Assembly: GCF_000337815.1 (NCBI RefSeq)
Contig: NZ_AOLN01000006.1
Location: 62,001-126,000, forward strand
DNA length: 64,000 nt
Reading direction: 5' to 3'
From: Haloferax mucosum ATCC BAA-1512
GTDB taxonomy: Archaea > Halobacteriota > Halobacteria > Halobacteriales > Haloferacaceae
Positions 1 through 64,000 of the stretch are shown here, piece after piece; position 1 is the first letter of the stretch; every line of letters begins with the position of its first letter. A model generated the notes under the pieces. That model did not search any database. It had not been told where the DNA came from and was given only the letters and a program-made list of their open reading frames with translations. A program made the position numbers and the translations under genes.

Positions 1-82
1 GTAGGCGCGTTCTGTCCGTTCCGTCCGACCTTCGAATCAACAATCGACGTGGATTTGGTAGTCATACACAGCCAAATCATTT

Positions 83-94
83 ATGTTGCAACAT
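83..94. promoter_or_regulatory. 12-bp perfect palindrome upstream of the amino-acid transporter
   Basis: ATGTTGCAACAT reads the same on both strands. It lies about 95 bases upstream of the TATA-like box of the amino-acid transporter operon, in an AT-rich stretch. It could bind a dimeric regulator of this operon or of a gene to the left of the window. No regulator is encoded nearby, so the role is inferred. Confidence 0.35.
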
Positions 95-187
95 GTCCGA
101 GATATAACCGAATTTCTATCGTTTCAATTTATTCCCTGGCAATTTTCACCAAAATCGACGTGAATTGAGAATTCGACCGAAGAAGTG

Positions 188-194
188 TTATATG
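188..194 (+). promoter_or_regulatory. TATA-like box of the amino-acid transporter operon
   Basis: TTATATG is centred 28 bases before the ATG at 219, the spacing of a leaderless haloarchaeal promoter. It supports 219 as the start over the in-frame TTG at 165, which lies upstream of the box. Confidence 0.55.
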
Positions 195-218
195 GGGATG
201 TGCTACCTGTGGCTTGTT

Positions 219-1022
219 ATGAAACGACGTACCTACCTCAAGGGAACCGCAGGGGCCACGGCCGCGTTCACGCTGGCCGGTTGTCTCGGCGGTGGCGGCA
301 GTGAGATTACCATCGGGTCGGACATCCCATACCGGCCATTCGAGTACAGGACGACCGAGGACGAACTCATCGGCTTCGACGTTGACATCGCACAGGCCGT
401 CTTCACCGACGAACTCGGTTACGAGCACGAGTTCCAGCAGACGAGCTTCGACACCATCATCCGCTCGCTCAACAACGGGAACTTCCGCGTCATCATGTCC
501 GCGATAACCATCACCGACGACCGCGCAGAGGAGATTGACTTCTCCGACCCGTATTTCACGGCGTACCAGACGGCTATCGTCCTGAACAGCAGTGACATCT
601 CCTCGAAGGAGGACCTCCGAGGCGTCGCCGTCGGCGTCCAGAAGGGGACGACCGGCGAGAGCGCCGCGACGGGCCTCAAAGAAGAGTTCGACGGCGACCT
701 GACGATTCAGAGCTACGACCAGGTAACCGGCGCGTTCGACGCGCTCCGGAACAACCAGGTCAGCGCGGTCATCAACGACAACACCGTCAACGCGGAGTTC
801 GCCGAGCAAAGCGACAACGTCCGGTTCCTCGAAGGGACCGGTGCCGCCGAAGAGCAGGGCAAAGAAAACGCTCCACCGTATCTCACCTTCACCGTCGAGG
901 AGTACGGCATCGGCTTCCGGAAAGATGACGACGAACTCCGCGAGGAGGTCAACGGCGCACTGCAGACGATCCGCGACAACGGGACGTACGACGAGATCTA
1001 CTCCAAGTACTTCTCTGGATAA
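219..1022 (+). CDS. Polar amino-acid ABC transporter substrate-binding lipoprotein
   Basis: The 267-residue protein is a bacterial-type family 3 solute-binding protein. It should capture a polar or charged amino acid outside the cell and hand it to the permease encoded next. The N-terminus is a twin-arginine lipoprotein signal: MKRRTYLKG, a hydrophobic stretch, then the lipobox LAGC, with the mature protein starting at that Cys. The body has family signatures near IPYRPFEY and GFDVDIAQAV. An in-frame TTG at 165 would add 18 residues ahead of the twin arginines and lies upstream of the TATA box, so 219 is preferred. Permease and ATPase genes follow directly. The exact amino acid cannot be read from the sequence. 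Confidence 0.93.
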   Translation: MKRRTYLKGTAGATAAFTLAGCLGGGGSEITIGSDIPYRPFEYRTTEDELIGFDVDIAQAVFTDELGYEHEFQQTSFDTIIRSLNNGNFRVIMSAITITDDRAEEIDFSDPYFTAYQTAIVLNSSDISSKEDLRGVAVGVQKGTTGESAATGLKEEFDGDLTIQSYDQVTGAFDALRNNQVSAVINDNTVNAEFAEQSDNVRFLEGTGAAEEQGKENAPPYLTFTVEEYGIGFRKDDDELREEVNGALQTIRDNGTYDEIYSKYFSG

Positions 1023-1071
1023 GCCAAATCAGACGCACTCTTTTATCCTACCACTGTGAGAAACTCTACCA

Positions 1072-1905
1072 ATGGCTGAATCTTACTCCGAGGGACGAAC
1101 CAGAGACGGAGAGTACCAAGAGCAGTTTTTGAACGACAAAACACTCAGGCGGCTGGGCGCGACCATCGCTGGGCTATTTACGCTCGGAGTCGGTGGGTTG
1201 GTCGCGGTAATCATCTTCACGCAGGTCGATTTCGACCTCTTCAGGGAGATCATCTACCCGCAGTTCGTCGAGGCGTTCCTGCGGGTGCTCGGTATCGTCC
1301 TCGTCGGGAGTCTGTTGTCCGTCACCGCGGGCGTCATCGTCGGTCTCGGCAGGGTGTCGAACACGAGATTCACGAACGCCGTCGCAACGGGCTACGTCGA
1401 GTTCTTCCGGGGCACGCCGCTTTTGTTCCAGTTACTCGTCATCTTCACCGGCATTCCGGCGTTCTGGCCGCCCGGTCAATTCCCCATCTCCGAATGGGCG
1501 ATTCCGACCGCGATCATCGGTCTGACGCTCAACCACGCCGCCTACGTCGGCGAGGCCGTCCGCGGCGGCATCGACGCCGTTCCGGACGGACAGATGGAAG
1601 CCGCCCGCTCGCTCGGGATGTCCTACGTGCAGGGTATGCGCGAGGTCGTCCTCCCGCAGGCGTGGCGTAACGCGCTCGCCGCCATCGGCAACGACCAGGT
1701 CATCCTCGTGAAAGACACCTCGCTCCTGACGGTCATCGCCGTTCCGGAGCTCATCAGCGCGTTCCGCAACGTCAACTCGGCCACGTTCGACCCGTGGACG
1801 CCGATTATTCTCGTCGCCATCGCGTACCTCATGATTACGATTCCGCTCGGGAAAGTCGTCAGCCACCTCGAAACCCGCTCGGACTGGGGAGGTGACCGCC
1901 GATGA
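1072..1905 (+). CDS. Amino-acid ABC transporter permease (HisM/GlnP type)
   Basis: This 277-residue membrane protein is the channel subunit of the polar amino-acid transporter. After a hydrophilic N-terminus of about 35 residues come at least five membrane segments. The cytoplasmic EAA loop, starting EAARSLGMSYVQ and ending near ALAAIGN, is the site that contacts the ATPase. The stop overlaps the next start by 4 bases (ATGA), so the two are translationally coupled. A TATA-like TTTTATCC at 1041-1048 before the ATG suggests an extra internal promoter, giving separate control of binding protein and membrane subunits. Confidence 0.93.
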   Translation: MAESYSEGRTRDGEYQEQFLNDKTLRRLGATIAGLFTLGVGGLVAVIIFTQVDFDLFREIIYPQFVEAFLRVLGIVLVGSLLSVTAGVIVGLGRVSNTRFTNAVATGYVEFFRGTPLLFQLLVIFTGIPAFWPPGQFPISEWAIPTAIIGLTLNHAAYVGEAVRGGIDAVPDGQMEAARSLGMSYVQGMREVVLPQAWRNALAAIGNDQVILVKDTSLLTVIAVPELISAFRNVNSATFDPWTPIILVAIAYLMITIPLGKVVSHLETRSDWGGDRR

Positions 1906-2630
1906 GTCTCCTCGAATTCGACGAGGTGGACAAGTACTTCGGCGAGACGCACGTCCTGAAAGACGTCGGTTTGAACGTCGAGGAAGGAGAGGTGTGTGTC
2001 ATCATCGGGCCGTCCGGCTCCGGAAAATCCACGCTCCTTCGCTGTGCGAACCGACTCGAAGAGATTCAAGACGGTGAAATTCGACTCGAAGGCACCTCGA
2101 TATCCGACCCTGACGCAGACATCAACCGCCTGCGCCAGCGCATCGGGATGGTGTTCCAGAGCTTCAATCTCTTCCCGCACAAGACGGCGGTCGAGAACGT
2201 GACACTCGCGCCGACGAAGGTGAAAGGCCTCAAGGGTGACGAAGCCGAGCGCCGCGCCGACGAACTACTCGACCGCGTTGGTCTCTCCGCGCAGGCCGAC
2301 TCCTACCCGAATCAACTCTCCGGCGGCCAACAACAGCGCGTCGCCATCGCCCGCGCGCTGGCGATGGACCCGCACGTGATGCTCTTCGACGAGGTGACGA
2401 GCGCACTCGACCCCGAACTGGTCGGGGAAGTGCTGGAAGTCATGCACGACCTCGCCGACGAGGGCATGACGATGCTCGTCGTCACCCACGAGATGGGGTT
2501 CGCCCGCGAAGTGGGCGACCGTATCGTCCTCATGGCCGACGGGCGCGTCGTCGAGGACTCACCGCCCGAAGTGTTCTTCGAGGACCCGCGAACCGACCGA
2601 GGCAAGCAGTTCCTCTCGAAGCTACTCTGA
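1902..2630 (+). CDS. Amino-acid ABC transporter ATP-binding protein (GlnQ type)
   Basis: This 242-residue ATPase powers the amino-acid transporter. It has Walker A GPSGSGKST near residue 37, the Q-loop in VFQSFNLFPH, the signature LSGGQQQR, Walker B VMLFDEVTSALD and the switch His in VVTHEMG. These match the GlnQ/HisP family and the length is standard. The ATG overlaps the permease stop. It is the last gene of the operon; the next gene has its own TATA-like box. Confidence 0.95.
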   Translation: MSLLEFDEVDKYFGETHVLKDVGLNVEEGEVCVIIGPSGSGKSTLLRCANRLEEIQDGEIRLEGTSISDPDADINRLRQRIGMVFQSFNLFPHKTAVENVTLAPTKVKGLKGDEAERRADELLDRVGLSAQADSYPNQLSGGQQQRVAIARALAMDPHVMLFDEVTSALDPELVGEVLEVMHDLADEGMTMLVVTHEMGFAREVGDRIVLMADGRVVEDSPPEVFFEDPRTDRGKQFLSKLL

Positions 2631-2724
2631 GTGGGAGTGCCCTCCAATCGGCCGTGAGTCAGTCGGGGTCACACCCGACAGGTATCCAACAAGCTTATAC
2701 GCTGAAACGCCGGTTCACACCGAC

Positions 2725-2958
2725 ATGAATGACGTACTTCGCCAATTCAGCGCTGAACCACCCGATTTCGAACGACGGAAGACGATTCTGTTCTGTCCGA
2801 CCTGCGACCGCGCCGCGCACATCGACGACTGGCCGAGGCTGACGCGCGACGCTCGCGTCCGACGACTCGACTGTCCCGACTGCGGCGACGCCGTCTGGCA
2901 CGGGCTGGACGCAGACGAAGGAAAACGACCGGGCAGACTACCGACGCCGACGGCGTAA
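2725..2958 (+). CDS. Small zinc-ribbon protein, function unknown
   Basis: The 77-residue protein has two CxxC pairs, CPTC near residue 30 and CPDC near residue 52, spaced to bind one zinc ion. The rest is charged, with no other recognisable domain. Haloarchaea encode many small zinc-ribbon proteins of this sort, and several have been linked to regulation or biofilm behaviour. A TATA-like CTTATAC at 2694-2700 sits 28 bases before the ATG, so the gene is probably transcribed alone without a leader. Confidence 0.75.
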   Translation: MNDVLRQFSAEPPDFERRKTILFCPTCDRAAHIDDWPRLTRDARVRRLDCPDCGDAVWHGLDADEGKRPGRLPTPTA

Positions 2959-3055
2959 CGACCTGACGTACCGTCGGCTACCGATTAGTGACTGAGACCA
3001 CCGAGCCGCCTATTTCAGCAGTTCGACGGCTCAGTGTAGAACCGTTCTACCCCCG

Positions 3056-4510
3056 TTAGAAGAAGTCACTCAATCCCGCCTGGCTCTCGTCTGTCGAATC
3101 GCCATCGTCAGCCGATTCGTCGGTGTCGTCGCGGTTGAGCACGTCGTCGTCACCGGACTCGGCGTCGGGGGACTCGGCACCCCGTTCGTCGGTCGCAGAG
3201 ACGGCTTCCATTCCGGCGAACGCCCCACCGGCGTGTGCTTCGACCAGTTCCGCGCGGAGTTCTTCGGCGTCTTCGACGATGGATTGAACCTTGTTCGTCG
3301 TCTCGCCGCTTCCGGTGACGAACGAAACGTGGGACGTGTCGAACTCGTAGTACGCGGTCATCGCAACCGTTAGCTCGCGGGGTTTGCAGTGGTGGGTCAC
3401 CGCCGAGAGGTACGGGAGGACTTCGCGGCGGGCGGTCGCCATGCTAAACCCACCTTTCTCGGCGATTTTCCGGACGACGGTGTCGCGGGTCTTGTCTCGG
3501 GTCGAACGGTACGGTGCGCCCCCGTACCGCGTCCACCCGCCGCGGGTTCGGTCGCGTGAGGCGGCGACACCGGCGGCGAGGTTGTCCGTCGCGTAACGCC
3601 AATACGAGTAGTTCTGTGTGGCGCGGACGCGACCCAGCCAGCGGTCGGCGTTGGCGAGGAACTCGTAGGCGCGGGCGAGTTCGTCCGGTTCGTAGACGAG
3701 AGACACCTTGTCTTCGATCCACTTCGTGAGGTCGTCCGGCGTCTCGTCAACGTCGTAGGCGGTGTAGAGCGCGTCCTGTGCGGACTCCTCTTTGAGCACC
3801 GCGTCGAGGAACTCGAACAGGCCGACAGAGCGGTCTCGGTCGCCCATAATCACGTCTTCCTCGGTGATTTCGTCGCGCCCCTCGGCGATTGCCTGAAGGT
3901 CGTTGACCGCAGAACGCAGGTCGCCGCTGTTCATGTCGGCGATGCGTTCGAGGGCGTCCGGTTCGAACTCCAGTCCTTCCTTCCGACAGATATCTCGGAG
4001 GACGGGAACGATAGAGCGCGCCGAGACGTCGCGGAACTCGATTTCCTGACAGGCGTTCCGCAGGCCGCGACTCATGTCGTAGAACTCGTTGGCGATGAGG
4101 ACGATTGGCTGGCTCGACGACTTGACGAGTCTGGTCACGGCGCTCGACCCGCCGCGGTCGTAGTTCCCGTGGATGTTGTCCGCCTCGTCGAGGATGACTA
4201 ACTGCCGGGTGGACGTGCCCGTAGACGACCCCGAGAGCGTCGCGTTCTTCGCGGCGCGACCGGCGAAGCGCTCGATGACATCGCCGGTTCGCTGATCTGA
4301 CGCGTTCAACTCGACAGTCTCCCATCCCATGTCCGACGCGAGTGCGTGGGCGGCAGAGGTCTTCCCGATGCCCGGACTGCCGTGGACGACGACTGCCTCC
4401 CGATGGTCGTCCCACGAGTTGGCCCACTCTGCGAGGGCGTCGCGGGCCTTGTTGTTGCCGCGGACCTCCGAGAGCGACGACGGGCGGTACTTCTCCGTCC
4501 AATCTACCAT
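3056..4510 (-). CDS. rfcL: Replication factor C large subunit
   Basis: The 484-residue clamp-loader subunit helps RFC open the PCNA ring and load it at primer-template junctions. The start MVDWTEKYRP is the conserved RFC box I and is preferred over the longer frame to 4600. Walker A GSPGIGKT lies at residues 44-51 and Walker B DEAD at 108-111. The C-terminal tail is acidic and ends in QAGLSDFF, a textbook PCNA-interacting (PIP) box. No RFC small subunit or PCNA gene is nearby, as is usual in haloarchaea. Confidence 0.96.
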   Translation of the reverse strand: MVDWTEKYRPSSLSEVRGNNKARDALAEWANSWDDHREAVVVHGSPGIGKTSAAHALASDMGWETVELNASDQRTGDVIERFAGRAAKNATLSGSSTGTSTRQLVILDEADNIHGNYDRGGSSAVTRLVKSSSQPIVLIANEFYDMSRGLRNACQEIEFRDVSARSIVPVLRDICRKEGLEFEPDALERIADMNSGDLRSAVNDLQAIAEGRDEITEEDVIMGDRDRSVGLFEFLDAVLKEESAQDALYTAYDVDETPDDLTKWIEDKVSLVYEPDELARAYEFLANADRWLGRVRATQNYSYWRYATDNLAAGVAASRDRTRGGWTRYGGAPYRSTRDKTRDTVVRKIAEKGGFSMATARREVLPYLSAVTHHCKPRELTVAMTAYYEFDTSHVSFVTGSGETTNKVQSIVEDAEELRAELVEAHAGGAFAGMEAVSATDERGAESPDAESGDDDVLNRDDTDESADDGDSTDESQAGLSDFF

Positions 4511-4589
4511 TACCGGAGGAAGGAACGAGGCGCGTTTAGTGGTTGCGGAGCACCCGCCGACGGATGCACAGATGTCACTGATGAGAACG

Positions 4590-4597
4590 CTTATTAG
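4590..4597 (+). promoter_or_regulatory. TATA-like box of the GNAT pair
   Basis: CTTATTAG lies 28 bases before the ATG at 4622, so the two acetyltransferase genes are probably one leaderless transcript. Confidence 0.5.
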
Positions 4598-4621
4598 CAC
4601 CCTCCGAGTGCGATTTGGTTC

Positions 4622-5260
4622 ATGTTTCCCGACGAAATTGTCACCCCGCGGCTTCGGTTTCGTGCCATGTCGCGGGAGGTTGTTGACCCGATAGCGTCGT
4701 ACGACTACTTCGCCGCCTCGCGGTCGGATACAATCGAAGAGGAGACGGAGTACGTCTCATGGAACCCCCACCAGACGCCGAACGAGTCGTTCGACTTCCT
4801 GAAGCAAGCCGAGAAAGGCCACAAAACGGGCGAGAACGCCATCTACGCCATCTTCCCCCGCGACGGTGAAGACGGCGCTGGCGAGTTCGCCGGGACAACC
4901 GGATTCAACCCCGAGTGGAACAAGCGCCGCGCCGTCTTCGGTATGTGGCTCCGGAAGAAATTCTGGGGCCGCGGGTACTCGGGCGAGCGCGCCGCGGCGC
5001 TCTTTGCGGCCGTCTTCGACGTCTTCGACCTCGAAGTCGCGTCCGTACAGGTCGAACCGGAAAACGACAAGTCCATCCGGGCTATCGAGAAGTACATCGA
5101 CCGATTCGGCGGCCAGCACGACGGCCTGTTCCGAAACGCCATCTGCAACGCGAACGGAACGCCCCGGGACGTACACACCTACTCCGTGACGCGCGAGCAG
5201 TGGCTCGATGCGACCGGTGGCGACTACGATGCCGAATTCCACTGGGAGGACCGCGAATGA
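4622..5260 (+). CDS. GNAT N-acetyltransferase, RimJ/RimL type (first of a tandem pair)
   Basis: This 212-residue protein belongs to the family that moves an acetyl group from acetyl-CoA to amines, such as protein N-termini or small molecules. The N-terminal TPRLRFRAM is the usual RimJ/RimL opening. The fold is visible as GTTGFNPEWNKRRAVFG, then the acetyl-CoA loop around WGRGYSGERAAAL, then VEPENDKSIRAIEKY. Its stop overlaps the next start by 4 bases. The next gene encodes a clear paralog, so the pair arose by tandem duplication. The substrate is unknown. Confidence 0.88.
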   Translation: MFPDEIVTPRLRFRAMSREVVDPIASYDYFAASRSDTIEEETEYVSWNPHQTPNESFDFLKQAEKGHKTGENAIYAIFPRDGEDGAGEFAGTTGFNPEWNKRRAVFGMWLRKKFWGRGYSGERAAALFAAVFDVFDLEVASVQVEPENDKSIRAIEKYIDRFGGQHDGLFRNAICNANGTPRDVHTYSVTREQWLDATGGDYDAEFHWEDRE

Positions 5261-5898
5261 GCGGCCTCTTTCCCGAAGTCGTCGAGACGGACCGGCTTCG
5301 ACTGGTGGCGGCGAACCCGGACACCGTTCACCTGCTCGACGTCTACGATATCTGTTCGAAACCGGAGATAGACGAGGTGACGACCTACATGCCGTGGTCG
5401 CGTCACGAGACGCCGAAGATTACGAAGGACTTCCTCGACGACTGCGCGTCGAAGTGGGACGACGCCGAGAGCGCTCAGTTCGCCGTGTTTCCGAAAAGCG
5501 GCGAAGACGGTGCCGGTGAACTCGCCGGTTTCGGCGGCACCCACATCGACTGGAACCGTCGGACAGCCACGCTCGGCTTCTGGCTTCGGCCCCGGTATTG
5601 GGGTCGAGGGTACTCGGGGGAACGCGCCACCGCGCTCACCGCGTTGGCCTTCGACGTTCTCGACCTCGAACTCGTCACAGTCTCGCACGTCGCCGAAAAC
5701 GAGAAGTCGCGGCGTGCAATCGAGAAGTACATGGACGAACTCGGTGGCAGTCGTGACGGCCGCGACCGAAACAGCATCGTCGTCGCCGACGACCCGACCG
5801 ACGAACTCCGCTACAGTGTCTCCCGCGAAGAGTGGGTCACGGCGACGGGCGGCGATTACGACGCGGAGTTCCACTGGGATTGGAACGGGAGCCGCTAA
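5257..5898 (+). CDS. GNAT N-acetyltransferase, RimJ/RimL type (second of a tandem pair)
   Basis: The 213-residue protein is a paralog of the preceding one: TDRLRLVAANPDT at the start, RTATLGFWLRPRYWGRGYSGERATAL for the acetyl-CoA loop, and AENEKSRRAIEKYMDELGG after it. Both proteins end in near-identical text (TATGGDYDAEFHW here, DATGGDYDAEFHW upstream). The ATGA overlap with gene one fixes the start. The centre has diverged, so the two may act on different substrates or form a heterodimer. Both are uncharacterised here. Confidence 0.88.
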   Translation: MSGLFPEVVETDRLRLVAANPDTVHLLDVYDICSKPEIDEVTTYMPWSRHETPKITKDFLDDCASKWDDAESAQFAVFPKSGEDGAGELAGFGGTHIDWNRRTATLGFWLRPRYWGRGYSGERATALTALAFDVLDLELVTVSHVAENEKSRRAIEKYMDELGGSRDGRDRNSIVVADDPTDELRYSVSREEWVTATGGDYDAEFHWDWNGSR

Positions 5899-5962
5899 AT
5901 CGGCCGTTTCATCCGCTTTCACACCAACCCCCGCGACAACGGCTCGCACGACGGCCACGAAG

Positions 5963-5970
5963 CATATACG
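5963..5970 (+). promoter_or_regulatory. TATA-like box of the 5997 membrane-protein gene
   Basis: CATATACG ends 27 bases before the ATG at 5997. This decides against a longer in-frame extension that would run back over the end of the GNAT gene. Confidence 0.5.
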
Positions 5971-5996
5971 TAAAACCGACAATCGGTTCCGACGCA

Positions 5997-6578
5997 ATGT
6001 CAGTGACAACCGAATCAACCAGCGATTCGACGCAATCGACGGGGAAAACGGTCGGTATCGGAGCGGTGTCCGGTCTCGGTGCGGCACTTCTCGGCTACCT
6101 CGTGACGTACCTCGTCACCTCATCGACCATCGAGAACTCGGCCGCGAGCCAGATACTCGAAGTCCTCGGGTCGGACCTCTCGGCGTGGAAGGTCGTCGGC
6201 TGGGTGTTCATGAACGCCCACGGCGTGACGACGACGTTTCCGGGATTGTTCGGGACCACTTCCTCAGCGAATCTCATCGAAAATGCGCAGGCGTTCTCGC
6301 CCGTCCTCTACGTCGTTCCCGTGGTCGCGCTCCTCGCGGCGGGGGCCGTCGCCGCAGTCGCCAGTGGCGCGTCCTCGGCGAAGTCGGGCGCGATGGCCGG
6401 CGGTGCGACCGTGCTCGGTTATCTCCCTGTTGCACTCGTGGGTATCGCGCTGTTCGCAATCACCATCGGCGACGCGACGGCCCGACCAGACCCCGTCACG
6501 TCGGCGCTCCTCGCCGGTCTCGTCTATCCCGCCGTCCTCGGTGTCATCGGTGGCGTGGCGACCGCGACGCTCCGATAA
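5997..6578 (+). CDS. Four-helix membrane protein, function unknown
   Basis: The 193-residue protein starts with a Ser/Thr-rich stretch of about 16 residues. It then has hydrophobic segments near 17-40 and 100-125, and two more before the C-terminus (roughly 135-160 and 165-190). Small residues dominate the helices. Between helices one and two is a hydrophilic, probably extracellular loop of about 60 residues. I recognise no catalytic motif; it resembles haloarchaea-specific membrane families of unknown function. The start follows a well-placed TATA-like box. The 3' end lies 12 bases from the stop of the convergent GNAT gene. Confidence 0.8.
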   Translation: MSVTTESTSDSTQSTGKTVGIGAVSGLGAALLGYLVTYLVTSSTIENSAASQILEVLGSDLSAWKVVGWVFMNAHGVTTTFPGLFGTTSSANLIENAQAFSPVLYVVPVVALLAAGAVAAVASGASSAKSGAMAGGATVLGYLPVALVGIALFAITIGDATARPDPVTSALLAGLVYPAVLGVIGGVATATLR

Positions 6579-6590
6579 CTGAGACCCTGC

Positions 6591-7127
6591 TCAGAGGTCG
6601 CGTGCGACGAGTTCGCCCCAGTGGTCGAACCCGTATCGGTCGTAAAACGCCCGTGCTCGTTCGTTCGCTTCGTCGACGTCGAGAACCATCCGGTCCAGCG
6701 GGAGGTCTTGGGACCGCGCGTGGTCGAGGACTGCTTCCATGAGCGCGTCGGCGACGCCAGTCCCTCGATACGCGGGGTCGACAAAGAGTTCGTTGAGCAC
6801 CGCCGCGTCCCAGATAAACGTCGTCTCCTCCGGTAGTGCGAAGGCGTAGCCGACGAGTGTCGAGTCGCGTTCTCCGTCACCGTTCGCCGACGCGTCCGCG
6901 TCGGCAACGACGATACAGCCGGGGTCGTCGGTCGCACAGCGTTCGACCCACGAAAGGTAGCGCTCGCGGTAGTCCGCGGTGAGTTTCGCCTCATACTTCG
7001 AGCGTTTGTCGTCGCCGCCGGTTCCCGCCCCGATAGTGAGTTCGAACCCGCGCTTGAGGTTCCAAAATGCCTCGGCATCTCCTGGTTCGTACGGCCGAAT
7101 TTCGACGCCGTCCGGTGTCTTGCTCAT
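6591..7127 (-). CDS. GNAT N-acetyltransferase
   Basis: This 178-residue protein opens with EIRPYEPGDAEAFWNL, a common GNAT beginning. It has the central strand NELFVDPAYRGTGVADALM, in which the RGTGVA loop binds acetyl-CoA. It ends DEANERARAFYDRYGFDHWGE, the classic ARAFYERxGF closing motif. It is unrelated in detail to the RimJ/RimL pair at 4.6-5.9 kb. The start MSKTPDGVEIRP is chosen because the upstream extension is hydrophobic and of odd composition. The substrate is unknown. Confidence 0.88.
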   Translation of the reverse strand: MSKTPDGVEIRPYEPGDAEAFWNLKRGFELTIGAGTGGDDKRSKYEAKLTADYRERYLSWVERCATDDPGCIVVADADASANGDGERDSTLVGYAFALPEETTFIWDAAVLNELFVDPAYRGTGVADALMEAVLDHARSQDLPLDRMVLDVDEANERARAFYDRYGFDHWGELVARDL

Positions 7128-7284
7128 AGAGTGCGATGAGATAGCATCGGTAATGAACGCTCGGAGTCCGCGGCGATGGCACGGATATCGAACAGGTACA
7201 GGAAGAAGAAAAGGGAGGTTCAGACGAAGAAACGACAGGCGCAAGCAGAGGAGAGAGCAGTACAGAAGAAAGAAGAGAACGAAC

Positions 7285-7317
7285 ACAGCTCACGGGATGG
7301 CAATACAGCTCACGGGA
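7285..7317. repeat. 13-bp direct repeat in a purine-rich gap
   Basis: ACAGCTCACGGGA occurs at 7285-7297 and 7305-7317, a 20-base period. It sits in a strongly purine-rich strand (about 7195-7330), upstream of the 6591-7127 gene on the other strand. No gene is convincing here. It may be the transcribed leader of that gene or simple repeat drift. Confidence 0.4.
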
Positions 7318-7356
7318 GGACAAAAACAGGAACGGGCCTGGTTCGGGAACGCTCGC

Positions 7357-8004
7357 CTATCGTTCGTCGGATGGTCTCGACCGCCGACGCTCCGAGAGGA
7401 GGCGACCGCCGACGACGCCGCCGCCGAGCAAAACGAGCATGAGTTCGAGACCCGAGGAAGCGAGCGGTGCGACGCGCTCGACGTTCTCGGGTTCCGAACC
7501 GGGGGAAGGGTCAACCGCGGTGCTGTAGTGAAACGTCTCCGTCGTCGGCGGCGGTGAGTCGCTTCGGAGTTCGACGAACGTCTGGACGAAGCCGCGCGTA
7601 CTCGAGAGTTCGGCGTGTCCGTTCACCGAATAGAACGCGTCGTGGACCGGGTAAAAGACGTTGACGCCGTTTGTGAACAGGTCGGGGAGAATTCCGCCGC
7701 CGAGGAGGGACGCGACCGCGACCCACGAGGCGACGACGCCGCGAGTTCCCCATCGTTCGCGGAGGAACGACTGTTTCCGAACTGTCGTGTCGTAGAAGAC
7801 GAATGCGGCGAGCACCACCGGGAGCAACAAGGTGTGAAACAGCGCCCGGTGACTGCCGGGAACGAGCGTGCTCGTGAACGAGTCAAGGTCCGGCACTGCG
7901 GCGGCGGCGAGGACGACCGCGACCGCCCGCACGTCGAACCAGCGGCCGAGCAGGGCCACCCCGACGAGTCCACCGACGGCGACGTGAACGAGTGTCGATG
8001 GCAT
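7357..8004 (-). CDS. Membrane-bound metal-dependent hydrolase-like protein (YdjM/DUF457 type)
   Basis: The 215-residue integral membrane protein starts MPSTLVHVAVGGLVGVALL, with the early His and helix typical of the YdjM family. PDLDSF near residue 40 and HRALFHTLLLP near residue 55 supply the conserved Asp and His residues thought to bind metal. About five membrane helices are visible. The last, near the C-terminus, is followed by RRRS, a likely cytoplasmic anchor. Relatives are often annotated as LexA-binding or inner-membrane hydrolases without biochemical proof. Confidence 0.8.
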   Translation of the reverse strand: MPSTLVHVAVGGLVGVALLGRWFDVRAVAVVLAAAAVPDLDSFTSTLVPGSHRALFHTLLLPVVLAAFVFYDTTVRKQSFLRERWGTRGVVASWVAVASLLGGGILPDLFTNGVNVFYPVHDAFYSVNGHAELSSTRGFVQTFVELRSDSPPPTTETFHYSTAVDPSPGSEPENVERVAPLASSGLELMLVLLGGGVVGGRLLSERRRSRPSDER

Positions 8005-8256
8005 ACCACACAATGACCGTGCGACGACCTTGAGGTTTCCCGTCGGCGTCGTTCGGTCTCGTCTCGTTCGACTGAAGTTGGCGTGTGACGTCGCTCAGTT
8101 CCACTCGGGGACCACCGCTCCGCGGTGCGGGGACCGATTCCTCTATCGACGCAGTCGAGTTCGTCAGGCGACGACTACCACTTTCGACACCCTTTTGCGG
8201 GGCACTCTCGCACGTTTCTCCATGTCTTACCCGTCCGTCGCACCGAGGTGTGACCG

Positions 8257-8964
8257 ATGACCGCGGCACCGCGCGACGACCTCGCCCGCCGCATCGCGGG
8301 AGAGATTACCCTGTCGGACGACCCCGGTGCGACACTGCGAAAGTGGCGTACGGACTTCGACATCTCGCAGACGGCGCTCGCCGAGCAACTGGATGTTTCG
8401 TCGTCAGTTGTCTCGGACTACGAGAGCGGCCGCCGCGAGAGCCCCGGTATCGGCGTCATCCGCCGGATGGTCGAGGCGCTTCTCGACATCGACGAGGCCC
8501 GCGGTGGGAGTCGAATCCGACAGTACGCTCGCGTCCTCTCGGCCGGGTTCGAAAGCGACATCGTCCAAGACCTTCGGGAGTACCCGACGTCGATTCCGCT
8601 CGATAGCTTCTACGACGCCATCGGCGCGACTCCCATCGTTGACGGCGACCAAGACCGCATCAGCGGCCACACCGTCATCAACAGCATTCAGGCGATTACG
8701 CGCCTCTCCTCGGAGGAGTTCTACCGACTCTACGGACAATCGACGAGTCGAGCACTCCTCTTTACCGGCGTCACCCGCGGTGAGTCCCCCCTCGTCGCCA
8801 TGCGCGTCGTCACGCCGACGCCCAACGCGGTCATCCTCCACGGACTCACGGAAGACGAACTCTGGGAGCACGCCCCCTCACTTGCGACCATCGATGGCTT
8901 CGCCCTCGCCGTGACGAACCGCGATTTAGACGAGATGCTCGAAGACCTGCGGAAACTCCCCTAA
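8257..8964 (+). CDS. XRE-type helix-turn-helix transcriptional regulator (COG1709-like)
   Basis: The 235-residue DNA-binding protein has an XRE-type helix-turn-helix at about residues 28-75: SQTALAEQLDVSSSVVSDYESGRR is the helix pair. After a linker, the C-terminal 150 residues form an alpha/beta domain (PTSIPLDSFYDAIGATPIV to LATIDGFALAVTNRDLDEML). This resembles the archaeal COG1709 predicted regulators, which may sense a ligand through that domain. Neighbours do not reveal the target. The ATG is chosen because upstream codons give no plausible protein. Confidence 0.85.
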   Translation: MTAAPRDDLARRIAGEITLSDDPGATLRKWRTDFDISQTALAEQLDVSSSVVSDYESGRRESPGIGVIRRMVEALLDIDEARGGSRIRQYARVLSAGFESDIVQDLREYPTSIPLDSFYDAIGATPIVDGDQDRISGHTVINSIQAITRLSSEEFYRLYGQSTSRALLFTGVTRGESPLVAMRVVTPTPNAVILHGLTEDELWEHAPSLATIDGFALAVTNRDLDEMLEDLRKLP

Positions 8965-9043
8965 CGCCACGTTTCCGTCGGGTTCGCTGACTGTCCGTCG
9001 AAAGGTGAAAAAAGTCGAAGAGGTATCACGTGGACAATTGTTC

Positions 9044-9352
9044 ATGGAAATTCGTGACCTTCCATCACTCCTCGAATCCGAACTCACGTATCCGGTTGAC
9101 ACCGGTCGCGTCGTCGATCAAATCGGTGCCGTCGAACTCGACACGCCAGCGGCCGACGCCTCGGAGCCGATTAGCGTGATTATCGCCCCGCTCGGGCCAA
9201 CGACGTTCGACTCGGCGGACGAACTGTACAACACGATTCTCGGAAACGTCAGCGACGAGTTCATCGGACGGAAGTTCTACGACGACCGCGGTGCCAACCC
9301 CGCGGCCCCCGCACACAGCCCCGACCCCGCAGACGAAATCCAGTCGTTCTGA
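9044..9352 (+). CDS. DUF5789-like small haloarchaeal protein
   Basis: The 102-residue acidic protein matches the pattern I remember for the haloarchaeal DUF5789 family. A short N-terminal helix (LPSLLESELTYPV) leads to a middle with PLGPTTFDSADELYNTIL, then the signature NVSDEFIGRKFYDDRG and a disordered tail. The family has no known function; the compact C-terminal motif is well conserved across haloarchaea. An upstream in-frame start at 9005 would add 13 residues, but MEIRDLPSLL gives the better family alignment. Confidence 0.72.
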   Translation: MEIRDLPSLLESELTYPVDTGRVVDQIGAVELDTPAADASEPISVIIAPLGPTTFDSADELYNTILGNVSDEFIGRKFYDDRGANPAAPAHSPDPADEIQSF

Positions 9353-9519
9353 GTGCGACACCCGACTGCCTCGTCCCCGCGGTCGCCGCCCTACGCTCGT
9401 TTTTATCGGTTCGTCGGTTCGCGTCGCTGTCTCCTCGTCAGTGCCGGAACCACATACTGCCGACTCGTCTTCGATACAGACCCTCGTACTGCCGTCTCGT
9501 CACCGTATAAACAGCTGAT

Positions 9520-9555
9520 GGGCCGCGTCTGCGGCGGCCCGAAACTGCGCTTTTT
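9520..9555 (+). terminator. Hairpin followed by T-run
   Basis: GGGCCGC at 9520-9526 pairs with GCGGC and GGCCC at 9531-9540 with a small bulge. A five-T run follows at 9551-9555. It lies between the convergent ends of the DUF5789-like gene and hmgB and would stop plus-strand transcription. Confidence 0.4.
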
Positions 9556-9558
9556 CCG

Positions 9559-9578
9559 GAAGCGTCCTGCGACGCTTC
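9559..9578. terminator. Perfect 8-bp stem hairpin between convergent genes
   Basis: GAAGCGTC at 9559-9566 pairs perfectly with GACGCTTC at 9571-9578 across a CTGC loop. It lies 36 bases beyond the hmgB stop and could mark or protect the 3' end of that transcript. There is no T-run on the hmgB strand, so termination is uncertain. Confidence 0.35.
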
Positions 9579-9614
9579 GTCGCCGCGTTCGCGCGCCCGT
9601 CCGAACGAGTTCCG

Positions 9615-10952
9615 TTATTCGACGTATTCGTAGCGGCGCTCGTTCATCCGGCCCCAGCCCGTGAAGACGAACTCGCCTTCCGGCTGGCTGAACTCCTCGA
9701 CTTCGATTTCCTTTTCGTGGTTGTGCACGTCGTGGATGAGTTCGTAGTCATCGAAGGAAATCTCGGTGCGGGCGGCGAGTTGGCCGTCCACGTCGAGCGC
9801 GTCGATTTCGTCGAGCCACGTCTCTTGGACGGTTTCGGCGTGAATCTCGGCCTGTGCGCCGGACCCGTACGAGCCGAGCAGAAGTTGCTTGCCCGCCATG
9901 TCCTTTCCTTCCTCGGCGGCGGCTTTCAGCGCCGACGCGCGGGCGATGTGGACCGACCCGGTGTACCAGTTTCCGACGCGACTGGAGATGTCGAGTGTTG
10001 GCTCGATAACGCGAGCGTACCAGTCGCGGTACTGTTCTGTCGTCTTCAGGTCGTCCATGTACGCGCGAATAGCCTCTTCGTAGTCGTCCCACGTCTCGAA
10101 GTCGGCCTTGCGGGGCTGGCGGCCGATTTCGTCTTCGAGTTCGTCTTCGATCTCCGTGTCGCGGCTCATGTGGCGGAAGCCGAGCAGTGCGGCCTTCCGA
10201 ACCATCCCCGGGAACGGGGTGTGGAACGGGATGTACTCGAAGTCGTCGGGATGCGTTCGCCCCGCGACGCTCTCGTAATCTTCCAGCGCCTCTCGCATGC
10301 GTGCGAGATACACCTGCATGGAGCGCTTGCCGTCCACGGAGGGGAACTGCTGGTTGGGCTTGAGGAAGTCCGTCTCGTCCATACTGCCGTAGCCCTGTTC
10401 CGTCGAGAGTTCGACGAGGTCCGGGTCTTCGTCGATGAGTATCGCAACGGCACCGGCACCCTGCGTCGCCTCGCCGGGGTCGCCACGCTCGTAGAGTGCG
10501 GTGTCGGTTGCGATGACGAGCGCCGCGCGGCCACGGTTACGCCCGGCTTTGATCCAGTTGTAGGCGTCGTCGAGACTCTGCGTCCCGGCGATACACGCGA
10601 ACTTCCGTTCTCCTTTGTTGGCGTAGCGGAAGTCGCCGTCGTACACCTGTTCGAGACAGCCGGCGATGTACGTCGAAACCGGCTTGGAGTTGTCGAACGC
10701 CGACTCGGTCGCCACGTCGATGCGACCGATGTCTTCGGGTGTGAGACCTTTTCGGTCCATCAGTTTCTTCGCGGCGTTCGCTCCCATCGTGACGATGTCC
10801 TCGTACACGTCCGGGAACGACGAGGTGTGAAGGCCGAGACCCTTCGTGTACTTCTCCGGGTCTTCGCCTTTCACCGGCGCGAAGGTGTTGGGGAGGTCTA
10901 AAACGAGCTTACCCGTCCAAATCTCGATGGCGTCGATGCCGACGGAAGTCAT
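9615..10952 (-). CDS. hmgB: Hydroxymethylglutaryl-CoA synthase
   Basis: This 445-residue enzyme condenses acetoacetyl-CoA with acetyl-CoA to give HMG-CoA. That is the committed step of the mevalonate route to the isoprenoid chains of archaeal lipids. The acetylated catalytic Cys is C120 in KFACIAGTQ, the general base Glu lies in ATESAFD near E83, and the catalytic His is in EYIPFHTPFPGM. Length and motifs fit the haloarchaeal family well. A single gene, facing the DUF5789-like gene; HMG-CoA reductase is not in the window. Confidence 0.96.
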   Translation of the reverse strand: MTSVGIDAIEIWTGKLVLDLPNTFAPVKGEDPEKYTKGLGLHTSSFPDVYEDIVTMGANAAKKLMDRKGLTPEDIGRIDVATESAFDNSKPVSTYIAGCLEQVYDGDFRYANKGERKFACIAGTQSLDDAYNWIKAGRNRGRAALVIATDTALYERGDPGEATQGAGAVAILIDEDPDLVELSTEQGYGSMDETDFLKPNQQFPSVDGKRSMQVYLARMREALEDYESVAGRTHPDDFEYIPFHTPFPGMVRKAALLGFRHMSRDTEIEDELEDEIGRQPRKADFETWDDYEEAIRAYMDDLKTTEQYRDWYARVIEPTLDISSRVGNWYTGSVHIARASALKAAAEEGKDMAGKQLLLGSYGSGAQAEIHAETVQETWLDEIDALDVDGQLAARTEISFDDYELIHDVHNHEKEIEVEEFSQPEGEFVFTGWGRMNERRYEYVE

Positions 10953-11043
10953 GAACGTTGGTACTGATTCGGGGGATAAGGTTTTGTCGATGACTGGTTA
11001 CGTCGGTTGTCGAACTTTAGTGTGGCTATCTGCTGACAGCCGG

Positions 11044-13377
11044 TTATACCTGTGTTTCGTCTTTCGTGTCCGAGCCGGTCGCGCTTTGGCTGTCGGAGAC
11101 GACGACGGTCACTTCGACTAGCCCTCTGTTTTGATTCCCGGACAGTTGAGCTGTAACTGTCCTCCCCTCTGCTCCGGTGAGACTGAACGAAGCGGTATCA
11201 GTCAGCACGCCACCGACCCGAACAAAGACCGTCCCGGTTCGAAGGTCGCCGTTGGCATCGTCCGGAGAGAACGCCACTGTGACTGTTTGGACGTTCCCAG
11301 AGTTCCCCGCCTCGAAGACCTGTATATCTGTGATGTCCACGGTCGGCGCGTCGTTCCCGCCGCCTGTATCTTGGACCGTCACCGTCGTCGTCGTCGTGTC
11401 GGTGGCTCCGTCATCGTCGGTTACGGTCAGTCTCACGGTGACGTCTGTGTCACCGGAAACACTCGACGGCGCGTCGAACGTCGGCGTCTCGGAACCGGCG
11501 TTCGAGATGCTCGCACCACCGGTCGGGTCGTTCGTAATCGCCCAACTGTAGCTATCGACCGTTCCGTCGTCATCGGAACTCGACGACCCGTCGAGTTGGA
11601 TGGACCCACCTTCGCTGACGGTGTACGGACCGCCCGCTCTCGCGGTCGGCGGGGAGTTACCGTCTGGGGGCGCGTCGTTGACTCTGAACGTGTACGTCTT
11701 CGAATCGACCAACCCGTTCGGCAGGCGATAGCTCACGCGCGCGGTGACCCACTCGTCTACCATGTTCACGTTCGAACCGTCGTCGAAGAATTCGTACACG
11801 TAGAATTTTGCCGATTCGCCGCTTCCGACGACCGGGTTCGGCCCGGCGATGTTACCATCTTCGTCGAGGTCGGTCGCAATTCCGTCGTCCGGGACGGTCA
11901 CGTATTCGGACTGGCTAATCAGGTAATCGACACGCCCGTCTCCGCTCGGCGATTCGACGTAGAACTCTGTTTCGCCCGGGTCGTTGTCGCCTTGTCCGAC
12001 TCGGTCGGAGAGTCCGTTGATTCGGTCGTCGTGGGGGTTGACGACTACGTCGAGTACCTCTACCGAGTCGGTGCCGACGTTCTGTAGCGAGAATTCGATG
12101 CCGCCGCGCGTGGAGCCGGAATCGTCGCCGTCACGTCCGACCGCGTCGTTCTCGTAGAGCAGACCGCCGACGCCGCCGCCACTCCCACCAGACGAGACCG
12201 TCACCGATACGCTGGCGTCCTGCCGCGTGGCTGAGGCGAACGTGTCGTCGTCGAAGCTCCCGAGCACGGCGGCCGTGCCCGCAGATTGCCCCGTCACGGT
12301 CACTTCCACACGCCCGTCTGCGTCTGTCGTCGCGGAATCCGTCGAGAGCGATACCGCGGCGCTACTCGCGGAGAAGTTCACAGAGACGCCCGAGACGGGG
12401 TTGTTGTAGCGGTCTCTCACTTCGAAGGTCACGGTCTCAGACCCACCCGAATCGACCGTCTCCGACGACGGCCCGGTCGTGGTGAGGTAGTGCGGTGACG
12501 GCGTTTCGATGCCGGAACCGACACCGACGTTACCGATTCGGAGGTCGTAGGTCGCACCGCGTTCCATCACGAAGACGACGCTCTCGTCGGTCGGTCCCTC
12601 GCGGACCGCGTGTACGTAGGCGTCGTTCGACGTGTCTCCGGACCCGTCTAACTCCTCGGCGTCGGTCAGAATCGTCCGCCAATCATCCGCTGAGAGCTTC
12701 GTCGGCACGGTAATCGTCACGTTGTTCGCCGAGGCGTTGTTCGTCACGCTGACGGTTCGCGTCGCCCGACTCACGGCTTGGGCGTCGATTGTCGCGCTCC
12801 CGACGCCGTTTTCGGAGTAGTTACCGGCGAGGAGAACGAGCGAGATAGTCCGCCCGTCAACGAGCGATTGCCCGGAGAGCGTCCCGTTGTACCCGTTGTC
12901 GAAGCGGTTGTACGCGACCGTGTTTTCGTACACCGTGGTCGGCGCGTTCTGCATGACGTTGTAGCCCGGTCGGTATTCGAGCGCCTTCGTGGTGAACGAC
13001 AGTCGATTGTCGGTGACGTAGTCACTCGTCTCGGCTTCGTTCGTACTGACGTTCGAGACGGCGAACGTTCCGAGCGACCGCGTTTGCAACGTCCCCGTTG
13101 CCGGCCCGGGGTTGACAAAGAGCGTCCGACTGGGATAGCGCGTCCCGAGCGAGACGGTCGTCGGCGTCGGCGTCGATTTTGCCGCGCTCTCGACGACCGC
13201 TCCCCGAAGGGTAACGAACTCGTTGTGAACGTCTTGGTTGTGTTGGAACTCGACCTGTTCGTTTTGGTTCGGGACGACGGTCGCTTGGTACATCGACATC
13301 GAGATGATGATGATGCCGAACAGCAGTACTGCTCCGATTTGAACAGTAACTGCCCGCTCGTCGCCCCGAAAGTCCAT
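11044..13377 (-). CDS. Large pilin-like surface protein with Big_1-like and PKD domains
   Basis: The 777-residue protein starts MDFRGDERAVTVQIGAVL, a pilin-type signal: a charged N-terminus, then a hydrophobic helix that would stay in the membrane or a filament core. Residues up to about 270 form a domain shared with the two proteins at 32.5-36.5 kb, including the line ITVPTKLSADDWRTIL and ATYDLRIGNVGVG. A Big_1-type Ig domain follows (SETVTFEVRDRYNNPVSGV). The C-terminal half holds a cell-surface PKD domain from ARAGGPYTVSEGG to VTVRLTVTDDDGATD, then another beta domain. A longer upstream frame is not used, because it would run through the neighbouring gene. Confidence 0.85.
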   Translation of the reverse strand: MDFRGDERAVTVQIGAVLLFGIIIISMSMYQATVVPNQNEQVEFQHNQDVHNEFVTLRGAVVESAAKSTPTPTTVSLGTRYPSRTLFVNPGPATGTLQTRSLGTFAVSNVSTNEAETSDYVTDNRLSFTTKALEYRPGYNVMQNAPTTVYENTVAYNRFDNGYNGTLSGQSLVDGRTISLVLLAGNYSENGVGSATIDAQAVSRATRTVSVTNNASANNVTITVPTKLSADDWRTILTDAEELDGSGDTSNDAYVHAVREGPTDESVVFVMERGATYDLRIGNVGVGSGIETPSPHYLTTTGPSSETVDSGGSETVTFEVRDRYNNPVSGVSVNFSASSAAVSLSTDSATTDADGRVEVTVTGQSAGTAAVLGSFDDDTFASATRQDASVSVTVSSGGSGGGVGGLLYENDAVGRDGDDSGSTRGGIEFSLQNVGTDSVEVLDVVVNPHDDRINGLSDRVGQGDNDPGETEFYVESPSGDGRVDYLISQSEYVTVPDDGIATDLDEDGNIAGPNPVVGSGESAKFYVYEFFDDGSNVNMVDEWVTARVSYRLPNGLVDSKTYTFRVNDAPPDGNSPPTARAGGPYTVSEGGSIQLDGSSSSDDDGTVDSYSWAITNDPTGGASISNAGSETPTFDAPSSVSGDTDVTVRLTVTDDDGATDTTTTTVTVQDTGGGNDAPTVDITDIQVFEAGNSGNVQTVTVAFSPDDANGDLRTGTVFVRVGGVLTDTASFSLTGAEGRTVTAQLSGNQNRGLVEVTVVVSDSQSATGSDTKDETQV

Positions 13378-13447
13378 ATAACCCGAAGGTCCCCGAAGAG
13401 GGAAAAAGACTCCTACCGGTATCGAATGGTGTGAGAGGCGGCCGAGA

Positions 13448-14035
13448 TTAGTCTTCTTCTTCGACAACTTCGGGCTCAGACAGTCCGCTCTGGAGACTGT
13501 CGAGACCGTTGACCCACTCGGTGACGAGTCCGAATTCGAGTTCGTCGAGCACGTCGATGTCGAGTTCGTCGCCGTCGATGACGCGGGTGCCGACCTGCAC
13601 GATGTAGCCGAGCGCGCTGTCGAGGTCGTCGGCTTCCTCGGCGTCCGCGGCGGCGAGGATGTAGGCTTCCATGTCGTCTTCGAGGTCCGCCGGTCCGGCG
13701 ACGAGGTACTCTTCGGCCGCGAAGAAGGCACACGAGAGGCTCGTCTGTACGCTTCCGATGAGAATCTCGGCTTCCTCGTTTTCCGATTCGAATTCGGCTT
13801 CCGCCATCACGATGTCGTGGACGGTTGCGAGTTCGTCGAGTGCTTCTTCTTCGTCGAGGGTCTCGTCGTCGTAGGCGATGAGAATCTTGGCGATTGCGAT
13901 TGCCGCGTCGTTCTGGACGTTCATGAGCAGACGTCCCGTCTCCTCACTTTCGAGGTCCAGTTCTTCTTCTTCGACGCGCGTCAACCAGTTCTGCCAGCGT
14001 TCCAGCGAGTAGTATCGTTCCTCGGCCTCGGTCAT
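13448..14035 (-). CDS. DUF2150 family acidic helical protein
   Basis: This 195-residue protein is almost all helix and extremely acidic. It matches the haloarchaeal DUF2150 family as I remember it: EERYYSLERWQNWLTRVEEEE at the N-terminus and LLMNVQNDAAIAIAKIL in the middle. The function is not known. The start MTEAEERYY is the conserved one; a slightly longer frame (to 14062) adds non-family residues. It lies 70 bases upstream of the large surface protein on the same strand, so they might share a transcript. Confidence 0.85.
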   Translation of the reverse strand: MTEAEERYYSLERWQNWLTRVEEEELDLESEETGRLLMNVQNDAAIAIAKILIAYDDETLDEEEALDELATVHDIVMAEAEFESENEEAEILIGSVQTSLSCAFFAAEEYLVAGPADLEDDMEAYILAAADAEEADDLDSALGYIVQVGTRVIDGDELDIDVLDELEFGLVTEWVNGLDSLQSGLSEPEVVEEED

Positions 14036-14162
14036 ACCTACAACCTCCCGTGCCGGACTCAAATGCCTTTCTTATCCTTTCGCAACGCGTGTGATTCAGG
14101 AGCACGTTCGTACTCGGCGCGTCTACGCCCCGCAATCGCCGACTCCGATACCCACCGGTTGC

Positions 14163-14179
14163 CGTTCCGTCCCGGAACG
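14163..14179. terminator. 7-bp hairpin after the TatD-like gene
   Basis: CGTTCCG at 14163-14169 pairs with CGGAACG at 14173-14179 across a TCC loop. It is 55 bases past the stop of the TatD-like gene and upstream of the DUF2150 promoter, so it may insulate the two. Confidence 0.35.
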
Positions 14180-14233
14180 AGTCGTCGAACGGCGGTCGGT
14201 TCGGCGTGGCTCCGAACGGAATGGTCCAGCGCG

Positions 14234-15082
14234 CTATCGGTCGAGCGTCGCTTCCGTATCAACGCCGTACACGAGCGCGGGCGTCTCGACGTGCGCGTTT
14301 CTCACCGCGTCGTCGCGGCCGTCGTCTAAGAGCCACTCGACCCGTCGCGGGACCGTCTTCGGGCCCATGACGGCACCGGGTCGGTCCGGGTCGTCGATGA
14401 AATCGGTCTCCATGAGGAACGGCACGCCCCGTTCTGCGGCGTCTTCGAGACGGTCTTTGTCGCTCATGACGCTCGGCGTGCCGCCGGTGAGGTGTCCCTG
14501 CGCATAGTGTTTGACTACCCGCTCGCGCGGGACGCCGCGCTCGTCGGCCCACTCGGCCACGTCGGAGAGGTCGGTGGTCGATTCAGTGTGCAGTTGAAGC
14601 GCGCACTCGCAGTCCGCGGCGAGGTCGAGTCCGTGCCGAAGCACGGCGTTCGACGCCTCCCAGACGGCGTCTGTGACCTCGTAGTGCGGCCGTCCGGATT
14701 TAAGCGCGAGCGCATCTCCCGCGCGAACGTACTCGGCGGCGACGTCGAGACCGGCGGCCATCAGGTCCCGCGCGGCTTCGGGGTCGTAGCCTCTGTCGTC
14801 AACGAGTTTCGAGACGAGTCCGGGGTGGACGCCGAGAACGGGCCACGCGCGCCCGTCGAGGTGTTCGGACGCCTCGCGCACCACATCCATAGTCGTTTCG
14901 AAGACCGGTCGGAAGTCCTCGCCGGTTTCGACCTCGTGGCCGAGGAGCCACGACGGTTTGTTCACGACGAGCAGGTGAGTCCCGCCGCTCCGTGCGAAGT
15001 CCGTTACGGCCTCCAGTCCTCGGCCGTGGTCCGGGTCGAGGTGGAGGTGATTGTCGAGTACCGGCGTGTCGAACTTCTGCAT
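14234..15082 (-). CDS. TatD-family metal-dependent hydrolase
   Basis: This 282-residue protein is an amidohydrolase-fold enzyme. The metal-binding HLHLD near residue 12 sits at the end of the first strand, as in TatD nucleases (HxHxD). Further ligands are likely in GVHPGL near 103, QLHTEST near 163 and KHYAQGH near 190, with an Asp near ETDFIDDP. Relatives act as DNases or phosphodiesterases, but many archaeal members have no proven substrate. The motif order matches the haloarchaeal TatD group. Confidence 0.85.
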   Translation of the reverse strand: MQKFDTPVLDNHLHLDPDHGRGLEAVTDFARSGGTHLLVVNKPSWLLGHEVETGEDFRPVFETTMDVVREASEHLDGRAWPVLGVHPGLVSKLVDDRGYDPEAARDLMAAGLDVAAEYVRAGDALALKSGRPHYEVTDAVWEASNAVLRHGLDLAADCECALQLHTESTTDLSDVAEWADERGVPRERVVKHYAQGHLTGGTPSVMSDKDRLEDAAERGVPFLMETDFIDDPDRPGAVMGPKTVPRRVEWLLDDGRDDAVRNAHVETPALVYGVDTEATLDR

Positions 15083-15166
15083 AGTGGTGTGGTCGGACGG
15101 GGAGAGAAAAAACGAACCGTTCGGCGGCGACGGACTCGCCGATTCCGTCAGTCGAGTCTCTTTCCG

Positions 15167-15646
15167 TCAGTCAGGTCTCTGCTCGACGACCTCATCGAGC
15201 GTCATCGCGTGCGTGGCCGCGTTCTGTAACGCGTCCGACCGGCCGTAACTACCGGGCGCGATGGCGACCGTCTGGAGTCCGTACTCGTTTGCCGTCTCCA
15301 AGGCGGGCTTGAAATCGGTGTCCCGCGAGGCGACGGCGATGACGTCCGCGCGACCTTCCACGGCGAAGCGAGTGAGATCGACCGCGAGTTTTACGTCAAC
15401 GTCGCCGCTCGTAATGACGACTTCGAAGCCGCGCGCTTCGGCCGCCTGAATCAACCCGGGTGTCGCGTGCTCGTCGAGGTACAGCCGCGTCGCACTCATC
15501 GTCCCGCCGAGCGACCGCGCGGCCATTCGAATGTCGTCTAAATCCACGTCGAACTCGTCGCGGAGGACGTTCGGCCCGTCCACGAAGAGCGCAACCCGAC
15601 CCGACGGGACGCCGTCGGAACCGAACAACCGCCGCAGGAGGTCCAT
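15167..15646 (-). CDS. NYN-domain (PIN-like) protein, TIGR00288 type
   Basis: The 159-residue protein has a PIN-like nuclease fold. VALFVDGPNVLRDEF near residue 18 supplies the first acidic residue and Asn of the NYN motif. VDVKLAVDLTRFA near 85 and IAVASRDTDFKPALE near 105 supply the further Asp residues. NYN proteins are usually RNases; the archaeal TIGR00288 group is uncharacterised. The start MDLLRRLFGSDG is preferred over one four codons upstream because the family begins there. A single gene between the TatD-like gene and halolysin. Confidence 0.82.
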   Translation of the reverse strand: MDLLRRLFGSDGVPSGRVALFVDGPNVLRDEFDVDLDDIRMAARSLGGTMSATRLYLDEHATPGLIQAAEARGFEVVITSGDVDVKLAVDLTRFAVEGRADVIAVASRDTDFKPALETANEYGLQTVAIAPGSYGRSDALQNAATHAMTLDEVVEQRPD

Positions 15647-15803
15647 ACACCACCTCACCCCGTTTCGGGTTTATAAATTTCGAGCGAGTGTGAGCGCCGC
15701 CCCACCGAGACTGACGTCACAAATTTCCCTCGTACGATAGTGAATCAATGCTCTATTTATTCGAGTTCCTGACAATCTCTCGGTTTAGTATTGAAAATTA
15801 TGG

Positions 15804-15819
15804 TGAAATCCAAATTTCA
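15804..15819. promoter_or_regulatory. Inverted repeat before the halolysin promoter
   Basis: TGAAAT and ATTTCA, 6-base arms with a 4-base spacer, lie 12 bases upstream of the halolysin TATA-like box. This is the place for an activator or repressor site. Halolysins are known to be induced at the end of growth. Confidence 0.45.
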
Positions 15820-15831
15820 GTCAAGCTAACA

Positions 15832-15840
15832 CATAATATC
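15832..15840 (+). promoter_or_regulatory. TATA-like box of halolysin
   Basis: CATAATATC ends 26 bases before the ATG at 15866. It supports that start over the in-frame TTG at 15860 and implies a nearly leaderless message. Confidence 0.5.
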
Positions 15841-15865
15841 ATAGTGGACTGAGACATGTTTGCCC

Positions 15866-17428
15866 ATGGCAGGCACACCGAACTTCGACAGACGAAGCTT
15901 CATGAGACTCGCCGCAGCCGCCGGACTCACCGGTATGGCTGGTGTAACTAGCGCGACGCCCGGTCGCTCGCCCGGTCCGAAGAAAAACGAGGTCCTTATC
16001 GGCGTCACGAACACTGCCGACAGCCCACAGAAGGCCGTTCAGGATGCTGTTCCGGCAAACGCCGAAGTCGTCCACGAAAACAAGACCCTCAACTACGCCG
16101 CGGTCAAGTTCCCGTCCAGTGCGCCGAAGCGTGCGCGCAAGAACTTCATCAAGGCCGTCACGAAGCGCGACGACGTGAAGTACGCCGAGAAGAACGCGAC
16201 GTACGAAGCGCTCTATACGGCGAACGACCCGAAGTATGGAAACCAGTACGCACCCAAGCAGGTAAACGCCGACACCGCCTGGGACACGACGCTCGGAAGT
16301 AGCTCCGTGACGATTGCCGTCGTTGACCAGGGTGTCAAATACGACCACCCCGACCTTTCGAGCCGGTTCGGTTCGAACAAAGGCAAAGACTTCGTTGACA
16401 ATGACGGCGACCCGTACCCGGACCTGCTCTCCGACGAGTACCACGGGACCCACGTCGCGGGTATCGCCGCCGGGACGACGGACAACAACACCGGCGTCGG
16501 CGGCATCAGTAACTCCTCCCTGCTGTCGGGACGCGCCCTCTCCGAAAACGGGAGCGGTTCCACGAGCGACATCGCGGACGCAATCGAGTGGGCCGCAGAC
16601 CAAGGCGCGGATGTCATCAACCTCTCGCTCGGTGGCGGCGGCTACTCCTCGACGATGAAAAGCGCCGTCTCGTACGCGACGCAGAACGGCTCGCTCGTCG
16701 TCGCCGCGGCCGGCAACGACAGTAGCGGAAGTATCTCCTACCCCGCCGCGTACAGCGAGTGTCTCGCCGTCTCCGCACTCGACCCGGACGAAACGCTCGC
16801 TTCGTACTCCAACTACGGCTCGAAGCTCGACCTCGCGGCACCCGGAACGAACGTGCTCTCGTGCTGGACGACCAGCCAGAAGTACAACGAGATTTCCGGT
16901 ACCTCGATGGCGACGCCGGTCGTCGCGGGTGTGGCCGGTCTCACGCTCTCGGTCCACGACCTCTCGCCCGCCGACCTACGAGTCCACCTCAAGAACACTG
17001 CGGTTGACGTCGGCCTCAGTAGCTCGAAGCAAGGGTCCGGTCGCGTCGATGCCGCAAACGCCGTGACGACCGACCCCGGTGACGGTGGCGGTGGCGGCGG
17101 TGGCGGCGGTTCGAAGGAGACGACCTACAACGGTCGGCTCTCCTCTTCGTCCGATTCGAGCTGTTCGAGCTACTCGTGGAACTACAGCTCCCCGTCGCAA
17201 GTTGTCGTTGACCTCAGCGGTCCGAGCAACGCCGACTTCGACCTCTACGCCAACGAAGGTCGCGGAACGTGCCCGACGACGAGCAATTACGACTACCGCT
17301 CGTGGACCTACGACAGCAACGAACAGATTATCATCGACAACCCCGACACCTCCACGGACCTCAGCGTGATGGTTGACAGCTACAGCGGCAGTGGCGCCTA
17401 CACGGTCACCATCACCGAGAAGGAATAG
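15866..17428 (+). CDS. hly: Halolysin, secreted subtilisin-like serine protease
   Basis: The 520-residue extracellular protease has the same plan and length as halolysin R4 of Haloferax mediterranei, and from memory is very similar in sequence. A Tat signal (DRRSFMRLAAAAG) is followed by an I9-type propeptide of about 100 residues and the S8 peptidase domain. The triad reads D154 in VVDQG, H196 in YHGTHVAG and S347 in SGTSMATP. A glycine linker precedes a C-terminal pre-peptidase-like beta domain of about 110 residues, needed in relatives for activity in high salt. Tat export means it folds before crossing the membrane. It is convergent with the EF-1 alpha gene. Confidence 0.95.
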   Translation: MAGTPNFDRRSFMRLAAAAGLTGMAGVTSATPGRSPGPKKNEVLIGVTNTADSPQKAVQDAVPANAEVVHENKTLNYAAVKFPSSAPKRARKNFIKAVTKRDDVKYAEKNATYEALYTANDPKYGNQYAPKQVNADTAWDTTLGSSSVTIAVVDQGVKYDHPDLSSRFGSNKGKDFVDNDGDPYPDLLSDEYHGTHVAGIAAGTTDNNTGVGGISNSSLLSGRALSENGSGSTSDIADAIEWAADQGADVINLSLGGGGYSSTMKSAVSYATQNGSLVVAAAGNDSSGSISYPAAYSECLAVSALDPDETLASYSNYGSKLDLAAPGTNVLSCWTTSQKYNEISGTSMATPVVAGVAGLTLSVHDLSPADLRVHLKNTAVDVGLSSSKQGSGRVDAANAVTTDPGDGGGGGGGGGSKETTYNGRLSSSSDSSCSSYSWNYSSPSQVVVDLSGPSNADFDLYANEGRGTCPTTSNYDYRSWTYDSNEQIIIDNPDTSTDLSVMVDSYSGSGAYTVTITEKE

Positions 17429-17864
17429 ACTCCCAGCCGTACCGCGCGGCACTAGCCGTCTTCCACGGCCGTACGAGCAGTGCCGGTATCCCGTACTGCC
17501 GGTATTCATGAGCACCGTAGGGGTGCAGTCCAGCGAAGCGTCATCAGCCCCCTACATTTCGGCGGCGCCCCCGAGGGTCCCGAACCAACACCACCTACCG
17601 TTCGAAAATTGGGAATCTCGGCGGTCGCGCGCAGTCGGATTCAGATCGCTCACGCGAGAGACGAAGCCATCTGTGACACCGTCTCTCGTTCGGCCGGAAC
17701 GCTGTCTGGGTTCACGAGGTGCCCAGGTATTGACGTGTCGTCTGAGGGTGTTACATTCGACCCGACGCCGTGTCGCGGTCACCGACTCCTCCTTCCGAAC
17801 GCACGACGTCGAGCGACCGCTGTCGTCGATGACGTGCCTCGGTAAAAACCGCGAGTTGTGCCGC
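17429..17864. other. Gap between convergent halolysin and EF-1 alpha genes
   Basis: These 436 bases hold no convincing gene. A short hairpin, GCACC pairing with GGTGC at 17512-17526, and a nine-base direct repeat TGCCGGTAT at 17480 and 17497 may mark transcript ends. Several open frames exist on both strands but read as low-complexity Arg/Thr/Ser text. Ribosomal protein S10, which often follows EF-1 alpha in archaea, is absent. Confidence 0.5.
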
Positions 17865-19127
17865 TTATTCGTTGACTTCGAGCACCTTGCCGGCCGCGAT
17901 GGTCTGGCCCATGTCGCGGATTGCGAAGCTTCCGAGTTCAGCAATCTCCGAGGACGGTTCGATGCTGAGCGGTTTCTGCGGACGAAGCGTGACGACGGCG
18001 GCGTCCCCGGCCTTGATGAAGTCCGGATTCTCTTCTGCAACCTCGCCCGATGCGGGGTCGAGTTTCTGGTCGATCGATTCGAACGTACACGCGACCTGCG
18101 CCGTGTGAGCGTGGATGACCGGCGTGTAGCCGGCGGTGATGACCGAGGGGTGTTGCATGACGACGATTTGGGCGCTGAACGTCTTGGCGACCGACGGCGG
18201 GTCGTCGGCCGGGCCGCACACGTCTCCGCGGCGGATATCGTCTTTGCCGACGCCGCGGACGTTGAACCCGACGTTGTCGCCCGGTCCGGCCTCGGGGACC
18301 TCCTCGTGGTGCATCTCGATCGTCTTGACCTCGCCACCGGCGTCAGACGGCATGAAGCGGACGTTGTCTCCTGTCTTCAGAACCCCCGTTTCGACGCGCC
18401 CGACCGGAACGGTTCCGATACCGGAGATAGTGTACACATCCTGAATCGGGACGCGAAGCGGGGCGTCGGTCGGTGGCGACGGCTCCGGAAGATTGTTGAG
18501 CGATTCGAGCACCGTCGGCCCGTCGAACCACGACATGTTCTCCGACGATTCGGCGATATTGTCGCCCTCGAACGCCGAGATGGGGATGAAGCCGGCGTCG
18601 TCGGAGTTGAACCGCACCTGATTCAGGAGCTGTTGGACCTCCTCTTTGACCTGCTTGTAGGAGTCTTCGCTGTAATCGACGACGTCCATCTTGTTGACTG
18701 CGATGATGAGTTCCTCGATGCCGAGCGTGCGCGCGAGGAAGACGTGCTCGCGGGTCTGCGGGGCGACGCCGTCGTCGGCCGCGACGACCAAAATCGCGTG
18801 GTCGGCCTGCGACGCGCCCGTAATCATGTTCTTCACGAAGTCGCGGTGACCGGGCGTATCGACGATGGTGAAGTAGTATTTGTCCGTGTCGAACCGTTGG
18901 TGTGCGATGTCGATGGTGACGCCGCGTTCGCGTTCTTCGGCGAGGTTGTCCATGACGTAGGCGAACTCGAAGCCCGACTTGCCCTTGGACTCCGCTTCCT
19001 CGCGGTGCTGTTCGATGATGTGTTCCGGTACGCTACCTGTCTCGAACAAGAGTCGGCCAACGAGCGTCGATTTCCCGTGGTCAACGTGTCCGATGATGGC
19101 TAAGTTTTGGTGTGGTTTGTCTGCCAT
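17865..19127 (-). CDS. tuf: Elongation factor 1-alpha (aEF1A/EF-Tu type)
   Basis: The 420-residue GTPase delivers aminoacyl-tRNA to the ribosome. G-domain motifs are intact: GHVDHGKST at 13-21, the switch region [16 protein letters not shown] and NKMDVVD. The two beta-barrel domains follow, ending near [15 protein letters not shown]. Most haloarchaeal sequences I remember read DCPGH rather than DTPGH, and several other positions differ. It is a single gene here without fusA or rpsJ beside it, so it may be a second copy rather than the str-operon gene. Confidence 0.9.
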
Positions 19128-19156
19128 GGATACTCAGGGCACTGTCGCCCAGTTTG

Positions 19157-19165
19157 GTAAAATAT
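19157..19165 (-). promoter_or_regulatory. TATA-like box of the EF-1 alpha gene
   Basis: On the minus strand this reads CATATTTTAC, with transcription expected about 10 bases before the ATG at 19127. The short leader fits a highly expressed gene. Confidence 0.45.
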
Positions 19166-19980
19166 GACACGCAGGGGTAAATCCGTTTCCCGGGAAACGA
19201 CGTATTTCGTCGGTCAATCGAACGGCGGCGCTCGTTCGGTAGCCACTGCAAAACGCGTCTTCGTGCGCGGTCGTCGCTCGCCGGGCGACGTTGCTCGGTG
19301 GTCGGTGTTGTTGCCGACGGTTCGACTCTCAAATCGGTCGCGGGGCCGACCGGACGTTAGCACGCGCTTAACCCGGGGAGTCAGTCACACCGGAAAACGA
19401 CTGTACAAAAGACCGTTCGAAAGTGGAGACGCAACTGGTGCGTAACGCAGAACCCTCAGAGACTGCGCATCGCGGCCGCCATATCAGCGAACGTGGCCGT
19501 GCGACGAACGGATGGCTTGTGTGCGTCAACGTCCTCGGAATTTGCTCTTACAACAATCATAGTAACTACTTCTATCGAATGGATAATAAATATATTTGAG
19601 ATTATTATCTATTATAGTTCTCCAATTCACACGCTTGTCGAGCAACACGGTGACGAATCCGGTTGTTACTGGCCTGTGACCAAACAGAGGACCACCCTGC
19701 CCGATGAAATTTGTTGTCGATAACGCGTTAGTGTGGAATGTCAGTCAGCAGACGAAGCGACCACCGAGTAACACCGGAGAAACACCACGGTCTATTTTAA
19801 ACGCCATTGCACGCGAAGAGCCTCTTGAGTAGGTCTGGATTGCCCGGTAATAGATTCGATATCGTCACACGCAGTTTATAGTCTGATTCGCGGCGGAGTC
19901 TCGGGTTACAGTTGGGTGGCAGTTTTCGCCACTCGGGTTGCGGGTTTGTGGTGTTTTTTCCGGGTCGTGAGCGCCAGTTA

Positions 19981-19996
19981 GTGCAAGAATATGCAC
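19981..19996. promoter_or_regulatory. Inverted repeat upstream of the gcv promoter
   Basis: GTGCA and TGCAC are separated by six bases and end 26 bases before the gcv TATA-like box, where an activator might sit. It is a candidate site for glycine-responsive control; no regulator gene is adjacent. Confidence 0.35.
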
Positions 19997-20022
19997 ACAC
20001 CGCGAGAGAAGATACCAAAGCA

Positions 20023-20030
20023 TTACTTAT
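20023..20030 (+). promoter_or_regulatory. TATA-like box of the gcv operon
   Basis: TTACTTAT is centred about 25 bases before the ATG at 20051. It supports that start over the GTG nine bases upstream and implies a leaderless gcv message. Confidence 0.5.
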
Positions 20031-20050
20031 CGTAGTTCGCAGTGGCCCGT

Positions 20051-21145
20051 ATGGGCCTTCGAAAGCCGCCGTTGTACGACGTCCACGCAGACGCTGGGGC
20101 GACGTTCACCGAGTTCGGCGGATGGGACATGCCGGTGGAGTACGACTCCATCAAGGCAGAACACGCGGCCGTCCGCGAGTCCGTCGGCATCTTCGATGTT
20201 TCGCACATGAGCGAACTCGAAGTGTCCGGGCCGGACGCGACCGCGCTGATGCAACGCCTGACGACGAACGACGTGACGGCCCTCGACCCGGGTGATTCGC
20301 AGTACTCGGCCATCGTGAACGACGAGGGCGTCATCATCGACGACACCGTCGTCTACCGACTACCGGACCGAGACGACCGGGTCTATCTCTTCATTCCGAA
20401 CGCCGGTCACGACGAAGAGATGTACGACCGGTGGACCTCGTACCGCGACGAGTGGGACCTCGATGCCACCGTCGAGGATGTCACCGAAGACTGGGCTATG
20501 TTCGCGGTACAAGGGCCTGGTGCACTCGGTACGGTTTCCGAGGCCGCACCCGACGCCAGTCCGGACGACCTCTCGAAGTTCCAAGCGACGTTCGCCGACG
20601 TGGCCGGCGTCGAGTGCTGGGTCGCCCGAACGGGCTACACCGGCGAAGACGGCTTCGAGATTCTCTGTCCGTGGGACGACGCCGAGACCGTGTGGTCGGC
20701 GCTGGACGCCACCCCGTGTGGACTCGGCTCCCGCGACACGCTCCGACTGGAGATGGGATTCCTGCTCTCCGGACAGGACTTCGACCCAGAAACTGAACCT
20801 CGAACACCCTACGAAGCCGGTATCGGCTTCGTCGTCAAACTGGACACTCAGTTCGTGGGCCGCGACGCCCTCGAACAGCAACAGGAGGCGGGCATCGACG
20901 AGACGTTCGTCGGTGTCACCCTCCTCGACCGGGGCGTCCCCCGACACGGGTACGACATCGCCACCGAAGACGGCGACGTCATCGGCGTGGTGACGAGCGG
21001 GACGATGAGTCCGACGCTGTCGGAACCCATCGGTCTCGGCTACGTACCCGTCGAATACGCCGCGGACGGAACGAACGTCTCCATTCTCGTCCGCGGCCGT
21101 GAGAAGCGCGCAGAGATAGTCACACCTCCCTTTATCGACCAATAA
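20051..21145 (+). CDS. gcvT: Glycine cleavage system T-protein (aminomethyltransferase)
   Basis: The 364-residue T-protein moves the methylene group from the lipoyl arm of GcvH to tetrahydrofolate, releasing ammonia. The start [17 protein letters not shown] follows the family, with [19 protein letters not shown] near residue 50 and [13 protein letters not shown] near 195. The conserved LRLEMGF loop lines the folate site. The stop shares one base with the gcvH start (TAATG), so the two are coupled. The four gcv genes lie in one unbroken operon, with GcvP split into two subunits as usual in archaea. Confidence 0.96.
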
Positions 21146-21525
21146 TGTTCGAAATTCCCGACGACAGAAAGTACCTGGAATCGCACGAATGGACCACCAC
21201 CGAAAGCGACACCGCCCGCATCGGTATCTCCGACTTCGCACAGGACGAGCTGGGCGACGTCGTCTTCGTCGAACTCCCCGAGGAAGGCGACGAACTCTCC
21301 GCTGGCGATGAGTTCGGCGTCATCGAGAGTATCAAGGCGGTTTCGGACCTTTACGCGCCCATCTCGGGAACGGTCACCGCGGTCAACGAAGACCTGTTCG
21401 ACGCGCCCGAACTCGTCAACGACGACCCCTACGGCGACGGTTGGATGTTCGAGATAGAGCCGTCCGACGCGGACGAGTTCGATAGCCTCCTCTCTCCGGA
21501 GGAGTACCGCGAGCAGACGGAGTGA
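21145..21525 (+). CDS. gcvH: Glycine cleavage system H-protein (lipoyl carrier)
   Basis: The 126-residue acidic carrier holds lipoate on K64, in the motif ESIKAVSD. It shuttles the aminomethyl arm between P- and T-proteins and is regenerated by dihydrolipoamide dehydrogenase, which is not in this window. SHEWT near the start and [18 protein letters not shown] before the lipoyl Lys are typical. It starts one base inside the gcvT stop and ends one base before gcvPA. Confidence 0.96.
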
Positions 21526-21526
21526 G

Positions 21527-22870
21527 ATGACGGCTGGAAACGGACGGCGGGCCGGAAGCCCGTACGCTCCACACACCGACGCCGACGAAGCCGCGATGCT
21601 AGACGCAATCGGCGTCGAAAGCGTCGAATCGCTCTTCGATATACCCGAAGAAGTCCGCTTCGATGGCGAGTTTGGCATCGACGGCATGGACGAGAAAGCG
21701 CTTCGACAGTCGCTTTCGGACCTCTTCGCCCGCAACGAGGACTTGACCGAGTTCCTCGGTCGCGGCCACCACGCTCACTACGTGCCGGCGCTCGTCTCCG
21801 ACCTCTCCCGTCGCTCGGAGTTCCTGACCTCCTACACGCAGTACCAGCCAGAGGTCACGCAGGGATTCCTGCAGGTGCTCTTCGAGTACCAGTCGATGCT
21901 GGTCGAACTCACCGGCCTGCCGGTTGCGAACTGCTCGATGTACGACGCCGCGACCGCCCTCGCAGAGGCCGCGCTTCTCGCAAACCGGCTTCGGCGCGGC
22001 GCGAGCGGCCACCGCGTGCTCGTCCCAGCACACATCCAAGACGGTCGCCTCGGCGTCCTCGAAAACTACCTCGGCGGCTCGGACATGGAAATCGGCTCAT
22101 ACCCGATGGACGACGGCGCGGCCGACGTGGACGCGCTTACGGACCTCGTAGACGACGAAACCGTGATGGTCTACGCCGAGAGTCCAACCGTCCGCGGCGT
22201 CATCGAAGAGCGACTCGCGGATATCGGCGACCTCGCCCACGAGAACGACGCGCTGTTTTGTCTCGGAAGCGACCTCGTCGCGCTAGCGCTCCTCGAAGAA
22301 CCCGCGAGCGTCGGTGCCGACGTCGTCGTCGGCGAAGCCGGCGCGCTTGGTCTCGGGACGGCCTACGGGATGGGTCTCGGTATCTTCGCCACCCGCGAGG
22401 AGTACCTGCGGCAGGTTCCGGGCCGACTCGTCGGCGCGTCGGAAGACGCCGCAGAGAAGCGAGCCTTTACCCTGACGCTCCAGACCCGCGAACAGCACAT
22501 CCGCAAGGAGCGTGCAACCTCGAACATCTGTACGAATCAGGCGTGGGTTGCGCTTCGAACCGCCATGCACATGGCGTGGCTCGGCCCGGACCGCCTCGTC
22601 GATCTCGCTACGGACGCCGTCACCGACGCGCGCGAGCTTGCAGGCCGCCTCGACGACCTCTCGGGCGTGAAGGCGCCGATTTACGACCGCTACCACTTCC
22701 GTGAGTTCGTCGTCCGAACCGACCAACCCGCACCCGCGATCACGAACGACCTCGCGGGGCGTGGCTTCGCGGTGCACGCCCTCGACGACCACCACATCCA
22801 AGTCTGTATCACCGACGTGAACGCCGACGCCGCGGACGAACTGGTCGCGGCCTTCGAGGAGGTAGTCTGA
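21527..22870 (+). CDS. gcvPA: Glycine dehydrogenase (decarboxylating) subunit 1
   Basis: The 447-residue subunit is the N-terminal half of the P-protein, which decarboxylates glycine. It has the PLP-enzyme fold but not the PLP-binding Lys, which is in GcvPB. Recognisable text includes the region from [15 protein letters not shown] to [23 protein letters not shown], and [15 protein letters not shown]. Its stop overlaps the gcvPB start by one base (TGATG), fixing the start of the next gene. Confidence 0.95.
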
Positions 22871-24291
22871 TGAACTTCGACCAAGCCCGATTCAGCCGCG
22901 ACGACGTGTACGAGCCGCTTCTGTCCGAAAAGGACAGCACCACCGTCGAGGTCGATTCGGAGGGCGTCCTCCCCGACGACCTCACCCGCGACGAACTCAC
23001 GCTCCCTGGGCTTTCGGAGCCGCAACTGGCGCGTCACTACACGCGCCTGTCGCAGATGAACTACAGCGTCGAGCTCGGGCCGTACCCGCTCGGGTCGTGT
23101 ACGATGAAGTACAACCCCTCGTTCACCGAGGATGTCGCGGCCGACCCCAACGCCGCCGTTCACCCCGACCGCTCCGACCGAACGATTCAGGGAACACTCG
23201 GCTTGCTCCACGGACTTCAGGAGCACCTCGCCGACATCGGTGGAATGGACGCCGTGACGCTCCAACCACCGGCGGGTGCCGCGGGCGAGTTCACGGGAAT
23301 CCTCGTCGCAAAAGCGTACCACGAGTCCCGAAACGATGACCGCTCGGAGATTATCATCCCCTCGTCGGCCCACGGGACGAACTTCGCGTCCGCCGCGATG
23401 GCCGGTTACGACGTGGTCGAACTCCCCTCGGACGACGACGGCCGCGTCGATATGGAAGCGCTCGACGCCGCTATCTCCGAGGAGACGGCGGCACTCATGC
23501 TCACGAATCCGAACACGCTCGGTCTGTTCGAGCGCGACATCATCGAAATCGCCGAGATGGTCCACGGCGCGGGCGGCCTGCTCTACTACGACGGCGCGAA
23601 CCTCAACGCCCTCTTAGGCCGCGCTCGCCCCGGAGACATGGGCTTCGACATCATGCACTACAACGTCCACAAGACGTTCGCCACGCCGCACGGCGGCGGC
23701 GGTCCCGGTGCCGGCCCAGTCGGCGTCGTCGAAGACCTCACCGAGTTCCTGCCGAGTCCGATGGTCCGCGAAACCGCCTCTGGCTACGAGCAGTACGAAC
23801 CCGAATCGTCCATCGGCAAGGTTCACGGCTTCACCGGCAACTGGTTGGTGCTCGTCAAGGCGTACGCCTACATCGCTCGCCTGGGTGACAGCGGTCTCGC
23901 CGACTCCAGCGCCAAGGCTGTGTTGAACGCTAACTACCTCGCCTCGCAGGTCGATTTGGAGGTTCCGTATGGACCGTTCCACCACGAGTTCGCGGCGACC
24001 GCCGGCGACAGAGACGCCGCCGACGTCGCAAAGCGCATGCTCGACTACGGCGTCCACCCGCCGACGACGAAGTGGCCCGAACTCGTCTCGCAGGCGATGC
24101 TCACAGAACCCACGGAAGTCGAGGATAAGGCGTCCTTAGACGACCTCGCACACGCGTTCAACGCCGCGTACGCTGACGCCGACGAGGTGCTCGAATCTGC
24201 GCCCTCGAAGACGAGCGCTCGCCGCATCGACCAGGTGTCCGCGGCCCGGGACCCACGTCTTTCGTGGCAGGCGCTCGAACAGGACGAATAA
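22870..24291 (+). CDS. gcvPB: Glycine dehydrogenase (decarboxylating) subunit 2
   Basis: The 473-residue subunit is the catalytic, PLP-binding half of the P-protein. The PLP Schiff-base Lys is K268 in VHKTFATPHGGGGPG, the classic motif. TLGLLHGLQEHLADIGGMDAVTLQPPAGAAGE near residue 110 and SSAHGTNFASAAMAGYDV near 165 mark the family. It works as a heterodimer or heterotetramer with GcvPA. It is the last gene of the operon and ends at a bidirectional hairpin. Confidence 0.96.
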   Translation: MNFDQARFSRDDVYEPLLSEKDSTTVEVDSEGVLPDDLTRDELTLPGLSEPQLARHYTRLSQMNYSVELGPYPLGSCTMKYNPSFTEDVAADPNAAVHPDRSDRTIQGTLGLLHGLQEHLADIGGMDAVTLQPPAGAAGEFTGILVAKAYHESRNDDRSEIIIPSSAHGTNFASAAMAGYDVVELPSDDDGRVDMEALDAAISEETAALMLTNPNTLGLFERDIIEIAEMVHGAGGLLYYDGANLNALLGRARPGDMGFDIMHYNVHKTFATPHGGGGPGAGPVGVVEDLTEFLPSPMVRETASGYEQYEPESSIGKVHGFTGNWLVLVKAYAYIARLGDSGLADSSAKAVLNANYLASQVDLEVPYGPFHHEFAATAGDRDAADVAKRMLDYGVHPPTTKWPELVSQAMLTEPTEVEDKASLDDLAHAFNAAYADADEVLESAPSKTSARRIDQVSAARDPRLSWQALEQDE

Positions 24292-24309
24292 CGAAAAATC
24301 TCTTTTTCG
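24292..24309. terminator. Bidirectional terminator between gcvPB and a zinc-ribbon gene
   Basis: CGAAAAA pairs with TTTTTCG across a TCTC loop, giving a T-run on both strands. It starts just after the gcvPB stop and ends five bases before the stop of the convergent gene, so it can end both transcripts. Confidence 0.7.
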
Positions 24310-24313
24310 GCGG

Positions 24314-24490
24314 TTACGCTTCGGCGTTGGCGTAGGTCTCCACGTCGTCGGTGATGTGGATGTAGCCGTAGTCGCACTCGGTGCAGTGCCACTTGGTCTT
24401 CTTACCGAGGTGAACGAGCATGCTGGCGGCGAGGTAGAACGTGTCGTTACCGCAACCCGGGCATTCGCGTTCGATTTCGAGGTCGCTCAT
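24314..24490 (-). CDS. Small zinc beta-ribbon protein
   Basis: This 58-residue protein has two CxxC pairs, CPGCG near residue 10 and CTECD near residue 38, flanking a short hydrophobic segment. It starts MSDLEIERECPGCG and ends in an acidic tail. It belongs to the small haloarchaeal zinc-ribbon proteins of unknown role. A longer frame upstream reads as non-family text. Convergent with gcvPB. Confidence 0.78.
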   Translation of the reverse strand: MSDLEIERECPGCGNDTFYLAASMLVHLGKKTKWHCTECDYGYIHITDDVETYANAEA

Positions 24491-24702
24491 ACCCGGTTTC
24501 TGTCGGGGTCGTTGTTGAAGATATTGGTTCGTCAGCGGGTGTTTAACAGCGTGATAAATCAAATAGTGCGATATGAAATTCAGTCCTGAACTGAAAACTC
24601 GACAGGTGCCCGATAGAGGGGTGTTTCTACTGTTCCAATGACGAATACCGCAGAAGTGTCGGCAATTCTATTGTACGAGCAACCAAACTCCCGTACGAAG
24701 CG

Positions 24703-24948
24703 ATGACGGATACACTCACGAAGATCAAAGCGCGCTTGCTCACCTTCGACGTGGACGCGTGGAATCACCCACGGCGGGCACAGTTACTCTCCGTACTGTT
24801 TCTCGCTTTCGGTGGCGTGGTGAGCCTTCTCCTCCAAACGGAACTGGCTCACCGAGGGTACACCGTCGAACCGCGTGGTGTATTCACGGTCCTAATTATG
24901 CTTAGCGTTCAAATCGTCGGTCTCGTCGGACTTGCAGTACTCGATTGA
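24703..24948 (+). CDS. Short two-helix membrane protein, possibly a truncated gene
   Basis: The 81-residue product starts MTDTLTKIKARLLTFDVD and has two membrane helices (about residues 28-45 and 60-80), then stops in the middle of hydrophobic text. The same reading frame continues past two stops into a decayed permease-like sequence, so this may be the front of one broken gene rather than a complete protein. A TATA-like TTCTATTG near 24664 is at leaderless distance. Confidence that it is translated is moderate. Confidence 0.5.
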   Translation: MTDTLTKIKARLLTFDVDAWNHPRRAQLLSVLFLAFGGVVSLLLQTELAHRGYTVEPRGVFTVLIMLSVQIVGLVGLAVLD

Positions 24949-24963
24949 AGGTCCGGTCGCGCG

Positions 24964-25361
24964 TGAATCTCCGCGGCGGTTACCTCTCGGTACCGAGCAC
25001 TAGGTATCATCGGTGCCACGTATTTGTGTTTCAGCACCATCGGCGGAGTCTGGTCAGCAGTGGTGTACCCGCTTTCGTCGCTCTTGTTCACCGGAAGTTC
25101 CTTTTCACGGGTGAGTTTGCGAACGACCGCTTTTTCGCTCTTGGGTCTTCAGTACTTCCCACATGGGTCCGCTACACAGGTCGGCTCAACCCATCCACTA
25201 CGTATTATCTTGGGCAAGAGTGGCTAGTCACAGTATTCGGCCCTCCCAAGCAAGACGTTGGTCTCTTCCCGAACCTGTTCGGCCTCCTCGTGCTCATTCT
25301 GCTCGGCACATTGCCACTCATCTGGGGCTATCGGCGGTTCGAGCAAGCTGACCTGAGCTGA
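24964..25361 (+). pseudogene. Decayed ABC-2-type permease remnant
   Basis: In the frame of the preceding gene, after stops at 24946 and 24964, the text ISAAVTSRYRALGIIGATY and then GGVWSAVVYPLSSLLFTG appears. After about 25100 the membrane-protein text switches frame to LGSSVLPTWVRYTGRLNPS, then FPNLFGLLVLILLGTLPLIW, and ends GYRRFEQADLS. That ending and the W...LNP segment are typical of haloarchaeal ABC-2 permeases (usual ending RRFERADL). LFTG occurs twice near the break, in two frames, suggesting a small duplication or insertion caused the shift. Confidence 0.5.
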
Positions 25362-25460
25362 GCTGAGACACGCTGGGGAAGACAGCAGTCACCAACGATT
25401 CCCACGTATTGTCTGGCTCTCTTTACTGTCTATCGCACAACCCCGAGACGAACGTCGATG

Positions 25461-25592
25461 TCACCGGACGATTCGGTCGAGTTCGTTCGTTATCGCTCTC
25501 GCCCGCTGTTCGTATAACTCACCCTCCGGGTCGTACCAAAACGGAAGTGCCGGCACGTCAACCTTGTGTGTCTGAGCGATACCGTCGGAGCG
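25461..25592 (-). pseudogene. C-terminal fragment of an unidentified protein
   Basis: On the minus strand a clean 43-residue tail reads SDGIAQTHKVDVPALPFWYD, then PEGELYEQRARAITNELDRI and a stop. It looks like real coding sequence with good composition. Upstream the frame stays open only as meaningless Arg/Cys/His text and offers no start. It is best explained as the 3' end of a deleted gene. I do not recognise the family. Confidence 0.4.
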
Positions 25593-25658
25593 ACAGCGAT
25601 GAAGGCGACGACAGGCGCGAATACGCCGTCGATGCGTAGTAATAGAATTAGTGACTAG

Positions 25659-26654
25659 TTACGCGTCGCTGGAGTCGATGCTTCCCAGTTCGGGGACGGA
25701 ATCGTCGCTCGCGCGTTCCTGTAGTTTGCCGGCGATGACGGAGACGGTGTAGATGGCGACCGCGACGAGGACGATAACGCCCCCGGCGGTTGCGCCGCCG
25801 TAGTACGACAGGCCGATTCCGAGGAGAACCGCGAGTTCAGCGAGGACCACGGAGACCAGAAGCGACTGGGTGAAACTCTTCGAGACCTGCGCCGCGCCCG
25901 CGACGGGGACGACGAGCATCGCGGCGACGAGGATGACGCCCATAATCTGCATCGCACCGACGACGACTAGCGCGGTGAGCATGACCATCACGCGGTTGTA
26001 CCACGTGACCGAGATACCGGAGACCGCGGCCGCGGTTTCGTCGAAGGTGACGTAGAGCAGTTGGTTTCGAGTGAGCGCAATCGTTGCGACGATGATGCCG
26101 AAGAGAACGAGGAGGATAGCCGCGTTCTCGGCGGAGACCGTCGAGAGGTTCCCGAAGAGATACTGGTTGATGCCGACTGCGAGACCGCCCGCGTTGAGGC
26201 TGATGAGCACCGTCCCCAGCGCGAACCCGGTCGAGAGGACGATTGCCATCGACACGTCGTTGTAGGCGTCGGTCGCCTCGGAGATGAGTTCGATGAGGAG
26301 CGCCGCGATGACGGCGACGACGACGGCGGTTAGATACGGCGAGACGCCGAGGCTGAACACGCCGTTGAGGAACAGGCCGACGGCGACGCCGGCGAAGGCA
26401 GTGTGTGCTAGTGCGTCGCCGATGAGCGCGAGCTGTCGGTGGACGAGGAACGTTCCGATGAGGGGAGCCATCACGCCGATACAGAGTCCGACGAGGATGG
26501 CGCGGTGCATGAACTGGTACTGGAGGAACTCCAATCCAGTCGCGTCGTACAGGCCGAACATCGCCTTCGACCAAAGCGAGAGGAGCCAGTAGAACGGCGC
26601 GAGAACCGCATCTAAGGGTCCGGCCTGTAACAGGGCAAACAGTTCGACGTGCAT
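25659..26654 (-). CDS. Metal ABC transporter permease (ZnuB/MntB type)
   Basis: The 331-residue membrane protein has about nine helices. Family signatures include FLVHRQLALIGDALAHTAFAGVAVG near residue 65, the mid-protein GINQYLFGNLSTVS and ILVAAMLVVPVAGAAQ. It forms the channel for Zn(II) or Mn(II). It has an N-terminal extension of about 45 residues before the first conserved helix. Its start overlaps the ATPase stop by one base. Together the three genes at 25.7-28.6 kb form one operon. Confidence 0.92.
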   Translation of the reverse strand: MHVELFALLQAGPLDAVLAPFYWLLSLWSKAMFGLYDATGLEFLQYQFMHRAILVGLCIGVMAPLIGTFLVHRQLALIGDALAHTAFAGVAVGLFLNGVFSLGVSPYLTAVVVAVIAALLIELISEATDAYNDVSMAIVLSTGFALGTVLISLNAGGLAVGINQYLFGNLSTVSAENAAILLVLFGIIVATIALTRNQLLYVTFDETAAAVSGISVTWYNRVMVMLTALVVVGAMQIMGVILVAAMLVVPVAGAAQVSKSFTQSLLVSVVLAELAVLLGIGLSYYGGATAGGVIVLVAVAIYTVSVIAGKLQERASDDSVPELGSIDSSDA

Positions 26655-27466
26655 CAGATATCACCCATGACCGTCGCGGCCGTCCCGAACGCCCGCGCGA
26701 GCGCGTCGCTCTCGACGAAGTCGTCGGTCGGCCCGTCGAAGTAGACTTCGCGGTTGAGACAGATGATGCGCTCAGCGTGGTCGGTGACTGCGCCGAGGTC
26801 GTGTTCGATGAGGAGGATGGTGATGCCCTCGTCGTTGAGCGATTCGAGCAGGTCGTAGAACGCATCGACGGACTCGGCGTCAACGCCGACGGTCGGCTCG
26901 TCCAAGACGAGGAGGTCGGCTTCTCCGGCGAGCGCGCGGGCGATGAACGCACGCTGGCGCTGGCCACCTGAGAGTTGGGTCACGCGTCGGTTAGCGAAAT
27001 CTGACATGCCGACCGTAGCGAGCGCTTCATCCACGATTTCGTGGTCTTCGGCCGAGAGGATTCCGAAGCCGACGTGTGGGAATCGCCCCATCTTCACGAC
27101 TTCGCGCACCGTGATGGGCATCTCCTTCGAGGCGCTCGCGTGCTGGGCGACGTACCCGATTCGAGCGCCGTCGTCGAACGAGTGCGATGGCTCGCCGAAG
27201 AGCGTCGCAGACCCCTCGTCAGGGCGGAGCAAGCCAAGGATGAGCTTCATCAGCGTGGATTTCCCTGACCCGTTCGGGCCGACGATAGCGACGTACTCAC
27301 CGGGCGTGATCCGAATCGAGATATCTTCGACGACCGGCGCGGCGGTGTAGCCGAACTCGACGTCCGACAGTTCGACGAGCGGGTCTGCCGGCGTCGAGTC
27401 GGCGTCTTCGCTCGACTTCGAGTCGAGTTCCGCGTCGTCGTGTTCTTCGTCGGTCAGGACGCTCAT
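26654..27466 (-). CDS. Metal ABC transporter ATP-binding protein (ZnuC type)
   Basis: The 270-residue ATPase has Walker A GPNGSGKST, signature LSGGQRQRAFIARAL, Walker B LLVLDEPTVGVD and switch His in LIEHDLG. An acidic tail of about 30 residues precedes the ATPase domain at the N-terminus. The start MSVLTDEEHD overlaps the upstream stop by 4 bases (ATGA), which decides against the in-frame start at 27481. The profile matches Zn/Mn importers rather than iron ones. Confidence 0.93.
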   Translation of the reverse strand: MSVLTDEEHDDAELDSKSSEDADSTPADPLVELSDVEFGYTAAPVVEDISIRITPGEYVAIVGPNGSGKSTLMKLILGLLRPDEGSATLFGEPSHSFDDGARIGYVAQHASASKEMPITVREVVKMGRFPHVGFGILSAEDHEIVDEALATVGMSDFANRRVTQLSGGQRQRAFIARALAGEADLLVLDEPTVGVDAESVDAFYDLLESLNDEGITILLIEHDLGAVTDHAERIICLNREVYFDGPTDDFVESDALARAFGTAATVMGDI

Positions 27467-28566
27467 TCGAAGTTCCTCCATTCGTCGTCCCAGCCGTCGT
27501 AGCCCACCTCAGACGGGGACTTGTTGCCGAGGACGACTTCGAAGGTGGGCATGTTGATTTTGTACGCGATTTCCTCGTAGCCCCAGTTGTTCTCGACCCA
27601 GTCCTTGCGGACGCCCGCGTACGGGGTCACGGGGTAGTACGCCTCCACTTCGGTCTCGGCGATCAACTGTTTCGCAGGCTTTCGCGTCTCGAAGACGCCG
27701 GCACCGATGTACTTGATGTCGTTTTCGTCGATGACGTGCTTTGCTTCCGTGATGTCCGATGGCTTGACGTCGCCGCTGGCGGCGAGGTTGACGACGAGCG
27801 GGCGCATCTCGACGCCGTACCGGACGCCGATGTACTGGAACGCGTTGTGGGCGGCCAGTTGGACGACTTTTCGGGATGCCCTGTCGAAGATGTCTTGGTA
27901 ATCTTGGTCGATGCGTTCGAGCACGTCGGACTTGTAGGCCGATGCGTTCTCGCGGAACGTGTCCTCGTGGTCGGGTGCGAGTTCGACCAAGCCGTCGGTG
28001 ATGTTATCGACGGACGTCTTCGCGCGCTGTGGGTCGAGCCAGAAGTGCGGGTCCTTGCCGCGGCCCTCGCCGACGCCTTCTTCGTCTCTGTCGAGACTAG
28101 CCGCGAGTTCGACGAGTTCGACGCCCTCGCGGACGTTGATGAGTTGCGTATCGACGTCGTCGTCTTTCAGGGTCTGAATCGCGCGGTCGGCCCACGGCTG
28201 GAAGTCCTTGCCGACGTGGATGAACGCGTCCGCCTCGATGATGTCGCGTGTGACGCTCGCGTCGGGTTCCCAGCCGTGACCGTGGAGTCCCGTCGGGATG
28301 AGGTTCTTCACCGTGACCGGGGTGTCTTTTGCGATTTTTCGAGCGAAGTCGTAGAAACTGAAGAAGGATGCGACGGCGACAGGACCGCTTTCGGAGTCAG
28401 AGTCGGAGCCGGAGTCAGAATCGCGTCCGGAATCCGAGTTCCCACTACTGACGGTGCTCGAACCACCGAGACAGCCAGCGAAACCGGTGGTGGCGAGACC
28501 GGCGCCCGCAGTGAGAAGTGTTCTACGTGAAACAACTGCGTTCGTCAAGCGACTTTTATCATCCAT
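27463..28566 (-). CDS. Zn/Mn ABC transporter substrate-binding lipoprotein (ZnuA/MntC type)
   Basis: This 367-residue cluster A-I binding protein has a Tat lipoprotein signal: SRRTLLTAGAG then FAGC. A Ser/Asp/Gly-rich linker of about 30 residues follows the lipid anchor. Metal ligands are expected at H in GLHGHGWEPD, H in KDPHFWLDP, H in QLAAHNAFQYIG and the late acidic pair near FETRKPAKQ. There is no long His-rich loop, so Mn(II) is as likely as Zn(II). First gene of the transporter operon, with a palindromic operator candidate upstream. Confidence 0.92.
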   Translation of the reverse strand: MDDKSRLTNAVVSRRTLLTAGAGLATTGFAGCLGGSSTVSSGNSDSGRDSDSGSDSDSESGPVAVASFFSFYDFARKIAKDTPVTVKNLIPTGLHGHGWEPDASVTRDIIEADAFIHVGKDFQPWADRAIQTLKDDDVDTQLINVREGVELVELAASLDRDEEGVGEGRGKDPHFWLDPQRAKTSVDNITDGLVELAPDHEDTFRENASAYKSDVLERIDQDYQDIFDRASRKVVQLAAHNAFQYIGVRYGVEMRPLVVNLAASGDVKPSDITEAKHVIDENDIKYIGAGVFETRKPAKQLIAETEVEAYYPVTPYAGVRKDWVENNWGYEEIAYKINMPTFEVVLGNKSPSEVGYDGWDDEWRNFE

Positions 28567-28592
28567 CGTGATTATGGATAGGCGATACCCAT

Positions 28593-28604
28593 CATATATA
28601 TTTG
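28593..28604 (-). promoter_or_regulatory. TATA-like box of the metal transporter operon
   Basis: The minus strand reads CAAATATATATG about 27 bases before the ATG at 28566, giving a nearly leaderless start. Confidence 0.55.
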
Positions 28605-28621
28605 CTGTTCTAAGTTCTTGT

Positions 28622-28635
28622 TTAGACTAGTCTAA
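28622..28635. promoter_or_regulatory. Perfect 14-bp palindrome, probable metal-regulator operator
   Basis: TTAGACTAGTCTAA is a perfect palindrome 18 bases upstream of the TATA-like box of the metal ABC operon. The TTAG...CTAA ends resemble DtxR/SirR/MntR-type sites (for example TTAGG...CCTAA). A second site of the same form lies at 29608. The likely role is metal-dependent control of the transporter, and possibly of the divergent glutaredoxin gene. Confidence 0.6.
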
Positions 28636-28701
28636 TTTAGGCCAGGGCGGAGCGCGCAGGCGGTGCAAATCTCTTTCCCGGGGCGTGCCCAACGTCGGTA
28701 C

Positions 28702-28944
28702 ATGGGAATCGAGTTGTACGCCTTGGATGGCTGTCCGTATTGCGAGGCGGTCCACGACGCGCTTTCGACCGCCGGGGTGGACTACGAGACACACTGGGTC
28801 GATGCGCTTCACTCCGAGCGCGACGAGGTAAAACGAGTAAGCGGCCAGCGTGGTGTTCCCGTTCTCGTCGATGACGAACAGGGTGTGACGATGCCCGAAA
28901 GCGAAAACATCCTCCAGTATATCAACCGGACACTCGCACAATGA
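28702..28944 (+). CDS. Glutaredoxin
   Basis: The 80-residue protein is a compact thioredoxin-fold redox protein. CPYC near residues 10-13 is the active pair, GVPVLVDDEQ holds the cis-Pro loop, and MPESENILQYI is the closing helix. It reduces disulfides using a small thiol; in haloarchaea this is likely gamma-glutamylcysteine. The ATG at 28702 starts the family sequence; an upstream frame adds 13 odd residues. Its stop overlaps the next gene by 4 bases, so the two are coupled. Confidence 0.9.
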   Translation: MGIELYALDGCPYCEAVHDALSTAGVDYETHWVDALHSERDEVKRVSGQRGVPVLVDDEQGVTMPESENILQYINRTLAQ

Positions 28945-29474
28945 AAGTCTACACCGGCCGCGGCGACGAGGGAATGACCGACCTGCGGGATATGACCCGC
29001 GTGTCGAAAACGAGCCACCGAATCGAGGCGTACGGCACCGTAGACGAAGTAAACGCTCTCGTTGGGACCGTCCGCCCGACCGGCTACGACGACGTGGACG
29101 AAGTTCTCGAAACGATACAGAACCACCTCCACATCGTGCAGGCGGACCTCGCAAACCCCGACCCCGACGACGACGACCCGAAGATACGCGAATCGCACGT
29201 CGAGACGCTCGAAGCGAACATCGACACGGCAGACGAAGAACTCGACCCGCTTACGTCGTTTATTCTCCCCGGCGGGAGCGAAACCGGCGCGAAACTCCAC
29301 CACGCCCGAACCGTCTCCCGCCGTGCGGAACGCCGTGCCGTCTCGCTCGCCGCCGAAGAACGCGTCAACGCCGACGTCGTCGCTTATCTCAACCGGCTTT
29401 CGGACGCGCTTTTCGTCTACGCGCGACTGGTCAACAAACGCGACGGTGTGCCCGAGGAGTCGCCGACGTACTAA
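28941..29474 (+). CDS. PduO-type cob(I)alamin adenosyltransferase
   Basis: The 177-residue enzyme transfers the adenosyl group of ATP to cob(I)alamin, making coenzyme B12. It opens MKVYTGRGDEGMTDLRD, the PduO start that binds ATP (TGRGD), and continues RIEAYGTVDEVNALVG near residue 33, FILPGGSETGAKLHHARTVSRRAER near 110 and YLNRLSDALFVYAR near 150. All active-site segments are present. Coupling with glutaredoxin may reflect the need to reduce cobalamin; that is inference. Confidence 0.93.
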   Translation: MKVYTGRGDEGMTDLRDMTRVSKTSHRIEAYGTVDEVNALVGTVRPTGYDDVDEVLETIQNHLHIVQADLANPDPDDDDPKIRESHVETLEANIDTADEELDPLTSFILPGGSETGAKLHHARTVSRRAERRAVSLAAEERVNADVVAYLNRLSDALFVYARLVNKRDGVPEESPTY

Positions 29475-29607
29475 CTGTACCGACGGCACAGACGCTCACG
29501 AAGGATAGAGAGTCCAGGACGGACGAATCGTGCCCACGGTATCGCCGCCCCGGAGGGCCAGACGCTAACTGGGGCCGACAACCTCGCGGTGGTCGGTGTT
29601 CCCAGTT

Positions 29608-29621
29608 TTAGGTACGCCTAA
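29608..29621. promoter_or_regulatory. DtxR-like inverted repeat TTAGG-N4-CCTAA
   Basis: TTAGG TACG CCTAA has the same TTAG-N6-CTAA outline as the palindrome at 28622, about 1 kb away. It lies 92 bases before the 29713 gene, and after the adenosyltransferase. It could be a second binding site of the same metal-responsive regulator. Confidence 0.5.
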
Positions 29622-29712
29622 GAATTACAAAAGTGTATCGCTCCTTCGCCGGAAATTGATGCACGGTACCAATTAGCATGATTGTTTTCTCGTTCTCCCG
29701 GCTATATCTGGT

Positions 29713-29964
29713 ATGAACCGACACTTCACCGACGCGAGATACTACTTCCGCCGTGGACTGGAACACCTGTACACCGGTGTCGTCGAGGAGACGGCCCCGC
29801 TCCGACGTCAGTTGCTGGAAGCGCTCGGACGCGAAGTTGACACCGAGAAACCGGAGCCGCAGACGCCTCGGGAGCGGGTCGAACACGGTGCTCGCCGGGC
29901 GGCCACACAGAGCAGACGGGCAGTTCGGCGCGTCCGCCGGCGCGTGCGCCAACCGGAGCAGTAG
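29713..29964 (+). CDS. Small helical protein, DUF7553-like
   Basis: This 83-residue protein begins MNRHFTDARYYFRRGLEHL. I remember this opening from a haloarchaeal family of small helical proteins (DUF7553, number from memory). It then becomes Arg-rich, with RRAVRRVRRRVRQ at the end. There is no membrane segment. The role is unknown; the basic tail, unusual in this acidic proteome, suggests it might touch nucleic acid or membrane lipids. Confidence 0.6.
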   Translation: MNRHFTDARYYFRRGLEHLYTGVVEETAPLRRQLLEALGREVDTEKPEPQTPRERVEHGARRAATQSRRAVRRVRRRVRQPEQ

Positions 29965-30037
29965 GCCTGCTTTCTGCCCCTAATCGGGGCACAACGTAAG
30001 TCTTAATTGGCGGCGCGGAAAACCAGAAATCGGAGCC

Positions 30038-30112
30038 GGGTTGGTGGTCTAGCTAGGTTATGACGGCTCCTTCACACGGAGCAGGTCGGCAGTTCGAATC
30101 TGCCCCAACCCA
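30038..30112 (+). tRNA. tRNA-Val (anticodon CAC)
   Basis: A 75-base cloverleaf can be drawn by hand. Acceptor stem GGGTTGG pairs with CCAACCC; the D-arm is GTC...GAC; the anticodon stem GCTCC pairs with GGAGC around TTCACAC, anticodon CAC at 30073-30075; the T-arm contains GTTCGAATC. The discriminator is A at 30112, and CCA is not encoded. It reads GUG codons. No intron is seen. Its 3' end is duplicated downstream (see the repeat). Confidence 0.93.
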
Positions 30113-30253
30113 TTTTCTGATTTCTCGCAACGACGAGCGATAGCGAACAGAGTGAGCGGAGCGAGGAGTTCGTGGAATCGAACGTGGCCACGGGCGCTTC
30201 GAACTCGGGAGCGACTGGAAGGAGTGACCAAGGTTCGAATCTGCCCCAACCCA
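30092..30253. repeat. 21-bp direct repeat: tRNA-Val 3' end duplicated (att-like)
   Basis: The last 21 bases of the tRNA gene, from GTTCGAATC to CCCA (30092-30112), recur exactly at 30233-30253. This is the signature of an integrase crossover site (attL/attR), since archaeal and bacterial integrases favour tRNA 3' ends. Only 120 bases lie between the copies, and no integrase gene is near. It is most likely the scar of an element that has almost entirely been deleted. Confidence 0.6.
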
Positions 30254-30734
30254 TCAATTCTCTTGGCGCAATTGAAAGAGACGAAGCGACGGGACTGTCT
30301 ACCGGGTAGACCAAGGACAATCCAGTAAGAACACGATGAATGAGCGTCGAGGCCTTCGACTGTCACGCAAACGAAAGGCACCACTCCCGTCTACGAATCG
30401 CGCCGCCCGCCGAGAGTGAACGAAAGAGTCCGGGTTCACAAACTACCACACTCCACCGACCGTTTCTATATCAGGAAAATAATATTTTTGAGATAATTCT
30501 CGGTCTAAACCGGCACCTAACGTCCTATTCTGACAATTAAATAGAATAGTCTCGTGTGAAATATCACGCCGAGCTGACTGTCGCCGAAAAACTGGTCAGA
30601 ATGCCCACCGTATCCGATTCAGTGACCGACTAACCCCGTACACCATCAGGTAAGTTGATAGTCGAGTCACGAAGTTTCTAAAACTATCTCGTCACTTTTT
30701 GTCCTCTGCTCAAGTAGAGTATCATCGCAGACAC
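30254..30734. other. AT-rich gap after the tRNA repeat
   Basis: These bases hold no convincing gene. GC is lower than the surroundings between about 30460 and 30560, with AATAATATTTTTGAGATAAT near 30479. That resembles an AT-rich element at 19584. A five-T run lies at 30687-30691, just before the secreted-protein gene. The sequence probably belonged to a lost integrated element. Confidence 0.4.
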
Positions 30735-31688
30735 ATGAATACACGAGCACGAATTGCGGGAGTTCTCGTCGTCGTCGCCATCGTCACGGCGTCGGCGGCA
30801 GGCATCGGTCTCGCGGCGACTGGGAGCGCCACCCAGGCGGTCGCACAGCCGACGACTTCCGCGGTCGAAGGTCCGCACGCACAGGCACACAGCCAGATGC
30901 AGTCGAAGCACTGTACGTATCCAGCCAACGAGAGTTACGAGTCGTTCGAGGTATCGAACCTCTCCGCACCGTCAGCCGTCGAATCGGGTGACCAGATAAC
31001 GGTCATGGCCGACATCACCAACCCGAACGACGCGCCGATGATTCAGTGCGTCGAGTTCCGACTCGAAGGTGACGTCGTCGTCCGCACCGGGTGGGCGCTG
31101 AACCCGAACGAGACGGAGACCATCTCGTTCGACGTCAACACGACCGGACTCGAAGACGGAACCTACATCCACGGCGTCGAGACGCGCGACCGCGGCGAAC
31201 TCGCCACGATTACCGTGGGCGAAGCACCCACACCCGCCGAGCCAACGGCCTCGGTTACCTTCGAGAACCAAACCACGGACGGAACGGCGGTGACCGTCGC
31301 GCACGCGAACCTCTCAGACGGCGGCTACATCGCGATTCTCGACAAGAACGGGTCGGTCCTCGGTGCGACCGAGTACCTCGAACCGGGCGAGCAGACGAAC
31401 GTCACGGTGTCGCTCGCCGAACCGCTGAACGAGAGCACGATGCTCACCGCGCAGGCGCACCTCGACACCAACGACAACCAGATGCTCGACTTCCTCACGT
31501 CCAACGGGACCGAAGACGGTCCGTACACGATGAACGGGACGCCCGTCACCGACGACGCGTACGTAACTATCGGTGACGTCGAACCGCCGACCGAAGAGCC
31601 ACCGACGAACGTGACGGTCACGCCGCCGACTGAGGTGCCGCCGACGAACGAAACGAACGAGTCAGAGACGAACGAGACCGAGGTCTGA
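30735..31688 (+). CDS. Secreted acidic protein with a DUF7282-type domain
   Basis: The 317-residue protein starts MNTRARIAGVLVVVAIVTAS, a Sec-type signal peptide cleaved near residue 28. A CARDB-like beta domain follows (EVSNLSAPSAVESGDQITVMAD to GVETRDRG). Residues 180-290 hold a second domain ending YVTIGDVEPP. Its TLxAQAHLDTNDNQMLDF and DGPYTMNGTPVTDDA text matches DUF7282 as I remember it. The tail is Pro/Thr/Asn/Glu-rich with many NxT sites, a likely glycosylated cell-wall stem without an obvious membrane anchor. The ATG with the signal peptide is chosen. Confidence 0.8.
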   Translation: MNTRARIAGVLVVVAIVTASAAGIGLAATGSATQAVAQPTTSAVEGPHAQAHSQMQSKHCTYPANESYESFEVSNLSAPSAVESGDQITVMADITNPNDAPMIQCVEFRLEGDVVVRTGWALNPNETETISFDVNTTGLEDGTYIHGVETRDRGELATITVGEAPTPAEPTASVTFENQTTDGTAVTVAHANLSDGGYIAILDKNGSVLGATEYLEPGEQTNVTVSLAEPLNESTMLTAQAHLDTNDNQMLDFLTSNGTEDGPYTMNGTPVTDDAYVTIGDVEPPTEEPPTNVTVTPPTEVPPTNETNESETNETEV

Positions 31689-31700
31689 AACACCACGCAG

Positions 31701-31710
31701 TCTATTTTTT
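31701..31710 (+). terminator. T-run after the secreted-protein gene
   Basis: TCTATTTTTT, with six T residues, lies 13-22 bases past the stop at 31688. A T-run alone is enough to end transcription in archaea. Confidence 0.5.
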
Positions 31711-31740
31711 CGACCTGAATTCGATACTCAGGAGTGTTTA

Positions 31741-31780
31741 AAGACGAGTCGGGAGCGTCGAAGACGGGCCGGGAGCGGCG
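31741..31780. repeat. 20-bp imperfect tandem repeat
   Basis: AAGACGAGTCGGGAGCGTCG and AAGACGGGCCGGGAGCGGCG follow each other directly, 17 of 20 bases equal. It lies in the gap between convergent genes and has no evident role. Confidence 0.5.
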
Positions 31781-31829
31781 GGTGATACGCAGGCCCGATT
31801 GGGTATCGCATCGTTCTTCTCGGTAGCAC

Positions 31830-32201
31830 TCACCGGCCGAGCGCCGCCAGAATCTCCTCGGGAACGCTGAGCAGTCCGTACCAGACGAGCAGGACGACGA
31901 GAACCGTATAGCCGACCGAGATGAAGAAATCCTTGGCGAGACGGCCGGTCGTGTACGGTTCGGCCTCCGACGAGATCGCATCGACAGCACCCTTGTGGAG
32001 CAACACGAAGCCGACGACGTTCGTCAGCCAGTACCCCGCGATGACACCGGGGAGGAACCACTGCCGCGAGATGAGGCTCACGGCGACTCCGAACGCGTAG
32101 GCGAGTGGCAGGTTGACGACGAGGTCGTTCCACCACGAAAGCGGGGAGAGAACGAAGCCGATGACGGCGAGAAGACCACCTTTGACGCGCCGTGCTTCCA
32201 T
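31830..32201 (-). CDS. Small membrane protein, function unknown
   Basis: The 123-residue protein has three or four membrane helices: VKGGLLAVIGFVLSPLSWW, LPLAYAFGVAVSLI, FLPGVIAGYWLTNVVGFVLL and FFISVGYTVLVVLLVWYGLL. Short charged loops separate them. The start MEARRVKGG follows an in-frame MLSVAVP ten codons upstream, which is less like a membrane-protein start. I recognise no family motif. It stands alone between the secreted protein and the pilus operon. Confidence 0.75.
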   Translation of the reverse strand: MEARRVKGGLLAVIGFVLSPLSWWNDLVVNLPLAYAFGVAVSLISRQWFLPGVIAGYWLTNVVGFVLLHKGAVDAISSEAEPYTTGRLAKDFFISVGYTVLVVLLVWYGLLSVPEEILAALGR

Positions 32202-32456
32202 CCCAATAGATGGAACGGCCACCGACAACAAGATTGTGACATAGTGTCACGACTATCTCGGAAGATGTCGTATCGGCGGCGTTCGAGTCACGACAAGCGG
32301 TGCGGCACGGAAAGGGTGACAGCACGGAATGAGGCGAAGCGGAGTGGCAACACCGAGTGAGCCGAATGGAGCACTGAAACGAGACGGAGCAAAAAACACC
32401 GGTTGTGGCCGGTGGCTGGACTGTTCAGGAGTGCAGTTCAGGTCTACTTCCCGAGG

Positions 32457-34298
32457 CTAGTTCGAATCGGTGGAATTGTTGGTGCCGTCGTCTTCCCAGA
32501 GCGTGACGAGGATAACCGCGTCCTGGAGGTCGTACGCTCTGCTCCATTGATTCGTCGTCCCGAGTTCGAACAGGAAAATGGCCTGGTTGTCGTCCAGTGC
32601 CATCGTCTGTCCGTCCTCGCTGATATACGGCTCGACGAACTCTTCGGCGTCGTCTTGACCGTTGTACCCTTTGATTTCGGGGACTGGGTCACCGTTTCGA
32701 AGGACGGCGACCTGTCCGTGGTCGACCGACGAGTCCGCCGTGACGTAGCCGTCGGCGGACGCGACGATATGGACACCATCCCCGGCGTTTCCGGCCGCGC
32801 TGAACGACCGCTTTTGGCCGTCGTTGACGTTCTCCCATCCCGCAGGCGAGTGAGTGTCGTCGCCGACGACGAACGTCACTTCGACGGGAACGTCTCTGTT
32901 GCCGCTCTTGATGGCGCTTCCGAGCAGTTCGAAGTCGCCGTTGAAGTCTACAGCGGTGACAACGGACCCGTCGTCGATGACGAAGTCGTCTTCGTTGACC
33001 GGAGCGGAGTCGTCTTCGGGGGCAGGCGTCGGGTCTGGCTCGGGTGTTGGCGCGGGCGTCGGGTCAGGGTCGGGCGTCGGGTCCGGACTCGGCGTCGGCG
33101 TCACGTCATCGACGTTTCTGACGTTGTAGCTGTTTTCGAACCCGCGGACTTCGAGCGGGATAGTCACCGTCGAACCGGGACCGTTTGCGCCGTCGAGCGC
33201 GATGGTGACGGTGTCCGACTCGATGTTGGTGATGCCGTCAGGAGCGGTGTACGTGAACTGGGCGCGGCCCGATTCGTCGGTGACGGCCGACCCGCCGTCA
33301 AGTGGCGTCACGGTGCCGCCGAGGGGCGTCGTCGATTGCGCCGTCAACCTCGCACCGGCGACGGGTGCACCGTATCGGTCGAATGCGCGGACGACGAGAG
33401 TTTCACTGCCGCCGGCGGGAACCGCCGAGTCTTCGCCCTGAACCGCGACGGCGTAGGTCGCCGGGTCGGGGTCGAGCGCCTCGCCGACGCCGAGTCGGGC
33501 GATGCGGAAGTCGTACTGGACACCGGCGTCGAGTTGGATGGTGACGAGCGCGTGGTCACCGCTCGGCGTGTACGAGGCGACCTGTGCGTGGGGTTCGTCG
33601 GCCATGAGGTCGGCCCACGCGTCTTCGGGCAGGGACGTCGGCACCGAGATGCGTATCGGGTCGGTCGCGTTGTAGACCGGAAGCGACTCCGAGCGAACCG
33701 AGACCGGTGCGAGCGAAACCGTCTCGCCCGCGGTCGTGTGACCGTCGAGACCGCCTTCGAAGAAGACGAGCGTGACGGTGGTTCCGCTGACGAGCGACTG
33801 GCGCTGGACGACTGTGTTGCCGTCGTCTTCGAGGTACGAGACGCCGCTTTCGATGAACAACTTCGCCTCGTCGCGTTCGGCGTAGTCGGGGTGGTAGACG
33901 ATTGCGTTCGTCGTGTACGTCTGGGTCGAGCCGTTCCAGAAGACCGATTCGGGACCGCTTGCCGAGACGCCGGTAAGCGTGACCGAGTCGGCACCGTCGG
34001 CGCGGAACGTGCCGGTTCTGTCCGGTGGTGAGACCACGAGGTACCGTTCGGGGTACGAGACGCCGGTATCGACGGCGACGCGGCCGTCAGAGTCCAAGCC
34101 CGAGGCGCGGAATATTTCGGCGTCGAGCGACGTGAGGTCGGACGAGACGCTGGCGCTGTGGTCCGCTTCGTCGCCGGCGGTCCAGACGGGCGTTCCCGCG
34201 AGTTGGACCATCGCAACGACCGAGACGACGAGTCCGAACGCGAGGATAACGCTGACGATTTCGGAGACGCCGCGGTCGGTCGGGGTGCGTTGTGTCAT
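32457..34298 (-). CDS. Large pilin-like surface protein 2 (Big_1-like domain, Pro/Thr linker)
   Basis: The 613-residue protein starts MTQRTPTDRGVSEIVSVIL. The RGVS-plus-hydrophobic-helix pattern is the haloarchaeal type IV pilin signal, cleaved by prepilin peptidase before the helix. A domain of about 260 residues is shared with the 34302 and 11044 proteins (ISVPTSLPEDAWADLM, VQYDFRIARLGVGE). A Big_1-type Ig domain follows near residue 310 (GGSETLVVRAFDRYGAPVAGA). Then comes a DPTPAP linker (412-445) and a C-terminal domain with no recognised fold. Last gene of the pilus operon, three bases after the previous one. Confidence 0.82.
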   Translation of the reverse strand: MTQRTPTDRGVSEIVSVILAFGLVVSVVAMVQLAGTPVWTAGDEADHSASVSSDLTSLDAEIFRASGLDSDGRVAVDTGVSYPERYLVVSPPDRTGTFRADGADSVTLTGVSASGPESVFWNGSTQTYTTNAIVYHPDYAERDEAKLFIESGVSYLEDDGNTVVQRQSLVSGTTVTLVFFEGGLDGHTTAGETVSLAPVSVRSESLPVYNATDPIRISVPTSLPEDAWADLMADEPHAQVASYTPSGDHALVTIQLDAGVQYDFRIARLGVGEALDPDPATYAVAVQGEDSAVPAGGSETLVVRAFDRYGAPVAGARLTAQSTTPLGGTVTPLDGGSAVTDESGRAQFTYTAPDGITNIESDTVTIALDGANGPGSTVTIPLEVRGFENSYNVRNVDDVTPTPSPDPTPDPDPTPAPTPEPDPTPAPEDDSAPVNEDDFVIDDGSVVTAVDFNGDFELLGSAIKSGNRDVPVEVTFVVGDDTHSPAGWENVNDGQKRSFSAAGNAGDGVHIVASADGYVTADSSVDHGQVAVLRNGDPVPEIKGYNGQDDAEEFVEPYISEDGQTMALDDNQAIFLFELGTTNQWSRAYDLQDAVILVTLWEDDGTNNSTDSN

Positions 34299-34301
34299 GA
34301 T

Positions 34302-36512
34302 TCAGACCTCCACGATTGGTGCATTCAGTTCGGGGCTGTCCCGGTCTTCGATCGACGAATCGGGTAGGTAGATGCGCGTCGCCGCGGTGATGGTGATGTC
34401 CCGTTTCGCGGAGATGGCTGGCTGGCGGCCGCTTACCATCCCGGAATCGGACGTGATGACGACGTTGGCGTTGTTGCTCCCCTTCGAGGAGGCGATGTTG
34501 GCACCGACGACGTAGATGTCGGCTTCGGCGTCGATTTCGACGCCCCCGTCGCCGAGGATGACGACGCCGTTGAGGTTGACGCCGCCGGTCGCGGATTCGA
34601 CGTGCAGGCCGCGGTTATCCTTGACGCCGGACACGGCGGCACCCATCAGGTCAACGCCGTCTTCGCCCGCGATTGTCACGTCACCGTTGCCGCTGATGTC
34701 GGCGCTTCGCGCGCTGACGAAGCCGTCGGTCGATTCGATGGAAATCTCTTGGTTGGACTCGATTGCGGTGATGCCGGCGTTGTCGATGTCGATGTCGCCG
34801 TCCGCCGAGACGATGACGTCGCCCTTGTCGCCCTGATTGATGGACGCGCCCGAGAGGTCGATTTCGTCACCGGTCACTTCGATGTCGTCTCCCTTGACCG
34901 CGGTGAGCGCCACGCCGACGGCCTCGACGGTCCCGGAGTTGCCATCGACCGTGAGGTCGCTGTTCGACCCGGTCGTGACGGCATCGACGTGGAGCGAGAC
35001 GCCGTCGCCTTCGAGCGTGATGTCGCCGTCGGCGACGATGGGACCGACGCTCGGCGGGACGACGAGCCTGTCGGAACCGGCGTCGTAGACTACGTCGTCG
35101 CCGCTTCCGGTGTCGTACACGCGGTAGTCGGCACCGTCGAACTCGCCGTTTCCGTTCACGTCTGCGTAGACGAATCCGGGGTCATCGACGGCCGCGACGA
35201 GCCCGCGGATTGGGTCGGTGATGCCGCCTTCGCGGAGGTGCACGTCGAAGGTCACGCGGTCAACGTTGGTTCCCGAACTGTCCTCGACGACGATGTCGAA
35301 CTGGTCTGTGACGACGCCGTCGAGACTGCTCGTGGCGGCGTAGGTGAAGGTCGCGCGACCGTCGGCGTCGGTCGTCGTCGAGATTGCGCCGGTGTCGCGC
35401 GCTTCGACGCGCCCGCTTTCGGCGGTCAGTCCGGGACTCGCCTTGACGACCGCGTTGGACACGGGGTTGTTCTGCGCGTCGCGGACTTCGACGACGACGC
35501 GGTGGGTCGCACCCGGCGGGACGACGGCGTTGTCGCCTTCGACATCGACGATGTAGGCTGGCTGGGATTGCGACCCGGGCACGTCGATACCGACGCGAGA
35601 GAGACGCAAGTCGTACGTCTTTCCGGGTTCGAGTTCGACGGTCAGCGTGTTGTAGTCCGTCCCGTCCGCATAGGAGATGCTCCGGACGTTCGGTTCGTCG
35701 GCGAGCATCGACCGCCACGTGTCTTCCGAGAGGCGCGTCGGCACGGAGATGGTAATCGGCGTCCCCGTGTCGGTGACGGTGATGTAGTCCGTTCCGGCGC
35801 TCACCGGGGTGACACTGAACGTTCTCGCCTCGCTCGTCGCGGTGTCGATGTCGCCTTCGAGGAAGACGAGCGAAACTTTCTGGCCGTCGATAAGCGACTG
35901 TGTCGCGCCGACTTCACTGCTGGCGTAGGCGGTGTACTGGGCGGAGCCTTCGTGGACGAGCGCGGGCTCGCTGTCGAGGTAGCGGTAGTCCGGGTGGTAG
36001 CGGAACTGCTGTGTGTCGAAGGTGTGTTCCGACCCGTCCCAGTAGGTGCCAGTCTCGCCGGTCGCAACCGCGTTGGAGATACTCGCCGTGGCGGAATCGG
36101 TCGTTTTCAGACTACCGGACCCGGAGCCGGGCGAGACGAACAACGCGCGAGTCGGGTAGTTCACACCGGCGTCGATAGTCGCACGCGTTTGCCGACCGTC
36201 GGTCGCCTTCGAGACGCTCTCGTCGAACGCGGCGAAGTCGGACTCGACCGCGGTGAGGTGTTCGAACTCGGTCTGTTTGTTCCACGCGGGGACCGCCGAG
36301 ACCTGCACCATGGCGATGAGGGAGACCACGAGGGCGAACGCGAGCATCGTGCCGAGGATGGCCGACGTACCGCGGGAGTCGCCGCGGAGCCGAGTTCCGC
36401 CCGTGGTGTCGCGGCGAGAGTTCGAGCGACCGCGGACGAGGCCCGCGAGTGACTCGGGCGATACGCGCCGAAGGGGCGACAGGTACCGTTTGGGAGGGGA
36501 GTGTTGTGACAT
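34302..36512 (-). CDS. Large pilin-like surface protein 1 with predicted beta-solenoid
   Basis: This 736-residue protein has an N-terminal extension of about 40 residues and then the pilin-type stretch RGTSAILGTMLAFALVV. The shared domain follows (ISVPTRLSEDTWRSML, TYDLRLSRVGID), then a Big_1-like domain (HRVVVEVRDAQNNPVSNAVV). The last 250 residues (about 483-736) repeat short units such as GDVIVSADGDIDID and NGDVTIAGEDGVDLMGAAV. These are typical of a right-handed beta-helix. Such solenoids in bacteria are adhesin stalks. It starts four bases after the PilC-like stop, in the same operon. Confidence 0.82.
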   Translation of the reverse strand: MSQHSPPKRYLSPLRRVSPESLAGLVRGRSNSRRDTTGGTRLRGDSRGTSAILGTMLAFALVVSLIAMVQVSAVPAWNKQTEFEHLTAVESDFAAFDESVSKATDGRQTRATIDAGVNYPTRALFVSPGSGSGSLKTTDSATASISNAVATGETGTYWDGSEHTFDTQQFRYHPDYRYLDSEPALVHEGSAQYTAYASSEVGATQSLIDGQKVSLVFLEGDIDTATSEARTFSVTPVSAGTDYITVTDTGTPITISVPTRLSEDTWRSMLADEPNVRSISYADGTDYNTLTVELEPGKTYDLRLSRVGIDVPGSQSQPAYIVDVEGDNAVVPPGATHRVVVEVRDAQNNPVSNAVVKASPGLTAESGRVEARDTGAISTTTDADGRATFTYAATSSLDGVVTDQFDIVVEDSSGTNVDRVTFDVHLREGGITDPIRGLVAAVDDPGFVYADVNGNGEFDGADYRVYDTGSGDDVVYDAGSDRLVVPPSVGPIVADGDITLEGDGVSLHVDAVTTGSNSDLTVDGNSGTVEAVGVALTAVKGDDIEVTGDEIDLSGASINQGDKGDVIVSADGDIDIDNAGITAIESNQEISIESTDGFVSARSADISGNGDVTIAGEDGVDLMGAAVSGVKDNRGLHVESATGGVNLNGVVILGDGGVEIDAEADIYVVGANIASSKGSNNANVVITSDSGMVSGRQPAISAKRDITITAATRIYLPDSSIEDRDSPELNAPIVEV

Positions 36513-36516
36513 GACG

Positions 36517-38643
36517 TTACACCAGTGCGAAGGCGACGAGCGCCAACGCGGCCAGCCCGAGGGCGTATTTGAGGCCGCTGAGGGCGCTGTTGTCGGCGAG
36601 TTTGCCGGCGAGGAGTCCGCTCCCGACCGCCTGAATGAGCGCGGAGTGGAAAAACACCAAGTGGAAGTTGGCAAGTGGGACCGCCGAGATTCCCATCGGG
36701 AGTTCCTGTCCGGCCGCGCCGGCCTGCGGGGTGGACATCTCGGCGAGCGGGCCGAGATAACTCGCGCCGAGCATCAAGATGACGAACAGGTACACGAAGT
36801 AGCCGATGACGACGATAGCGATGTACGACCCCATCGCGCGGCGGCGGGACTTTTCGAGTTTGTATCGGTTGCGCGTGTCTTCGGCGGCGACACTAAGCAC
36901 ACGCGAGAGGTCGCCGCTGGTCTGGCCGCCGCTGGCGATGAGCCGGACGACCCGCGAAAGTTGCGGAACCTTCAGGCGGGTGGCGAAGGCCATAAGCGCC
37001 GCGTGGGCGTCGTGATTCCAGCGGATGTCGTTGCGGAGCGCGCGGAGTTCGTCCGCGAGCGCGCCGCTCGACCAGCGGGAGACGAGCGCGAGCGCCTCGA
37101 CCAGCGAGATACCCATCTGGTTGGCGCTCGAAAGTAGGTTGAGGGTGTCGGGGAAACGCCGTTCGAGGGTGCGTTCGCGTCGGATTCGAAGCTCGTGGAA
37201 GACCATGAGCGGAATCGTGACGATGCCGAAGGGGACGACCACGAGCCAGACCGTCGTGTTGTACGGATTCGCAAGCATGGCGTCAACAGTCGGCGTCGCC
37301 AGCCCGAGTGCGACGGCGGCGACGGGCGCGGCGAGCGCGATGGGGACCGTGATGACGGCCGAGAGATACGGCTGGCGTCGCATGATGTCCATCGGGTCAC
37401 CGATGAGTGTTCGAAGGTCGTACACGACGTTGGCGCGGCGGTAGTCGTCGAGTCGAGCATCGACGTAGCCGCCGTCGGAAGCGAGTTTTTCGTCGCTCCA
37501 GCGCGCTTCGCGGGCGCGTTGAATCTCGCGGCGCATGACGCCGACGAAGTCGGTGATGACCGTGCGAATCTCCTGGAGGACGGTTACGTCGTGTTCCGTC
37601 TCGACTGTGTCCTGCGTGTACGGCGACGAGAGCACGTCGATAAGAAGCAAGAACAGCGCCATCCCGAGCGGGAAGATGAGGTAGTTCAGCGCGTACAGTT
37701 GGACGAGCGTGTTCCCGCCGAGGAAACTGATGACCATCAGCGTGACGATGAGGAGAAGTGGGGCGGCGACGAACGCCGCGACGAACACCTCGGAGAGCAT
37801 CGACAGCGTCTCGATGAAGTCTTCCTGCTCGTCGCGCGCTTCTTCGAGGTAGGTTGACGACTCGCGGTCTAAGAACGCGGTGACGTCGCCACCGGAGTCG
37901 AGGACCGAAAGCAGGTCGTCGAGGAACTGCTCGAAGTTCATCGAAGGGGTGAGGTTCCGCGAGTTTCGAAGCGCCGTAAACAGGTCGTTTCCGAACAGTT
38001 CCATGTCGCGGGCGATAAGCTCGAACTCGTGGGACACTTCGCCGTAGTCGGAGGCGTCAGCCATCGAGCGGATGACTTCGAGGAAGCTCATGCCGCCGTG
38101 GCTGAGGGCGTACATGTAGATGATGGCGTGCGGCAGGAGGATGTCGATACTCCGGCCGCGCATCTTCGCGCGACTCTTGGGGATGTAGTAGCGGGCGTAG
38201 TAGGTCCCAGCACCGAACAGTCCGCCGAAGAGCAGGGCCAAGATGCCGCCAACAATGAAGGCCTTGTAGGGCGCGAGGGCCGCGAGGACGCCGTTTGCGA
38301 CGCCGAAGTTCACCGGGCTAGAAGCGGCCGCTAACGCGCCCGCTTGGGCGAGAACGAACGTGAGAGCGACGCCGACGAGCGCGCCAATCGCGGCGGTGAT
38401 GAGCGACAGTGTGACCGACTGGGTGAGATAGCGGTCGTAGGTCGTCCCGACGCGCGTCTGGTTCAGCCACCGCTGGAGGTCGCGGTGACCCGACGGATGG
38501 CGCTTGAAGTACGTTCGAACGTAGCCGTAGCGCTTGCGGAGGCGCGCTATCTCCTCGGGCGATTCGTCGAGATACTCCCGCGGGAAGTACTGCTCGACCT
38601 CGTAGTCGGGGAGCGGAATCGACGCGGAGGAATCAGCGGACAT
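36517..38643 (-). CDS. Type II/IV pilus assembly platform protein (TadC/PilC type)
   Basis: The 708-residue membrane protein is the inner-membrane platform of an archaeal type IV pilus machine. Two T2SSF-type domains are present. The first contains LSHGGMSFLEVIRSMADASDYGEVSHEFELI near residue 180, the second SANQMGISLVEALALVSRWS near residue 510 and further ASGGQTSGDLSRVLSVAAEDTRNRYKLEKSRRRAM. About nine membrane helices surround them. The first 11 bases overlap the end of the ATPase gene, so the pair is coupled. PilB-PilC pairs of this kind in Haloferax drive adhesive pili. Confidence 0.93.
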   Translation of the reverse strand: MSADSSASIPLPDYEVEQYFPREYLDESPEEIARLRKRYGYVRTYFKRHPSGHRDLQRWLNQTRVGTTYDRYLTQSVTLSLITAAIGALVGVALTFVLAQAGALAAASSPVNFGVANGVLAALAPYKAFIVGGILALLFGGLFGAGTYYARYYIPKSRAKMRGRSIDILLPHAIIYMYALSHGGMSFLEVIRSMADASDYGEVSHEFELIARDMELFGNDLFTALRNSRNLTPSMNFEQFLDDLLSVLDSGGDVTAFLDRESSTYLEEARDEQEDFIETLSMLSEVFVAAFVAAPLLLIVTLMVISFLGGNTLVQLYALNYLIFPLGMALFLLLIDVLSSPYTQDTVETEHDVTVLQEIRTVITDFVGVMRREIQRAREARWSDEKLASDGGYVDARLDDYRRANVVYDLRTLIGDPMDIMRRQPYLSAVITVPIALAAPVAAVALGLATPTVDAMLANPYNTTVWLVVVPFGIVTIPLMVFHELRIRRERTLERRFPDTLNLLSSANQMGISLVEALALVSRWSSGALADELRALRNDIRWNHDAHAALMAFATRLKVPQLSRVVRLIASGGQTSGDLSRVLSVAAEDTRNRYKLEKSRRRAMGSYIAIVVIGYFVYLFVILMLGASYLGPLAEMSTPQAGAAGQELPMGISAVPLANFHLVFFHSALIQAVGSGLLAGKLADNSALSGLKYALGLAALALVAFALV

Positions 38644-40855
38644 CGTCGTCCTCCGATCGTCTTTCAGTCTCGGCGTCGTCGGTCACTGAGCCGTTAGCCA
38701 CAGCGTCGTCAGTCGAAGCATCGTCAATCGTAGCGCCGCCGGTCATCGCATCATCGGCGGACGCGTCGGCGTCCCCCTCCGCAGTGTGGCCATTAACGTC
38801 GGCGAGGTCGCCGTACCCGTCACCCGGGTCAGCGGCCGAGTCGTCGTCCAAGTCGATGTCGAACAGCTCAGCGAGTTGCCGCTCGGTCTCGGCCGAGACT
38901 TCGATTTCGTCGTCGTCGAGTTCGGCGGTGCTGTCGCCGTGTTTCCCGTCTTGGGAGTCGTCACGGTCGGCACTGCGCTCGTGGCTGTCGCTGGCGTCTC
39001 CGTCAGCGTCGTCAGCGTCGGCGTCGTCGTCAACGGGGACGACCGAGGTCTCCGCGTAGACGTGCGCGAGAAGCCCCTCGCGGTCACGTTCGAAGCGTCG
39101 AATCATCGCCGCAACTTGCCGGTAGTCGTCGATTCCGGCGGCGGCAATGTAGCGAAGCACGTCGGCGCGAACGTCGAGTTCGTACTGTAGTTCGGCTTTG
39201 GTCCAACCGCGTTCGTCCGCGATTTCACCGAGCACGGCGGAGTCGGCGAGTTGCTCGTGCGTGTCGGTGCCGGGGTCCCGTTTGAAGACGTCGCGGAGTT
39301 CGACCTCGCCGTCTTCATCGACGCCGACGATTTCCGTGACACCGATGTTTCTGCGGGTCCGGTCGCCGTCGAGGTGAATCTGTTTTTGCACCGAGATGAT
39401 GTCGAGGTCCGACAGCATCTGTGCGGGGACGCCGAGCGGTTCGTTGCGCATCCGGTGAACCACGCCTTGGGCGGAGTCGGCGTGGAACGTCGTGTACGCG
39501 GTGTGGCCCGTAGCGATGGAATGGAAGAACGTCAGTGCGACGCGCTCTTCAGTGCGAATCTCACCGACAAGCAGGTACTCGGGGCGCTGTCTGAGCGCGG
39601 CCTGCAAGAGCGCGTACATCGAGACCTCGCCGCGGCCGTCGGCGGTGAACGTGTCGCGGGTAACCGACTGAACCCAGTTGTCGTGCGGGAGCGTGATTTC
39701 GCGCGTGTCCTCGATGGAGACCACTTTCGCGTGGCCGGGGACGAAAAACGAGATGGCGTTCATCGAGGTGGTCTTGCCCGACCCCGTCCCGCCCGCGAAG
39801 ACGAGCGACCGGTTGTTCTCGATGGCGAGCCAGAAGTACGCCATCTGCTCGACGCTGAAGGTGTTCCAGCGCACGAGATCGACCGGCGACAGCGGCACGT
39901 CGGAGAACTTCCGGATGGTAAAATTCGACCCTCGGGTGGCGATGTCGGACCCGAGCGTCAACTGGATGCGAGAGCCGTCCGGAAGGCTGGCATCGACGAG
40001 CGGGTCAGAGACCGTCACCTGCTTGCCTGCGCGCTGTGCAAGGCGAATGGTGAACGACGAGAGGTCGCCGTCGTCGAAGACGACGTTCGTCGGCATGTCG
40101 CGGTAGACGCCGTGGAAGATGTAGACCGGCACGTCGTCGCCGTCACACGAAATATCCTCGATTGCGGGGTCGCGCATCAGCGGGTCGATACGGCCGTAGT
40201 GGATGAAATCGCGGAAGAGATAGTAGTATAATTTCCAGAGTGAGCCTTCTTCGACCGTCGCGGCGTGTTCGGAGATGATTTCGCGCGCTTCCTCGTCGAA
40301 GAGGTCTTCGCGGTCGCCGTCGGTGTCGAGGTCGCGGTACAACAGGCTGTTTCGGAGAATCTTCGTCAGGTCGTCGCGGACGAACGACTCGAAGTTGTCG
40401 AGTATCGGTTCGCTCACGTGGTACTGGTACTCTCGGTTCGACTCGTCGTACAAGAGGGAGACGAACGCGAACGGTTTGTTCACCCAGTAGTGCTCGATGG
40501 TTTCAGTCCCGTCGAGGAACGAGAAGTCGAAGAACTGCTCTTCGATGAACGCGTCGTCCGGGGCGGGCGCAAAGGCCGTCTCCGCGTCGATACTAGCGAA
40601 GTACGCCTTCACCTCGCGGATGACCGCCTCGCGGAGGGTCTCAGGCCGTTCTTCGTCCGCGTCGCGGGCGTCTTCGTCGTCGGGAGGCCCGTACACGATA
40701 CGGTCCGAGACCGCAACGGGGAGTTCGCTCGTCCGCTCGGCCACCGCTTCGGAACCGGTCGTCGGGACCAACTCCGTGGACCCCGAGCCGTCCGCTCGGA
40801 CTGCTTCCTCACCGTCTTGGTGATCAGTTTGTCTGTTCTTGTCAGGAGTTGCCAT
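38633..40855 (-). CDS. Type IV pilus/secretion ATPase (PilB/TadA type)
   Basis: The 740-residue hexameric ATPase powers filament assembly. Walker A GGTGSGKTT is near residue 355, the Asp box is VVSIEDTREITLPH, Walker B LLVGEIRTEER is near 430, and the His box is HTAYTTFHADS. The N-terminal 120 residues are disordered and acidic. After the ATPase domain (about residue 600) is a long Asp/Ser/Ala-rich tail of about 130 residues, which is unusual. It is the first gene of the four-gene pilus operon, with a TATA-like GTATTC at 40879-40884 on the minus strand at leaderless distance. Confidence 0.94.
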   Translation of the reverse strand: MATPDKNRQTDHQDGEEAVRADGSGSTELVPTTGSEAVAERTSELPVAVSDRIVYGPPDDEDARDADEERPETLREAVIREVKAYFASIDAETAFAPAPDDAFIEEQFFDFSFLDGTETIEHYWVNKPFAFVSLLYDESNREYQYHVSEPILDNFESFVRDDLTKILRNSLLYRDLDTDGDREDLFDEEAREIISEHAATVEEGSLWKLYYYLFRDFIHYGRIDPLMRDPAIEDISCDGDDVPVYIFHGVYRDMPTNVVFDDGDLSSFTIRLAQRAGKQVTVSDPLVDASLPDGSRIQLTLGSDIATRGSNFTIRKFSDVPLSPVDLVRWNTFSVEQMAYFWLAIENNRSLVFAGGTGSGKTTSMNAISFFVPGHAKVVSIEDTREITLPHDNWVQSVTRDTFTADGRGEVSMYALLQAALRQRPEYLLVGEIRTEERVALTFFHSIATGHTAYTTFHADSAQGVVHRMRNEPLGVPAQMLSDLDIISVQKQIHLDGDRTRRNIGVTEIVGVDEDGEVELRDVFKRDPGTDTHEQLADSAVLGEIADERGWTKAELQYELDVRADVLRYIAAAGIDDYRQVAAMIRRFERDREGLLAHVYAETSVVPVDDDADADDADGDASDSHERSADRDDSQDGKHGDSTAELDDDEIEVSAETERQLAELFDIDLDDDSAADPGDGYGDLADVNGHTAEGDADASADDAMTGGATIDDASTDDAVANGSVTDDAETERRSEDDDVR

Positions 40856-41434
40856 ACTCTTGTGATGCTGAACGGTCGGAATACGGGTAAGTATGGAGCG
40901 GCTAGATACTCAGATTCGGCCGATTAGGAGGGAGCTACTGCTGAAATTTGGAATTTAAGCCGTATTAAAATATGAACCGAGAAGACTCGAATCCGGCCCG
41001 TCAGTGGGTGTATCGCCGACACCGCGTTGGCGCAGTGGTCGCTCGTCGCCGATGCCGTCGTGCACGCGAGTCCACCCACACTGCGCACGCAACGACACTC
41101 GAACCGCGCTCGCAGTTCCACTCACACCGCGTACACGACTCCGCCTGCACCGCGCACGCAACAACACTCGCATACGCGCCTGCCTTCGGCCAACCACCCA
41201 GATACGCAGTCAGTTTCTTCCGCGCATAGTCGTACCCGACGCGCTATTTCGTCGGAACGCGTCGTCAGAATCAATGGTAATATGTGCCGAGTCAGTGCTA
41301 AACATAGGCACAGGCTGTCTGCGACGGAAATTCGCGCCATCAGTCCCGCCGGTGCCTTGCGATTTCGTTCCTTCTTGAGGGGTGGTAACAGGACGAAGTT
41401 TCAAGAGAGGACGCGTTGTATATCAAGTCGTATT
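40856..41434. other. 579-base gap between the pilus operon and the CBS gene
   Basis: This stretch has no convincing gene. A repeat of GCGCACGCAACRACACTCG occurs at 41083-41101 and 41152-41170, a 69-base period. TGTGCC at 41283 and GGCACA at 41307 form an 18-base-loop inverted repeat. An AT-rich stretch with TTAAAATATG at 40964-40973 could be a promoter reading right, but the ATG within it gives only repetitive text. Part of it must carry the CBS gene promoter. Confidence 0.45.
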
Positions 41435-42577
41435 ATGGATATTGCTGATATCGCCACTCCTGATTTCATCGAGGTCGACGCTAACGAGCGATTAGGCAAG
41501 GTCCGCTCCATCTTCGAGCGGGAAAACCCGAAAGCCATCATCGTCCAGAATGACGGCGAGTACGCGGGCGTCATCGGTGAGAAGCAACTCATCAACTCGC
41601 ACGTCGAGGACAACACGAAAGCGTCGGCGCTTACCCAGTCCGTCCCCAAAATAGACCGACACGAGAACGTGCGCGAGGTCGCACGCATGCTCGTCGAAGG
41701 CAACACGAAGGTTGCGCCTGTCTACGAGGGCGAAAAACAGTACGGCATCATCACGCAGGATGCCATTCTCAAAGCGGTCTTAGAGAACCTCGACGCGCTG
41801 ACCGTCGAGCAAATCTACACCGACGACGTGGTCACCATCGGCGAGCGCGACCGACTCGGACAGGCCATCAACCGACTCCGAGAACACAGTATCTCGCGGC
41901 TCCCCGTCGTCGATAGACAAAACCGCCTCGCCGGCATCCTGACAACCTACGACCTCGTCGAGTTCATGGTGCGCGACGAGGGCCGACAGGGGAAACAGGA
42001 CCGCCGCGGCGATACCGACCGGATGCTCGACCTTCCGGTGTACGACCTGATGACCAGTCCAGCGCGGACGGCGACGCCCAGCGAGAGCGTCCGTGATGCG
42101 GTCGCGCGCATGTTCGAAGACAACATTGCTGGTCTCGTCGTCACGCCCGAAGACGACGACGGCGAAGTGCTCGGCGTCATGACGAAGACCGACGTGCTCC
42201 GCGCGCTCACCTACACCGAAGAAGAACAGATGGACGTGCAAATCACGAACGTCGGCCTGATCGAGACGCTCACCCGCGCCGACATCGTCTCGGCCATCAC
42301 CGAGGTGGCGGACAAATACCAGCGCATGAACGTCCACCACGCCCACGTTCGCTTCCACGAACACAAAGAGAAACTCCGAGGCACGCCGCTCATCCAGTGT
42401 CAGATTCGACTCCGGACGAGCCACGGCCAACTGGCCGGAAGCGGTGAGGGCTACGGTGCCGAACACGCGTTCCACGTCGCGCTCGACAAACTCGAACGCA
42501 ACGTGCTCGAAGTCAAGGGCTTCGAAGCCGACGAGCGCTACCGCGGCCAACTCCTGCGCAAACTGAACGAACTGTAA
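41435..42577 (+). CDS. Four-CBS-domain protein fused to an HPF/S30EA-like domain
   Basis: The 380-residue protein has four CBS motifs in two pairs: DFIEVDANERLGKVRSIF, VAPVYEGEKQYGIITQDAIL, RDRLGQAINRLREHSISRLPVV and SVRDAVARMFEDNIAGLVV. CBS pairs bind adenine nucleotides and act as energy sensors. The C-terminal 100 residues match the hibernation-factor fold (HAHVRFHEHKEKLRGTPLIQ, GSGEGYGAEHAFHVALDKLE). The pairing suggests nucleotide-controlled binding to ribosomes. The start MDIADIATPDF is the family start; a longer in-frame upstream reading is repetitive and not used. Confidence 0.88.
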   Translation: MDIADIATPDFIEVDANERLGKVRSIFERENPKAIIVQNDGEYAGVIGEKQLINSHVEDNTKASALTQSVPKIDRHENVREVARMLVEGNTKVAPVYEGEKQYGIITQDAILKAVLENLDALTVEQIYTDDVVTIGERDRLGQAINRLREHSISRLPVVDRQNRLAGILTTYDLVEFMVRDEGRQGKQDRRGDTDRMLDLPVYDLMTSPARTATPSESVRDAVARMFEDNIAGLVVTPEDDDGEVLGVMTKTDVLRALTYTEEEQMDVQITNVGLIETLTRADIVSAITEVADKYQRMNVHHAHVRFHEHKEKLRGTPLIQCQIRLRTSHGQLAGSGEGYGAEHAFHVALDKLERNVLEVKGFEADERYRGQLLRKLNEL

Positions 42578-42621
42578 CGCGGCGACGACGGTGTCCGACC
42601 CATCCAAACACACGCGTTCGA

Positions 42622-42628
42622 CCTCTTT
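42622..42628 (+). terminator. T-run after the CBS/HPF gene
   Basis: CTTTTTA, 45-51 bases past the stop at 42577, is a plausible transcription stop for the CBS/HPF gene. Confidence 0.35.
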
Positions 42629-42758
42629 TTATCGCATACCGAATCGGAGAGCGTTGATGTGACGAGGGGTACGTCTACTTGCACTGTCGGTCTCGTTCAA
42701 TAGGGTTGGTTCTGCCCGTTGGAGGGTGTGGTCGACGGCACTAGTTCGCAACGACCGT

Positions 42759-43448
42759 TTAAATTTCAGTGTCGGTCAGCCCACGGTCCGTGATTTTGAA
42801 CGTCGCCGTCTCACCGGCGGGTTTCGCGCGGTGTTTTTCCAGCGTGGCGCGACGGTTGCCCCCGCGGAAGCGGTCCACCCGGAGCACCGTTCCGGTCCAG
42901 TGTTCGAGCGTGTGGCCGCCGAGCGCGCGCGTCCGGTCGCTTTCGGGGTCTGAGTACACCTGGTTCGTCAAGACGACCGCGAGGTCGTGTTTGCGGGCGA
43001 GCGAAAGGAGGTGTGTAACCTGTCTGGCGACCCGTCGAAGCGCCTCGCCGCCGTCGCCGTCGGCGGTTCGTTCGAGTCGGTAGAAACCGGTCGCGGAGTC
43101 GAGGACGATGAGGTCCGCGTTCTCGGCGAACTCAGCCGCGTCGCGGACGGCCTGTTCTTGGTCTTCGAAATCGTACGCCTCGCTGATCATCAGCCGCGAG
43201 GTCACAGACTCCACGTCCTCGGGGGCGACCGCCTCGGCGAGTTGCTGGAAGCGGTCCACCGATAGCCCCTCGGTGTCGATGTAGACGACGGTCCCGCTGT
43301 CGGCGGCGACGCGAACCGCGGCCGAGAGCGCGATGTTTGTCTTTCCGGCCGCGGACGGACCGTACACCTGCGTCACGGTGCCGCGTTCGAACCCGCCTTC
43401 GAGGAGGTCGTCGAGCGTGGAACACCCGGTGGAGACTGACTCTGTCAC
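42759..43448 (-). CDS. radB: DNA repair and recombination protein RadB
   Basis: The 229-residue RecA-fold protein is a RadA paralog that assists homologous recombination in archaea. It lacks the N-terminal domain of RadA. The core has Walker A GPSAAGKTN near residue 30, Walker B LIVLDSATGFYRLE near 110, and QVTHLLSLARKHDLAVVLTNQVYSDPESD, then LGGHTLEHWTGTVLRVD. The family starts at TESVSTGCSTLDDLLEGGFERGTV, so a GTG at 43448 is used; an ATG at 43532 would give an unlikely extension. A T-rich TATA-like TCTTTTTCGG on the minus strand near 43475 supports it. Confidence 0.9.
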   Translation of the reverse strand: MTESVSTGCSTLDDLLEGGFERGTVTQVYGPSAAGKTNIALSAAVRVAADSGTVVYIDTEGLSVDRFQQLAEAVAPEDVESVTSRLMISEAYDFEDQEQAVRDAAEFAENADLIVLDSATGFYRLERTADGDGGEALRRVARQVTHLLSLARKHDLAVVLTNQVYSDPESDRTRALGGHTLEHWTGTVLRVDRFRGGNRRATLEKHRAKPAGETATFKITDRGLTDTEI

Positions 43449-43523
43449 GTCCGATGGTGAGCACCACCGGCCGAAAAAGACCTCGGTCGTCCCGCCGGCG
43501 ACCGAGTCATCGACGCACGACTC

Positions 43524-43530
43524 TTTATTC
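43524..43530 (+). promoter_or_regulatory. TATA-like box of the RuvC-like gene
   Basis: TTTATTC is centred 27 bases before the GTG at 43554, supporting that start and a leaderless message. Confidence 0.5.
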
Positions 43531-43553
43531 ATCACCGTCACCAACTTCAGGTC

Positions 43554-44285
43554 GTGATAGTCGTCGCCACCGCCGATTTCGAACTCTACCACGAAGCGGT
43601 TGACGAGTTACGGAGCCGAGGCGTCTCTTTTACTACCGTCGAACCGGGCGACCCACTTCCCGAACACGCCCGCGTGCTCATCACTGGCCCGGACGACGAA
43701 ATCGAAGCGAATATCGAACGCGTGACGGCGACCGGTGACGACGCTCGCCGCGCCGTTGACGAAGCGCTCACGACGCTCCGCGGTGGTGGGGGCCGAACAA
43801 TCGTCGGCGTCGATCCCGGAATCAGACCGGGTATCGCCGTCCTCTCGGGTGAGACCGTCGTCGCGGCGTTCCACGTCCCGCTCACGGACGCAGTGGAGGT
43901 CATCCGCCGAGAGATAGAAGACGCCGTCAACCCGGTCGTCCGCATCGGCGACGGGGCGCGGATACAGGGCGCGAAGTTGATAAACGACCTCGACGGCGTC
44001 GCGGTCGAACTCGTTGACGAGACGGGGACGACGCCGTATCTCGGGTCGGGCGCACGCGGCATGGGCGACGTGCTCGCGGCGGTGAACATCGCCCAAATGA
44101 GCGGCGAAGATATCGACTCGCGCGAGATAGAGCCGACGGCGGGCGAACTCCAGCGTATCAAGGACCGCTCGCGCGAGGCGTCCGAGGAGAGCCGCAGTAT
44201 CGACGACGAACTCGCCCGGCGAGTCGCAAGCGGCGAGTTGAGCATCGAAGAAGCGCTGGCCGAACATCGCGCCCGAGGGGAGTAG
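43554..44285 (+). CDS. RNase H-fold (RuvC-like) protein, function unknown
   Basis: This 243-residue protein begins with a strand-rich N-terminal domain of about 80 residues (FELYHEAVDELRSRGVSFTTVE). A second domain opens GGGGRTIVGVDPGIRPGIAVL. The DPGxxPGIAVL segment is the first strand of RuvC/YqgF-like RNase H folds, with the catalytic Asp. VRIGDGARIQGAKLINDLDG follows, and DETGTTPYLGSGARGMGDVLAAVNIA ends the fold with a further Asp. It is conserved in haloarchaea without an assigned function. The divergent, closely spaced radB hints at a role in recombination. Confidence 0.72.
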   Translation: MIVVATADFELYHEAVDELRSRGVSFTTVEPGDPLPEHARVLITGPDDEIEANIERVTATGDDARRAVDEALTTLRGGGGRTIVGVDPGIRPGIAVLSGETVVAAFHVPLTDAVEVIRREIEDAVNPVVRIGDGARIQGAKLINDLDGVAVELVDETGTTPYLGSGARGMGDVLAAVNIAQMSGEDIDSREIEPTAGELQRIKDRSREASEESRSIDDELARRVASGELSIEEALAEHRARGE

Positions 44286-44373
44286 CCGCTTTCGTTCTCG
44301 CAGTCGCTCTCGCACTCACAAACCGCTCCCCTAACCGGCCGTACACACCCCCGACTGCCGCGTAAACGACCGC

Positions 44374-44387
44374 TTAACGAGGGTTAA
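44374..44387. promoter_or_regulatory. Inverted repeat TTAAC-N4-GTTAA before the dehalogenase gene
   Basis: The arms TTAAC and GTTAA with a 4-base spacer lie 30 bases before the TATA-like box of the dehalogenase-like gene. They form a possible operator; no neighbouring regulator is known. Confidence 0.35.
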
Positions 44388-44417
44388 TGGGTTACATCCG
44401 CGACATCGGTGCTCCCG

Positions 44418-44425
44418 ACTTATGC
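44418..44425 (+). promoter_or_regulatory. TATA-like box of the dehalogenase-like gene
   Basis: ACTTATGC lies 25-32 bases before the ATG at 44450, giving a leaderless message. Confidence 0.5.
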
Positions 44426-44449
44426 CCGTGGCGCGCGTAGTGTTCGGCC

Positions 44450-45376
44450 ATGACGACAGTCAGTTCGACCGAGCGCGGCGACGCTGTCGCGGCGCTCCAC
44501 AGGGACGCGGGCTGGGTTGACCGTTCGGAGTTCCCGTTCGAGTCGCGGTGTCTCGGTCTCTCCGACGGAGCGGTGCACTACGTTGACGAGGCCCCCGACG
44601 ACGGCGGACAGGCGTCACTCCTCATGCTCCACGGAAATCCGACGTGGTCGTTTCTCTACCGACACCTCGTCCGCGACTTACGCGACGAATACCGGTGTGT
44701 CGCGCTCGACTACCTCGGGTTCGGGCTTTCGGAGCGGCCGGACGAGTTCTCGTACCGGCCAGCGGACCACGCCGCTGTCGTCGAAGAGTTCATCGACGAA
44801 CTCGGTCTCGAAGACGTGGTGCTCGTCGTCCAAGACTGGGGCGGTCCGATCGGTCTCTCGTACGCGATTGAACACCCGGAGAACGTCAGTGGCCTCGTCG
44901 TGATGAACACGTGGCTGTGGCCGGTAGACGACGATACGCATTTCAGCCGGTTCTCGAAGCTCCTTGGCGGGCGCGTCGGGCGCGAACTCTGCGAGCGCTA
45001 CGACCTCTTTACGCGGTTGATGCCGCTCGCGTTCGCCGACCGCTCGAAGTTCTCACCGTCGGCGCGCGAGCAGTACCGGGCGGCCAACGACGACGACAGG
45101 ACGGGTACCGGCGTCTTCCCGCAGTCGATTCTCGGGTCGAGCGCGTGGCTCTCGTCGCTGTGGAAGCGCCGCGAGACCATCGCCGACATCCCCGCGCGAC
45201 TCATCTGGGGAATGGACGACCCGGCGTTCCGCCCGGCCGAGTTGCGGACGTTCGAAGCGCTCTTCGAAGACGCCTCGACGGCCCGACTCCACGGCGTCGG
45301 TCACTACGTCCAAGAAGAGTTCGGTGCGGACCTTGTCCCGCTGGTTCGGGCGTTTCTCGACGACCTCGCGGGATAG
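44450..45376 (+). CDS. Haloalkane dehalogenase-like alpha/beta hydrolase
   Basis: The 308-residue enzyme has the full haloalkane-dehalogenase active site by position. The nucleophile is D129 in VVQDWGGPIG, the catalytic His is H285 in GVGHYVQEE, and the acid is likely D256 in WGMDDPAF. The halide-stabilising pair would be N63 (HGNPTW) and W130. LDYLGFGLSERP is the usual oxyanion region. Together these argue for cleavage of carbon-halogen bonds rather than an esterase. Natural substrates of archaeal members are unknown. It is followed by a VOC-family gene with its own promoter. Confidence 0.85.
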   Translation: MTTVSSTERGDAVAALHRDAGWVDRSEFPFESRCLGLSDGAVHYVDEAPDDGGQASLLMLHGNPTWSFLYRHLVRDLRDEYRCVALDYLGFGLSERPDEFSYRPADHAAVVEEFIDELGLEDVVLVVQDWGGPIGLSYAIEHPENVSGLVVMNTWLWPVDDDTHFSRFSKLLGGRVGRELCERYDLFTRLMPLAFADRSKFSPSAREQYRAANDDDRTGTGVFPQSILGSSAWLSSLWKRRETIADIPARLIWGMDDPAFRPAELRTFEALFEDASTARLHGVGHYVQEEFGADLVPLVRAFLDDLAG

Positions 45377-45463
45377 CGGCCGTTCGAAATCGTGCGCTTC
45401 TGCGGTCTCTTTTACAACGCCCCCATCGACCCGATTTATCAGTCGTGGCGGCGCACCTACTGG

Positions 45464-45868
45464 ATGGACCCGCGAATCACACTGCTCACGCTCGGCGTCT
45501 CGGACCTCGACGAATCCATTCAGTTCTACCGCGACGGTCTCGGCTTACCGATGCGAGACCGCGAACCCGACAGCGACGTCGCGTTCTTCACGCTGGACGG
45601 GACGTGGCTCTCACTGTTCCCGCGAGACCTGCTTGCCGAAGACGCCACCATCAACGACGACGGCGAGACTGGATTTTCCGGTATTACAATCGCACACAAC
45701 GTCTCCGAACGGGTCGCCGTCGATGCAATTCTCGACGCGGCAGTCGCCGCCGGTGGGAGACTCGTCAAGCCGGCTCAAGACGCCTCCTGGGGCGGCTACT
45801 CGGGGTACTTCGCCGACCTCGACGGGCACCTGTGGGAGATTGCGTATCCGCGGTGGACCGACGAGTAG
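45464..45868 (+). CDS. VOC-family (glyoxalase/bleomycin-resistance-like) protein
   Basis: This 134-residue protein has the paired beta-alpha-beta-beta-beta folds of the vicinal-oxygen-chelate family: ITLLTLGVSDLDESIQFYRDGLGL, then GFSGITIAHNV and GYFADLDGHLWEIAYP at the end. Metal ligands may be E (LWEI) and residues of the first fold; the substrate is not predictable. GATTTATC at 45433-45440 is centred 27 bases before the ATG at 45464, so this start is favoured over an in-frame start 24 codons upstream. Confidence 0.85.
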   Translation: MDPRITLLTLGVSDLDESIQFYRDGLGLPMRDREPDSDVAFFTLDGTWLSLFPRDLLAEDATINDDGETGFSGITIAHNVSERVAVDAILDAAVAAGGRLVKPAQDASWGGYSGYFADLDGHLWEIAYPRWTDE

Positions 45869-45877
45869 ACGCCGACC

Positions 45878-47353
45878 TCACCGAGGGTCGTCGTCCGACG
45901 CGACCGCGGCGACTGCCCGTCGCATGACTTCCCGGACGGCGAGTCCTGTCTTTGTCGCCACTTCGAGCGCGTCGTCGTACTCGGCGCTCCGGTCGTAGAC
46001 GACGCCGTCGGCGTCGCTCGCCACTTTGACCGTCACGTCGTACTCCTCGCCGTCGATATCGAGCGTTGCCGTCTCGAACTCGCGGCGGGCGGTCCAGCGG
46101 TGGCCCGCGCCGTGTTCGCGGATTCCGAGCGTGCCGGTTTCGACCGCGAGACGATAGGCGACCCGTTCGACGTCTTCGGGTCTGACGATGACTTTGACGA
46201 GATGCCCCGGACGGGATTTCTTCATCGTCGCCGGGAGAATCGTCACGTCTCGTGCGCCCGCGTCTTTCAGCGTCGCTTGGAGACTGCCGAGAATCTCGGG
46301 CGTCGCGTCGTCGAGGTTCGTCTCCAAGACGGTGATTTCGTCGCGGACGAGCCGAGAACCGCCGTCGCCGACGATGGCTCGGAGCACGTTCGGGTGGTCC
46401 GGGAAGTCCCACCCGCCGGCCCCGTAGCCGGATGCCGTGACCGATACCGACGGGAGGGTTTCGACGCCGTCAGCGACGTGCGCGAGGATGGCCGCGCCAG
46501 TCGGCGTGAGCAGTTCGGCCTCGACGGGACCACCGCGAATCGACCAGTCGGCCCGTTCGACGACGTTGAGCACTGCCGGGGCCGGGATGGGGTAGGTCCC
46601 GTGGCTCATCGCCGCTTCGCCGTCGCCGACTGCGATGGGTGCGGTCACGACGCGGTCAACGTCGAGGTCCGAAAGGAGGAGACACACGCCGACGACATCG
46701 GCGATGGCGTCGTCGGCACCGACTTCGTGGAAGTGCGTCTCGTCGAGGTCAGTCCCGTGAACGTCCGCTTCGGCTTCGCCGAGAATGCGGAAGATAGCGG
46801 TCGCGTCCTCGACGACGCCCGCGGGGAGGTCCATCGACTCGACGAGTTCGACCACTTCGGGGTAGGTTCGGTGCGGGCCGTGACCCTCGGCGTGAGCGTG
46901 GTCGTGGTGGCTGTGGTCGTGGTGATGGTCGGAGTGGTCGTGATGATGATTGTGACCCGAGTGACCGCGTTCGCCCCCGTGTCCGGCGGCCAAATCACCG
47001 CGCAGTCGATGCGTCCGCGACTCGTCGGCTCCGCGATTCTGGTCCTCGTGGACAGCCGCTCCGTCACCGTCGTCCTCGGTGTCGCTTTTGTCACCATCTG
47101 ACTGCTCTTCTGTGGTTCTGTGGTCGTCGTCGTGGCCTTCACCACGCGGGTCGCCGCCGTCGGTATCCACGAGGAGAACGTCCACGCTGGTCGCCATGAT
47201 GCCGTTTTTGTCCACCTCGTGAATTCGGTACGTCACGTCGAGTGCGTCTTCGACGGGCGCGAGAACGGACGGGTCGGCACCGGCGGCGACGAGCGCGCCG
47301 AGAAGCATGTCGCCGCTGGCACCCATCCGGCCGTCGAACGTGAGCAGTCGCAT
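45878..47353 (-). CDS. larC: LarC, nickel-pincer cofactor insertion protein
   Basis: The 491-residue protein matches LarC, which inserts nickel into the pyridinium nucleotide cofactor of lactate racemase. It begins MRLLTFDGRMGASGDMLLGAL, with the family middle THFHEVGADDAIADVVG and SHGTYPIPAPAVL, and ends in the CTP-binding half (TNLDDATPEILG, LPATMKKSRPGHLVKVIV). It carries an insertion of about 90 residues, with 16 or more His in residues 125-165, likely a nickel store. LarA, LarB and LarE genes are not nearby. Single uninterrupted frame, unlike the frameshifted larC of Lactobacillus. Confidence 0.92.
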   Translation of the reverse strand: MRLLTFDGRMGASGDMLLGALVAAGADPSVLAPVEDALDVTYRIHEVDKNGIMATSVDVLLVDTDGGDPRGEGHDDDHRTTEEQSDGDKSDTEDDGDGAAVHEDQNRGADESRTHRLRGDLAAGHGGERGHSGHNHHHDHSDHHHDHSHHDHAHAEGHGPHRTYPEVVELVESMDLPAGVVEDATAIFRILGEAEADVHGTDLDETHFHEVGADDAIADVVGVCLLLSDLDVDRVVTAPIAVGDGEAAMSHGTYPIPAPAVLNVVERADWSIRGGPVEAELLTPTGAAILAHVADGVETLPSVSVTASGYGAGGWDFPDHPNVLRAIVGDGGSRLVRDEITVLETNLDDATPEILGSLQATLKDAGARDVTILPATMKKSRPGHLVKVIVRPEDVERVAYRLAVETGTLGIREHGAGHRWTARREFETATLDIDGEEYDVTVKVASDADGVVYDRSAEYDDALEVATKTGLAVREVMRRAVAAVASDDDPR

Positions 47354-47547
47354 GGGTAGATACCTCGCGCCCGAGGGTAAAAACGACAGCCATCGGCGTG
47401 CAAACTGCTGTCCGGTCGGTAGGGATTAGTAGCCGCCCGCCGTAGGTCGAAACAGGCTGTGACCACGAGATGGCTTGACCCCGGTTCGACCGGGGAAGGA
47501 CTTATCCGATGGCCTCTCACAGGTATCAGCATCCCCGCGAGGTAATC

Positions 47548-49776
47548 ATGAACGAAGTCCAACTCGAAGTGGCGAAAGCGTACCCGAACGACTCGGGACG
47601 CGGCATCGCCCGTCTTGACCCGGACACCTTGCTCCATCTCAAGCTCTCGCCGGGAGACATCATCGAGATAGAGGGAGGAAAGACGACCGCCGCGAAGGTG
47701 TGGCGGGCAGACCGGCAGGACTGGAATACGGATACCGTCCGCATCGACGGGTTCACCCGGCAAAACGCCGACGTGAGCATCGGCGAACGCGTGACGATTC
47801 GCAAAGCAGAGGCCAAGAAAGCCGACAAACTCGTGTTGGCGCCGCCCGAAGAGGCGAGCGTCCAGTTCGGGTCCGACGCGGCCGGCATGGTCAAACGGCA
47901 GATTCTCAAACGACCGGTGGTCGAACGCGACATCGTCCCGGTGATGTCGAGTACGAACCATCCGTTTATGCGGTCGCCCGGACAGGCGATTCCGCTCATC
48001 GGCGTCGAAACGAAACCTGAGGGGGTCGTCCTCGTCACCGAAGACACCGACGTCGAACTCCGCGAAGAGCCGATTTCCGGCTTCGAAAAGACCGGAAGCG
48101 GCATCACCTACGAGGACATCGGCGGCCTGACCAACGAGATTCAGCGCGTCCGCGAGATGGTCGAACTGCCGATGAAACACCCCCAGATATTCAAGAAACT
48201 CGGCATCGAGCCGCCGCAAGGGGTGTTGCTCCACGGTCCGCCCGGCACCGGGAAGACGCTTCTCGCCCGCGCGGTCGCAAACGAGACCTCGGCGAGTTTC
48301 TTCTCTATCGCCGGTCCCGAGATAATCTCGAAGTACTACGGCGAGTCCGAACAGCAACTCCGCGAGATATTCGAGGACGCCAAAGAGGAGTCGCCGAGCA
48401 TCATCTTCATCGACGAACTCGACTCCATCGCGCCCAAGCGCGAGGACGTGACCGGCGAGGTCGAACGCCGCGTCGTCGCCCAACTGCTGACGATGATGGA
48501 CGGTCTCGAAGCCCGCGGGCAGGTAATCGTCATTGCGGCGACGAACCGCGTCGATTCCGTTGACCCCGCGCTTCGTCGCCCCGGCCGGTTCGACCGCGAG
48601 ATCGAAATCGGCGTCCCGGACGAGGAAGGTCGCAAGGAGGTTCTCCAGATTCACACCCGGGGGATGCCGCTTTCCGACGACGTGGACCTCAACAACCTCG
48701 CAGACGACACCCACGGCTTCGTCGGCGCCGACATCGAGGCGCTGACCAAAGAGGCCGCGATGAAAGCGTTGCGGCGCTACCTCCCCGAAATCGACCTCGA
48801 TAGGGAGGACATCCCGCCGAGTCTCATCGACCGGATGGTCGTCAAAAACGACGACTTCGGCGGCGCGCTCGGCGAGGTTGAACCCTCGGCGATGCGCGAG
48901 GTGCTCGTCGAGATTCCGAAGGTCACGTGGAAGGATGTCGGCGGACTGGAAGAACCCAAACAGAAGGTCAAAGAGAGCGTCGAGTGGCCGCTGACGACGC
49001 CCGAGAAGTTCAGTCGGATGGGCATCGAAGCGCCGAAAGGAGTGCTTCTGTACGGTCCACCCGGCACTGGGAAGACGCTCATCGCCAAGGCCGTCGCCAA
49101 CGAGACGAACGCGAACTTCATCTCGGTGCGCGGCCCGCAACTGCTCTCGAAGTGGGTCGGTGAGTCGGAGAAGGCGATTCGACAGACGTTCCGCAAGGCG
49201 CGGCAGGTCTCGCCGACCATCATCTTCTTCGACGAGTTGGACGCGCTCGCGCCCGCTCGCGGCAACGAGATGGGGAACAACGTCTCCGAGCGCGTCGTCA
49301 ACCAACTCCTGACGGAGTTAGACGGACTCGAAGACGCCGGCAACGTCATGGTCATCGCGGCGACGAACCGGCCGGACATGATAGACCCCGCGCTCATCCG
49401 CTCGGGCCGCTTCGATCGTCTCGTGCTCATCGGCCAGCCCGAGGAGGAAGGCCGCGAGCAGATTCTCGACATCCACACCCAGTCGAGTCCGCTCGCACCC
49501 GACGTGAGCCTCCGCGAAATCGCGGAGATAACCGACGGCTACGTCGGTTCGGACCTCGAATCCATCTGCCGCGAGGCCGCTATCGAGGCGCTCCGCGAGA
49601 ACGACGATGCCGAGGAGATCGAGATGCGGCACTTCCGGAAGGCGATGGAGTCGGTCCGGCCGACCATCACCGAAGACCTGATGCGGTACTACGAAGAGAT
49701 TCAAGACCAGTTCAAAGGCGGGTCCCGCGAGGGTCTTTCACCCGACACGCGCGACGGCCGTATCGGCTTCCAGTGA
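47548..49776 (+). CDS. cdc48: CDC48/VAT-type AAA ATPase (segregase)
   Basis: The 742-residue protein unfolds and extracts protein complexes, feeding the proteasome. An N-terminal CDC48 N/2 domain (about residues 1-190) is followed by two AAA modules. D1 Walker A GPPGTGKT is at 230-237 with [10 protein letters not shown]2 Walker A is at 503-510 with IIFFDELDA. Arginine fingers and the second region of homology ([43 protein letters not shown]) are intact. The start [19 protein letters not shown] is the conserved one; a longer in-frame start 13 codons earlier is less likely. Single gene after larC, with its own TATA-like box at 47501. Confidence 0.96.
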
Positions 49777-49966
49777 GCTGACACCCGCTGTTTCTTCATT
49801 TTTAGAATAGCGAGACGACAGTCGGAGTCCCGTATAGGGGAGCAATTTTGGTAAAACTCGTAGAATATGATTGATGTGGCGTATTGAGTAGAAAGAGAGA
49901 ATCACTCAAGTGACCCTGAGACATTGTCACTACCTGACAAGGTAGCAAATAGATGCCCCGTGATGG

Positions 49967-50254
49967 TCACGTAATGAGGTCGAAGATGGTAGTCGCTAGG
50001 AGGCCCAGTAACAGGAGAAGAGATATCACTCGAAAAACGCCAGCTGTTCGTCGTCGATGCGTTGGAAGGGACTCAGCGATTCCAAAGAGCGCGCATGCTA
50101 CAGAAACGAACCCCTGTGATGTATAGGGAGAACCACCGATACCACCGAAATAGACGCATATACACAAGTGGAAGAATGCGAGGAAGAACAGTAATACCGC
50201 CTTGGGTCCGCGAGAAGGCTCACATAGTACTATTTTCTCAATTATGGATGGCAT
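49967..50254 (-). CDS. Small three-helix membrane protein, orphan
   Basis: This 95-residue protein starts MPSIIEKIVLCEPSRG and has membrane helices GPKAVLLFFLAFFHLCICVY, FVSVACALFGIAESL and FRVISLLLLLGLLATTIF. A TATA-like stretch at 50275-50285 supports the ATG at 50254 rather than one five codons upstream. No homolog is recognised. It lies in a lower-GC patch at 49.8-51.5 kb, and its Cys and aromatic content differs from the core proteome. Confidence 0.6.
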   Translation of the reverse strand: MPSIIEKIVLCEPSRGPKAVLLFFLAFFHLCICVYFGGIGGSPYTSQGFVSVACALFGIAESLPTHRRRTAGVFRVISLLLLLGLLATTIFDLIT

Positions 50255-50274
50255 CGGTTGAAACGCCATCCCGA

Positions 50275-50288
50275 ATTTTTAAATATTA
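50275..50288. promoter_or_regulatory. Symmetric AT-rich promoter element
   Basis: TTTTTAAATATTAT is nearly self-complementary and can be read as a TATA box on either strand. On the minus strand it lies at leaderless distance from the 50254 start. On the plus strand it fits a GTG at 50313 that opens a doubtful 68-codon frame. Confidence 0.4.
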
Positions 50289-50535
50289 TGTGGGTTCGGG
50301 CGGAATCAACCAGTGGCCAAGACGTACTCTGTATTCAGCACGACCGCAGAGACCCCACCAAACACCGTCAGGAGTCGCGTGCTGAACGTAGAAGATGAGT
50401 GCAGTATGACGGGTTCTGTTCACCAACACTCTCTATCTCCGATTCAGTCGGTGTGCATACCAAGCACCGTCTTAGCGTACTGTTTCTGTTACACGTGTTC
50501 AATAATGTTACTTGATTAGGGTATCATGATGTTCT

Positions 50536-51120
50536 ATGGCTTCTGGGCGCTACCCACGTATCACGGTCACTGAAGGCCCGCAACCGAGTGACACACCATT
50601 CCAGCTCAGGGTGGAGAAGCGATGCGATTTCTCAGCCGATTCCCCTGCTCGGATTCTGGCTTCATTTGAAAATCGGTCCCCAGAAGAGCAAATGGTTGGC
50701 TTCGGCGCAATCCAGCCATACTCCTCTCTCTGGAGTGAAGACGAGGGGTGGCTCGTTCTAATCCCGAGTAACCGTGAGACACAGAAACACGTCTTCGGAA
50801 CGGACGAACAGATTATCCCTGACCGCCCAGTCGATGGGTGTTGGCAGACGAATCCTATCAACTTCGCTCGTCCTGACGTGCGTAACTGGCAGTCGCTCAA
50901 TGCGAGGGAGTGCATTCAGGCCGAATACGCGGTATTGCACTACCCGGAACGAGAGATATTAGCGGCCACGATGGACACGTGGGTGAGCAATCGGCCCGAA
51001 GAGATGGGTTGTCTTCCCGTAGGGGAACACCGCTTCACGGAATCGTTTGTCCCAAAGAGTAGAGCGGAGACGACATGGGAAGCGTTCGAGTGGAGTTACA
51101 CACTCACGATTGAAGAATAG
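50536..51120 (+). CDS. Orphan beta-sandwich protein
   Basis: The 194-residue protein looks like a single beta-rich domain. RILASFENRSPEEQMVGFGAIQPYSSLW resembles haloarchaeal domains built on an Ig-like sandwich (in the style of DUF8130, number from memory). DGCWQTN and LPVGEHRFTESF are later landmarks. There is no signal peptide, unlike most relatives, which are lipoproteins. The GC is lower than the genome average. A TATA-like ATAATGTTA near 50505 is about 30 bases before the ATG. The function is unknown. Confidence 0.6.
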   Translation: MASGRYPRITVTEGPQPSDTPFQLRVEKRCDFSADSPARILASFENRSPEEQMVGFGAIQPYSSLWSEDEGWLVLIPSNRETQKHVFGTDEQIIPDRPVDGCWQTNPINFARPDVRNWQSLNARECIQAEYAVLHYPEREILAATMDTWVSNRPEEMGCLPVGEHRFTESFVPKSRAETTWEAFEWSYTLTIEE

Positions 51121-51218
51121 CTCCTCTCTATCTCCCGATTCGAATAATCGAAGTCCCGGCAAGTTCTCGCGGCCACCTTGCACCCTCTATTCTGTATAGC
51201 TCCGGTAGATGATGGCAA

Positions 51219-51228
51219 AGATAATACC
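51219..51228 (+). promoter_or_regulatory. TATA-like box of the 51251 gene
   Basis: AGATAATACC is centred about 27 bases before the ATG at 51251. It favours this start over an in-frame ATG at 51209 upstream of the box. Confidence 0.5.
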
Positions 51229-51250
51229 AACCACCCTCTCAATCAAGTGT

Positions 51251-51529
51251 ATGGCCCTCCACGTTGACCGACGGCTCACCGCTGGACTCATGTCGATCTG
51301 TTGTGGCGTCCTCGCTCCGCTCGTCGCGGAGGAGATACTAGCGCATCAGCTCTCGTTGGAGGGGATGCCTGTCGTCTACGGATTTTTGGGACTTGCGGCG
51401 GTCGTGACCGCTGTTTCTGTCTGGTGCGCTTCGACGTATTCGTGGAAGTACGTACTCCTGTATGCGGTGTTGACCGTCGGGAGCGCAATTGCAACGTTCG
51501 GCTACCTGTTCGCCCAGACGCAGGCCTGA
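51251..51529 (+). CDS. Small three-helix membrane protein, orphan
   Basis: The 92-residue protein begins MALHVDRRLTAGLMSIC. Its helices are roughly 10-26, 40-58 and 66-85, with the sequence SWKYVLLYAVLTVGSAIATFGYLF near the end. The topology resembles the 24703 membrane protein, but the sequences differ. There is no functional motif. Third of three orphan genes in this patch. Confidence 0.55.
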   Translation: MALHVDRRLTAGLMSICCGVLAPLVAEEILAHQLSLEGMPVVYGFLGLAAVVTAVSVWCASTYSWKYVLLYAVLTVGSAIATFGYLFAQTQA

Positions 51530-51620
51530 ACCGCTGTCCTCTCACTGACTGGGCTGTACTGTTGTCCCCCTGCTGACGGCCTGTGTTTTTTGAACGAACC
51601 GAAATTGGAACGGACGTCGC

Positions 51621-52301
51621 TCAGAACAGAAGCGAGTCGTCGTTGTCGATCATGTAGAGCGTCCGTGCGGCGACGTTGACCGCGTGGTCGCCGATGCGTT
51701 CGAGGTCACGAACCGTAAGCAGGAGGCGTCGCACGTCCACGAGGAACTCTTCGGGTTCGACGTCGCCGTCGCCTTCGAAGTCGCCGGTGGACATGAGGTC
51801 GCGGACGATGCTCTGCGAGGCGTTGTCGCACATCTCGTCGAGGCTGTCGTCGCGTTCGGCGACCGAGCGACACAGGTCGGTGTCTTCGGTCTCGTAGGCG
51901 TCCATCGCCTGGTCTACCATGTCGAGCGCGGAATCGCCGATGCGACGGATATCAACTTCGGTGTACACGTCGTTTTCGGCGTCGAGCGCGTACTGTGCGA
52001 GGTTGGTTGCGAGGTCGCCGATGCGTTCGAGGTCGGTGATAATCTTGAACGAGGCGGCGATGAATCGGAGGTCGCCCGCGACCGGCTGTTGAAGCGCGAG
52101 CAGGTCGATACAGTCCTGTTCGAGGTCGAGATAGATGCGGTTGATCTCTCGGTCTCCCTCGATGACCTCCTCTGCTTGCCGTTCGTCTTTGTCTTCGAGC
52201 GCGTTGAGCGCGTATCGGACCCGTTCGGCGACCAATTCGCTGAGATACAACACGTCTTTTTCGAGTTCCTCGAGACGTGCTTGATACGTATTTCTAGCCA
52301 T
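51621..52301 (-). CDS. phoU: PhoU family phosphate-uptake regulator
   Basis: The 226-residue protein has two three-helix PhoU repeats. The first carries LEQDCIDLLALQQPVAGDLRFIAASFKIITDLERIGD near residue 60; the second carries LLLTVRDLERIGDHAVNVAARTLYMI near the C-terminus. The acidic ERIGD segments bind metal clusters in relatives. It represses or modulates the Pst transporter and phosphate signalling. The ATG at 52301 starts the family sequence MARNTYQARLEELEKD. It is 186 bases downstream of pstB and has its own promoter with a leader inverted repeat. Confidence 0.94.
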   Translation of the reverse strand: MARNTYQARLEELEKDVLYLSELVAERVRYALNALEDKDERQAEEVIEGDREINRIYLDLEQDCIDLLALQQPVAGDLRFIAASFKIITDLERIGDLATNLAQYALDAENDVYTEVDIRRIGDSALDMVDQAMDAYETEDTDLCRSVAERDDSLDEMCDNASQSIVRDLMSTGDFEGDGDVEPEEFLVDVRRLLLTVRDLERIGDHAVNVAARTLYMIDNDDSLLF

Positions 52302-52320
52302 ACGTGACGTTCTGAGAGGA

Positions 52321-52343
52321 GGCATCAAATTCCTTGTGATGCC
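52321..52343. promoter_or_regulatory. 7-bp inverted repeat in the phoU leader
   Basis: GGCATCA and TGATGCC, separated by 9 bases, lie between the phoU TATA-like box (CATATAGATA on the minus strand, 52360s) and its ATG. They could form an RNA hairpin or a regulator site controlling phoU separately from pst. Confidence 0.45.
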
Positions 52344-52487
52344 ATGGGAATGTGTCTCAATATCTATATGTAGCGCCTGCGAGCCGTCAGTACCGACCGT
52401 ACGAAACAAGAGATACCCGTCGTAAGCGAGACCGGAACGAGAGAGTTAGTTTCCGACTGCCGAACTAGTCAGGGCTGTGACCGCGGC

Positions 52488-53378
52488 TTATCCGAACTTC
52501 CCGGTGATGTAGTCTTCGACGCGCTGACTCTCGGGATTCTCGAAGATTTTCTGCGTGTCGTCGAACTCGACGAGTTCGCCGCCGGTGAGGAACACGGCGG
52601 TCTTGTCGGAGATGCGTGCCGCCTGTTGCATGTTGTGGGTGACGATGACGACCGTGTAGTCCTCGGCGAGTTCCTCGACGAGGTCTTCGATTTGCGAGGT
52701 CGCAACCGGGTCGAGAGCGGACGCGGGTTCGTCCATGAGCAGGACTTCCGGGTCGGGCGCAATCGCACGAGCGATACAGAGACGTTGTTGCTGGCCGCCG
52801 GAGAGGTCGAGACCGGATTCGTGGAGGCGGTCTTTGACTTCGTCCCAGAGGGCGGCGCGTTTGAGGGACTTCTCGACGATTTCGTCGTAGTCGCCCTCGA
52901 TGCCCTGAATCTTCAGCCCGTAGATGACGTTCTCGTAGATGCTCTTCGGGAACGGGTTGGGCTTTTGGAACACCATACCGACGCGGCGTCGGAGCGCGAC
53001 CGGGTCAACGTCGTTGTCGTAGACGTTCTTCCCGCGGAGGGTGAGGTCGCCTTCGACGCGAGCGACGTCGATGAGGTCGTTCATCCGGTTGATACACCGG
53101 AGGAACGTCGATTTCCCACAGCCGGACGGACCGATCATCGCAGTCACGCTGTTTTCGGGAATCTCCATCGAGATATCCGTGAGCGCGTGGTCGTCACCGT
53201 ACCAGACGTTGATGTCGTTCGAACTGATGACGGTCCCCGCGTCGCGTTTCGGCGAACTCTCCGATGCTGAGAGGCCCTCGCTCACGTCCGTTTGCACGAG
53301 CATCTCGTCGTTCGTCGGGTCCTCTGTTCCGGTCATAGCTGACTGTTCTCTCTCGTTTGTTTTGTCTTTTTGGCTCAT
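52488..53378 (-). CDS. pstB: Phosphate ABC transporter ATP-binding protein PstB
   Basis: This 296-residue ATPase energises high-affinity phosphate uptake. Motifs: [14 protein letters not shown], Walker [10 protein letters not shown] near residue 84, Q-loop [17 protein letters not shown] (a PstB signature), [15 protein letters not shown], Walker [13 protein letters not shown] and IVTHNMQQA. An acidic N-terminal extension of about 45 residues precedes the ATPase domain. It starts 9 bases after the pstA stop; all four transport genes are on one strand. Confidence 0.96.
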
Positions 53379-53387
53379 TGGTTTGGA

Positions 53388-55016
53388 TTAGGATTCGCTT
53401 TCGAACTTGTTCCGGAGGACGATGGCGATAGAGTTCATCGCAAGGAGTACCACGAGCAACACGACGACGCCCGCCGGGACTGCCTTCGTGTAGAAGTCCT
53501 CACTCGCAAACAGGGTCGACCACGCGTACACCTGCAGGGGCATTGCACTCACCTTGGAGGTAAGTTCCGTCGGGAGACTGAACAGCACGTTCGGGGCACC
53601 AATCATGATGAGCGGTGCCGTCTCACCGATTGCCCGACCCAGTGCGAGGATGGTCCCGGTCAGGATACCGGGGAACGCCTCGGGAAGGACCACGTTCTTG
53701 ACGGTCTGCCAGCGGGTCGCGCCCATGCCGTACGACGCCTGTCGCATGTCTTGCGGGACGGCCCGAATCGCCTCGCGGGAGGAGATGATGACGATAGGCA
53801 AGATGAGCAGGGCGAGCGTCGCGCCACCGATGATGACCGTCCCCGTCGCCTGTCCAAGGTACGTGACGAACACGCCGAGTCCGAGCAGTCCGTAGACGAC
53901 CGAGGGAACTCCGGCGAGGTTCGAGATGTTCACGTCGATAAACCGGGTGAAGCGGTTGTCGGGGGCGTACTCTTCGAGATACACCGCCGCGCCGACGCCG
54001 GTGGGGAACGAAAGCGCCGCCACGGTGACCATGAGCAGTATCGACCCACCGATGGCGGGGTAGAGACCGGCACGCTCGGCGCTCGAACTGTGCGGGTTGG
54101 TGAGGAACTGCCAGTTCACCCACGACTGGGGTCCGGCGAAGCCGAGCAAATCGACTGCCGCCGCACCGACGAGCGACCCGACGATGACGGTTCCAGCGAG
54201 GAGCAGTCCAATTCGTTCCCGTTTACGGGTGAGTGCCGCCCCACCGGCGTACGTCGCAGTCGGGACGACCGCGACGGCGGTGACGACGACGAAGGAGTTC
54301 GAATCGTAGCCGAGAAGCGGGCCGAGAAGCGCCGCGAGACCCGTCACGACGAGCGCCGCGACGCCAGCAATCAGGCCGGCCGTCGCGTCTTCGCGGATTC
54401 GCGCGATGTACTGCCCGACAACGAGTGCCGCAACGCCGCCGAGGACGAGCGCGAGAATGACCCAGTCCGACGGGACGACGGGTGCCTTCTGGACGAGTTC
54501 AGGGATACTGTGCAGATAGCCCGGGACGCCGAAAAGCGAGAGGAAGAACGCCGCACCGGTCGCGGCGACACGCGGGGTAAAGGAGATTTGGCGTTCGTAT
54601 TTCGTCAGGATAACCGTGAGCGCGGCGGGGATTACGAGTCCAACCGCGTACGAGAAGCCGGTGAGTGGCGGGATGATATCAACGAAGACGATAGCGACGC
54701 CGCCACTGAAGAGCACTGCCACGGCCAACATGCCGACGACCGTACTGCCGAGTTTGAGCGCATCGGTGTTCCGGCGATAGAGATAGCCGCCGACGAGTGT
54801 CGTCGGGACGACGAGCGTCAAGAAGAACGTCAGATGCCAACCGGCGTCGGCGGTGAGCGGCTGAATCGCGTCGTTTGCGACGTAGACGAGGAGAACGGCA
54901 AGCGTGACGATGCCGAACATCGTCGCCGCCAAGAGGAGGTATCTGAAGACGGTGCCGACCGTCCGGCTGACCTGTCCGAAACCTTCGGCGTAGCCGGATT
55001 CGGTATCGGTTGCCAT
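53388..55016 (-). CDS. pstA: Phosphate ABC transporter permease PstA with long N-terminal extension
   Basis: The last 240 residues match PstA: SERxG-like AERAGLYPAIGGSILLM, PTGVGAAVYLEEYAP, LAGVPSVVYGLLGLGVFV and the EAA loop RQASYGMGATRWQTVKNVVLPEAFPG. The whole protein is 542 residues, against about 290 normally. The first 265 residues are a further set of about eight or nine helices that I do not recognise. It starts one base after the pstC stop. Whether the extra helices change transport or sense phosphate is unknown. Confidence 0.93.
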   Translation of the reverse strand: MATDTESGYAEGFGQVSRTVGTVFRYLLLAATMFGIVTLAVLLVYVANDAIQPLTADAGWHLTFFLTLVVPTTLVGGYLYRRNTDALKLGSTVVGMLAVAVLFSGGVAIVFVDIIPPLTGFSYAVGLVIPAALTVILTKYERQISFTPRVAATGAAFFLSLFGVPGYLHSIPELVQKAPVVPSDWVILALVLGGVAALVVGQYIARIREDATAGLIAGVAALVVTGLAALLGPLLGYDSNSFVVVTAVAVVPTATYAGGAALTRKRERIGLLLAGTVIVGSLVGAAAVDLLGFAGPQSWVNWQFLTNPHSSSAERAGLYPAIGGSILLMVTVAALSFPTGVGAAVYLEEYAPDNRFTRFIDVNISNLAGVPSVVYGLLGLGVFVTYLGQATGTVIIGGATLALLILPIVIISSREAIRAVPQDMRQASYGMGATRWQTVKNVVLPEAFPGILTGTILALGRAIGETAPLIMIGAPNVLFSLPTELTSKVSAMPLQVYAWSTLFASEDFYTKAVPAGVVVLLVVLLAMNSIAIVLRNKFESES

Positions 55017-55017
55017 C

Positions 55018-55977
55018 TCAGTAGACCTCCCGGTACCGTCGTGCGACGTAATCGCTGATGACGTTCATGATGAGCGTGATGACAAAGAGCACGAGACCGA
55101 TAGCGAACAGACTGCGGTAGGCGAGACCGCCCCCGGTGATGTCACTGTTGAGCAGTTGCACCATCGCGGCGGTCATCGGGAGCGCCCCTTCGAGGTACGA
55201 TGCGGGGTTGATCGGGTTGAGGAACTTCGCCTGTGCACCGGCGGCGACGGTGACGGCCATCGTCTCGCCGATGGCGCGCGAAAGCGCGAGGATGAACGAC
55301 GAGAAGATGCCGGAGAGTGCGGCGGGAACGACGATACCGGTCGAAACGTCGAACTTCGTCGCGCCCATGCCGTAGCCTGCCTGCCGGAGTTCGTCGGGGA
55401 CGGCGGACATCGCGTCCTCGCTGATGGACGCGACCATCGGGATAATCATGATACCGACGACGATGCTTGCAGAGAGCATGTTGAACGTCCCGATTCCGGG
55501 AAAGACGACGCCGAGCGCGGGTGTGATGTAGATGAGCGCAAAAAAGCCGTAGACGACGGTCGGGACACCGGCGAGGATCTCAAGTGCGGGCTTGAGAACC
55601 GAGCGGGCCTGCGCGCTCGCGTACTCGCTGAGGTAGATTGCTGTCGCAACGCCGAGCGGAAGGGCGATGACTGCCGACCCGATGGTCACCATCAGGGTCG
55701 AGGAGACGAGCGCGAGGACGCCGAACTCTTGGTTGTTTATCTGCCATGTCGTTCCTGTGAGGAAGTCGACGAGCGATGCCGTCTCCCCTTTGACGTCCAT
55801 CAGCGGGGCCGTGATGGTGAAGAACTTGGACGCCTCGACGACGAGAAGTCCAACGATGCTGATAGTCGTCACGACGGATAGCGCCGCACACAGGAAAAAG
55901 AACGACCGCGTCAGCAACTCACGCGGAGTGTTCTCAGTATTCCGCGTGAGGTCAGTTTCGAGGTCATCTGTGCTCAT
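55018..55977 (-). CDS. pstC: Phosphate ABC transporter permease PstC
   Basis: The 319-residue membrane protein forms half of the phosphate channel. PLGVATAIYLSEYA, EILAGVPTVVYGFFALI and the EAA loop ELRQAGYGMGATKFDVSTGIVVPAALSG are standard. Six membrane helices are visible, with a longer periplasm-side loop near residue 60 (KFFTITAPLMDVKGETASL). The stop and the pstA start are almost in contact, so translation is coupled. Confidence 0.95.
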   Translation of the reverse strand: MSTDDLETDLTRNTENTPRELLTRSFFFLCAALSVVTTISIVGLLVVEASKFFTITAPLMDVKGETASLVDFLTGTTWQINNQEFGVLALVSSTLMVTIGSAVIALPLGVATAIYLSEYASAQARSVLKPALEILAGVPTVVYGFFALIYITPALGVVFPGIGTFNMLSASIVVGIMIIPMVASISEDAMSAVPDELRQAGYGMGATKFDVSTGIVVPAALSGIFSSFILALSRAIGETMAVTVAAGAQAKFLNPINPASYLEGALPMTAAMVQLLNSDITGGGLAYRSLFAIGLVLFVITLIMNVISDYVARRYREVY

Positions 55978-56042
55978 TGGATGGATTGAATCGTGGGTTA
56001 TGAAAAAGCGCTTCGTTAGCTATTCTGTCGGGGGAACGCTAC

Positions 56043-57101
56043 TTAGGCCTCGTCGATGGCCGCGTTGAGTTTGTCGAGCATCTCCTGTTGTTCCTCTTCG
56101 CCGAGCGGGACGTAGCCGACCTGGTCGGCGACGATTTTCTTGCTCGTGGACTTTTTCAGCCAGTAGCGGGCGAACTCGGCCACGTGTTCCTCGGTGAGCG
56201 ACTCCTGTGCGGGGTAGGTAAAGAGCGGACGCGAAAGCGGCGTGTAATCGCCGGACAACGCCGTATCGAGGGACGGCTCGACGTAGCCGTCGCCGTCGCC
56301 GTCGTCGATGGCGACCGCCTGCACGGCGTCGGGGTTTTCGCTGTAGTAGGCGAATCCCATGTAGCCGATGGCGAATTCCGAACCTTGGACGCCCTGGATA
56401 ATCGTGCGGTCCTGTTCGGTTGCGGAGTAGTCCTGTCTGTGGCCCGGCCCGTCCTCGCCGATGATTGCTTCGATGAAATAGTCGTACGTCCCGGACGCGT
56501 CGGCCGGGCCGTATATTTCGATTTCTTCGTCCGGCCACTCGGCGTTCACGTCGGACCAGGTCGTGGGCTGAGTCTCGGCGGAGAAGATGGTCTTGAGCTG
56601 TTCGACCGTGAGACCCTCACCGAGGAAGTCGTTGTCGTTGTTGACGATGACCGTCAGCGCGTCAGTCGCAACTTTCAGCTCGACGGGAGTGACGTCGTTG
56701 CTGGAACACTGATCTGCTTCTTCGCCCTTGATGTGACGCGAGGCGTTGTTGAAGTCCGTCTCGCCGGGGCAGAAGTAGTTGGCAAATCCGCCACCGGAAC
56801 CGGTGGACTGGATGTTGATGTTCACTTCAGAGTGTTCGACCCGGAAGTTCTCGGCCATCGCAGTCGCAAGCGGGAAGACCGTCGAGGAGCCGGCGATATC
56901 GACGGTCCCAGACAGGCTCTGGCTTCCGTCGCCTCCCGACTGTTCGGTCTCCGAGGTAGACGTTCCGTCGCCCCCCGATTGGTCGCCACCCGAACTATCG
57001 CTGTTGTTCTCCGTACAACCAGCGAGACCCGTAAGTCCAGCCGCACCTGATGCGATCAGGAACTTACGCCGCGAAAGAACACCATCCGTGTTGCGCGTCA
57101 T
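56043..57101 (-). CDS. pstS: Phosphate-binding lipoprotein PstS
   Basis: The 352-residue protein captures phosphate outside the cell. A Tat lipoprotein signal (SRRKFLIASGAAG then LAGC) is followed by an acidic Ser/Gly/Asp linker. VDIAGSSTVFPLATAMAENF near residue 68 and STGSGGGFANYFCPGETDFNNASR near 105 carry the phosphate-binding Ser/Thr/Asp residues. It opens the pst operon, 65 bases ahead of pstC. The promoter is shared, in divergent orientation, with an AbrB-PhoU regulator, suggesting phosphate control of both. Confidence 0.95.
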   Translation of the reverse strand: MTRNTDGVLSRRKFLIASGAAGLTGLAGCTENNSDSSGGDQSGGDGTSTSETEQSGGDGSQSLSGTVDIAGSSTVFPLATAMAENFRVEHSEVNINIQSTGSGGGFANYFCPGETDFNNASRHIKGEEADQCSSNDVTPVELKVATDALTVIVNNDNDFLGEGLTVEQLKTIFSAETQPTTWSDVNAEWPDEEIEIYGPADASGTYDYFIEAIIGEDGPGHRQDYSATEQDRTIIQGVQGSEFAIGYMGFAYYSENPDAVQAVAIDDGDGDGYVEPSLDTALSGDYTPLSRPLFTYPAQESLTEEHVAEFARYWLKKSTSKKIVADQVGYVPLGEEEQQEMLDKLNAAIDEA

Positions 57102-57144
57102 CAGCGTTAAAAATCCGATTTGTCCGTAAATACCCTGCTATGAC

Positions 57145-57154
57145 AAATATATAG
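57145..57154 (-). promoter_or_regulatory. TATA-like box of the pst operon
   Basis: On the minus strand CTATATATTT lies about 45 bases before the pstS ATG at 57101, giving a leader of about 20 bases. Confidence 0.55.
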
Positions 57155-57411
57155 TAGTACGTTTTGGTATATGGGTCGCAGTTCTCCAATCGGCAGTGAG
57201 AACGAGCGTTCCCGTCTGATAATGATCGCACTGTGGCGGGTAATCCGGGGTGAATCCGTTGCGAACGGGGGATTCTAAAGGAATAGGAAATCATATATAC
57301 AGCGTACACAACGCGACCAAATTCGCCCGTTCTTTCGTTCCGTACGGACGCTCGCGTGACAGTATCGCCGATTCAGGGTACTCCCCACGACCAGTATATA
57401 GAGATAGACAG

Positions 57412-57419
57412 TTTTATTG
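57412..57419 (+). promoter_or_regulatory. TATA-like box of the AbrB-PhoU gene
   Basis: TTTTATTG is centred about 27 bases before the ATG at 57443, for a leaderless message. Confidence 0.55.
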
Positions 57420-57442
57420 TGCAAAGATGACCATCCACGTCT

Positions 57443-58444
57443 ATGGTCGAAACCCGAAAGGTGCAGGTGACCGGCGGCTCCACCTACACCGTCTCCATCC
57501 CCAAAGACTGGGCGACCGAAAACGGCGTTTCAGCCGGGAGTGAAGTCGAATTTTATCCCGAAGGTGATTCGCTCTTCTTGACTCCCCGGTCCGAAGAAGA
57601 ACGCACCGAGGGCACACTGGACATCACGAACCTCGAAGGCGACGAACTCACGCGTGCGGTCATGACGATGTACGTAAGCGGCTTCGACATCATCGCGCTC
57701 GAAAGTTCGCGTATCTCCACCGACCAGCGCCGAACCATCCGCGAGGCGACACAGAGCCTCGTCGGGCTGGAAGTGCTCGAAGAGACGCGAGACCGAGTCG
57801 TCATCCGCGACCTTCTGGACTCGTCGGAGCTCTCTATCCACAACGCGGTCACGCGAATGCGACTCATCGCGCTGTCGATGCTCGAAGACGCCATCGCCGC
57901 CATCGCCGAGATGGACGAAGACATGGCCCGCGACGTCATCCAGCGCGACGACGACGTGGACCGACTCTGGATGGTGGTCTCTCGAATCTTCCGGGCGACG
58001 CTTCGGACTCCGAAAGCCGCCGAGGAACTCGGCCTTCCGCGCGAGGTCTGTTTCGACTACCAGTCTGCGGCCCGGCAACTCGAACGCATCGGCGACCACG
58101 CGACGAAGATTGCGCACCTCTCGTTGAACTTCGAAGAACCCGTCAGCGAGGAAATCGTCGAGGCAATCTGGGAACTGTTCGAAGAATCCAAATCGGTCGT
58201 CAACGGCGGGATGGACGCTCTGTTCGCCGAAGATAGCAGCGAAGCGACCCGGCTGGCGAACGAATCTCGGGAAGACGTCCAAGCAATCGACGAACGCGCC
58301 CGCAGTATCGACGAACTGCTCCGTGGTCTCGACCCCGCGCGTGCACAACTTCTCGGACTCATCGTCGATTCCGTCTCTCGAAGCGCCGACTACGGTGGCA
58401 ACATCGCCGAAACGGCGCTTCAGAAAGCCGCACCGACGCCGTAG
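57443..58444 (+). CDS. AbrB-PhoU fusion phosphate regulator
   Basis: This 333-residue protein joins an N-terminal SpoVT/AbrB DNA-binding fold (MVETRKVQVTGGSTYTVSIPKDWATENG, to about residue 50) to a PhoU-type helical domain. The PhoU half shows DYQSAARQLERIGDHATKIAHLSLNF and SRSADYGGNIAETALQ. The AbrB half would bind the pst promoter, and the PhoU half would read transporter state. This archaeal layout explains how phosphate control can work without a two-component system. Divergent from pstS. Confidence 0.92.
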   Translation: MVETRKVQVTGGSTYTVSIPKDWATENGVSAGSEVEFYPEGDSLFLTPRSEEERTEGTLDITNLEGDELTRAVMTMYVSGFDIIALESSRISTDQRRTIREATQSLVGLEVLEETRDRVVIRDLLDSSELSIHNAVTRMRLIALSMLEDAIAAIAEMDEDMARDVIQRDDDVDRLWMVVSRIFRATLRTPKAAEELGLPREVCFDYQSAARQLERIGDHATKIAHLSLNFEEPVSEEIVEAIWELFEESKSVVNGGMDALFAEDSSEATRLANESREDVQAIDERARSIDELLRGLDPARAQLLGLIVDSVSRSADYGGNIAETALQKAAPTP

Positions 58445-58477
58445 TCTCGCGGGACGACCGTCGATAACTGACCGAAC

Positions 58478-58493
58478 CGCGGCGTCCGCCGCG
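58478..58493. terminator. 7-bp inverted repeat after the AbrB-PhoU gene
   Basis: CGCGGCG and CGCCGCG are separated by two bases and begin 34 bases past the AbrB-PhoU stop. There is no T-run, so its value as a terminator is uncertain. Confidence 0.3.
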
Positions 58494-58573
58494 CGTGGGT
58501 CACCGGCTGTGTGAACCGGACTGCGACCGAGTTTGTATTCGACTTCGGGTTTCGTTATCTCGTTTTTCGAACT

Positions 58574-58591
58574 GGAGAGCCGCGGCTCTCC
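58574..58591. repeat. 18-bp perfect palindrome
   Basis: GGAGAGCCGCGGCTCTCC is a perfect palindrome in the 273-base gap between the AbrB-PhoU gene and the convergent S8e gene. It could be a hairpin at a transcript end or a protein site. No T-run follows. Confidence 0.45.
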
Positions 58592-58717
58592 CTCGGCTCA
58601 CGCGCTTTGGCGGTGACTCACGAATCAGCCCACGAACCGACCACAATCAACCCACGATGCCGCCGCTCACGACGTCGAAACAGTGGACCGCGCCGAATGA
58701 CGACGCGGGGAGAGACC

Positions 58718-59095
58718 TTACTCCTCGTCGATGCGGACTGCGTTGACCTGCCCGTCCTGACCGGGGCGGGAGGTGACGCGAGCGCGACCGGCGCTCGTGT
58801 CGATAATGGAGCCTTTCGTGATGATGTTCCGGCGAGCGTAGTTGACGTTCGAGGGGTTGTCAACGACGCCTTCGATGTCGGCCTGCGTGACCTCGGCACC
58901 GTCTGCGACCTGCGCGACGTCGGTCGAGAGGGCGCGGACTTTCTCGTTGTTACCGCGGGAGTCGATAATCTGGAACCGGTGTTCGCCGACCGTCGTGGCG
59001 GCGGGCTCGCGGCCCAGCTGATAGCGCTTCTTGTTTCGGGACGGTTTGAGTCGCCCGCCGGTCCGCTTCCGCTTGGAGCGTCCTTGGTCCTTCAT
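58718..59095 (-). CDS. rps8e: 30S ribosomal protein S8e
   Basis: The 125-residue protein is the archaeal S8e of the small subunit. The opening MKDQGRSKRKRTGGRLKPSRNKKRYQLGREP is very conserved and basic for RNA binding; SRGNNEKVRALSTD and NPSNVNYARRNIITKGSIIDT complete the fold. The longer frame to 59341 runs into the promoter of the divergent DUF2240 gene and is not used. Single gene. Confidence 0.96.
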   Translation of the reverse strand: MKDQGRSKRKRTGGRLKPSRNKKRYQLGREPAATTVGEHRFQIIDSRGNNEKVRALSTDVAQVADGAEVTQADIEGVVDNPSNVNYARRNIITKGSIIDTSAGRARVTSRPGQDGQVNAVRIDEE

Positions 59096-59224
59096 ACGGG
59101 GTAAAAACCTCGGTGAGTACTTGAATCGCTCGGAACGGCTTTCGGCGAGCCAACGGGAACCGGTATCTCGGGGCGTCGAGACCAACACAAACCGTTTAGT
59201 TCGCCCGCGCCCGCCGTCGAACCG

Positions 59225-59671
59225 ATGAGTCTCGACGTCACTGTCGCCGTCCCCTTCCGTCAACACGGGTCGAACCGTCTCGGCGAAGGCGAGTTCGTCG
59301 TCGCCCTGTCGCTCGACCGCGATTGGTTCTCGCCGGACCAAGCAAAGCGCCTCATCGACCTCGCCACCGGCCGCGGACTGGTCGAACGCGACGACAGCGA
59401 CATCGTCGCAACGTTCGACCCCGCGACCGTCCAGATTCCGGAGGAGTTCGAACCCGACGCCTCGGTCCTCCGCGAGCAGTCCGCGTTCGAGCAGGTCCTC
59501 GACGCGTGTGTCGCCGCAGGCATCGAAAAACAGGCCGCAGTCGCCGGTATCAACGAGCGACAGTCCCGTCTCGGCGTGACCGCGGAAGCCGCCGCGGTTC
59601 TCTTCGCCCGCGCGAACGATGTCGCCGTAGACGACGTTGCCGCGAAGGCGAAACAGTCACTCGACGAGTGA
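59225..59671 (+). CDS. DUF2240 family protein
   Basis: The 148-residue protein matches the archaeal DUF2240 family: MSLDVTVAVPFRQHGSNRL at the start, LSLDRDWFSPDQAKRLIDLATGRGLV near residue 30 (helix-turn-helix-like), and helices ACVAAGIEKQAAVAGINERQSRL later. The N-terminal winged-helix flavour suggests nucleic-acid binding, but no function is known. Its neighbour 121 bases downstream may share the transcript. Confidence 0.85.
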   Translation: MSLDVTVAVPFRQHGSNRLGEGEFVVALSLDRDWFSPDQAKRLIDLATGRGLVERDDSDIVATFDPATVQIPEEFEPDASVLREQSAFEQVLDACVAAGIEKQAAVAGINERQSRLGVTAEAAAVLFARANDVAVDDVAAKAKQSLDE

Positions 59672-59792
59672 CCGACGGGAGACAGCCTCCGGTTTGCATC
59701 CCTGTGTCGCACTGGAAGACGACAGCCATCACAGACTCGGCACGCACCGCGAAAACGACACCCCAAAACCGTCAGCCCGTGAACGAGCCGGT

Positions 59793-60203
59793 ATGGTCGT
59801 CGATACACTCTCTGACGGAACGCGAATCGCGCAGTTGCTCGCGTCCGAGTTGACCGGACACGAAGACGCCTTCTCGACGCTCGCCGTCGTTGACGCCGAC
59901 CCCGACGTCGAACCGACCGAAGACGGCGCGCTCGCCTACGCCGTCAACGCCGCCGACGAGCGAGTCGCAGAAGTGTACGTTCAGCCCGACCGCGCTCGCG
60001 TGGAGTTCGTGGTCCACCCCGACGTGACCGCCGACGCCGCGTCGGATGCGAATCTGCGCGTACGTCCGAAGGCTGTTCACCCGCCGCGAACGCTCGTCTT
60101 CGTCGAGGACGGCGCGCAGGTGAAGTGGGTACTGCCGGCGTTTCACGCACTGGTCGAGGCACGCGAAATCGAATCTGAAAGCGACGGCGAAACCCCCGAG
60201 TAA
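59793..60203 (+). CDS. Conserved haloarchaeal protein, function unknown
   Basis: This 136-residue acidic protein starts MVVDTLSDGTRIAQLLASEL. It has an alternating strand-helix pattern with AEVYVQPDRARVEFVV, LRVRPKAVHPPRTLVFVEDG and KWVLPAFHALVEA. There is no signal peptide, membrane segment or catalytic motif. An upstream in-frame extension is Arg/Ser/His-rich and rejected. I do not recognise the family. Confidence 0.65.
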   Translation: MVVDTLSDGTRIAQLLASELTGHEDAFSTLAVVDADPDVEPTEDGALAYAVNAADERVAEVYVQPDRARVEFVVHPDVTADAASDANLRVRPKAVHPPRTLVFVEDGAQVKWVLPAFHALVEAREIESESDGETPE

Positions 60204-60259
60204 GCGCCAGCGGGACGCCCCGTCCGAGAGACGAAACGCCGACAGTCGCCGAGCGGTGT

Positions 60260-60919
60260 TTACAGGTCCGCGAGAAGTTCCGGGAGTTCGGTCGGAAGCG
60301 ATTCACGCTGGATATGCGCGATTGCGCGCGGGTCCGGGTCGTCACAGCCCTCGCCGAGCACCTGTACCGGACGCAACCCGGCGTCGTGCGCGCCGGCGAT
60401 GTCGTGGTGGACGCTGTCACCGACGTAAACTGTCTCTTCTGCCGTCGTTCCGAGTGCGTCGAGCAGTGCGTCGAACGCCCGTTCGTCCGGTTTTCCGGCC
60501 GGGAGCGCGCCGGTGACGAGCGCCGCGTCGAAGTAATCGCGCCAGCCGAGTTTATCGAGTTTCGCCTCCTGTGCGACCACGGGACCGTTGGTGAGAAGCC
60601 CAACCCGGTACGTCGTCCGCAGGCCGACGAGCATGGGTTCGACGCCCTCGGCGGGGACCACCGCGTCCGTGATTCGCTCGCGGTAGGCCGTCGCCACGTG
60701 CTCGGGGTCAACGGGCGAATCGTGGTTGTCGAGTAAGGACTCGAAGATGGGTTCGCGCGTCTCGCGCGTGAGGTTCTCTTGATGTTCCCGAAGGTACGCC
60801 TCCCGAGAGAGTGGCGGTGCGCCCGTCGCCGACGCCGCCTCGGATAGAATCGTCTCGCGGTCCCGCGTCGGCACCGCGAGTGTGTAGTCGAGGTCGAACC
60901 CGACCGCGCTGACAGACAT
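60260..60919 (-). CDS. HAD-superfamily hydrolase
   Basis: The 219-residue protein has all HAD motifs. Motif I is VGFDLDYTLAV with nucleophile Asp near residue 8, motif II is LLTNGPV, motif III Lys is in GKPDERAFDALL, and motif IV is VYVGDSVHHDIAGAHDAG. The cap lies between I and II and is helical, as in phosphatases of the phosphoglycolate/haloacid group. Substrate unclear. The start MSVSAVGFDLDYT is the family start; a 39-codon longer frame crosses the nurA promoter. Confidence 0.9.
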   Translation of the reverse strand: MSVSAVGFDLDYTLAVPTRDRETILSEAASATGAPPLSREAYLREHQENLTRETREPIFESLLDNHDSPVDPEHVATAYRERITDAVVPAEGVEPMLVGLRTTYRVGLLTNGPVVAQEAKLDKLGWRDYFDAALVTGALPAGKPDERAFDALLDALGTTAEETVYVGDSVHHDIAGAHDAGLRPVQVLGEGCDDPDPRAIAHIQRESLPTELPELLADL

Positions 60920-61030
60920 CGTCGGCGAATCGTTGGAAACGAACTGATATGAGCGTGCCGGGACCTGTCGAACGAGACGACACATCTCGGCGAGACGGGC
61001 GGTCGCCGCAGGCCGAACGCGGCGACGACA

Positions 61031-61041
61031 ATTCATATTAC
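61031..61041 (+). promoter_or_regulatory. TATA-like box of nurA
   Basis: ATTCATATTAC lies 22-32 bases before the ATG at 61063. It supports that start over an in-frame ATG at 60949, which would overlap the promoter of the opposite gene. Confidence 0.55.
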
Positions 61042-61062
61042 CGTCCGCGACGACGCCGAGGT

Positions 61063-62334
61063 ATGACCCTCGACCCCGTCCACGTGGACGACATCGCGTC
61101 CATGGCGAGTTCCATCGCGGACTCGGTCGATGACACCGACTACGACGACCTCGCGCGGACGGTCTGGGAGTCGTGGCTGGACCCGCTTCCGTCGCCCGAC
61201 GGCGGACTGCCGATTATCGAACCCATCGGCGAACAGCGTCTTCACGCCGCGAACGTGGACGACGTGGCGCTCACGGAGACGCCGTTTCCGACCGTACACG
61301 GACTCGACTCGGGGACCATCAACCCGACGACGTTCAAAAACGGACTCGTCCTCGACGTGGCGCACGCCGCGATGGCGTCCGAACCGTCTGACCTCGACCT
61401 CCACCGCGCGCGGTCTATCGTCATGGCGGCCCACACCAACGACCCGGTGCCGCTTTTCGACACCGGCGAGTGGCTCAAGTCCGACCGCGGTCACGGCCGC
61501 AAGCGCATCCTCCGGATTCCGCGCGTCAACCGCTACGCCGAGGGCGTCGTTCACGCGCTCGCGCTGTATCTCGCCGAGAGCGACCACGCGCTCGAACACG
61601 CCGACCGCGTGTCGGACCTCCTCATCCTCGACGGCCCGGTGTACCCGAAAGAACTCCTGAGCTGGCGGGACCGCGACGCCGAACTGCGAGACCTCGCCCG
61701 CGACGCGAAACCGAAAGCCGTCGTCGAAAACTACGTTCGACTCGTCGAGCGCTTCGTCGAGCGCGACGTGCCGCTCGCCGGTTTCGTCAAGAACCCCGGC
61801 GCGAAACACATCGTCCGGACGGTCAAGAAACGTCTCGACGAGAGCGACGGAAACGCGCCGTGGGTCGATGACGCCTCGTTTTTCCTCAGCTTGCTCGAAC
61901 GCCGCGACGGGCCGGACGCCGAAGACCGCAGAACCGACGAACTCACCTTCACGAGCTGGTTCGTCTCGCGCGGCGGGTCCGACCGCCAGATGAGCGCTGA
62001 CGGCGACGCGTTCGGTATCGAGCGGCAACTCGACCCCGAGTCCTACGCGCTCACGTTCTTCGTGCTGTACGACCCGCGAACCGACGTCTGCTATCGCGTC
62101 GAAGCACCCTACGCGTTCACGAAGGACACAGAACGCCGCGAGAATCTGATGCACCACGTCGTCCGCGACGTGGCCGCGACCCGTGGGCCGCCGAAAGCGG
62201 TCGAGAAAGCAGACGAGTTAGCTCGGGTGAGCATCGGCGAAAAGGCGGCGCTCAGACGAAAGCTTTCGGAGAAACTCGATACGGACCTCGTAAAGAGTTA
62301 CGACAACATTCGCTGGGTCGATGCCGACGAGTGA
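61063..62334 (+). CDS. nurA: NurA, 5'-3' DNA-end resection nuclease
   Basis: The 423-residue nuclease works with the HerA helicase to resect DNA ends for recombination. HGLDSGTINPTTFKNG holds a likely catalytic Asp at D82, and DLLILDGPVYPKELLS holds the second conserved Asp. FVKNPGAKHIVRTVKKRL and the late RVEAPYAFTK are typical. It is longer than crenarchaeal NurA (about 330) but normal for haloarchaea. herA is 0.5 kb downstream on the same strand, with an opposite-strand gene between; the pair is often linked in archaea. Confidence 0.92.
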   Translation: MTLDPVHVDDIASMASSIADSVDDTDYDDLARTVWESWLDPLPSPDGGLPIIEPIGEQRLHAANVDDVALTETPFPTVHGLDSGTINPTTFKNGLVLDVAHAAMASEPSDLDLHRARSIVMAAHTNDPVPLFDTGEWLKSDRGHGRKRILRIPRVNRYAEGVVHALALYLAESDHALEHADRVSDLLILDGPVYPKELLSWRDRDAELRDLARDAKPKAVVENYVRLVERFVERDVPLAGFVKNPGAKHIVRTVKKRLDESDGNAPWVDDASFFLSLLERRDGPDAEDRRTDELTFTSWFVSRGGSDRQMSADGDAFGIERQLDPESYALTFFVLYDPRTDVCYRVEAPYAFTKDTERRENLMHHVVRDVAATRGPPKAVEKADELARVSIGEKAALRRKLSEKLDTDLVKSYDNIRWVDADE

Positions 62335-62370
62335 GCGCAGGGCGTTTCGAGACGTGCGCTCGCCGCGTCG

Positions 62371-62727
62371 CTACGCGTTGTCTTCTGGCTGACCCTCTTC
62401 TTCCGGCCTGATAACCTCGATACGAACGTCGCGTTCGGCGAGACCGATACGTGCAAACTGCGTCTTGATGTGTTCTTTCGCCGCGTCGAGTGCTTGCTCG
62501 CGCGTTTCGAAGCCGCGCGGGAGCGGCGTGTCGAACGCGACCCGAATCGACTGGCCGTCTATCTCCAGTTTCGAGCCACCGCTTTCGACCTCGTAGAACT
62601 CGTCGCAGACCCAGACGTACGGTGCGTCTTCATCGGGAGCACCGCGGTACGTCGGCGCTTCTTCACCCCGTTCGAATATCGTTCCGGTGAGCGCCGTTCC
62701 ACCACCATGACCGCGGACGAGAAGCAT
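62371..62727 (-). CDS. Conserved haloarchaeal protein (DUF7113-like)
   Basis: This 118-residue protein begins MLLVRGHGGGTALTGTIFERGEE and contains APYVWVCDEFYEVESGG and FETREQALDAAKEHIKTQFARIGL. The pattern matches a conserved haloarchaeal family I associate with DUF7113 (number from memory). The N-terminal part is a small beta domain; the C-terminal is a helix. It sits between nurA and herA on the opposite strand, a placement that may be conserved. The function is unknown. Confidence 0.7.
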   Translation of the reverse strand: MLLVRGHGGGTALTGTIFERGEEAPTYRGAPDEDAPYVWVCDEFYEVESGGSKLEIDGQSIRVAFDTPLPRGFETREQALDAAKEHIKTQFARIGLAERDVRIEVIRPEEEGQPEDNA

Positions 62728-62832
62728 GGTTTAACTACGGACGCGAGACGGAAAAGTCGTGCGCGATGGCCCGACGGGAGACTCCACACCGCACAGACGA
62801 GCGACACCTGGCCGACCGACGGTGACGTGTAG

Positions 62833-62840
62833 GTTTTTAC
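62833..62840 (+). promoter_or_regulatory. TATA-like box of herA
   Basis: GTTTTTAC lies 24-31 bases before the ATG at 62864, for a leaderless herA message. Confidence 0.5.
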
Positions 62841-62863
62841 TCACCGCCCGCAAGCGTTGGAAC

Positions 62864-64000
62864 ATGACCGACTTGGGGGACTTCAACGATTTCGTCGGCG
62901 ACGACGACCCATCGGGCGACGCGGACCGCGACGACCCGACGGAATCCGCCGCGTCCGACGACGAGGGCGACAGCGCCGGAACTAACGACGGCGACCGAAC
63001 CGACCGTGCCGACCGAACCGACAACCCTCGCAGTGACGGCCGAACAAACGGGATTGCGACCGACGACCCCCCCGTGGCCGCCGAGACAGAACGCGAGACG
63101 ACGGACGAACTACAGTTCACCGAGTACGACGCTGAACCCGTGGGGACCGAAGACGGAATCGGTTCGATTGCGGTCTCACAGGGACTCCGTGTCGCAGAAG
63201 ACGGCGACCGGACGAAACTTCGTGCGTACGTCACGGCAGGGAACCGCGAGCGCGTCCGTCTCGGAAAGTATCTCGTCGTTCCATATCCCGGCGACGAACT
63301 GTTGTTCTGTCGCATCGTCGGTCTCGAATACGCCCAAGAGTTCCAGACCGACGATGCGACCGAGATTCACGCCCGCCGCGCCATGCGCCGCTCGCCCGAC
63401 GAGTTCGCAGAGCGCGACTACAAGTTCATGGCCGAACTCGAACCCATCGCCGTGCTGTTTTCGGACCGCGGCGACCTCAAACGCCGGATGGTTGACCGCG
63501 TCCCCAAACCGGGGGCGACGGTCGGCGAAGCGGACGACGCGACGCAGATCAAGACCGGCCTGAAGATTCCCGAAGACGGCGTCTTCCTCGGACACCTCTC
63601 TGTCGGCGGCGAGAAGGTCCGGACCGCGGCGCAACCGCCGACCATCGACTACCGACTGAAAGACGACTACACCGACGGCGACCCACTCGTGTTCCGCCAC
63701 ACGCTCGTCGCTGGGGGGACCGGGTCGGGGAAGACCCACGGGTCGAAGAACATTCTCCGCCAGTATCTCTCACCCGAGCGAACCTACGAGATGGACGACG
63801 GCCGTGAAGTACAAGCCGCCGTCGTACAGTTCGACCCACAGGACGAGTACGCGCAGATGCACGACGACAACCCGGATATGGACGCCGAAACCGCTCGTCG
63901 CTACGACCGAGAGGGCATCGCCTACGGCGGCCACGACGACACTGTCGCGCTCGTTCCGAAGATGGCCGGGTCGTCGTATCCGGGGTCGAACCATCGCGCG
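62864..64000 (+). CDS. herA: HerA-type ATPase/helicase (partial, runs off the window)
   Basis: The first 379 residues of a HerA-FtsK-family translocase are in the window and the 3' end is missing. An acidic disordered N-terminus of about 75 residues is followed by a beta-barrel HAS-like domain (VSQGLRVAEDGDRTKLRAYV to LGKYLVVPYPGDELLFCRI). The RecA fold then begins, with Walker A VAGGTGSGKTHG at residues 282-293. HerA forms a hexamer that pumps DNA ends into NurA during double-strand-break repair. Start ATG at 62864, after a TATA-like box. No stop occurs before 64000. Confidence 0.92.
   Translation, partial: MTDLGDFNDFVGDDDPSGDADRDDPTESAASDDEGDSAGTNDGDRTDRADRTDNPRSDGRTNGIATDDPPVAAETERETTDELQFTEYDAEPVGTEDGIGSIAVSQGLRVAEDGDRTKLRAYVTAGNRERVRLGKYLVVPYPGDELLFCRIVGLEYAQEFQTDDATEIHARRAMRRSPDEFAERDYKFMAELEPIAVLFSDRGDLKRRMVDRVPKPGATVGEADDATQIKTGLKIPEDGVFLGHLSVGGEKVRTAAQPPTIDYRLKDDYTDGDPLVFRHTLVAGGTGSGKTHGSKNILRQYLSPERTYEMDDGREVQAAVVQFDPQDEYAQMHDDNPDMDAETARRYDREGIAYGGHDDTVALVPKMAGSSYPGSNHRA

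Follow-up and report, generated by a model that had tools for sequence, protein, structure and literature searches.

The locus described here lies in a window of 64,000 nucleotides from Haloferax mucosum ATCC BAA-1512, the window being the whole stretch of DNA that was analysed. Open reading frame calls and direct reading of the DNA place at 32457-40855 a minus-strand unit of four genes, running from PilB through PilC and LP2 to LP1:

38633..40855, minus strand: PilB-type assembly ATPase, 740 aa (Pfam T2SSE 113 bits, PilB3_C 48, PilB3_N 31)
36517..38643, minus strand: PilC-type membrane platform, 708 aa (two T2SSF stretches, Pfam 124 bits)
34302..36512, minus strand: LP2, predicted large modular pilin, 736 aa (ATG read from the DNA; class III signal SRG-TSAILGTMLAFALVVS)
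36201..36395, minus strand: end of the LP2 signal peptide and long pilin helix, about residues 40-104 (predicted helix 48-104)
35577..36200, minus strand: LP2 DUF7289 pilin domain, about residues 105-312 (Pfam 18.9 bits; 35% identity to LP1)
35223..35576, minus strand: LP2 Ig (Big_1-like) domain, about residues 313-430 (VIA Z 11-12)
34305..35180, minus strand: predicted LP2 C-terminal right-handed beta-helix, about residues 445-736 (VIA Z 17)
32457..34298, minus strand: LP1, predicted large modular pilin, 613 aa (ATG start; class III signal DRG-VSEIVSVILAFGLVVS)
33474..34298, minus strand: LP1 pilin helix and DUF7289 domain, about residues 1-275 (Pfam 34 bits; predicted helix 9-68)
33135..33473, minus strand: LP1 Ig (Big_1-like) domain, about residues 276-388 (VIA Z 11.9 / 11.0)
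32988..33134, minus strand: LP1 Pro/Thr/Asp linker, about residues 389-437 (low pLDDT)
32487..32987, minus strand: LP1 C-terminal beta domain, about residues 438-604 (AlphaFold model)

An earlier note on this DNA had described four same-strand genes that abut or overlap, and its coordinates match the DNA. PilB and PilC share 11 bases (38633-38643), the PilC stop is separated from the LP2 ATG by 4 bases (taa-cgtc-atg), and the LP2 stop from the LP1 ATG by 3 (tga-atc-atg). Membership of both LP1 and LP2 in the PilB-PilC operon is supported. A fifth operon gene was considered and rejected: the distance to the next conserved ORF downstream (31830-32231) is about 226 bases in this genome and about 900 in H. 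gibbonsii.

Both large proteins carry the type IV pilin-like signal that the note had ascribed to them. The class III signal scan located a cleavage motif at R9-G10 in LP1 (DRG-VSEIVSVIL) and at R47-G48 in LP2 (SRG-TSAILGTML), in both cases with a basic residue plus Gly/Ala ahead of the hydrophobic helix. In the AlphaFold models (mean pLDDT 78 for LP1 and 82 for LP2), the predicted N-terminal helices are 57-60 residues long and begin at the cleavage site, spanning residues 9-68 in LP1 and 48-104, directly at R47-G48, in LP2. An RG or RA site is found in all 57 of the tabulated operon LPs, and the genome encodes one prepilin peptidase gene (Peptidase_A24); the absence of a peptidase site, which would have spoken against the note, is thus not what we see. 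Five ORFs of the window were positive in the scan, three of them DUF7289-type proteins, and the same scan, applied to the first 60 residues of 1,798 ORFs from Markov-simulated DNA, returned no class III signal. In Pfam, Pilin_N (PF07790) matches 6 of 32 operon LPs and neither LP1 nor LP2 of the window.

The remainder of the two proteins is modular. DUF7289 (PF23960) scores 34 bits in LP1, above the Pfam cut-off of 27, and 18.9 bits in LP2, below it; the alignment of the two proteins has 35% identity (E 2e-63). The Pfam matches to Big_1 (21 and 20.3 bits) both fall under the cut-off of 34.9, and an Ig domain at the equivalent place in the two LPs is supported by fold comparison, with VIA Z of 11-12 for LP2 to Ig domains of glycosidases, intimin, InvE and S-layer proteins, and for LP1 of 11.9 to S-layer SbsC and phage Chi neck and 11.0 to intimin. 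The common domain and Big_1-type domain that the note saw in both proteins correspond to DUF7289 and to this Ig domain. Their C-termini are indeed unlike: LP2 has a predicted beta-helix at its end, which matches Sf6/P22 tailspikes and GH28/GH87 enzymes with VIA Z 17 across some 270 residues, and LP1 has a different beta domain there. The VIA comparison bears on the Ig domains and on the beta-helix of LP2, and barely probes the DUF7289 domain and the LP1 C-terminus. An LP profile gave no sequence match against solved structures, and Foldseek searches with whole LP models returned multi-Ig chains at low TM-scores only. Clustering of the C-terminal parts merged most LPs because these parts still included the Ig domain, and we therefore claim no count of module types. 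By fold comparison, the pilin module is joined in each protein to a C-terminal domain that is not specific to pili (Ig in LP1 and LP2, beta-helix in LP2).

Other pilus loci of the genome encode bare DUF7289 pilins (233 and 282 aa), and LP1 and LP2 can accordingly be seen as pilins onto which extra modules were grafted. The note held that haloarchaeal pilins are normally small, yet large ones exist: arCOG02911 proteins of 250-550 aa (PMC4858521) and, in the same genome, a 696-aa DUF7289-vWA protein.

The four-gene order is kept in all 14 other Haloferax genomes searched, a check that the note had proposed, and the arrangement is therefore not due to chance. The Haloferax LP1 and LP2 derive from a tandem duplication. 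On a wider scale, 40 of 46 PilC loci of the haloarchaeal type have PilB-PilC-LP, as against none of 33 of the methanogen/ANME type. The operon-linked LPs lie on one side of a branch that separates them from orphan homologs (support 99/98; all 200 bootstrap trees). PilC and LP divergence is correlated (r 0.32, 2/2000 permutations), as shared species history would also make it.

Homologs living consistently without the ATPase and platform would have told against the note, and this applies to the deeper paralogs only, many of which are orphans; the operon-linked LPs form a clade of their own. We rejected the orphans as a refutation of the linkage: they fall outside the operon clade, and most occupy a conserved site of their own next to HMG-CoA synthase and TatD. 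That LP1 and LP2 are membrane-anchored surface proteins merely adjoining pilB and pilC is scarcely credible: engine-less orphan homologs are common, but this reading is at odds with the 3-4-base gaps, the kept order and the strict clade-level linkage. The same window holds a further homolog that the note had overlooked and that is no part of the operon:

about 11047..13377, minus strand: third, unlinked homolog, about 777 aa, with pilin signal, LP-type N-domain, Big_1 and PKD, outside the operon clade

Among 11 Haloferax species, PilB is 85-89% identical across its core and PilC 80-84%. Conservation falls from this engine (80-89%) to the LP2 beta-helix (41-75%) and the LP1 C-terminus (0-75%), as expected for exposed binding parts. 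The LP1 linker is mostly missing from several Haloferax species, and the C-terminal beta domain of LP1 is entirely missing in two.

An engine adjoining two large pilins with adhesin-like ends suggests a machine dedicated to putting sticky proteins on the cell surface, and we consider it probable that haloarchaea have at this locus a dedicated display system of the type IV filament type, with LP1 and LP2 as its modular pilins. In each, signal, long helix and beta domain would make up a full DUF7289 pilin module, to which an Ig spacer and a surface module are added, the beta-helix in LP2 and another beta domain in LP1. The LP signals would be cleaved by PibD, whose gene lies elsewhere in the genome; the adjacent PilB ATPase and PilC platform would pull the cleaved LPs from the membrane and stack them via their helices, and the C-terminal modules would project clear of the S-layer and bind a surface, a sugar or another cell, most probably from the end of a fibre that is short or contains PilA. 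The term adhesin is putative, and is suggested by the resemblance of predicted folds. The LP2 beta-helix might instead degrade or modify a polysaccharide, since phage tailspikes, a phage depolymerase and GH28/GH87 enzymes are among its top matches by fold. However, beta-helices are common to many non-enzymes, identity to these matches is 6-12%, and one relative matches Fil_haemagg_2, an adhesin repeat; we regard such an enzymatic display as quite improbable.

A T2SSE ATPase and a T2SSF platform encoded together identify, by Pfam, an engine of the PilB-PilC kind. The PilB3_N score of its PilB is 31 bits, against 168 for the genome's own separate PilB3 gene. The presence of PilB3_N and PilB3_C in the window PilB is suggestive of clade 2, and the pair may, by elimination, be PilB5-C5. 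Several further PilB-PilC pairs are carried by the genome and could handle LP1 and LP2 instead; such pairs are known to serve pilins encoded elsewhere (PMC4858521, PMC6491452).

The signal scan and a Pfam Pilin_N search of the genome detected no small pilin within either the operon or the window; the latter revealed six PilA-type genes, all outside the window. The LPs are nearly the sole class III candidates in the operon loci, matches inside PilB and PilC aside. The signal scan misses variants such as DA-VSPVIG, and might therefore have passed over a small, weakly conserved pilin close to the operon. It is conceivable, if doubtful, that the giant modular pilins are the sole substrates of the machine, LP1 and LP2 forming a short two-component pseudopilus with no small major pilin, a display device and not a shaft. 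We hold equally tentatively that they are accessory minor pilins starting or capping PilA-shaft filaments, the adjacent engine being one of several that build such pili. PilB3-C3 of H. volcanii makes PilA pili from an operon that encodes no pilin (PMC4858521, PMC6491452), PilA-type genes are present, and over the first 14 H-domain residues the operon LPs outside Haloferax are nearer PilA (mean 7.45/14) than the orphans (4.16). The Haloferax LP H-domains have, however, moved away from PilA (3.58/14 matching positions), though the assembly of PilA pili depends critically on this domain (PMC4371748).

The engine could also set LP1 and LP2 into a non-filamentous or very short S-layer complex similar to the Sulfolobus bindosome, which seems to us unlikely. 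The window PilB resembles BasE (E 7e-58) and PilC BasF (E 2e-11), both below model cut-offs, the Bas system handles pilin-signal proteins at least four times the size of a pilin with no appendage seen (PMC4187195, PMC4371748), and the LP operon yielded no small pilin. But PilB matches the archaellum motor model far better (E 7e-114) and has PilB3 domains, Pfam gives the LPs no solute-binding domain, DUF7289 is a pilin domain in its own right, which sets the LPs apart from bindosome cargo, and Bas includes three small pilins.

The survey of modular pilins relied on a bacterial signature (PMC8179133), and we found no description of archaeal ones in the literature searched. The locus, its haloarchaeal relatives and the vWA-bearing DUF7289 protein suggest that archaea too graft functional modules onto pilins. 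LP1 and LP2 offer a concrete, testable substrate pair for an uncharacterised PilB-PilC engine of Haloferax, a genus with working genetics, and the locus bears on the question of whether every engine works with pilins of its own or PilA serves them all.

Known systems share parts of this organisation. The 2016 census of Makarova, Koonin and Albers described arCOG02911 as a variable-length minor pilin of euryarchaeal type IV pili, of about 250-550 aa, all-beta and Ig-like, with a class III signal, prone to duplication and present in clade 2 and 4C pilus loci (PMC4858521). DUF7289 has the same kind of distribution in the genome studied and, judging from shared distribution and description rather than from a profile look-up, is probably arCOG02911. 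In the literature searched, DUF7289 found no mention and arCOG02911 appears in one paper alone. LP1 and LP2 differ from arCOG02911 in their length (613 and 736 aa) and in a separate Ig domain and C-terminal module. In bacterial modular pilins such as Streptococcus sanguinis PilB, with vWA, lectin or beta-solenoid (ComZ) modules, the module is likewise grafted C-terminal to the pilin module and is expected at the filament tip (PMC8179133). Those pilins have the IPR012902 methylation motif, whereas the LPs, with an archaeal signal, DUF7289 and no small pilin found in their operon, gave no N_methyl family in a Pfam scan up to E 1; we therefore see them as acting like bacterial-type modular pilins and do not class them as members. 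With Sulfolobus BasEF the locus shares an ATPase and platform, which BasEF needs to surface very large pilin-signal proteins (PMC4187195), but Bas cargo is a sugar-binding protein and not a pilin, and small pilins accompany it. The engine is of the same type as H. volcanii PilB3-PilC3 (PMC6491452), from which it differs in having LP2 and LP1 in its own operon.

The four genes adjoin on one strand, as the earlier note had claimed; it is the minus strand:

38633-40855, minus strand: PilB, the ATPase, with T2SSE and PilB3-like N- and C-terminal domains (Pfam)
36517-38643, minus strand: PilC, the membrane platform, with two T2SSF domains (Pfam), overlapping PilB by 11 bases
34302-36512, minus strand: LP2, a large modular pilin with an ATG start, 4 bases past PilC
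32457-34298, minus strand: LP1, the second large modular pilin, 3 bases past LP2

Just downstream of LP1, at a variable gap, lies a gene for a hydrophobic 133-aa protein (31833-32231, minus strand), which is 81-85% conserved across the Haloferax loci shown and for which no Pfam family was found.

Both large proteins indeed carry the pilin-like signal ascribed to them: a hydrophobic stretch preceded by an RG site, which lies near the start of LP1 and behind a 47-residue leader in LP2. In the AlphaFold models a helix begins exactly at this site (residues 9-68 of LP1, mean pLDDT 78; residues 48-104 of LP2, mean pLDDT 82), and a simple scan for class III-type sites gave no match among 1,798 simulated ORFs. 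A single prepilin peptidase gene (PibD) is present in the genome. At mature position +3, the 24 operon LPs of Haloferax have Glu in 12 and Ala in 12; wherever the sequence was read, the Glu form was LP1 and the Ala form LP2. This split could point to an order of assembly, much as a missing Glu does for certain bacterial tip pilins.

Once matches within PilB and PilC are set aside, almost every class III candidate at the operon loci is an LP. Since the simple scan misses some real PilA genes having DA instead of RA, the better evidence for the absence of a small pilin here is the Pfam search of the genome, which found no Pilin_N match within the window. Its six strongest Pilin_N matches are PilA-like, the PilA-type set being encoded outside the window.

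Of the domains said to be common to the two proteins, DUF7289 (PF23960) and a Big_1-like domain are present in each, but Big_1 in both and DUF7289 in LP2 fall under the curated cut-off. By fold comparison, LP1 and LP2 alike have an Ig domain where one was expected, and the proteins align at 35% identity (E 2e-63). At Z 10-12, these domains resemble the Ig domains of intimin, InvE, FdeC, S-layer proteins, complement and glycosidases. The C-termini are unlike, as was noted from sequence: LP2 residues 439-736 resemble right-handed beta-helices (Z close to 17 across some 270 residues), namely the phage Sf6 and P22 tailspikes and GH28/GH87 enzymes, whereas in LP1 the Ig domain is followed by a Pro/Thr/Asp linker and another predicted beta domain.

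Two other pilus loci of the genome encode near-bare DUF7289 pilins (233 and 282 aa), and the PilB4-like locus L134 a 696-aa protein in which DUF7289 precedes vWA (L134:13229-15316, minus strand; G000:C18), the layout of the Streptococcus sanguinis modular pilin PilB. DUF7289, found nearly alone in the former and joined to vWA in the latter, is thus the pilin module of LP1 and LP2, and the other domains are grafts. Another candidate modular pilin comes from the same PilB4-like locus: a DUF7266 protein of 453 aa (L134:11089-12447, plus strand) whose signal is pilin-like and which also has a PKD domain.

Across 11 Haloferax species, identity is 85-89% for the PilB core, 80-84% for PilC, 54-86% for the helix, pilin and Ig parts of LP2, 41-75% for its beta-helix and 0-75% for the LP1 C-terminus, which is missing in two. 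In H. larsenii and H. marinum, LP1 (412 and 430 aa; L143:12390-13628 and L146:12365-13657) ends without linker and C-terminal domain, so that the graft can be lost. This gradient from engine to modules fits exposed binding parts, though it does not prove binding.

The search for the gene order proposed in the earlier note recovered PilB-PilC-LP2-LP1 in 14/14 other Haloferax genomes searched. A PilC scan yielded 79 loci. An LP directly follows PilC in 40 of the 46 haloarchaeal-type loci (L139-L181, L196, L206, L217), with two LPs in the 11 Haloferax and one elsewhere, and in 0/33 of the more distant methanogen/ANME-type loci. The downstream LP is missing at L167, L168, L174, L176, L177 and L178; L174 and L178 have a divergent LP upstream instead, and L178 terminates inside PilC.

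Haloglomus halophilum and Halorarius halobius each carry two tandem copies of the whole PilB-PilC-LP unit (L159, L161). A second PilB-PilC pair, with a smaller ATPase and no LP, lies directly upstream of PilB-PilC-LP at L150-L154, L157, L158 and L162 (Natronomonas, Haloglomus, Halorarius and two MAGs), placing two engines side by side.

The tie to ATPase and platform does not extend to every homolog. Many orphans exist, LP homologs in other genera being mostly stand-alone, and the window itself holds one:

about 11047-13377, minus strand: third LP-type homolog, about 777 aa, with pilin signal, Big_1 and PKD, and no engine

It is flanked by HMG-CoA synthase and TatD. Among 43 orphan cases, a few of which come from one and the same genome, HMG-CoA synthase is a neighbour in 36 and TatD in 32, with one or both in most; the third homolog is an old, widespread orphan giant pilin, found at this location in most of the haloarchaeal genomes examined. 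Operon-linked LPs nevertheless split from the orphans. In a maximum-likelihood tree of 92 N-domains, all 47 from operon-linked proteins fall on one side of a branch (support 99/98; 200/200 bootstrap trees), which argues for an old, stable association with the engine. Haloferax LP1 and LP2 are sister groups, a topology indicating that a tandem duplication within the Haloferax lineage produced them.

The sequence features, the linkage and the predicted folds of the LPs are the steps established here. We infer their processing, export via their own engine, location and adhesion: PibD would cut the LP1 and LP2 signals, the adjacent PilB-PilC engine would pull the cut pilins out, and the LP helices would pack with the C-terminal modules pointing outward. 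Bacterial modular pilins with a bulky graft are confined by it to the filament tip (PMC8179133). Outside Haloferax the H-domain of the LPs resembles that of PilA (7.45 of 14 positions alike), but within Haloferax it does not (3.58 of 14); these sequence data mildly favour separate assembly in Haloferax, perhaps with a shaft of LPs only, over a PilA shaft.

DUF7289 is probably the arCOG02911 family, described in the 2016 census as a variable-length, Ig-like, duplication-prone minor pilin of euryarchaeal pilus loci (PMC4858521). The engine is also of a known type, the window pair being, by elimination, probably PilB5-C5; clade 2 includes PilB3, PilB4 and PilB5 (PMC6491452). An engine that copes with very large pilin-signal proteins has a precedent in the Sulfolobus bindosome (PMC4187195). 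As far as our tools show, four things are new beside these systems: a reading of archaeal pilins as modular, the strict linkage of LPs to one engine, an operon without a detectable small pilin, and the LP duplication in Haloferax.

Follow-up and report, generated by a model that had tools for sequence, protein, structure and literature searches.

The window analysed here, a stretch of 64,000 nucleotides of Haloferax mucosum ATCC BAA-1512 (NZ_AOLN01000006.1, positions 62,001 to 126,000), carries next to radB the gene of an unstudied, RuvC/YqgF-like protein, which probably cuts DNA or RNA. A nuclease of recombination or replication repair is the most likely reading, and RNA processing is its main rival. 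In relatives of the gene outside haloarchaea, the start-codon pattern, as judged from sequence comparison, suggests that a deliberately weak initiation codon has been conserved. This pattern is a more surprising result than the gene pair and is directly testable.

The 243-residue product has the RuvC-type first-strand motif for which the initial annotation had singled it out, VGVDPGIRPGIAVL, at residues 84–97. The reading frame is not a chance one, since homologs were found in 120/146 genomes of the order. As the annotation had also stated, the GTG start of this gene (43554) and the GTG start of radB (43448) lie 105 bases apart on opposite strands. The naming of the neighbour was borne out by the NCBIfam model NF006861, which it matches with 421 bits (cut-off 278). 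According to the alignment with other RadB proteins, radB encodes 229 amino acids from this GTG; the start of a longer ORF at 43592 was rejected as a mechanical artefact. The features of the locus are collected in Table 1.

Table 1. Features of the RuvC/YqgF-like gene and its surroundings (positions in the window)
Feature	Position	Strand	Basis
CBS-domain protein, HVO_2384 ortholog by position	41435..42577	+	ORF and neighbourhood comparison
radB, RecA-family recombination mediator, divergent, GTG start	42759..43448	-	NCBIfam and RadB alignment
TATA-like tttatt, 25–30 bases 5′ of GTG	43524..43529	+	read from sequence
CDS of RuvC/YqgF-like protein, 243 aa	43554..44285	+	ORF translation, homologs, alignment
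Start codon GTG of RuvC/YqgF-like gene	43554..43556	+	haloarchaeal alignment
Rossmann-like domain, residues 1–78, closest to PurE (Z 9.1)	43554..43787	+	predicted model
RNase H-fold domain, RuvC/RuvX/Tex branch, residues 79–190	43788..44123	+	predicted model and profile comparison
Asp87, first acid, strand 1 (VDPG)	43812..43814	+	invariant
Glu156, second acid, after strand 5 (VDETGTT, cf. DER-TT of YqgF)	44019..44021	+	invariant; aligned with YqgF DE motif
Asp172, third acid, C-terminal helix (DxxAAxxIA)	44067..44069	+	invariant
Conserved C-terminal helices, residues 196–242	44139..44279	+	alignment and model
larC, convergent neighbour on the far side; kept in the block outside haloarchaea	45878..47353	-	neighbourhood comparison

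All 42 alignable named haloarchaeal homologs start with GTG (two more were not alignable). This start was rejected as a peculiarity of the gene, because GTG is also the radB start in 39 of the 40 haloarchaeal loci that could be aligned. The CBS neighbour has ATG in 27/27 aligned haloarchaeal sequences (one not aligned) and larC in 9/9 (22 not aligned). There is no Shine-Dalgarno (SD) site before the window GTG, and GGAG or GAGG at positions −15 to −4 was found in just 8/72 haloarchaeal homologs. The rarity of such sites suggests that the haloarchaeal gene is probably leaderless, and the position of the TATA-like element would fit a leaderless transcript.

In Haloferax volcanii, LarC is HVO_2381 (PMC8305020) and RadB is HVO_2383 (PMC7776575), and based on this gene order we infer that HVO_2382 is the ortholog of the window protein. 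HVO_2382 has been named as an uncharacterized protein of interest (PMC10470531), and the portions of the HVO_2384 and RadB literature available to us do not mention the gene.

The AlphaFold2 model of the window protein (mean pLDDT 83.7, pTM only 0.51) supports the RuvC/YqgF-type RNase H fold proposed initially. Residues 79–190 of the model resembled Tex (Z 11.7), the IS621 recombinase (11.2), Spt6 (10.8), RuvX (10.4), RuvC with a Holliday junction (10.4), MOC1 (9.5) and Escherichia coli YqgF (9.1), the matches to Tex, RuvX, RuvC and MOC1 thus lying at Z 9–12. Foldseek alone gave no PDB matches at E ≤ 0.001, and sequence-profile searches of the PDB yielded nothing significant.

Among 34 haloarchaeal representatives (<80% identity), D87, D133, E152, D155, E156 and D172 were invariant. 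In an alignment of 32 rows covering every lineage, namely haloarchaea and several further archaeal classes, D87, E152, E156 and D172 were retained in 32/32, D155 was nearly invariant and D133 was variable. D133 was rejected as a catalytic residue, because its conservation is lost outside haloarchaea. The three acidic residues whose conservation the initial annotation had proposed to check, here D87, E156 and D172, are therefore kept in the homologs, and they agree with the acid pattern of the superfamily, with Asp on strand 1, an acid on strand 4 or 5 (here after strand 5) and Asp in the C-terminal helix. On the predicted model, the domain falls in the RuvC/YqgF/Tex branch of the RNase H-like superfamily. 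The Asp-Glu-Asp metal site is intact in the alignment and may perform metal-dependent cleavage.

In the profile search against RuvC and YqgF families proposed in the initial annotation, every Pfam and NCBIfam model remained below its cut-off for the window protein, no RuvC model appeared in these scans, RuvC-type sequence similarity was not significant, and PF03652 had no match at E ≤ 10 in 32 family members. The best sub-threshold model was DUF460 (PF04312), which scored 17.7 bits where 28 would be required.

The similarity to YqgF/RuvX (PF03652) includes the RNase H fold (Z 9–10.4 to the window model), the strand-1 DxG, the DE-(R/T)-TT motif after strand 5 and D..AA in the last helix. In the profile comparison with YqgF, the strand-1 Asp and DE-TT were in register (pairwise E 6e-05, probability 65). 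The window protein differs in its extra N- and C-terminal parts, its length (243 vs ~140 residues) and its absence from some genera. With DUF460/COG2433, archaeal RuvC-like proteins of ~650 aa, it shares the strand-1 GxDPG. The DUF460 model was matched by 30/32 family members (best E 9.6e-05), and the hhalign alignment spanned 38 columns around strand 1 only. DUF460 carries its second acid on strand 4; in the window family this acid follows strand 5, and the position nearest to the strand-4 Asp varies (D/H/N/S/R) among lineages. The two architectures also differ, and certain genomes carry both proteins. Since DUF460 aligns around strand 1 only and the YqgF motifs are shared, the protein belongs to a family of its own within the branch that also holds YqgF, Tex and DUF460. 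Three DUF460-like proteins (L117, L122, L123) of ~415–510 aa start near the RNase H domain, without the N-terminal half of the 650-aa forms.

The YqgF-type domain of Tex/Spt6 is the best structural match and likewise has its second acid after strand 5, whereas Tex and Spt6 are large multidomain proteins and Tex is described as missing the third acid (PMC3985635). RuvC, MOC1 and poxvirus resolvases share the fold (Z 9.5–10.4), but none of them gave a significant match by sequence, and their strand-4 acid is not conserved in the window family. A superfamily survey of 2014 (PMC3985635) covers DUF460 and remarks on the displaced second acid of YqgF and Tex; its available part does not name the window family.

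Within the order, homologs occur in 107/122 good-quality genomes and 46/56 genera, and the gene is missing from at least eight sampled genomes of one genus (g2) within the window's own family. A search of 294 genomes of the phylum revealed 22 full-length homologs outside the order and one broken copy, together with weak matches to the strand-1 motif of longer, DUF460-looking proteins. In follow-up searches, the gene was found in 4/4 genomes of one class, 7/7 of another and 10/11 of a third, and in families f40 (11/17 genomes), f44 (31/34 genomes) and f46 of a fourth class. A scan of named genomes, covering close relatives only, gave 45 loci, of which 44 carry haloarchaeal titles and the remaining one is titled only 'Euryarchaeota archaeon'. 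The family-profile scan of viral contigs showed no relative, and the plasmid collection contained one haloarchaeal ortholog, annotated as 'hypothetical protein' and adjoining radB.

One homolog with a broken frame (L071) and two partial ones (L074 and L075) were excluded from the haloarchaeal alignment. Also left out, without repair, were partial copies in genomes G468, G522 and G533, together with a second fragment, in G507. The broken reading frames of L136–L138, from one f18 genome, and of the Haloarcula rara copy L071 may be assembly errors or decay and were neither mended nor counted.

The conserved link to radB expected in the initial annotation holds for haloarchaea and for whole groups outside them, but not for families f28, f40, f44 and f46, in which radB lies elsewhere. 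A divergent radB was present in 39/44 named haloarchaeal loci and absent from the other five; the start-to-start distance was 72–173 bases in 34 of the 39 and ~0.9–1.1 kb in five. Outside haloarchaea, 13/20 fetched loci had a divergent radB (~34–45% identity), confirmed with NCBIfam for two examples, and all gene-holding genomes of f25 (4/4), f18 (7/7), f31 (4/4) and f23 (1/1) had this arrangement. In f28, fen1 immediately precedes the gene in the same orientation in 5/5 loci (L108–L112). In f40, f44 and f46, neither radB nor fen1 adjoins the gene, which has other flanking genes. The block CBS–radB–RuvC/YqgF-like gene–larC–cdc48 recurs partly in other classes. According to a personal communication quoted in PMC3820547, the CBS protein HVO_2384 binds both RadA and RadB.

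The radB model TIGR02237 was above its cut-off in 31/32 genomes tested, including those without the RuvC/YqgF-like gene. In seven haloarchaeal genomes lacking the gene (L220–L226), radB was intact in 7/7 and no remnant of the gene was visible beside it. RadB is thus independent of the RuvC/YqgF-like protein, and the protein is dispensable, since some haloarchaea without it retain radB. The head-to-head pairing is ancient but not obligatory. A CBS homolog was also present in six of these seven genomes.

Based on the above results, we suggest, with about even confidence, that the two-domain protein is a structure-specific nuclease for branched nucleic-acid intermediates, which it would trim or cut in RadA/RadB-dependent recombination or replication repair. 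Its substrate would be branched DNA or RNA–DNA, cleaved with the help of metal at the Asp-Glu-Asp site, and its pathway would be repair. The observed part of this reading consists of the sequence family, the predicted fold, the invariant acids and the conserved gene pairing, and the radB/fen1 gene order is circumstantial for the role in recombination. Among characterised proteins, those nearest in motif, YqgF/RuvX, are not DNA resolvases throughout, which weighs against this reading.

It is less probable that the protein is an RNA-processing nuclease, matching bacterial YqgF in function with rRNA, tRNA or mRNA as its targets, and that the radB block reflects conserved housekeeping genes, not a pathway. 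The active-site motifs DxG, DE-TT and DxxAA are indeed those of YqgF, the YqgF of Deinococcus radiodurans is described as an RNA 5′-3′ exo/endonuclease with Holliday-junction activity absent (PMC9601230), and the block also includes the non-recombination genes cdc48 and larC. However, two different repair genes, radB and fen1, adjoin the gene in different lineages, and the gene is missing from whole genera with RadB intact, unlike what is expected of an essential rRNA processor.

RuvC-type resolution needs dimerisation. It appears improbable that the protein resolves Holliday junctions as a true counterpart of RuvC, in a role redundant with those of Hjc and Hef, even though junction-bound RuvC and MOC1 are among the structural matches and radB is divergent. 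The second conserved acid stands after strand 5 and not on strand 4. Archaeal recombination intermediates are handled by Hjc and Hef, and H. volcanii cannot lose both (PMC7776575), so a third full resolvase does not substitute for them in this species. More doubtful still is a non-catalytic scaffold binding nucleic acid or RadB in the manner of the Tex/Spt6 YqgF-type domain: Tex is the top structural match and Spt6 is also among the matches, but all three acids are invariant, whereas Tex is without the third (PMC3985635). If the preferred reading, a nuclease of recombination or replication repair, is true, a RuvC/YqgF-type candidate beside radB and fen1 adds an enzyme to the archaeal recombination pathway, and it can be tested directly in H. 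volcanii through the presumed ortholog HVO_2382.

For the start codons outside haloarchaea, each gene was anchored on the conserved TxDF motif and traced back to the upstream stop; 67 homologs were used, the broken f18 gene L136 being excluded. The codon ~7 bases past a GGAGG-type site was AGG in 45/67, AUA/AUU/AUC in 16/67 and AUG in 6/67. Hence 61/67 homologs had a non-AUG codon at normal SD spacing, while the window gene itself has GTG and no SD site. AGG was found in f44 (29/30), f40 (9/9), f31 (4/4), f23 (1/1) and f25 (2/4), and codons of the isoleucine type in f46 (ATC, 8/8), f18 (ATT/ATC/ATA, 6/6) and f25 (ATA, 2/4). The SD-spaced codon was ATG in 1/30 f44 genes, and the f28 genes have ATG three codons 5′ of a conserved AGG (5/5) and were counted as ATG. 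In the f23 gene, GTG and TTG also occur upstream of AGG. The spacing was mostly 7 bases, with 8 in f31 and 5–6 where the site reads GGGGG. A stop codon immediately precedes AGG in 22/30 f44 genes, and 49/67 genes have no ATG, GTG or TTG from the upstream stop to the first conserved strand.

Across 44 rows (f44, f40, f31 and f23), AGG showed 0, 1 (to ATG) and 0 changes at its first, second and third base. Over the same rows, the third positions of codons 2–18 changed 5–18 times each, and sites −18 to −13 changed 11–17 times. AGA or CGN never replaced AGG. An ordinary arginine codon would drift in this way, and the lack of such drift indicates that AGG is kept for its nucleotides rather than for encoding arginine. 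At codon 3, 25/44 rows have AAA and 17/44 have AAG, so the frame is already translated by this codon. Codon periodicity begins at AGG and is absent upstream (39 rows of f44 and f40). With a similar alignment, canonical starts were found in 101/103 neighbouring genes of f44, f40, f46 and f28. Across 14 f44/f40 loci, AGG stood 7 bases past GGAGG at 16 of 237 sites, a figure that roughly corresponds to the target genes with a few additional ones. In a tree of 94 sequences, built by a quick method with long branches flagged, eight multi-row families each form one side of a branch; on this tree the start-codon class changed at least five times, at least two of the changes being between AUG and non-AUG.

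Taken from these alignments, AGG is rather likely to be a genuine, selected archaeal start codon, kept across at least three classes, swapped mainly with AUA/AUU/AUC and rarely with AUG, which would hold a recombination-linked nuclease low. We consider it unlikely that AGG is not the initiator and that translation proceeds from an Ile codon (ATA/ATC/ATT) four codons later or via a frameshift from an upstream frame. The later codon is AUA/AUC/AUU in 43/44 rows, such codons are known as weak starts, and many f44 rows carry AAAGG at a distance of 9 bases 5′ of it. Against this, the SD core is conserved 7 bases before AGG but 19 before the later Ile codon, which is replaced by GTA in one row; codon 3 encodes lysine (AAA/AAG) in 42/44 rows; and at SD+7, one f44 row has ATG, f46 has ATC and f18 has ATT/ATA/ATC. 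The upstream sites have neither codon periodicity nor a conserved start, and on these grounds we rejected the idea that the AGG families arose from an upstream frame with a programmed frameshift.

Initiation at AGG is reportedly very weak in E. coli, a result of 2017 associated with the name of Hecht, and we know of no natural prokaryotic AGG start. Among the matches listed in searches of an open-access library, none was a prokaryotic AGG initiator, and those listed for AGG-start phrases were eukaryotic or viral only. The closest known cases are the weak starts behind strong SD sites of the bacterial infC, pcnB, ccpN and cvfC1, in which non-AUG codons are kept across species in AUA/AUU forms (PMC13009471); the present case differs in being archaeal and in having AGG, with a middle-base mismatch to AUG, as the commonest form. 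In Staphylococcus aureus, conserved AUA/AUU starts behind extended SD sites are reported to give about a tenth of the AUG yield (PMC13009471). In archaea, aIF1 is described as counteracting non-AUG starts (PMC6237735).

With AGG or AUA/AUU/AUC behind a strong SD site, the yield outside haloarchaea would be low and the protein probably scarce, and a weak start may fit a nuclease that needs scarcity. If the reading of AGG as a selected start holds, archaea use this codon as an initiator under selection, and gene callers would truncate or miss such genes. Loci with AGG or AUA/AUU/AUC behind a strong SD site include L151–L168, L189–L207 and L124–L143.
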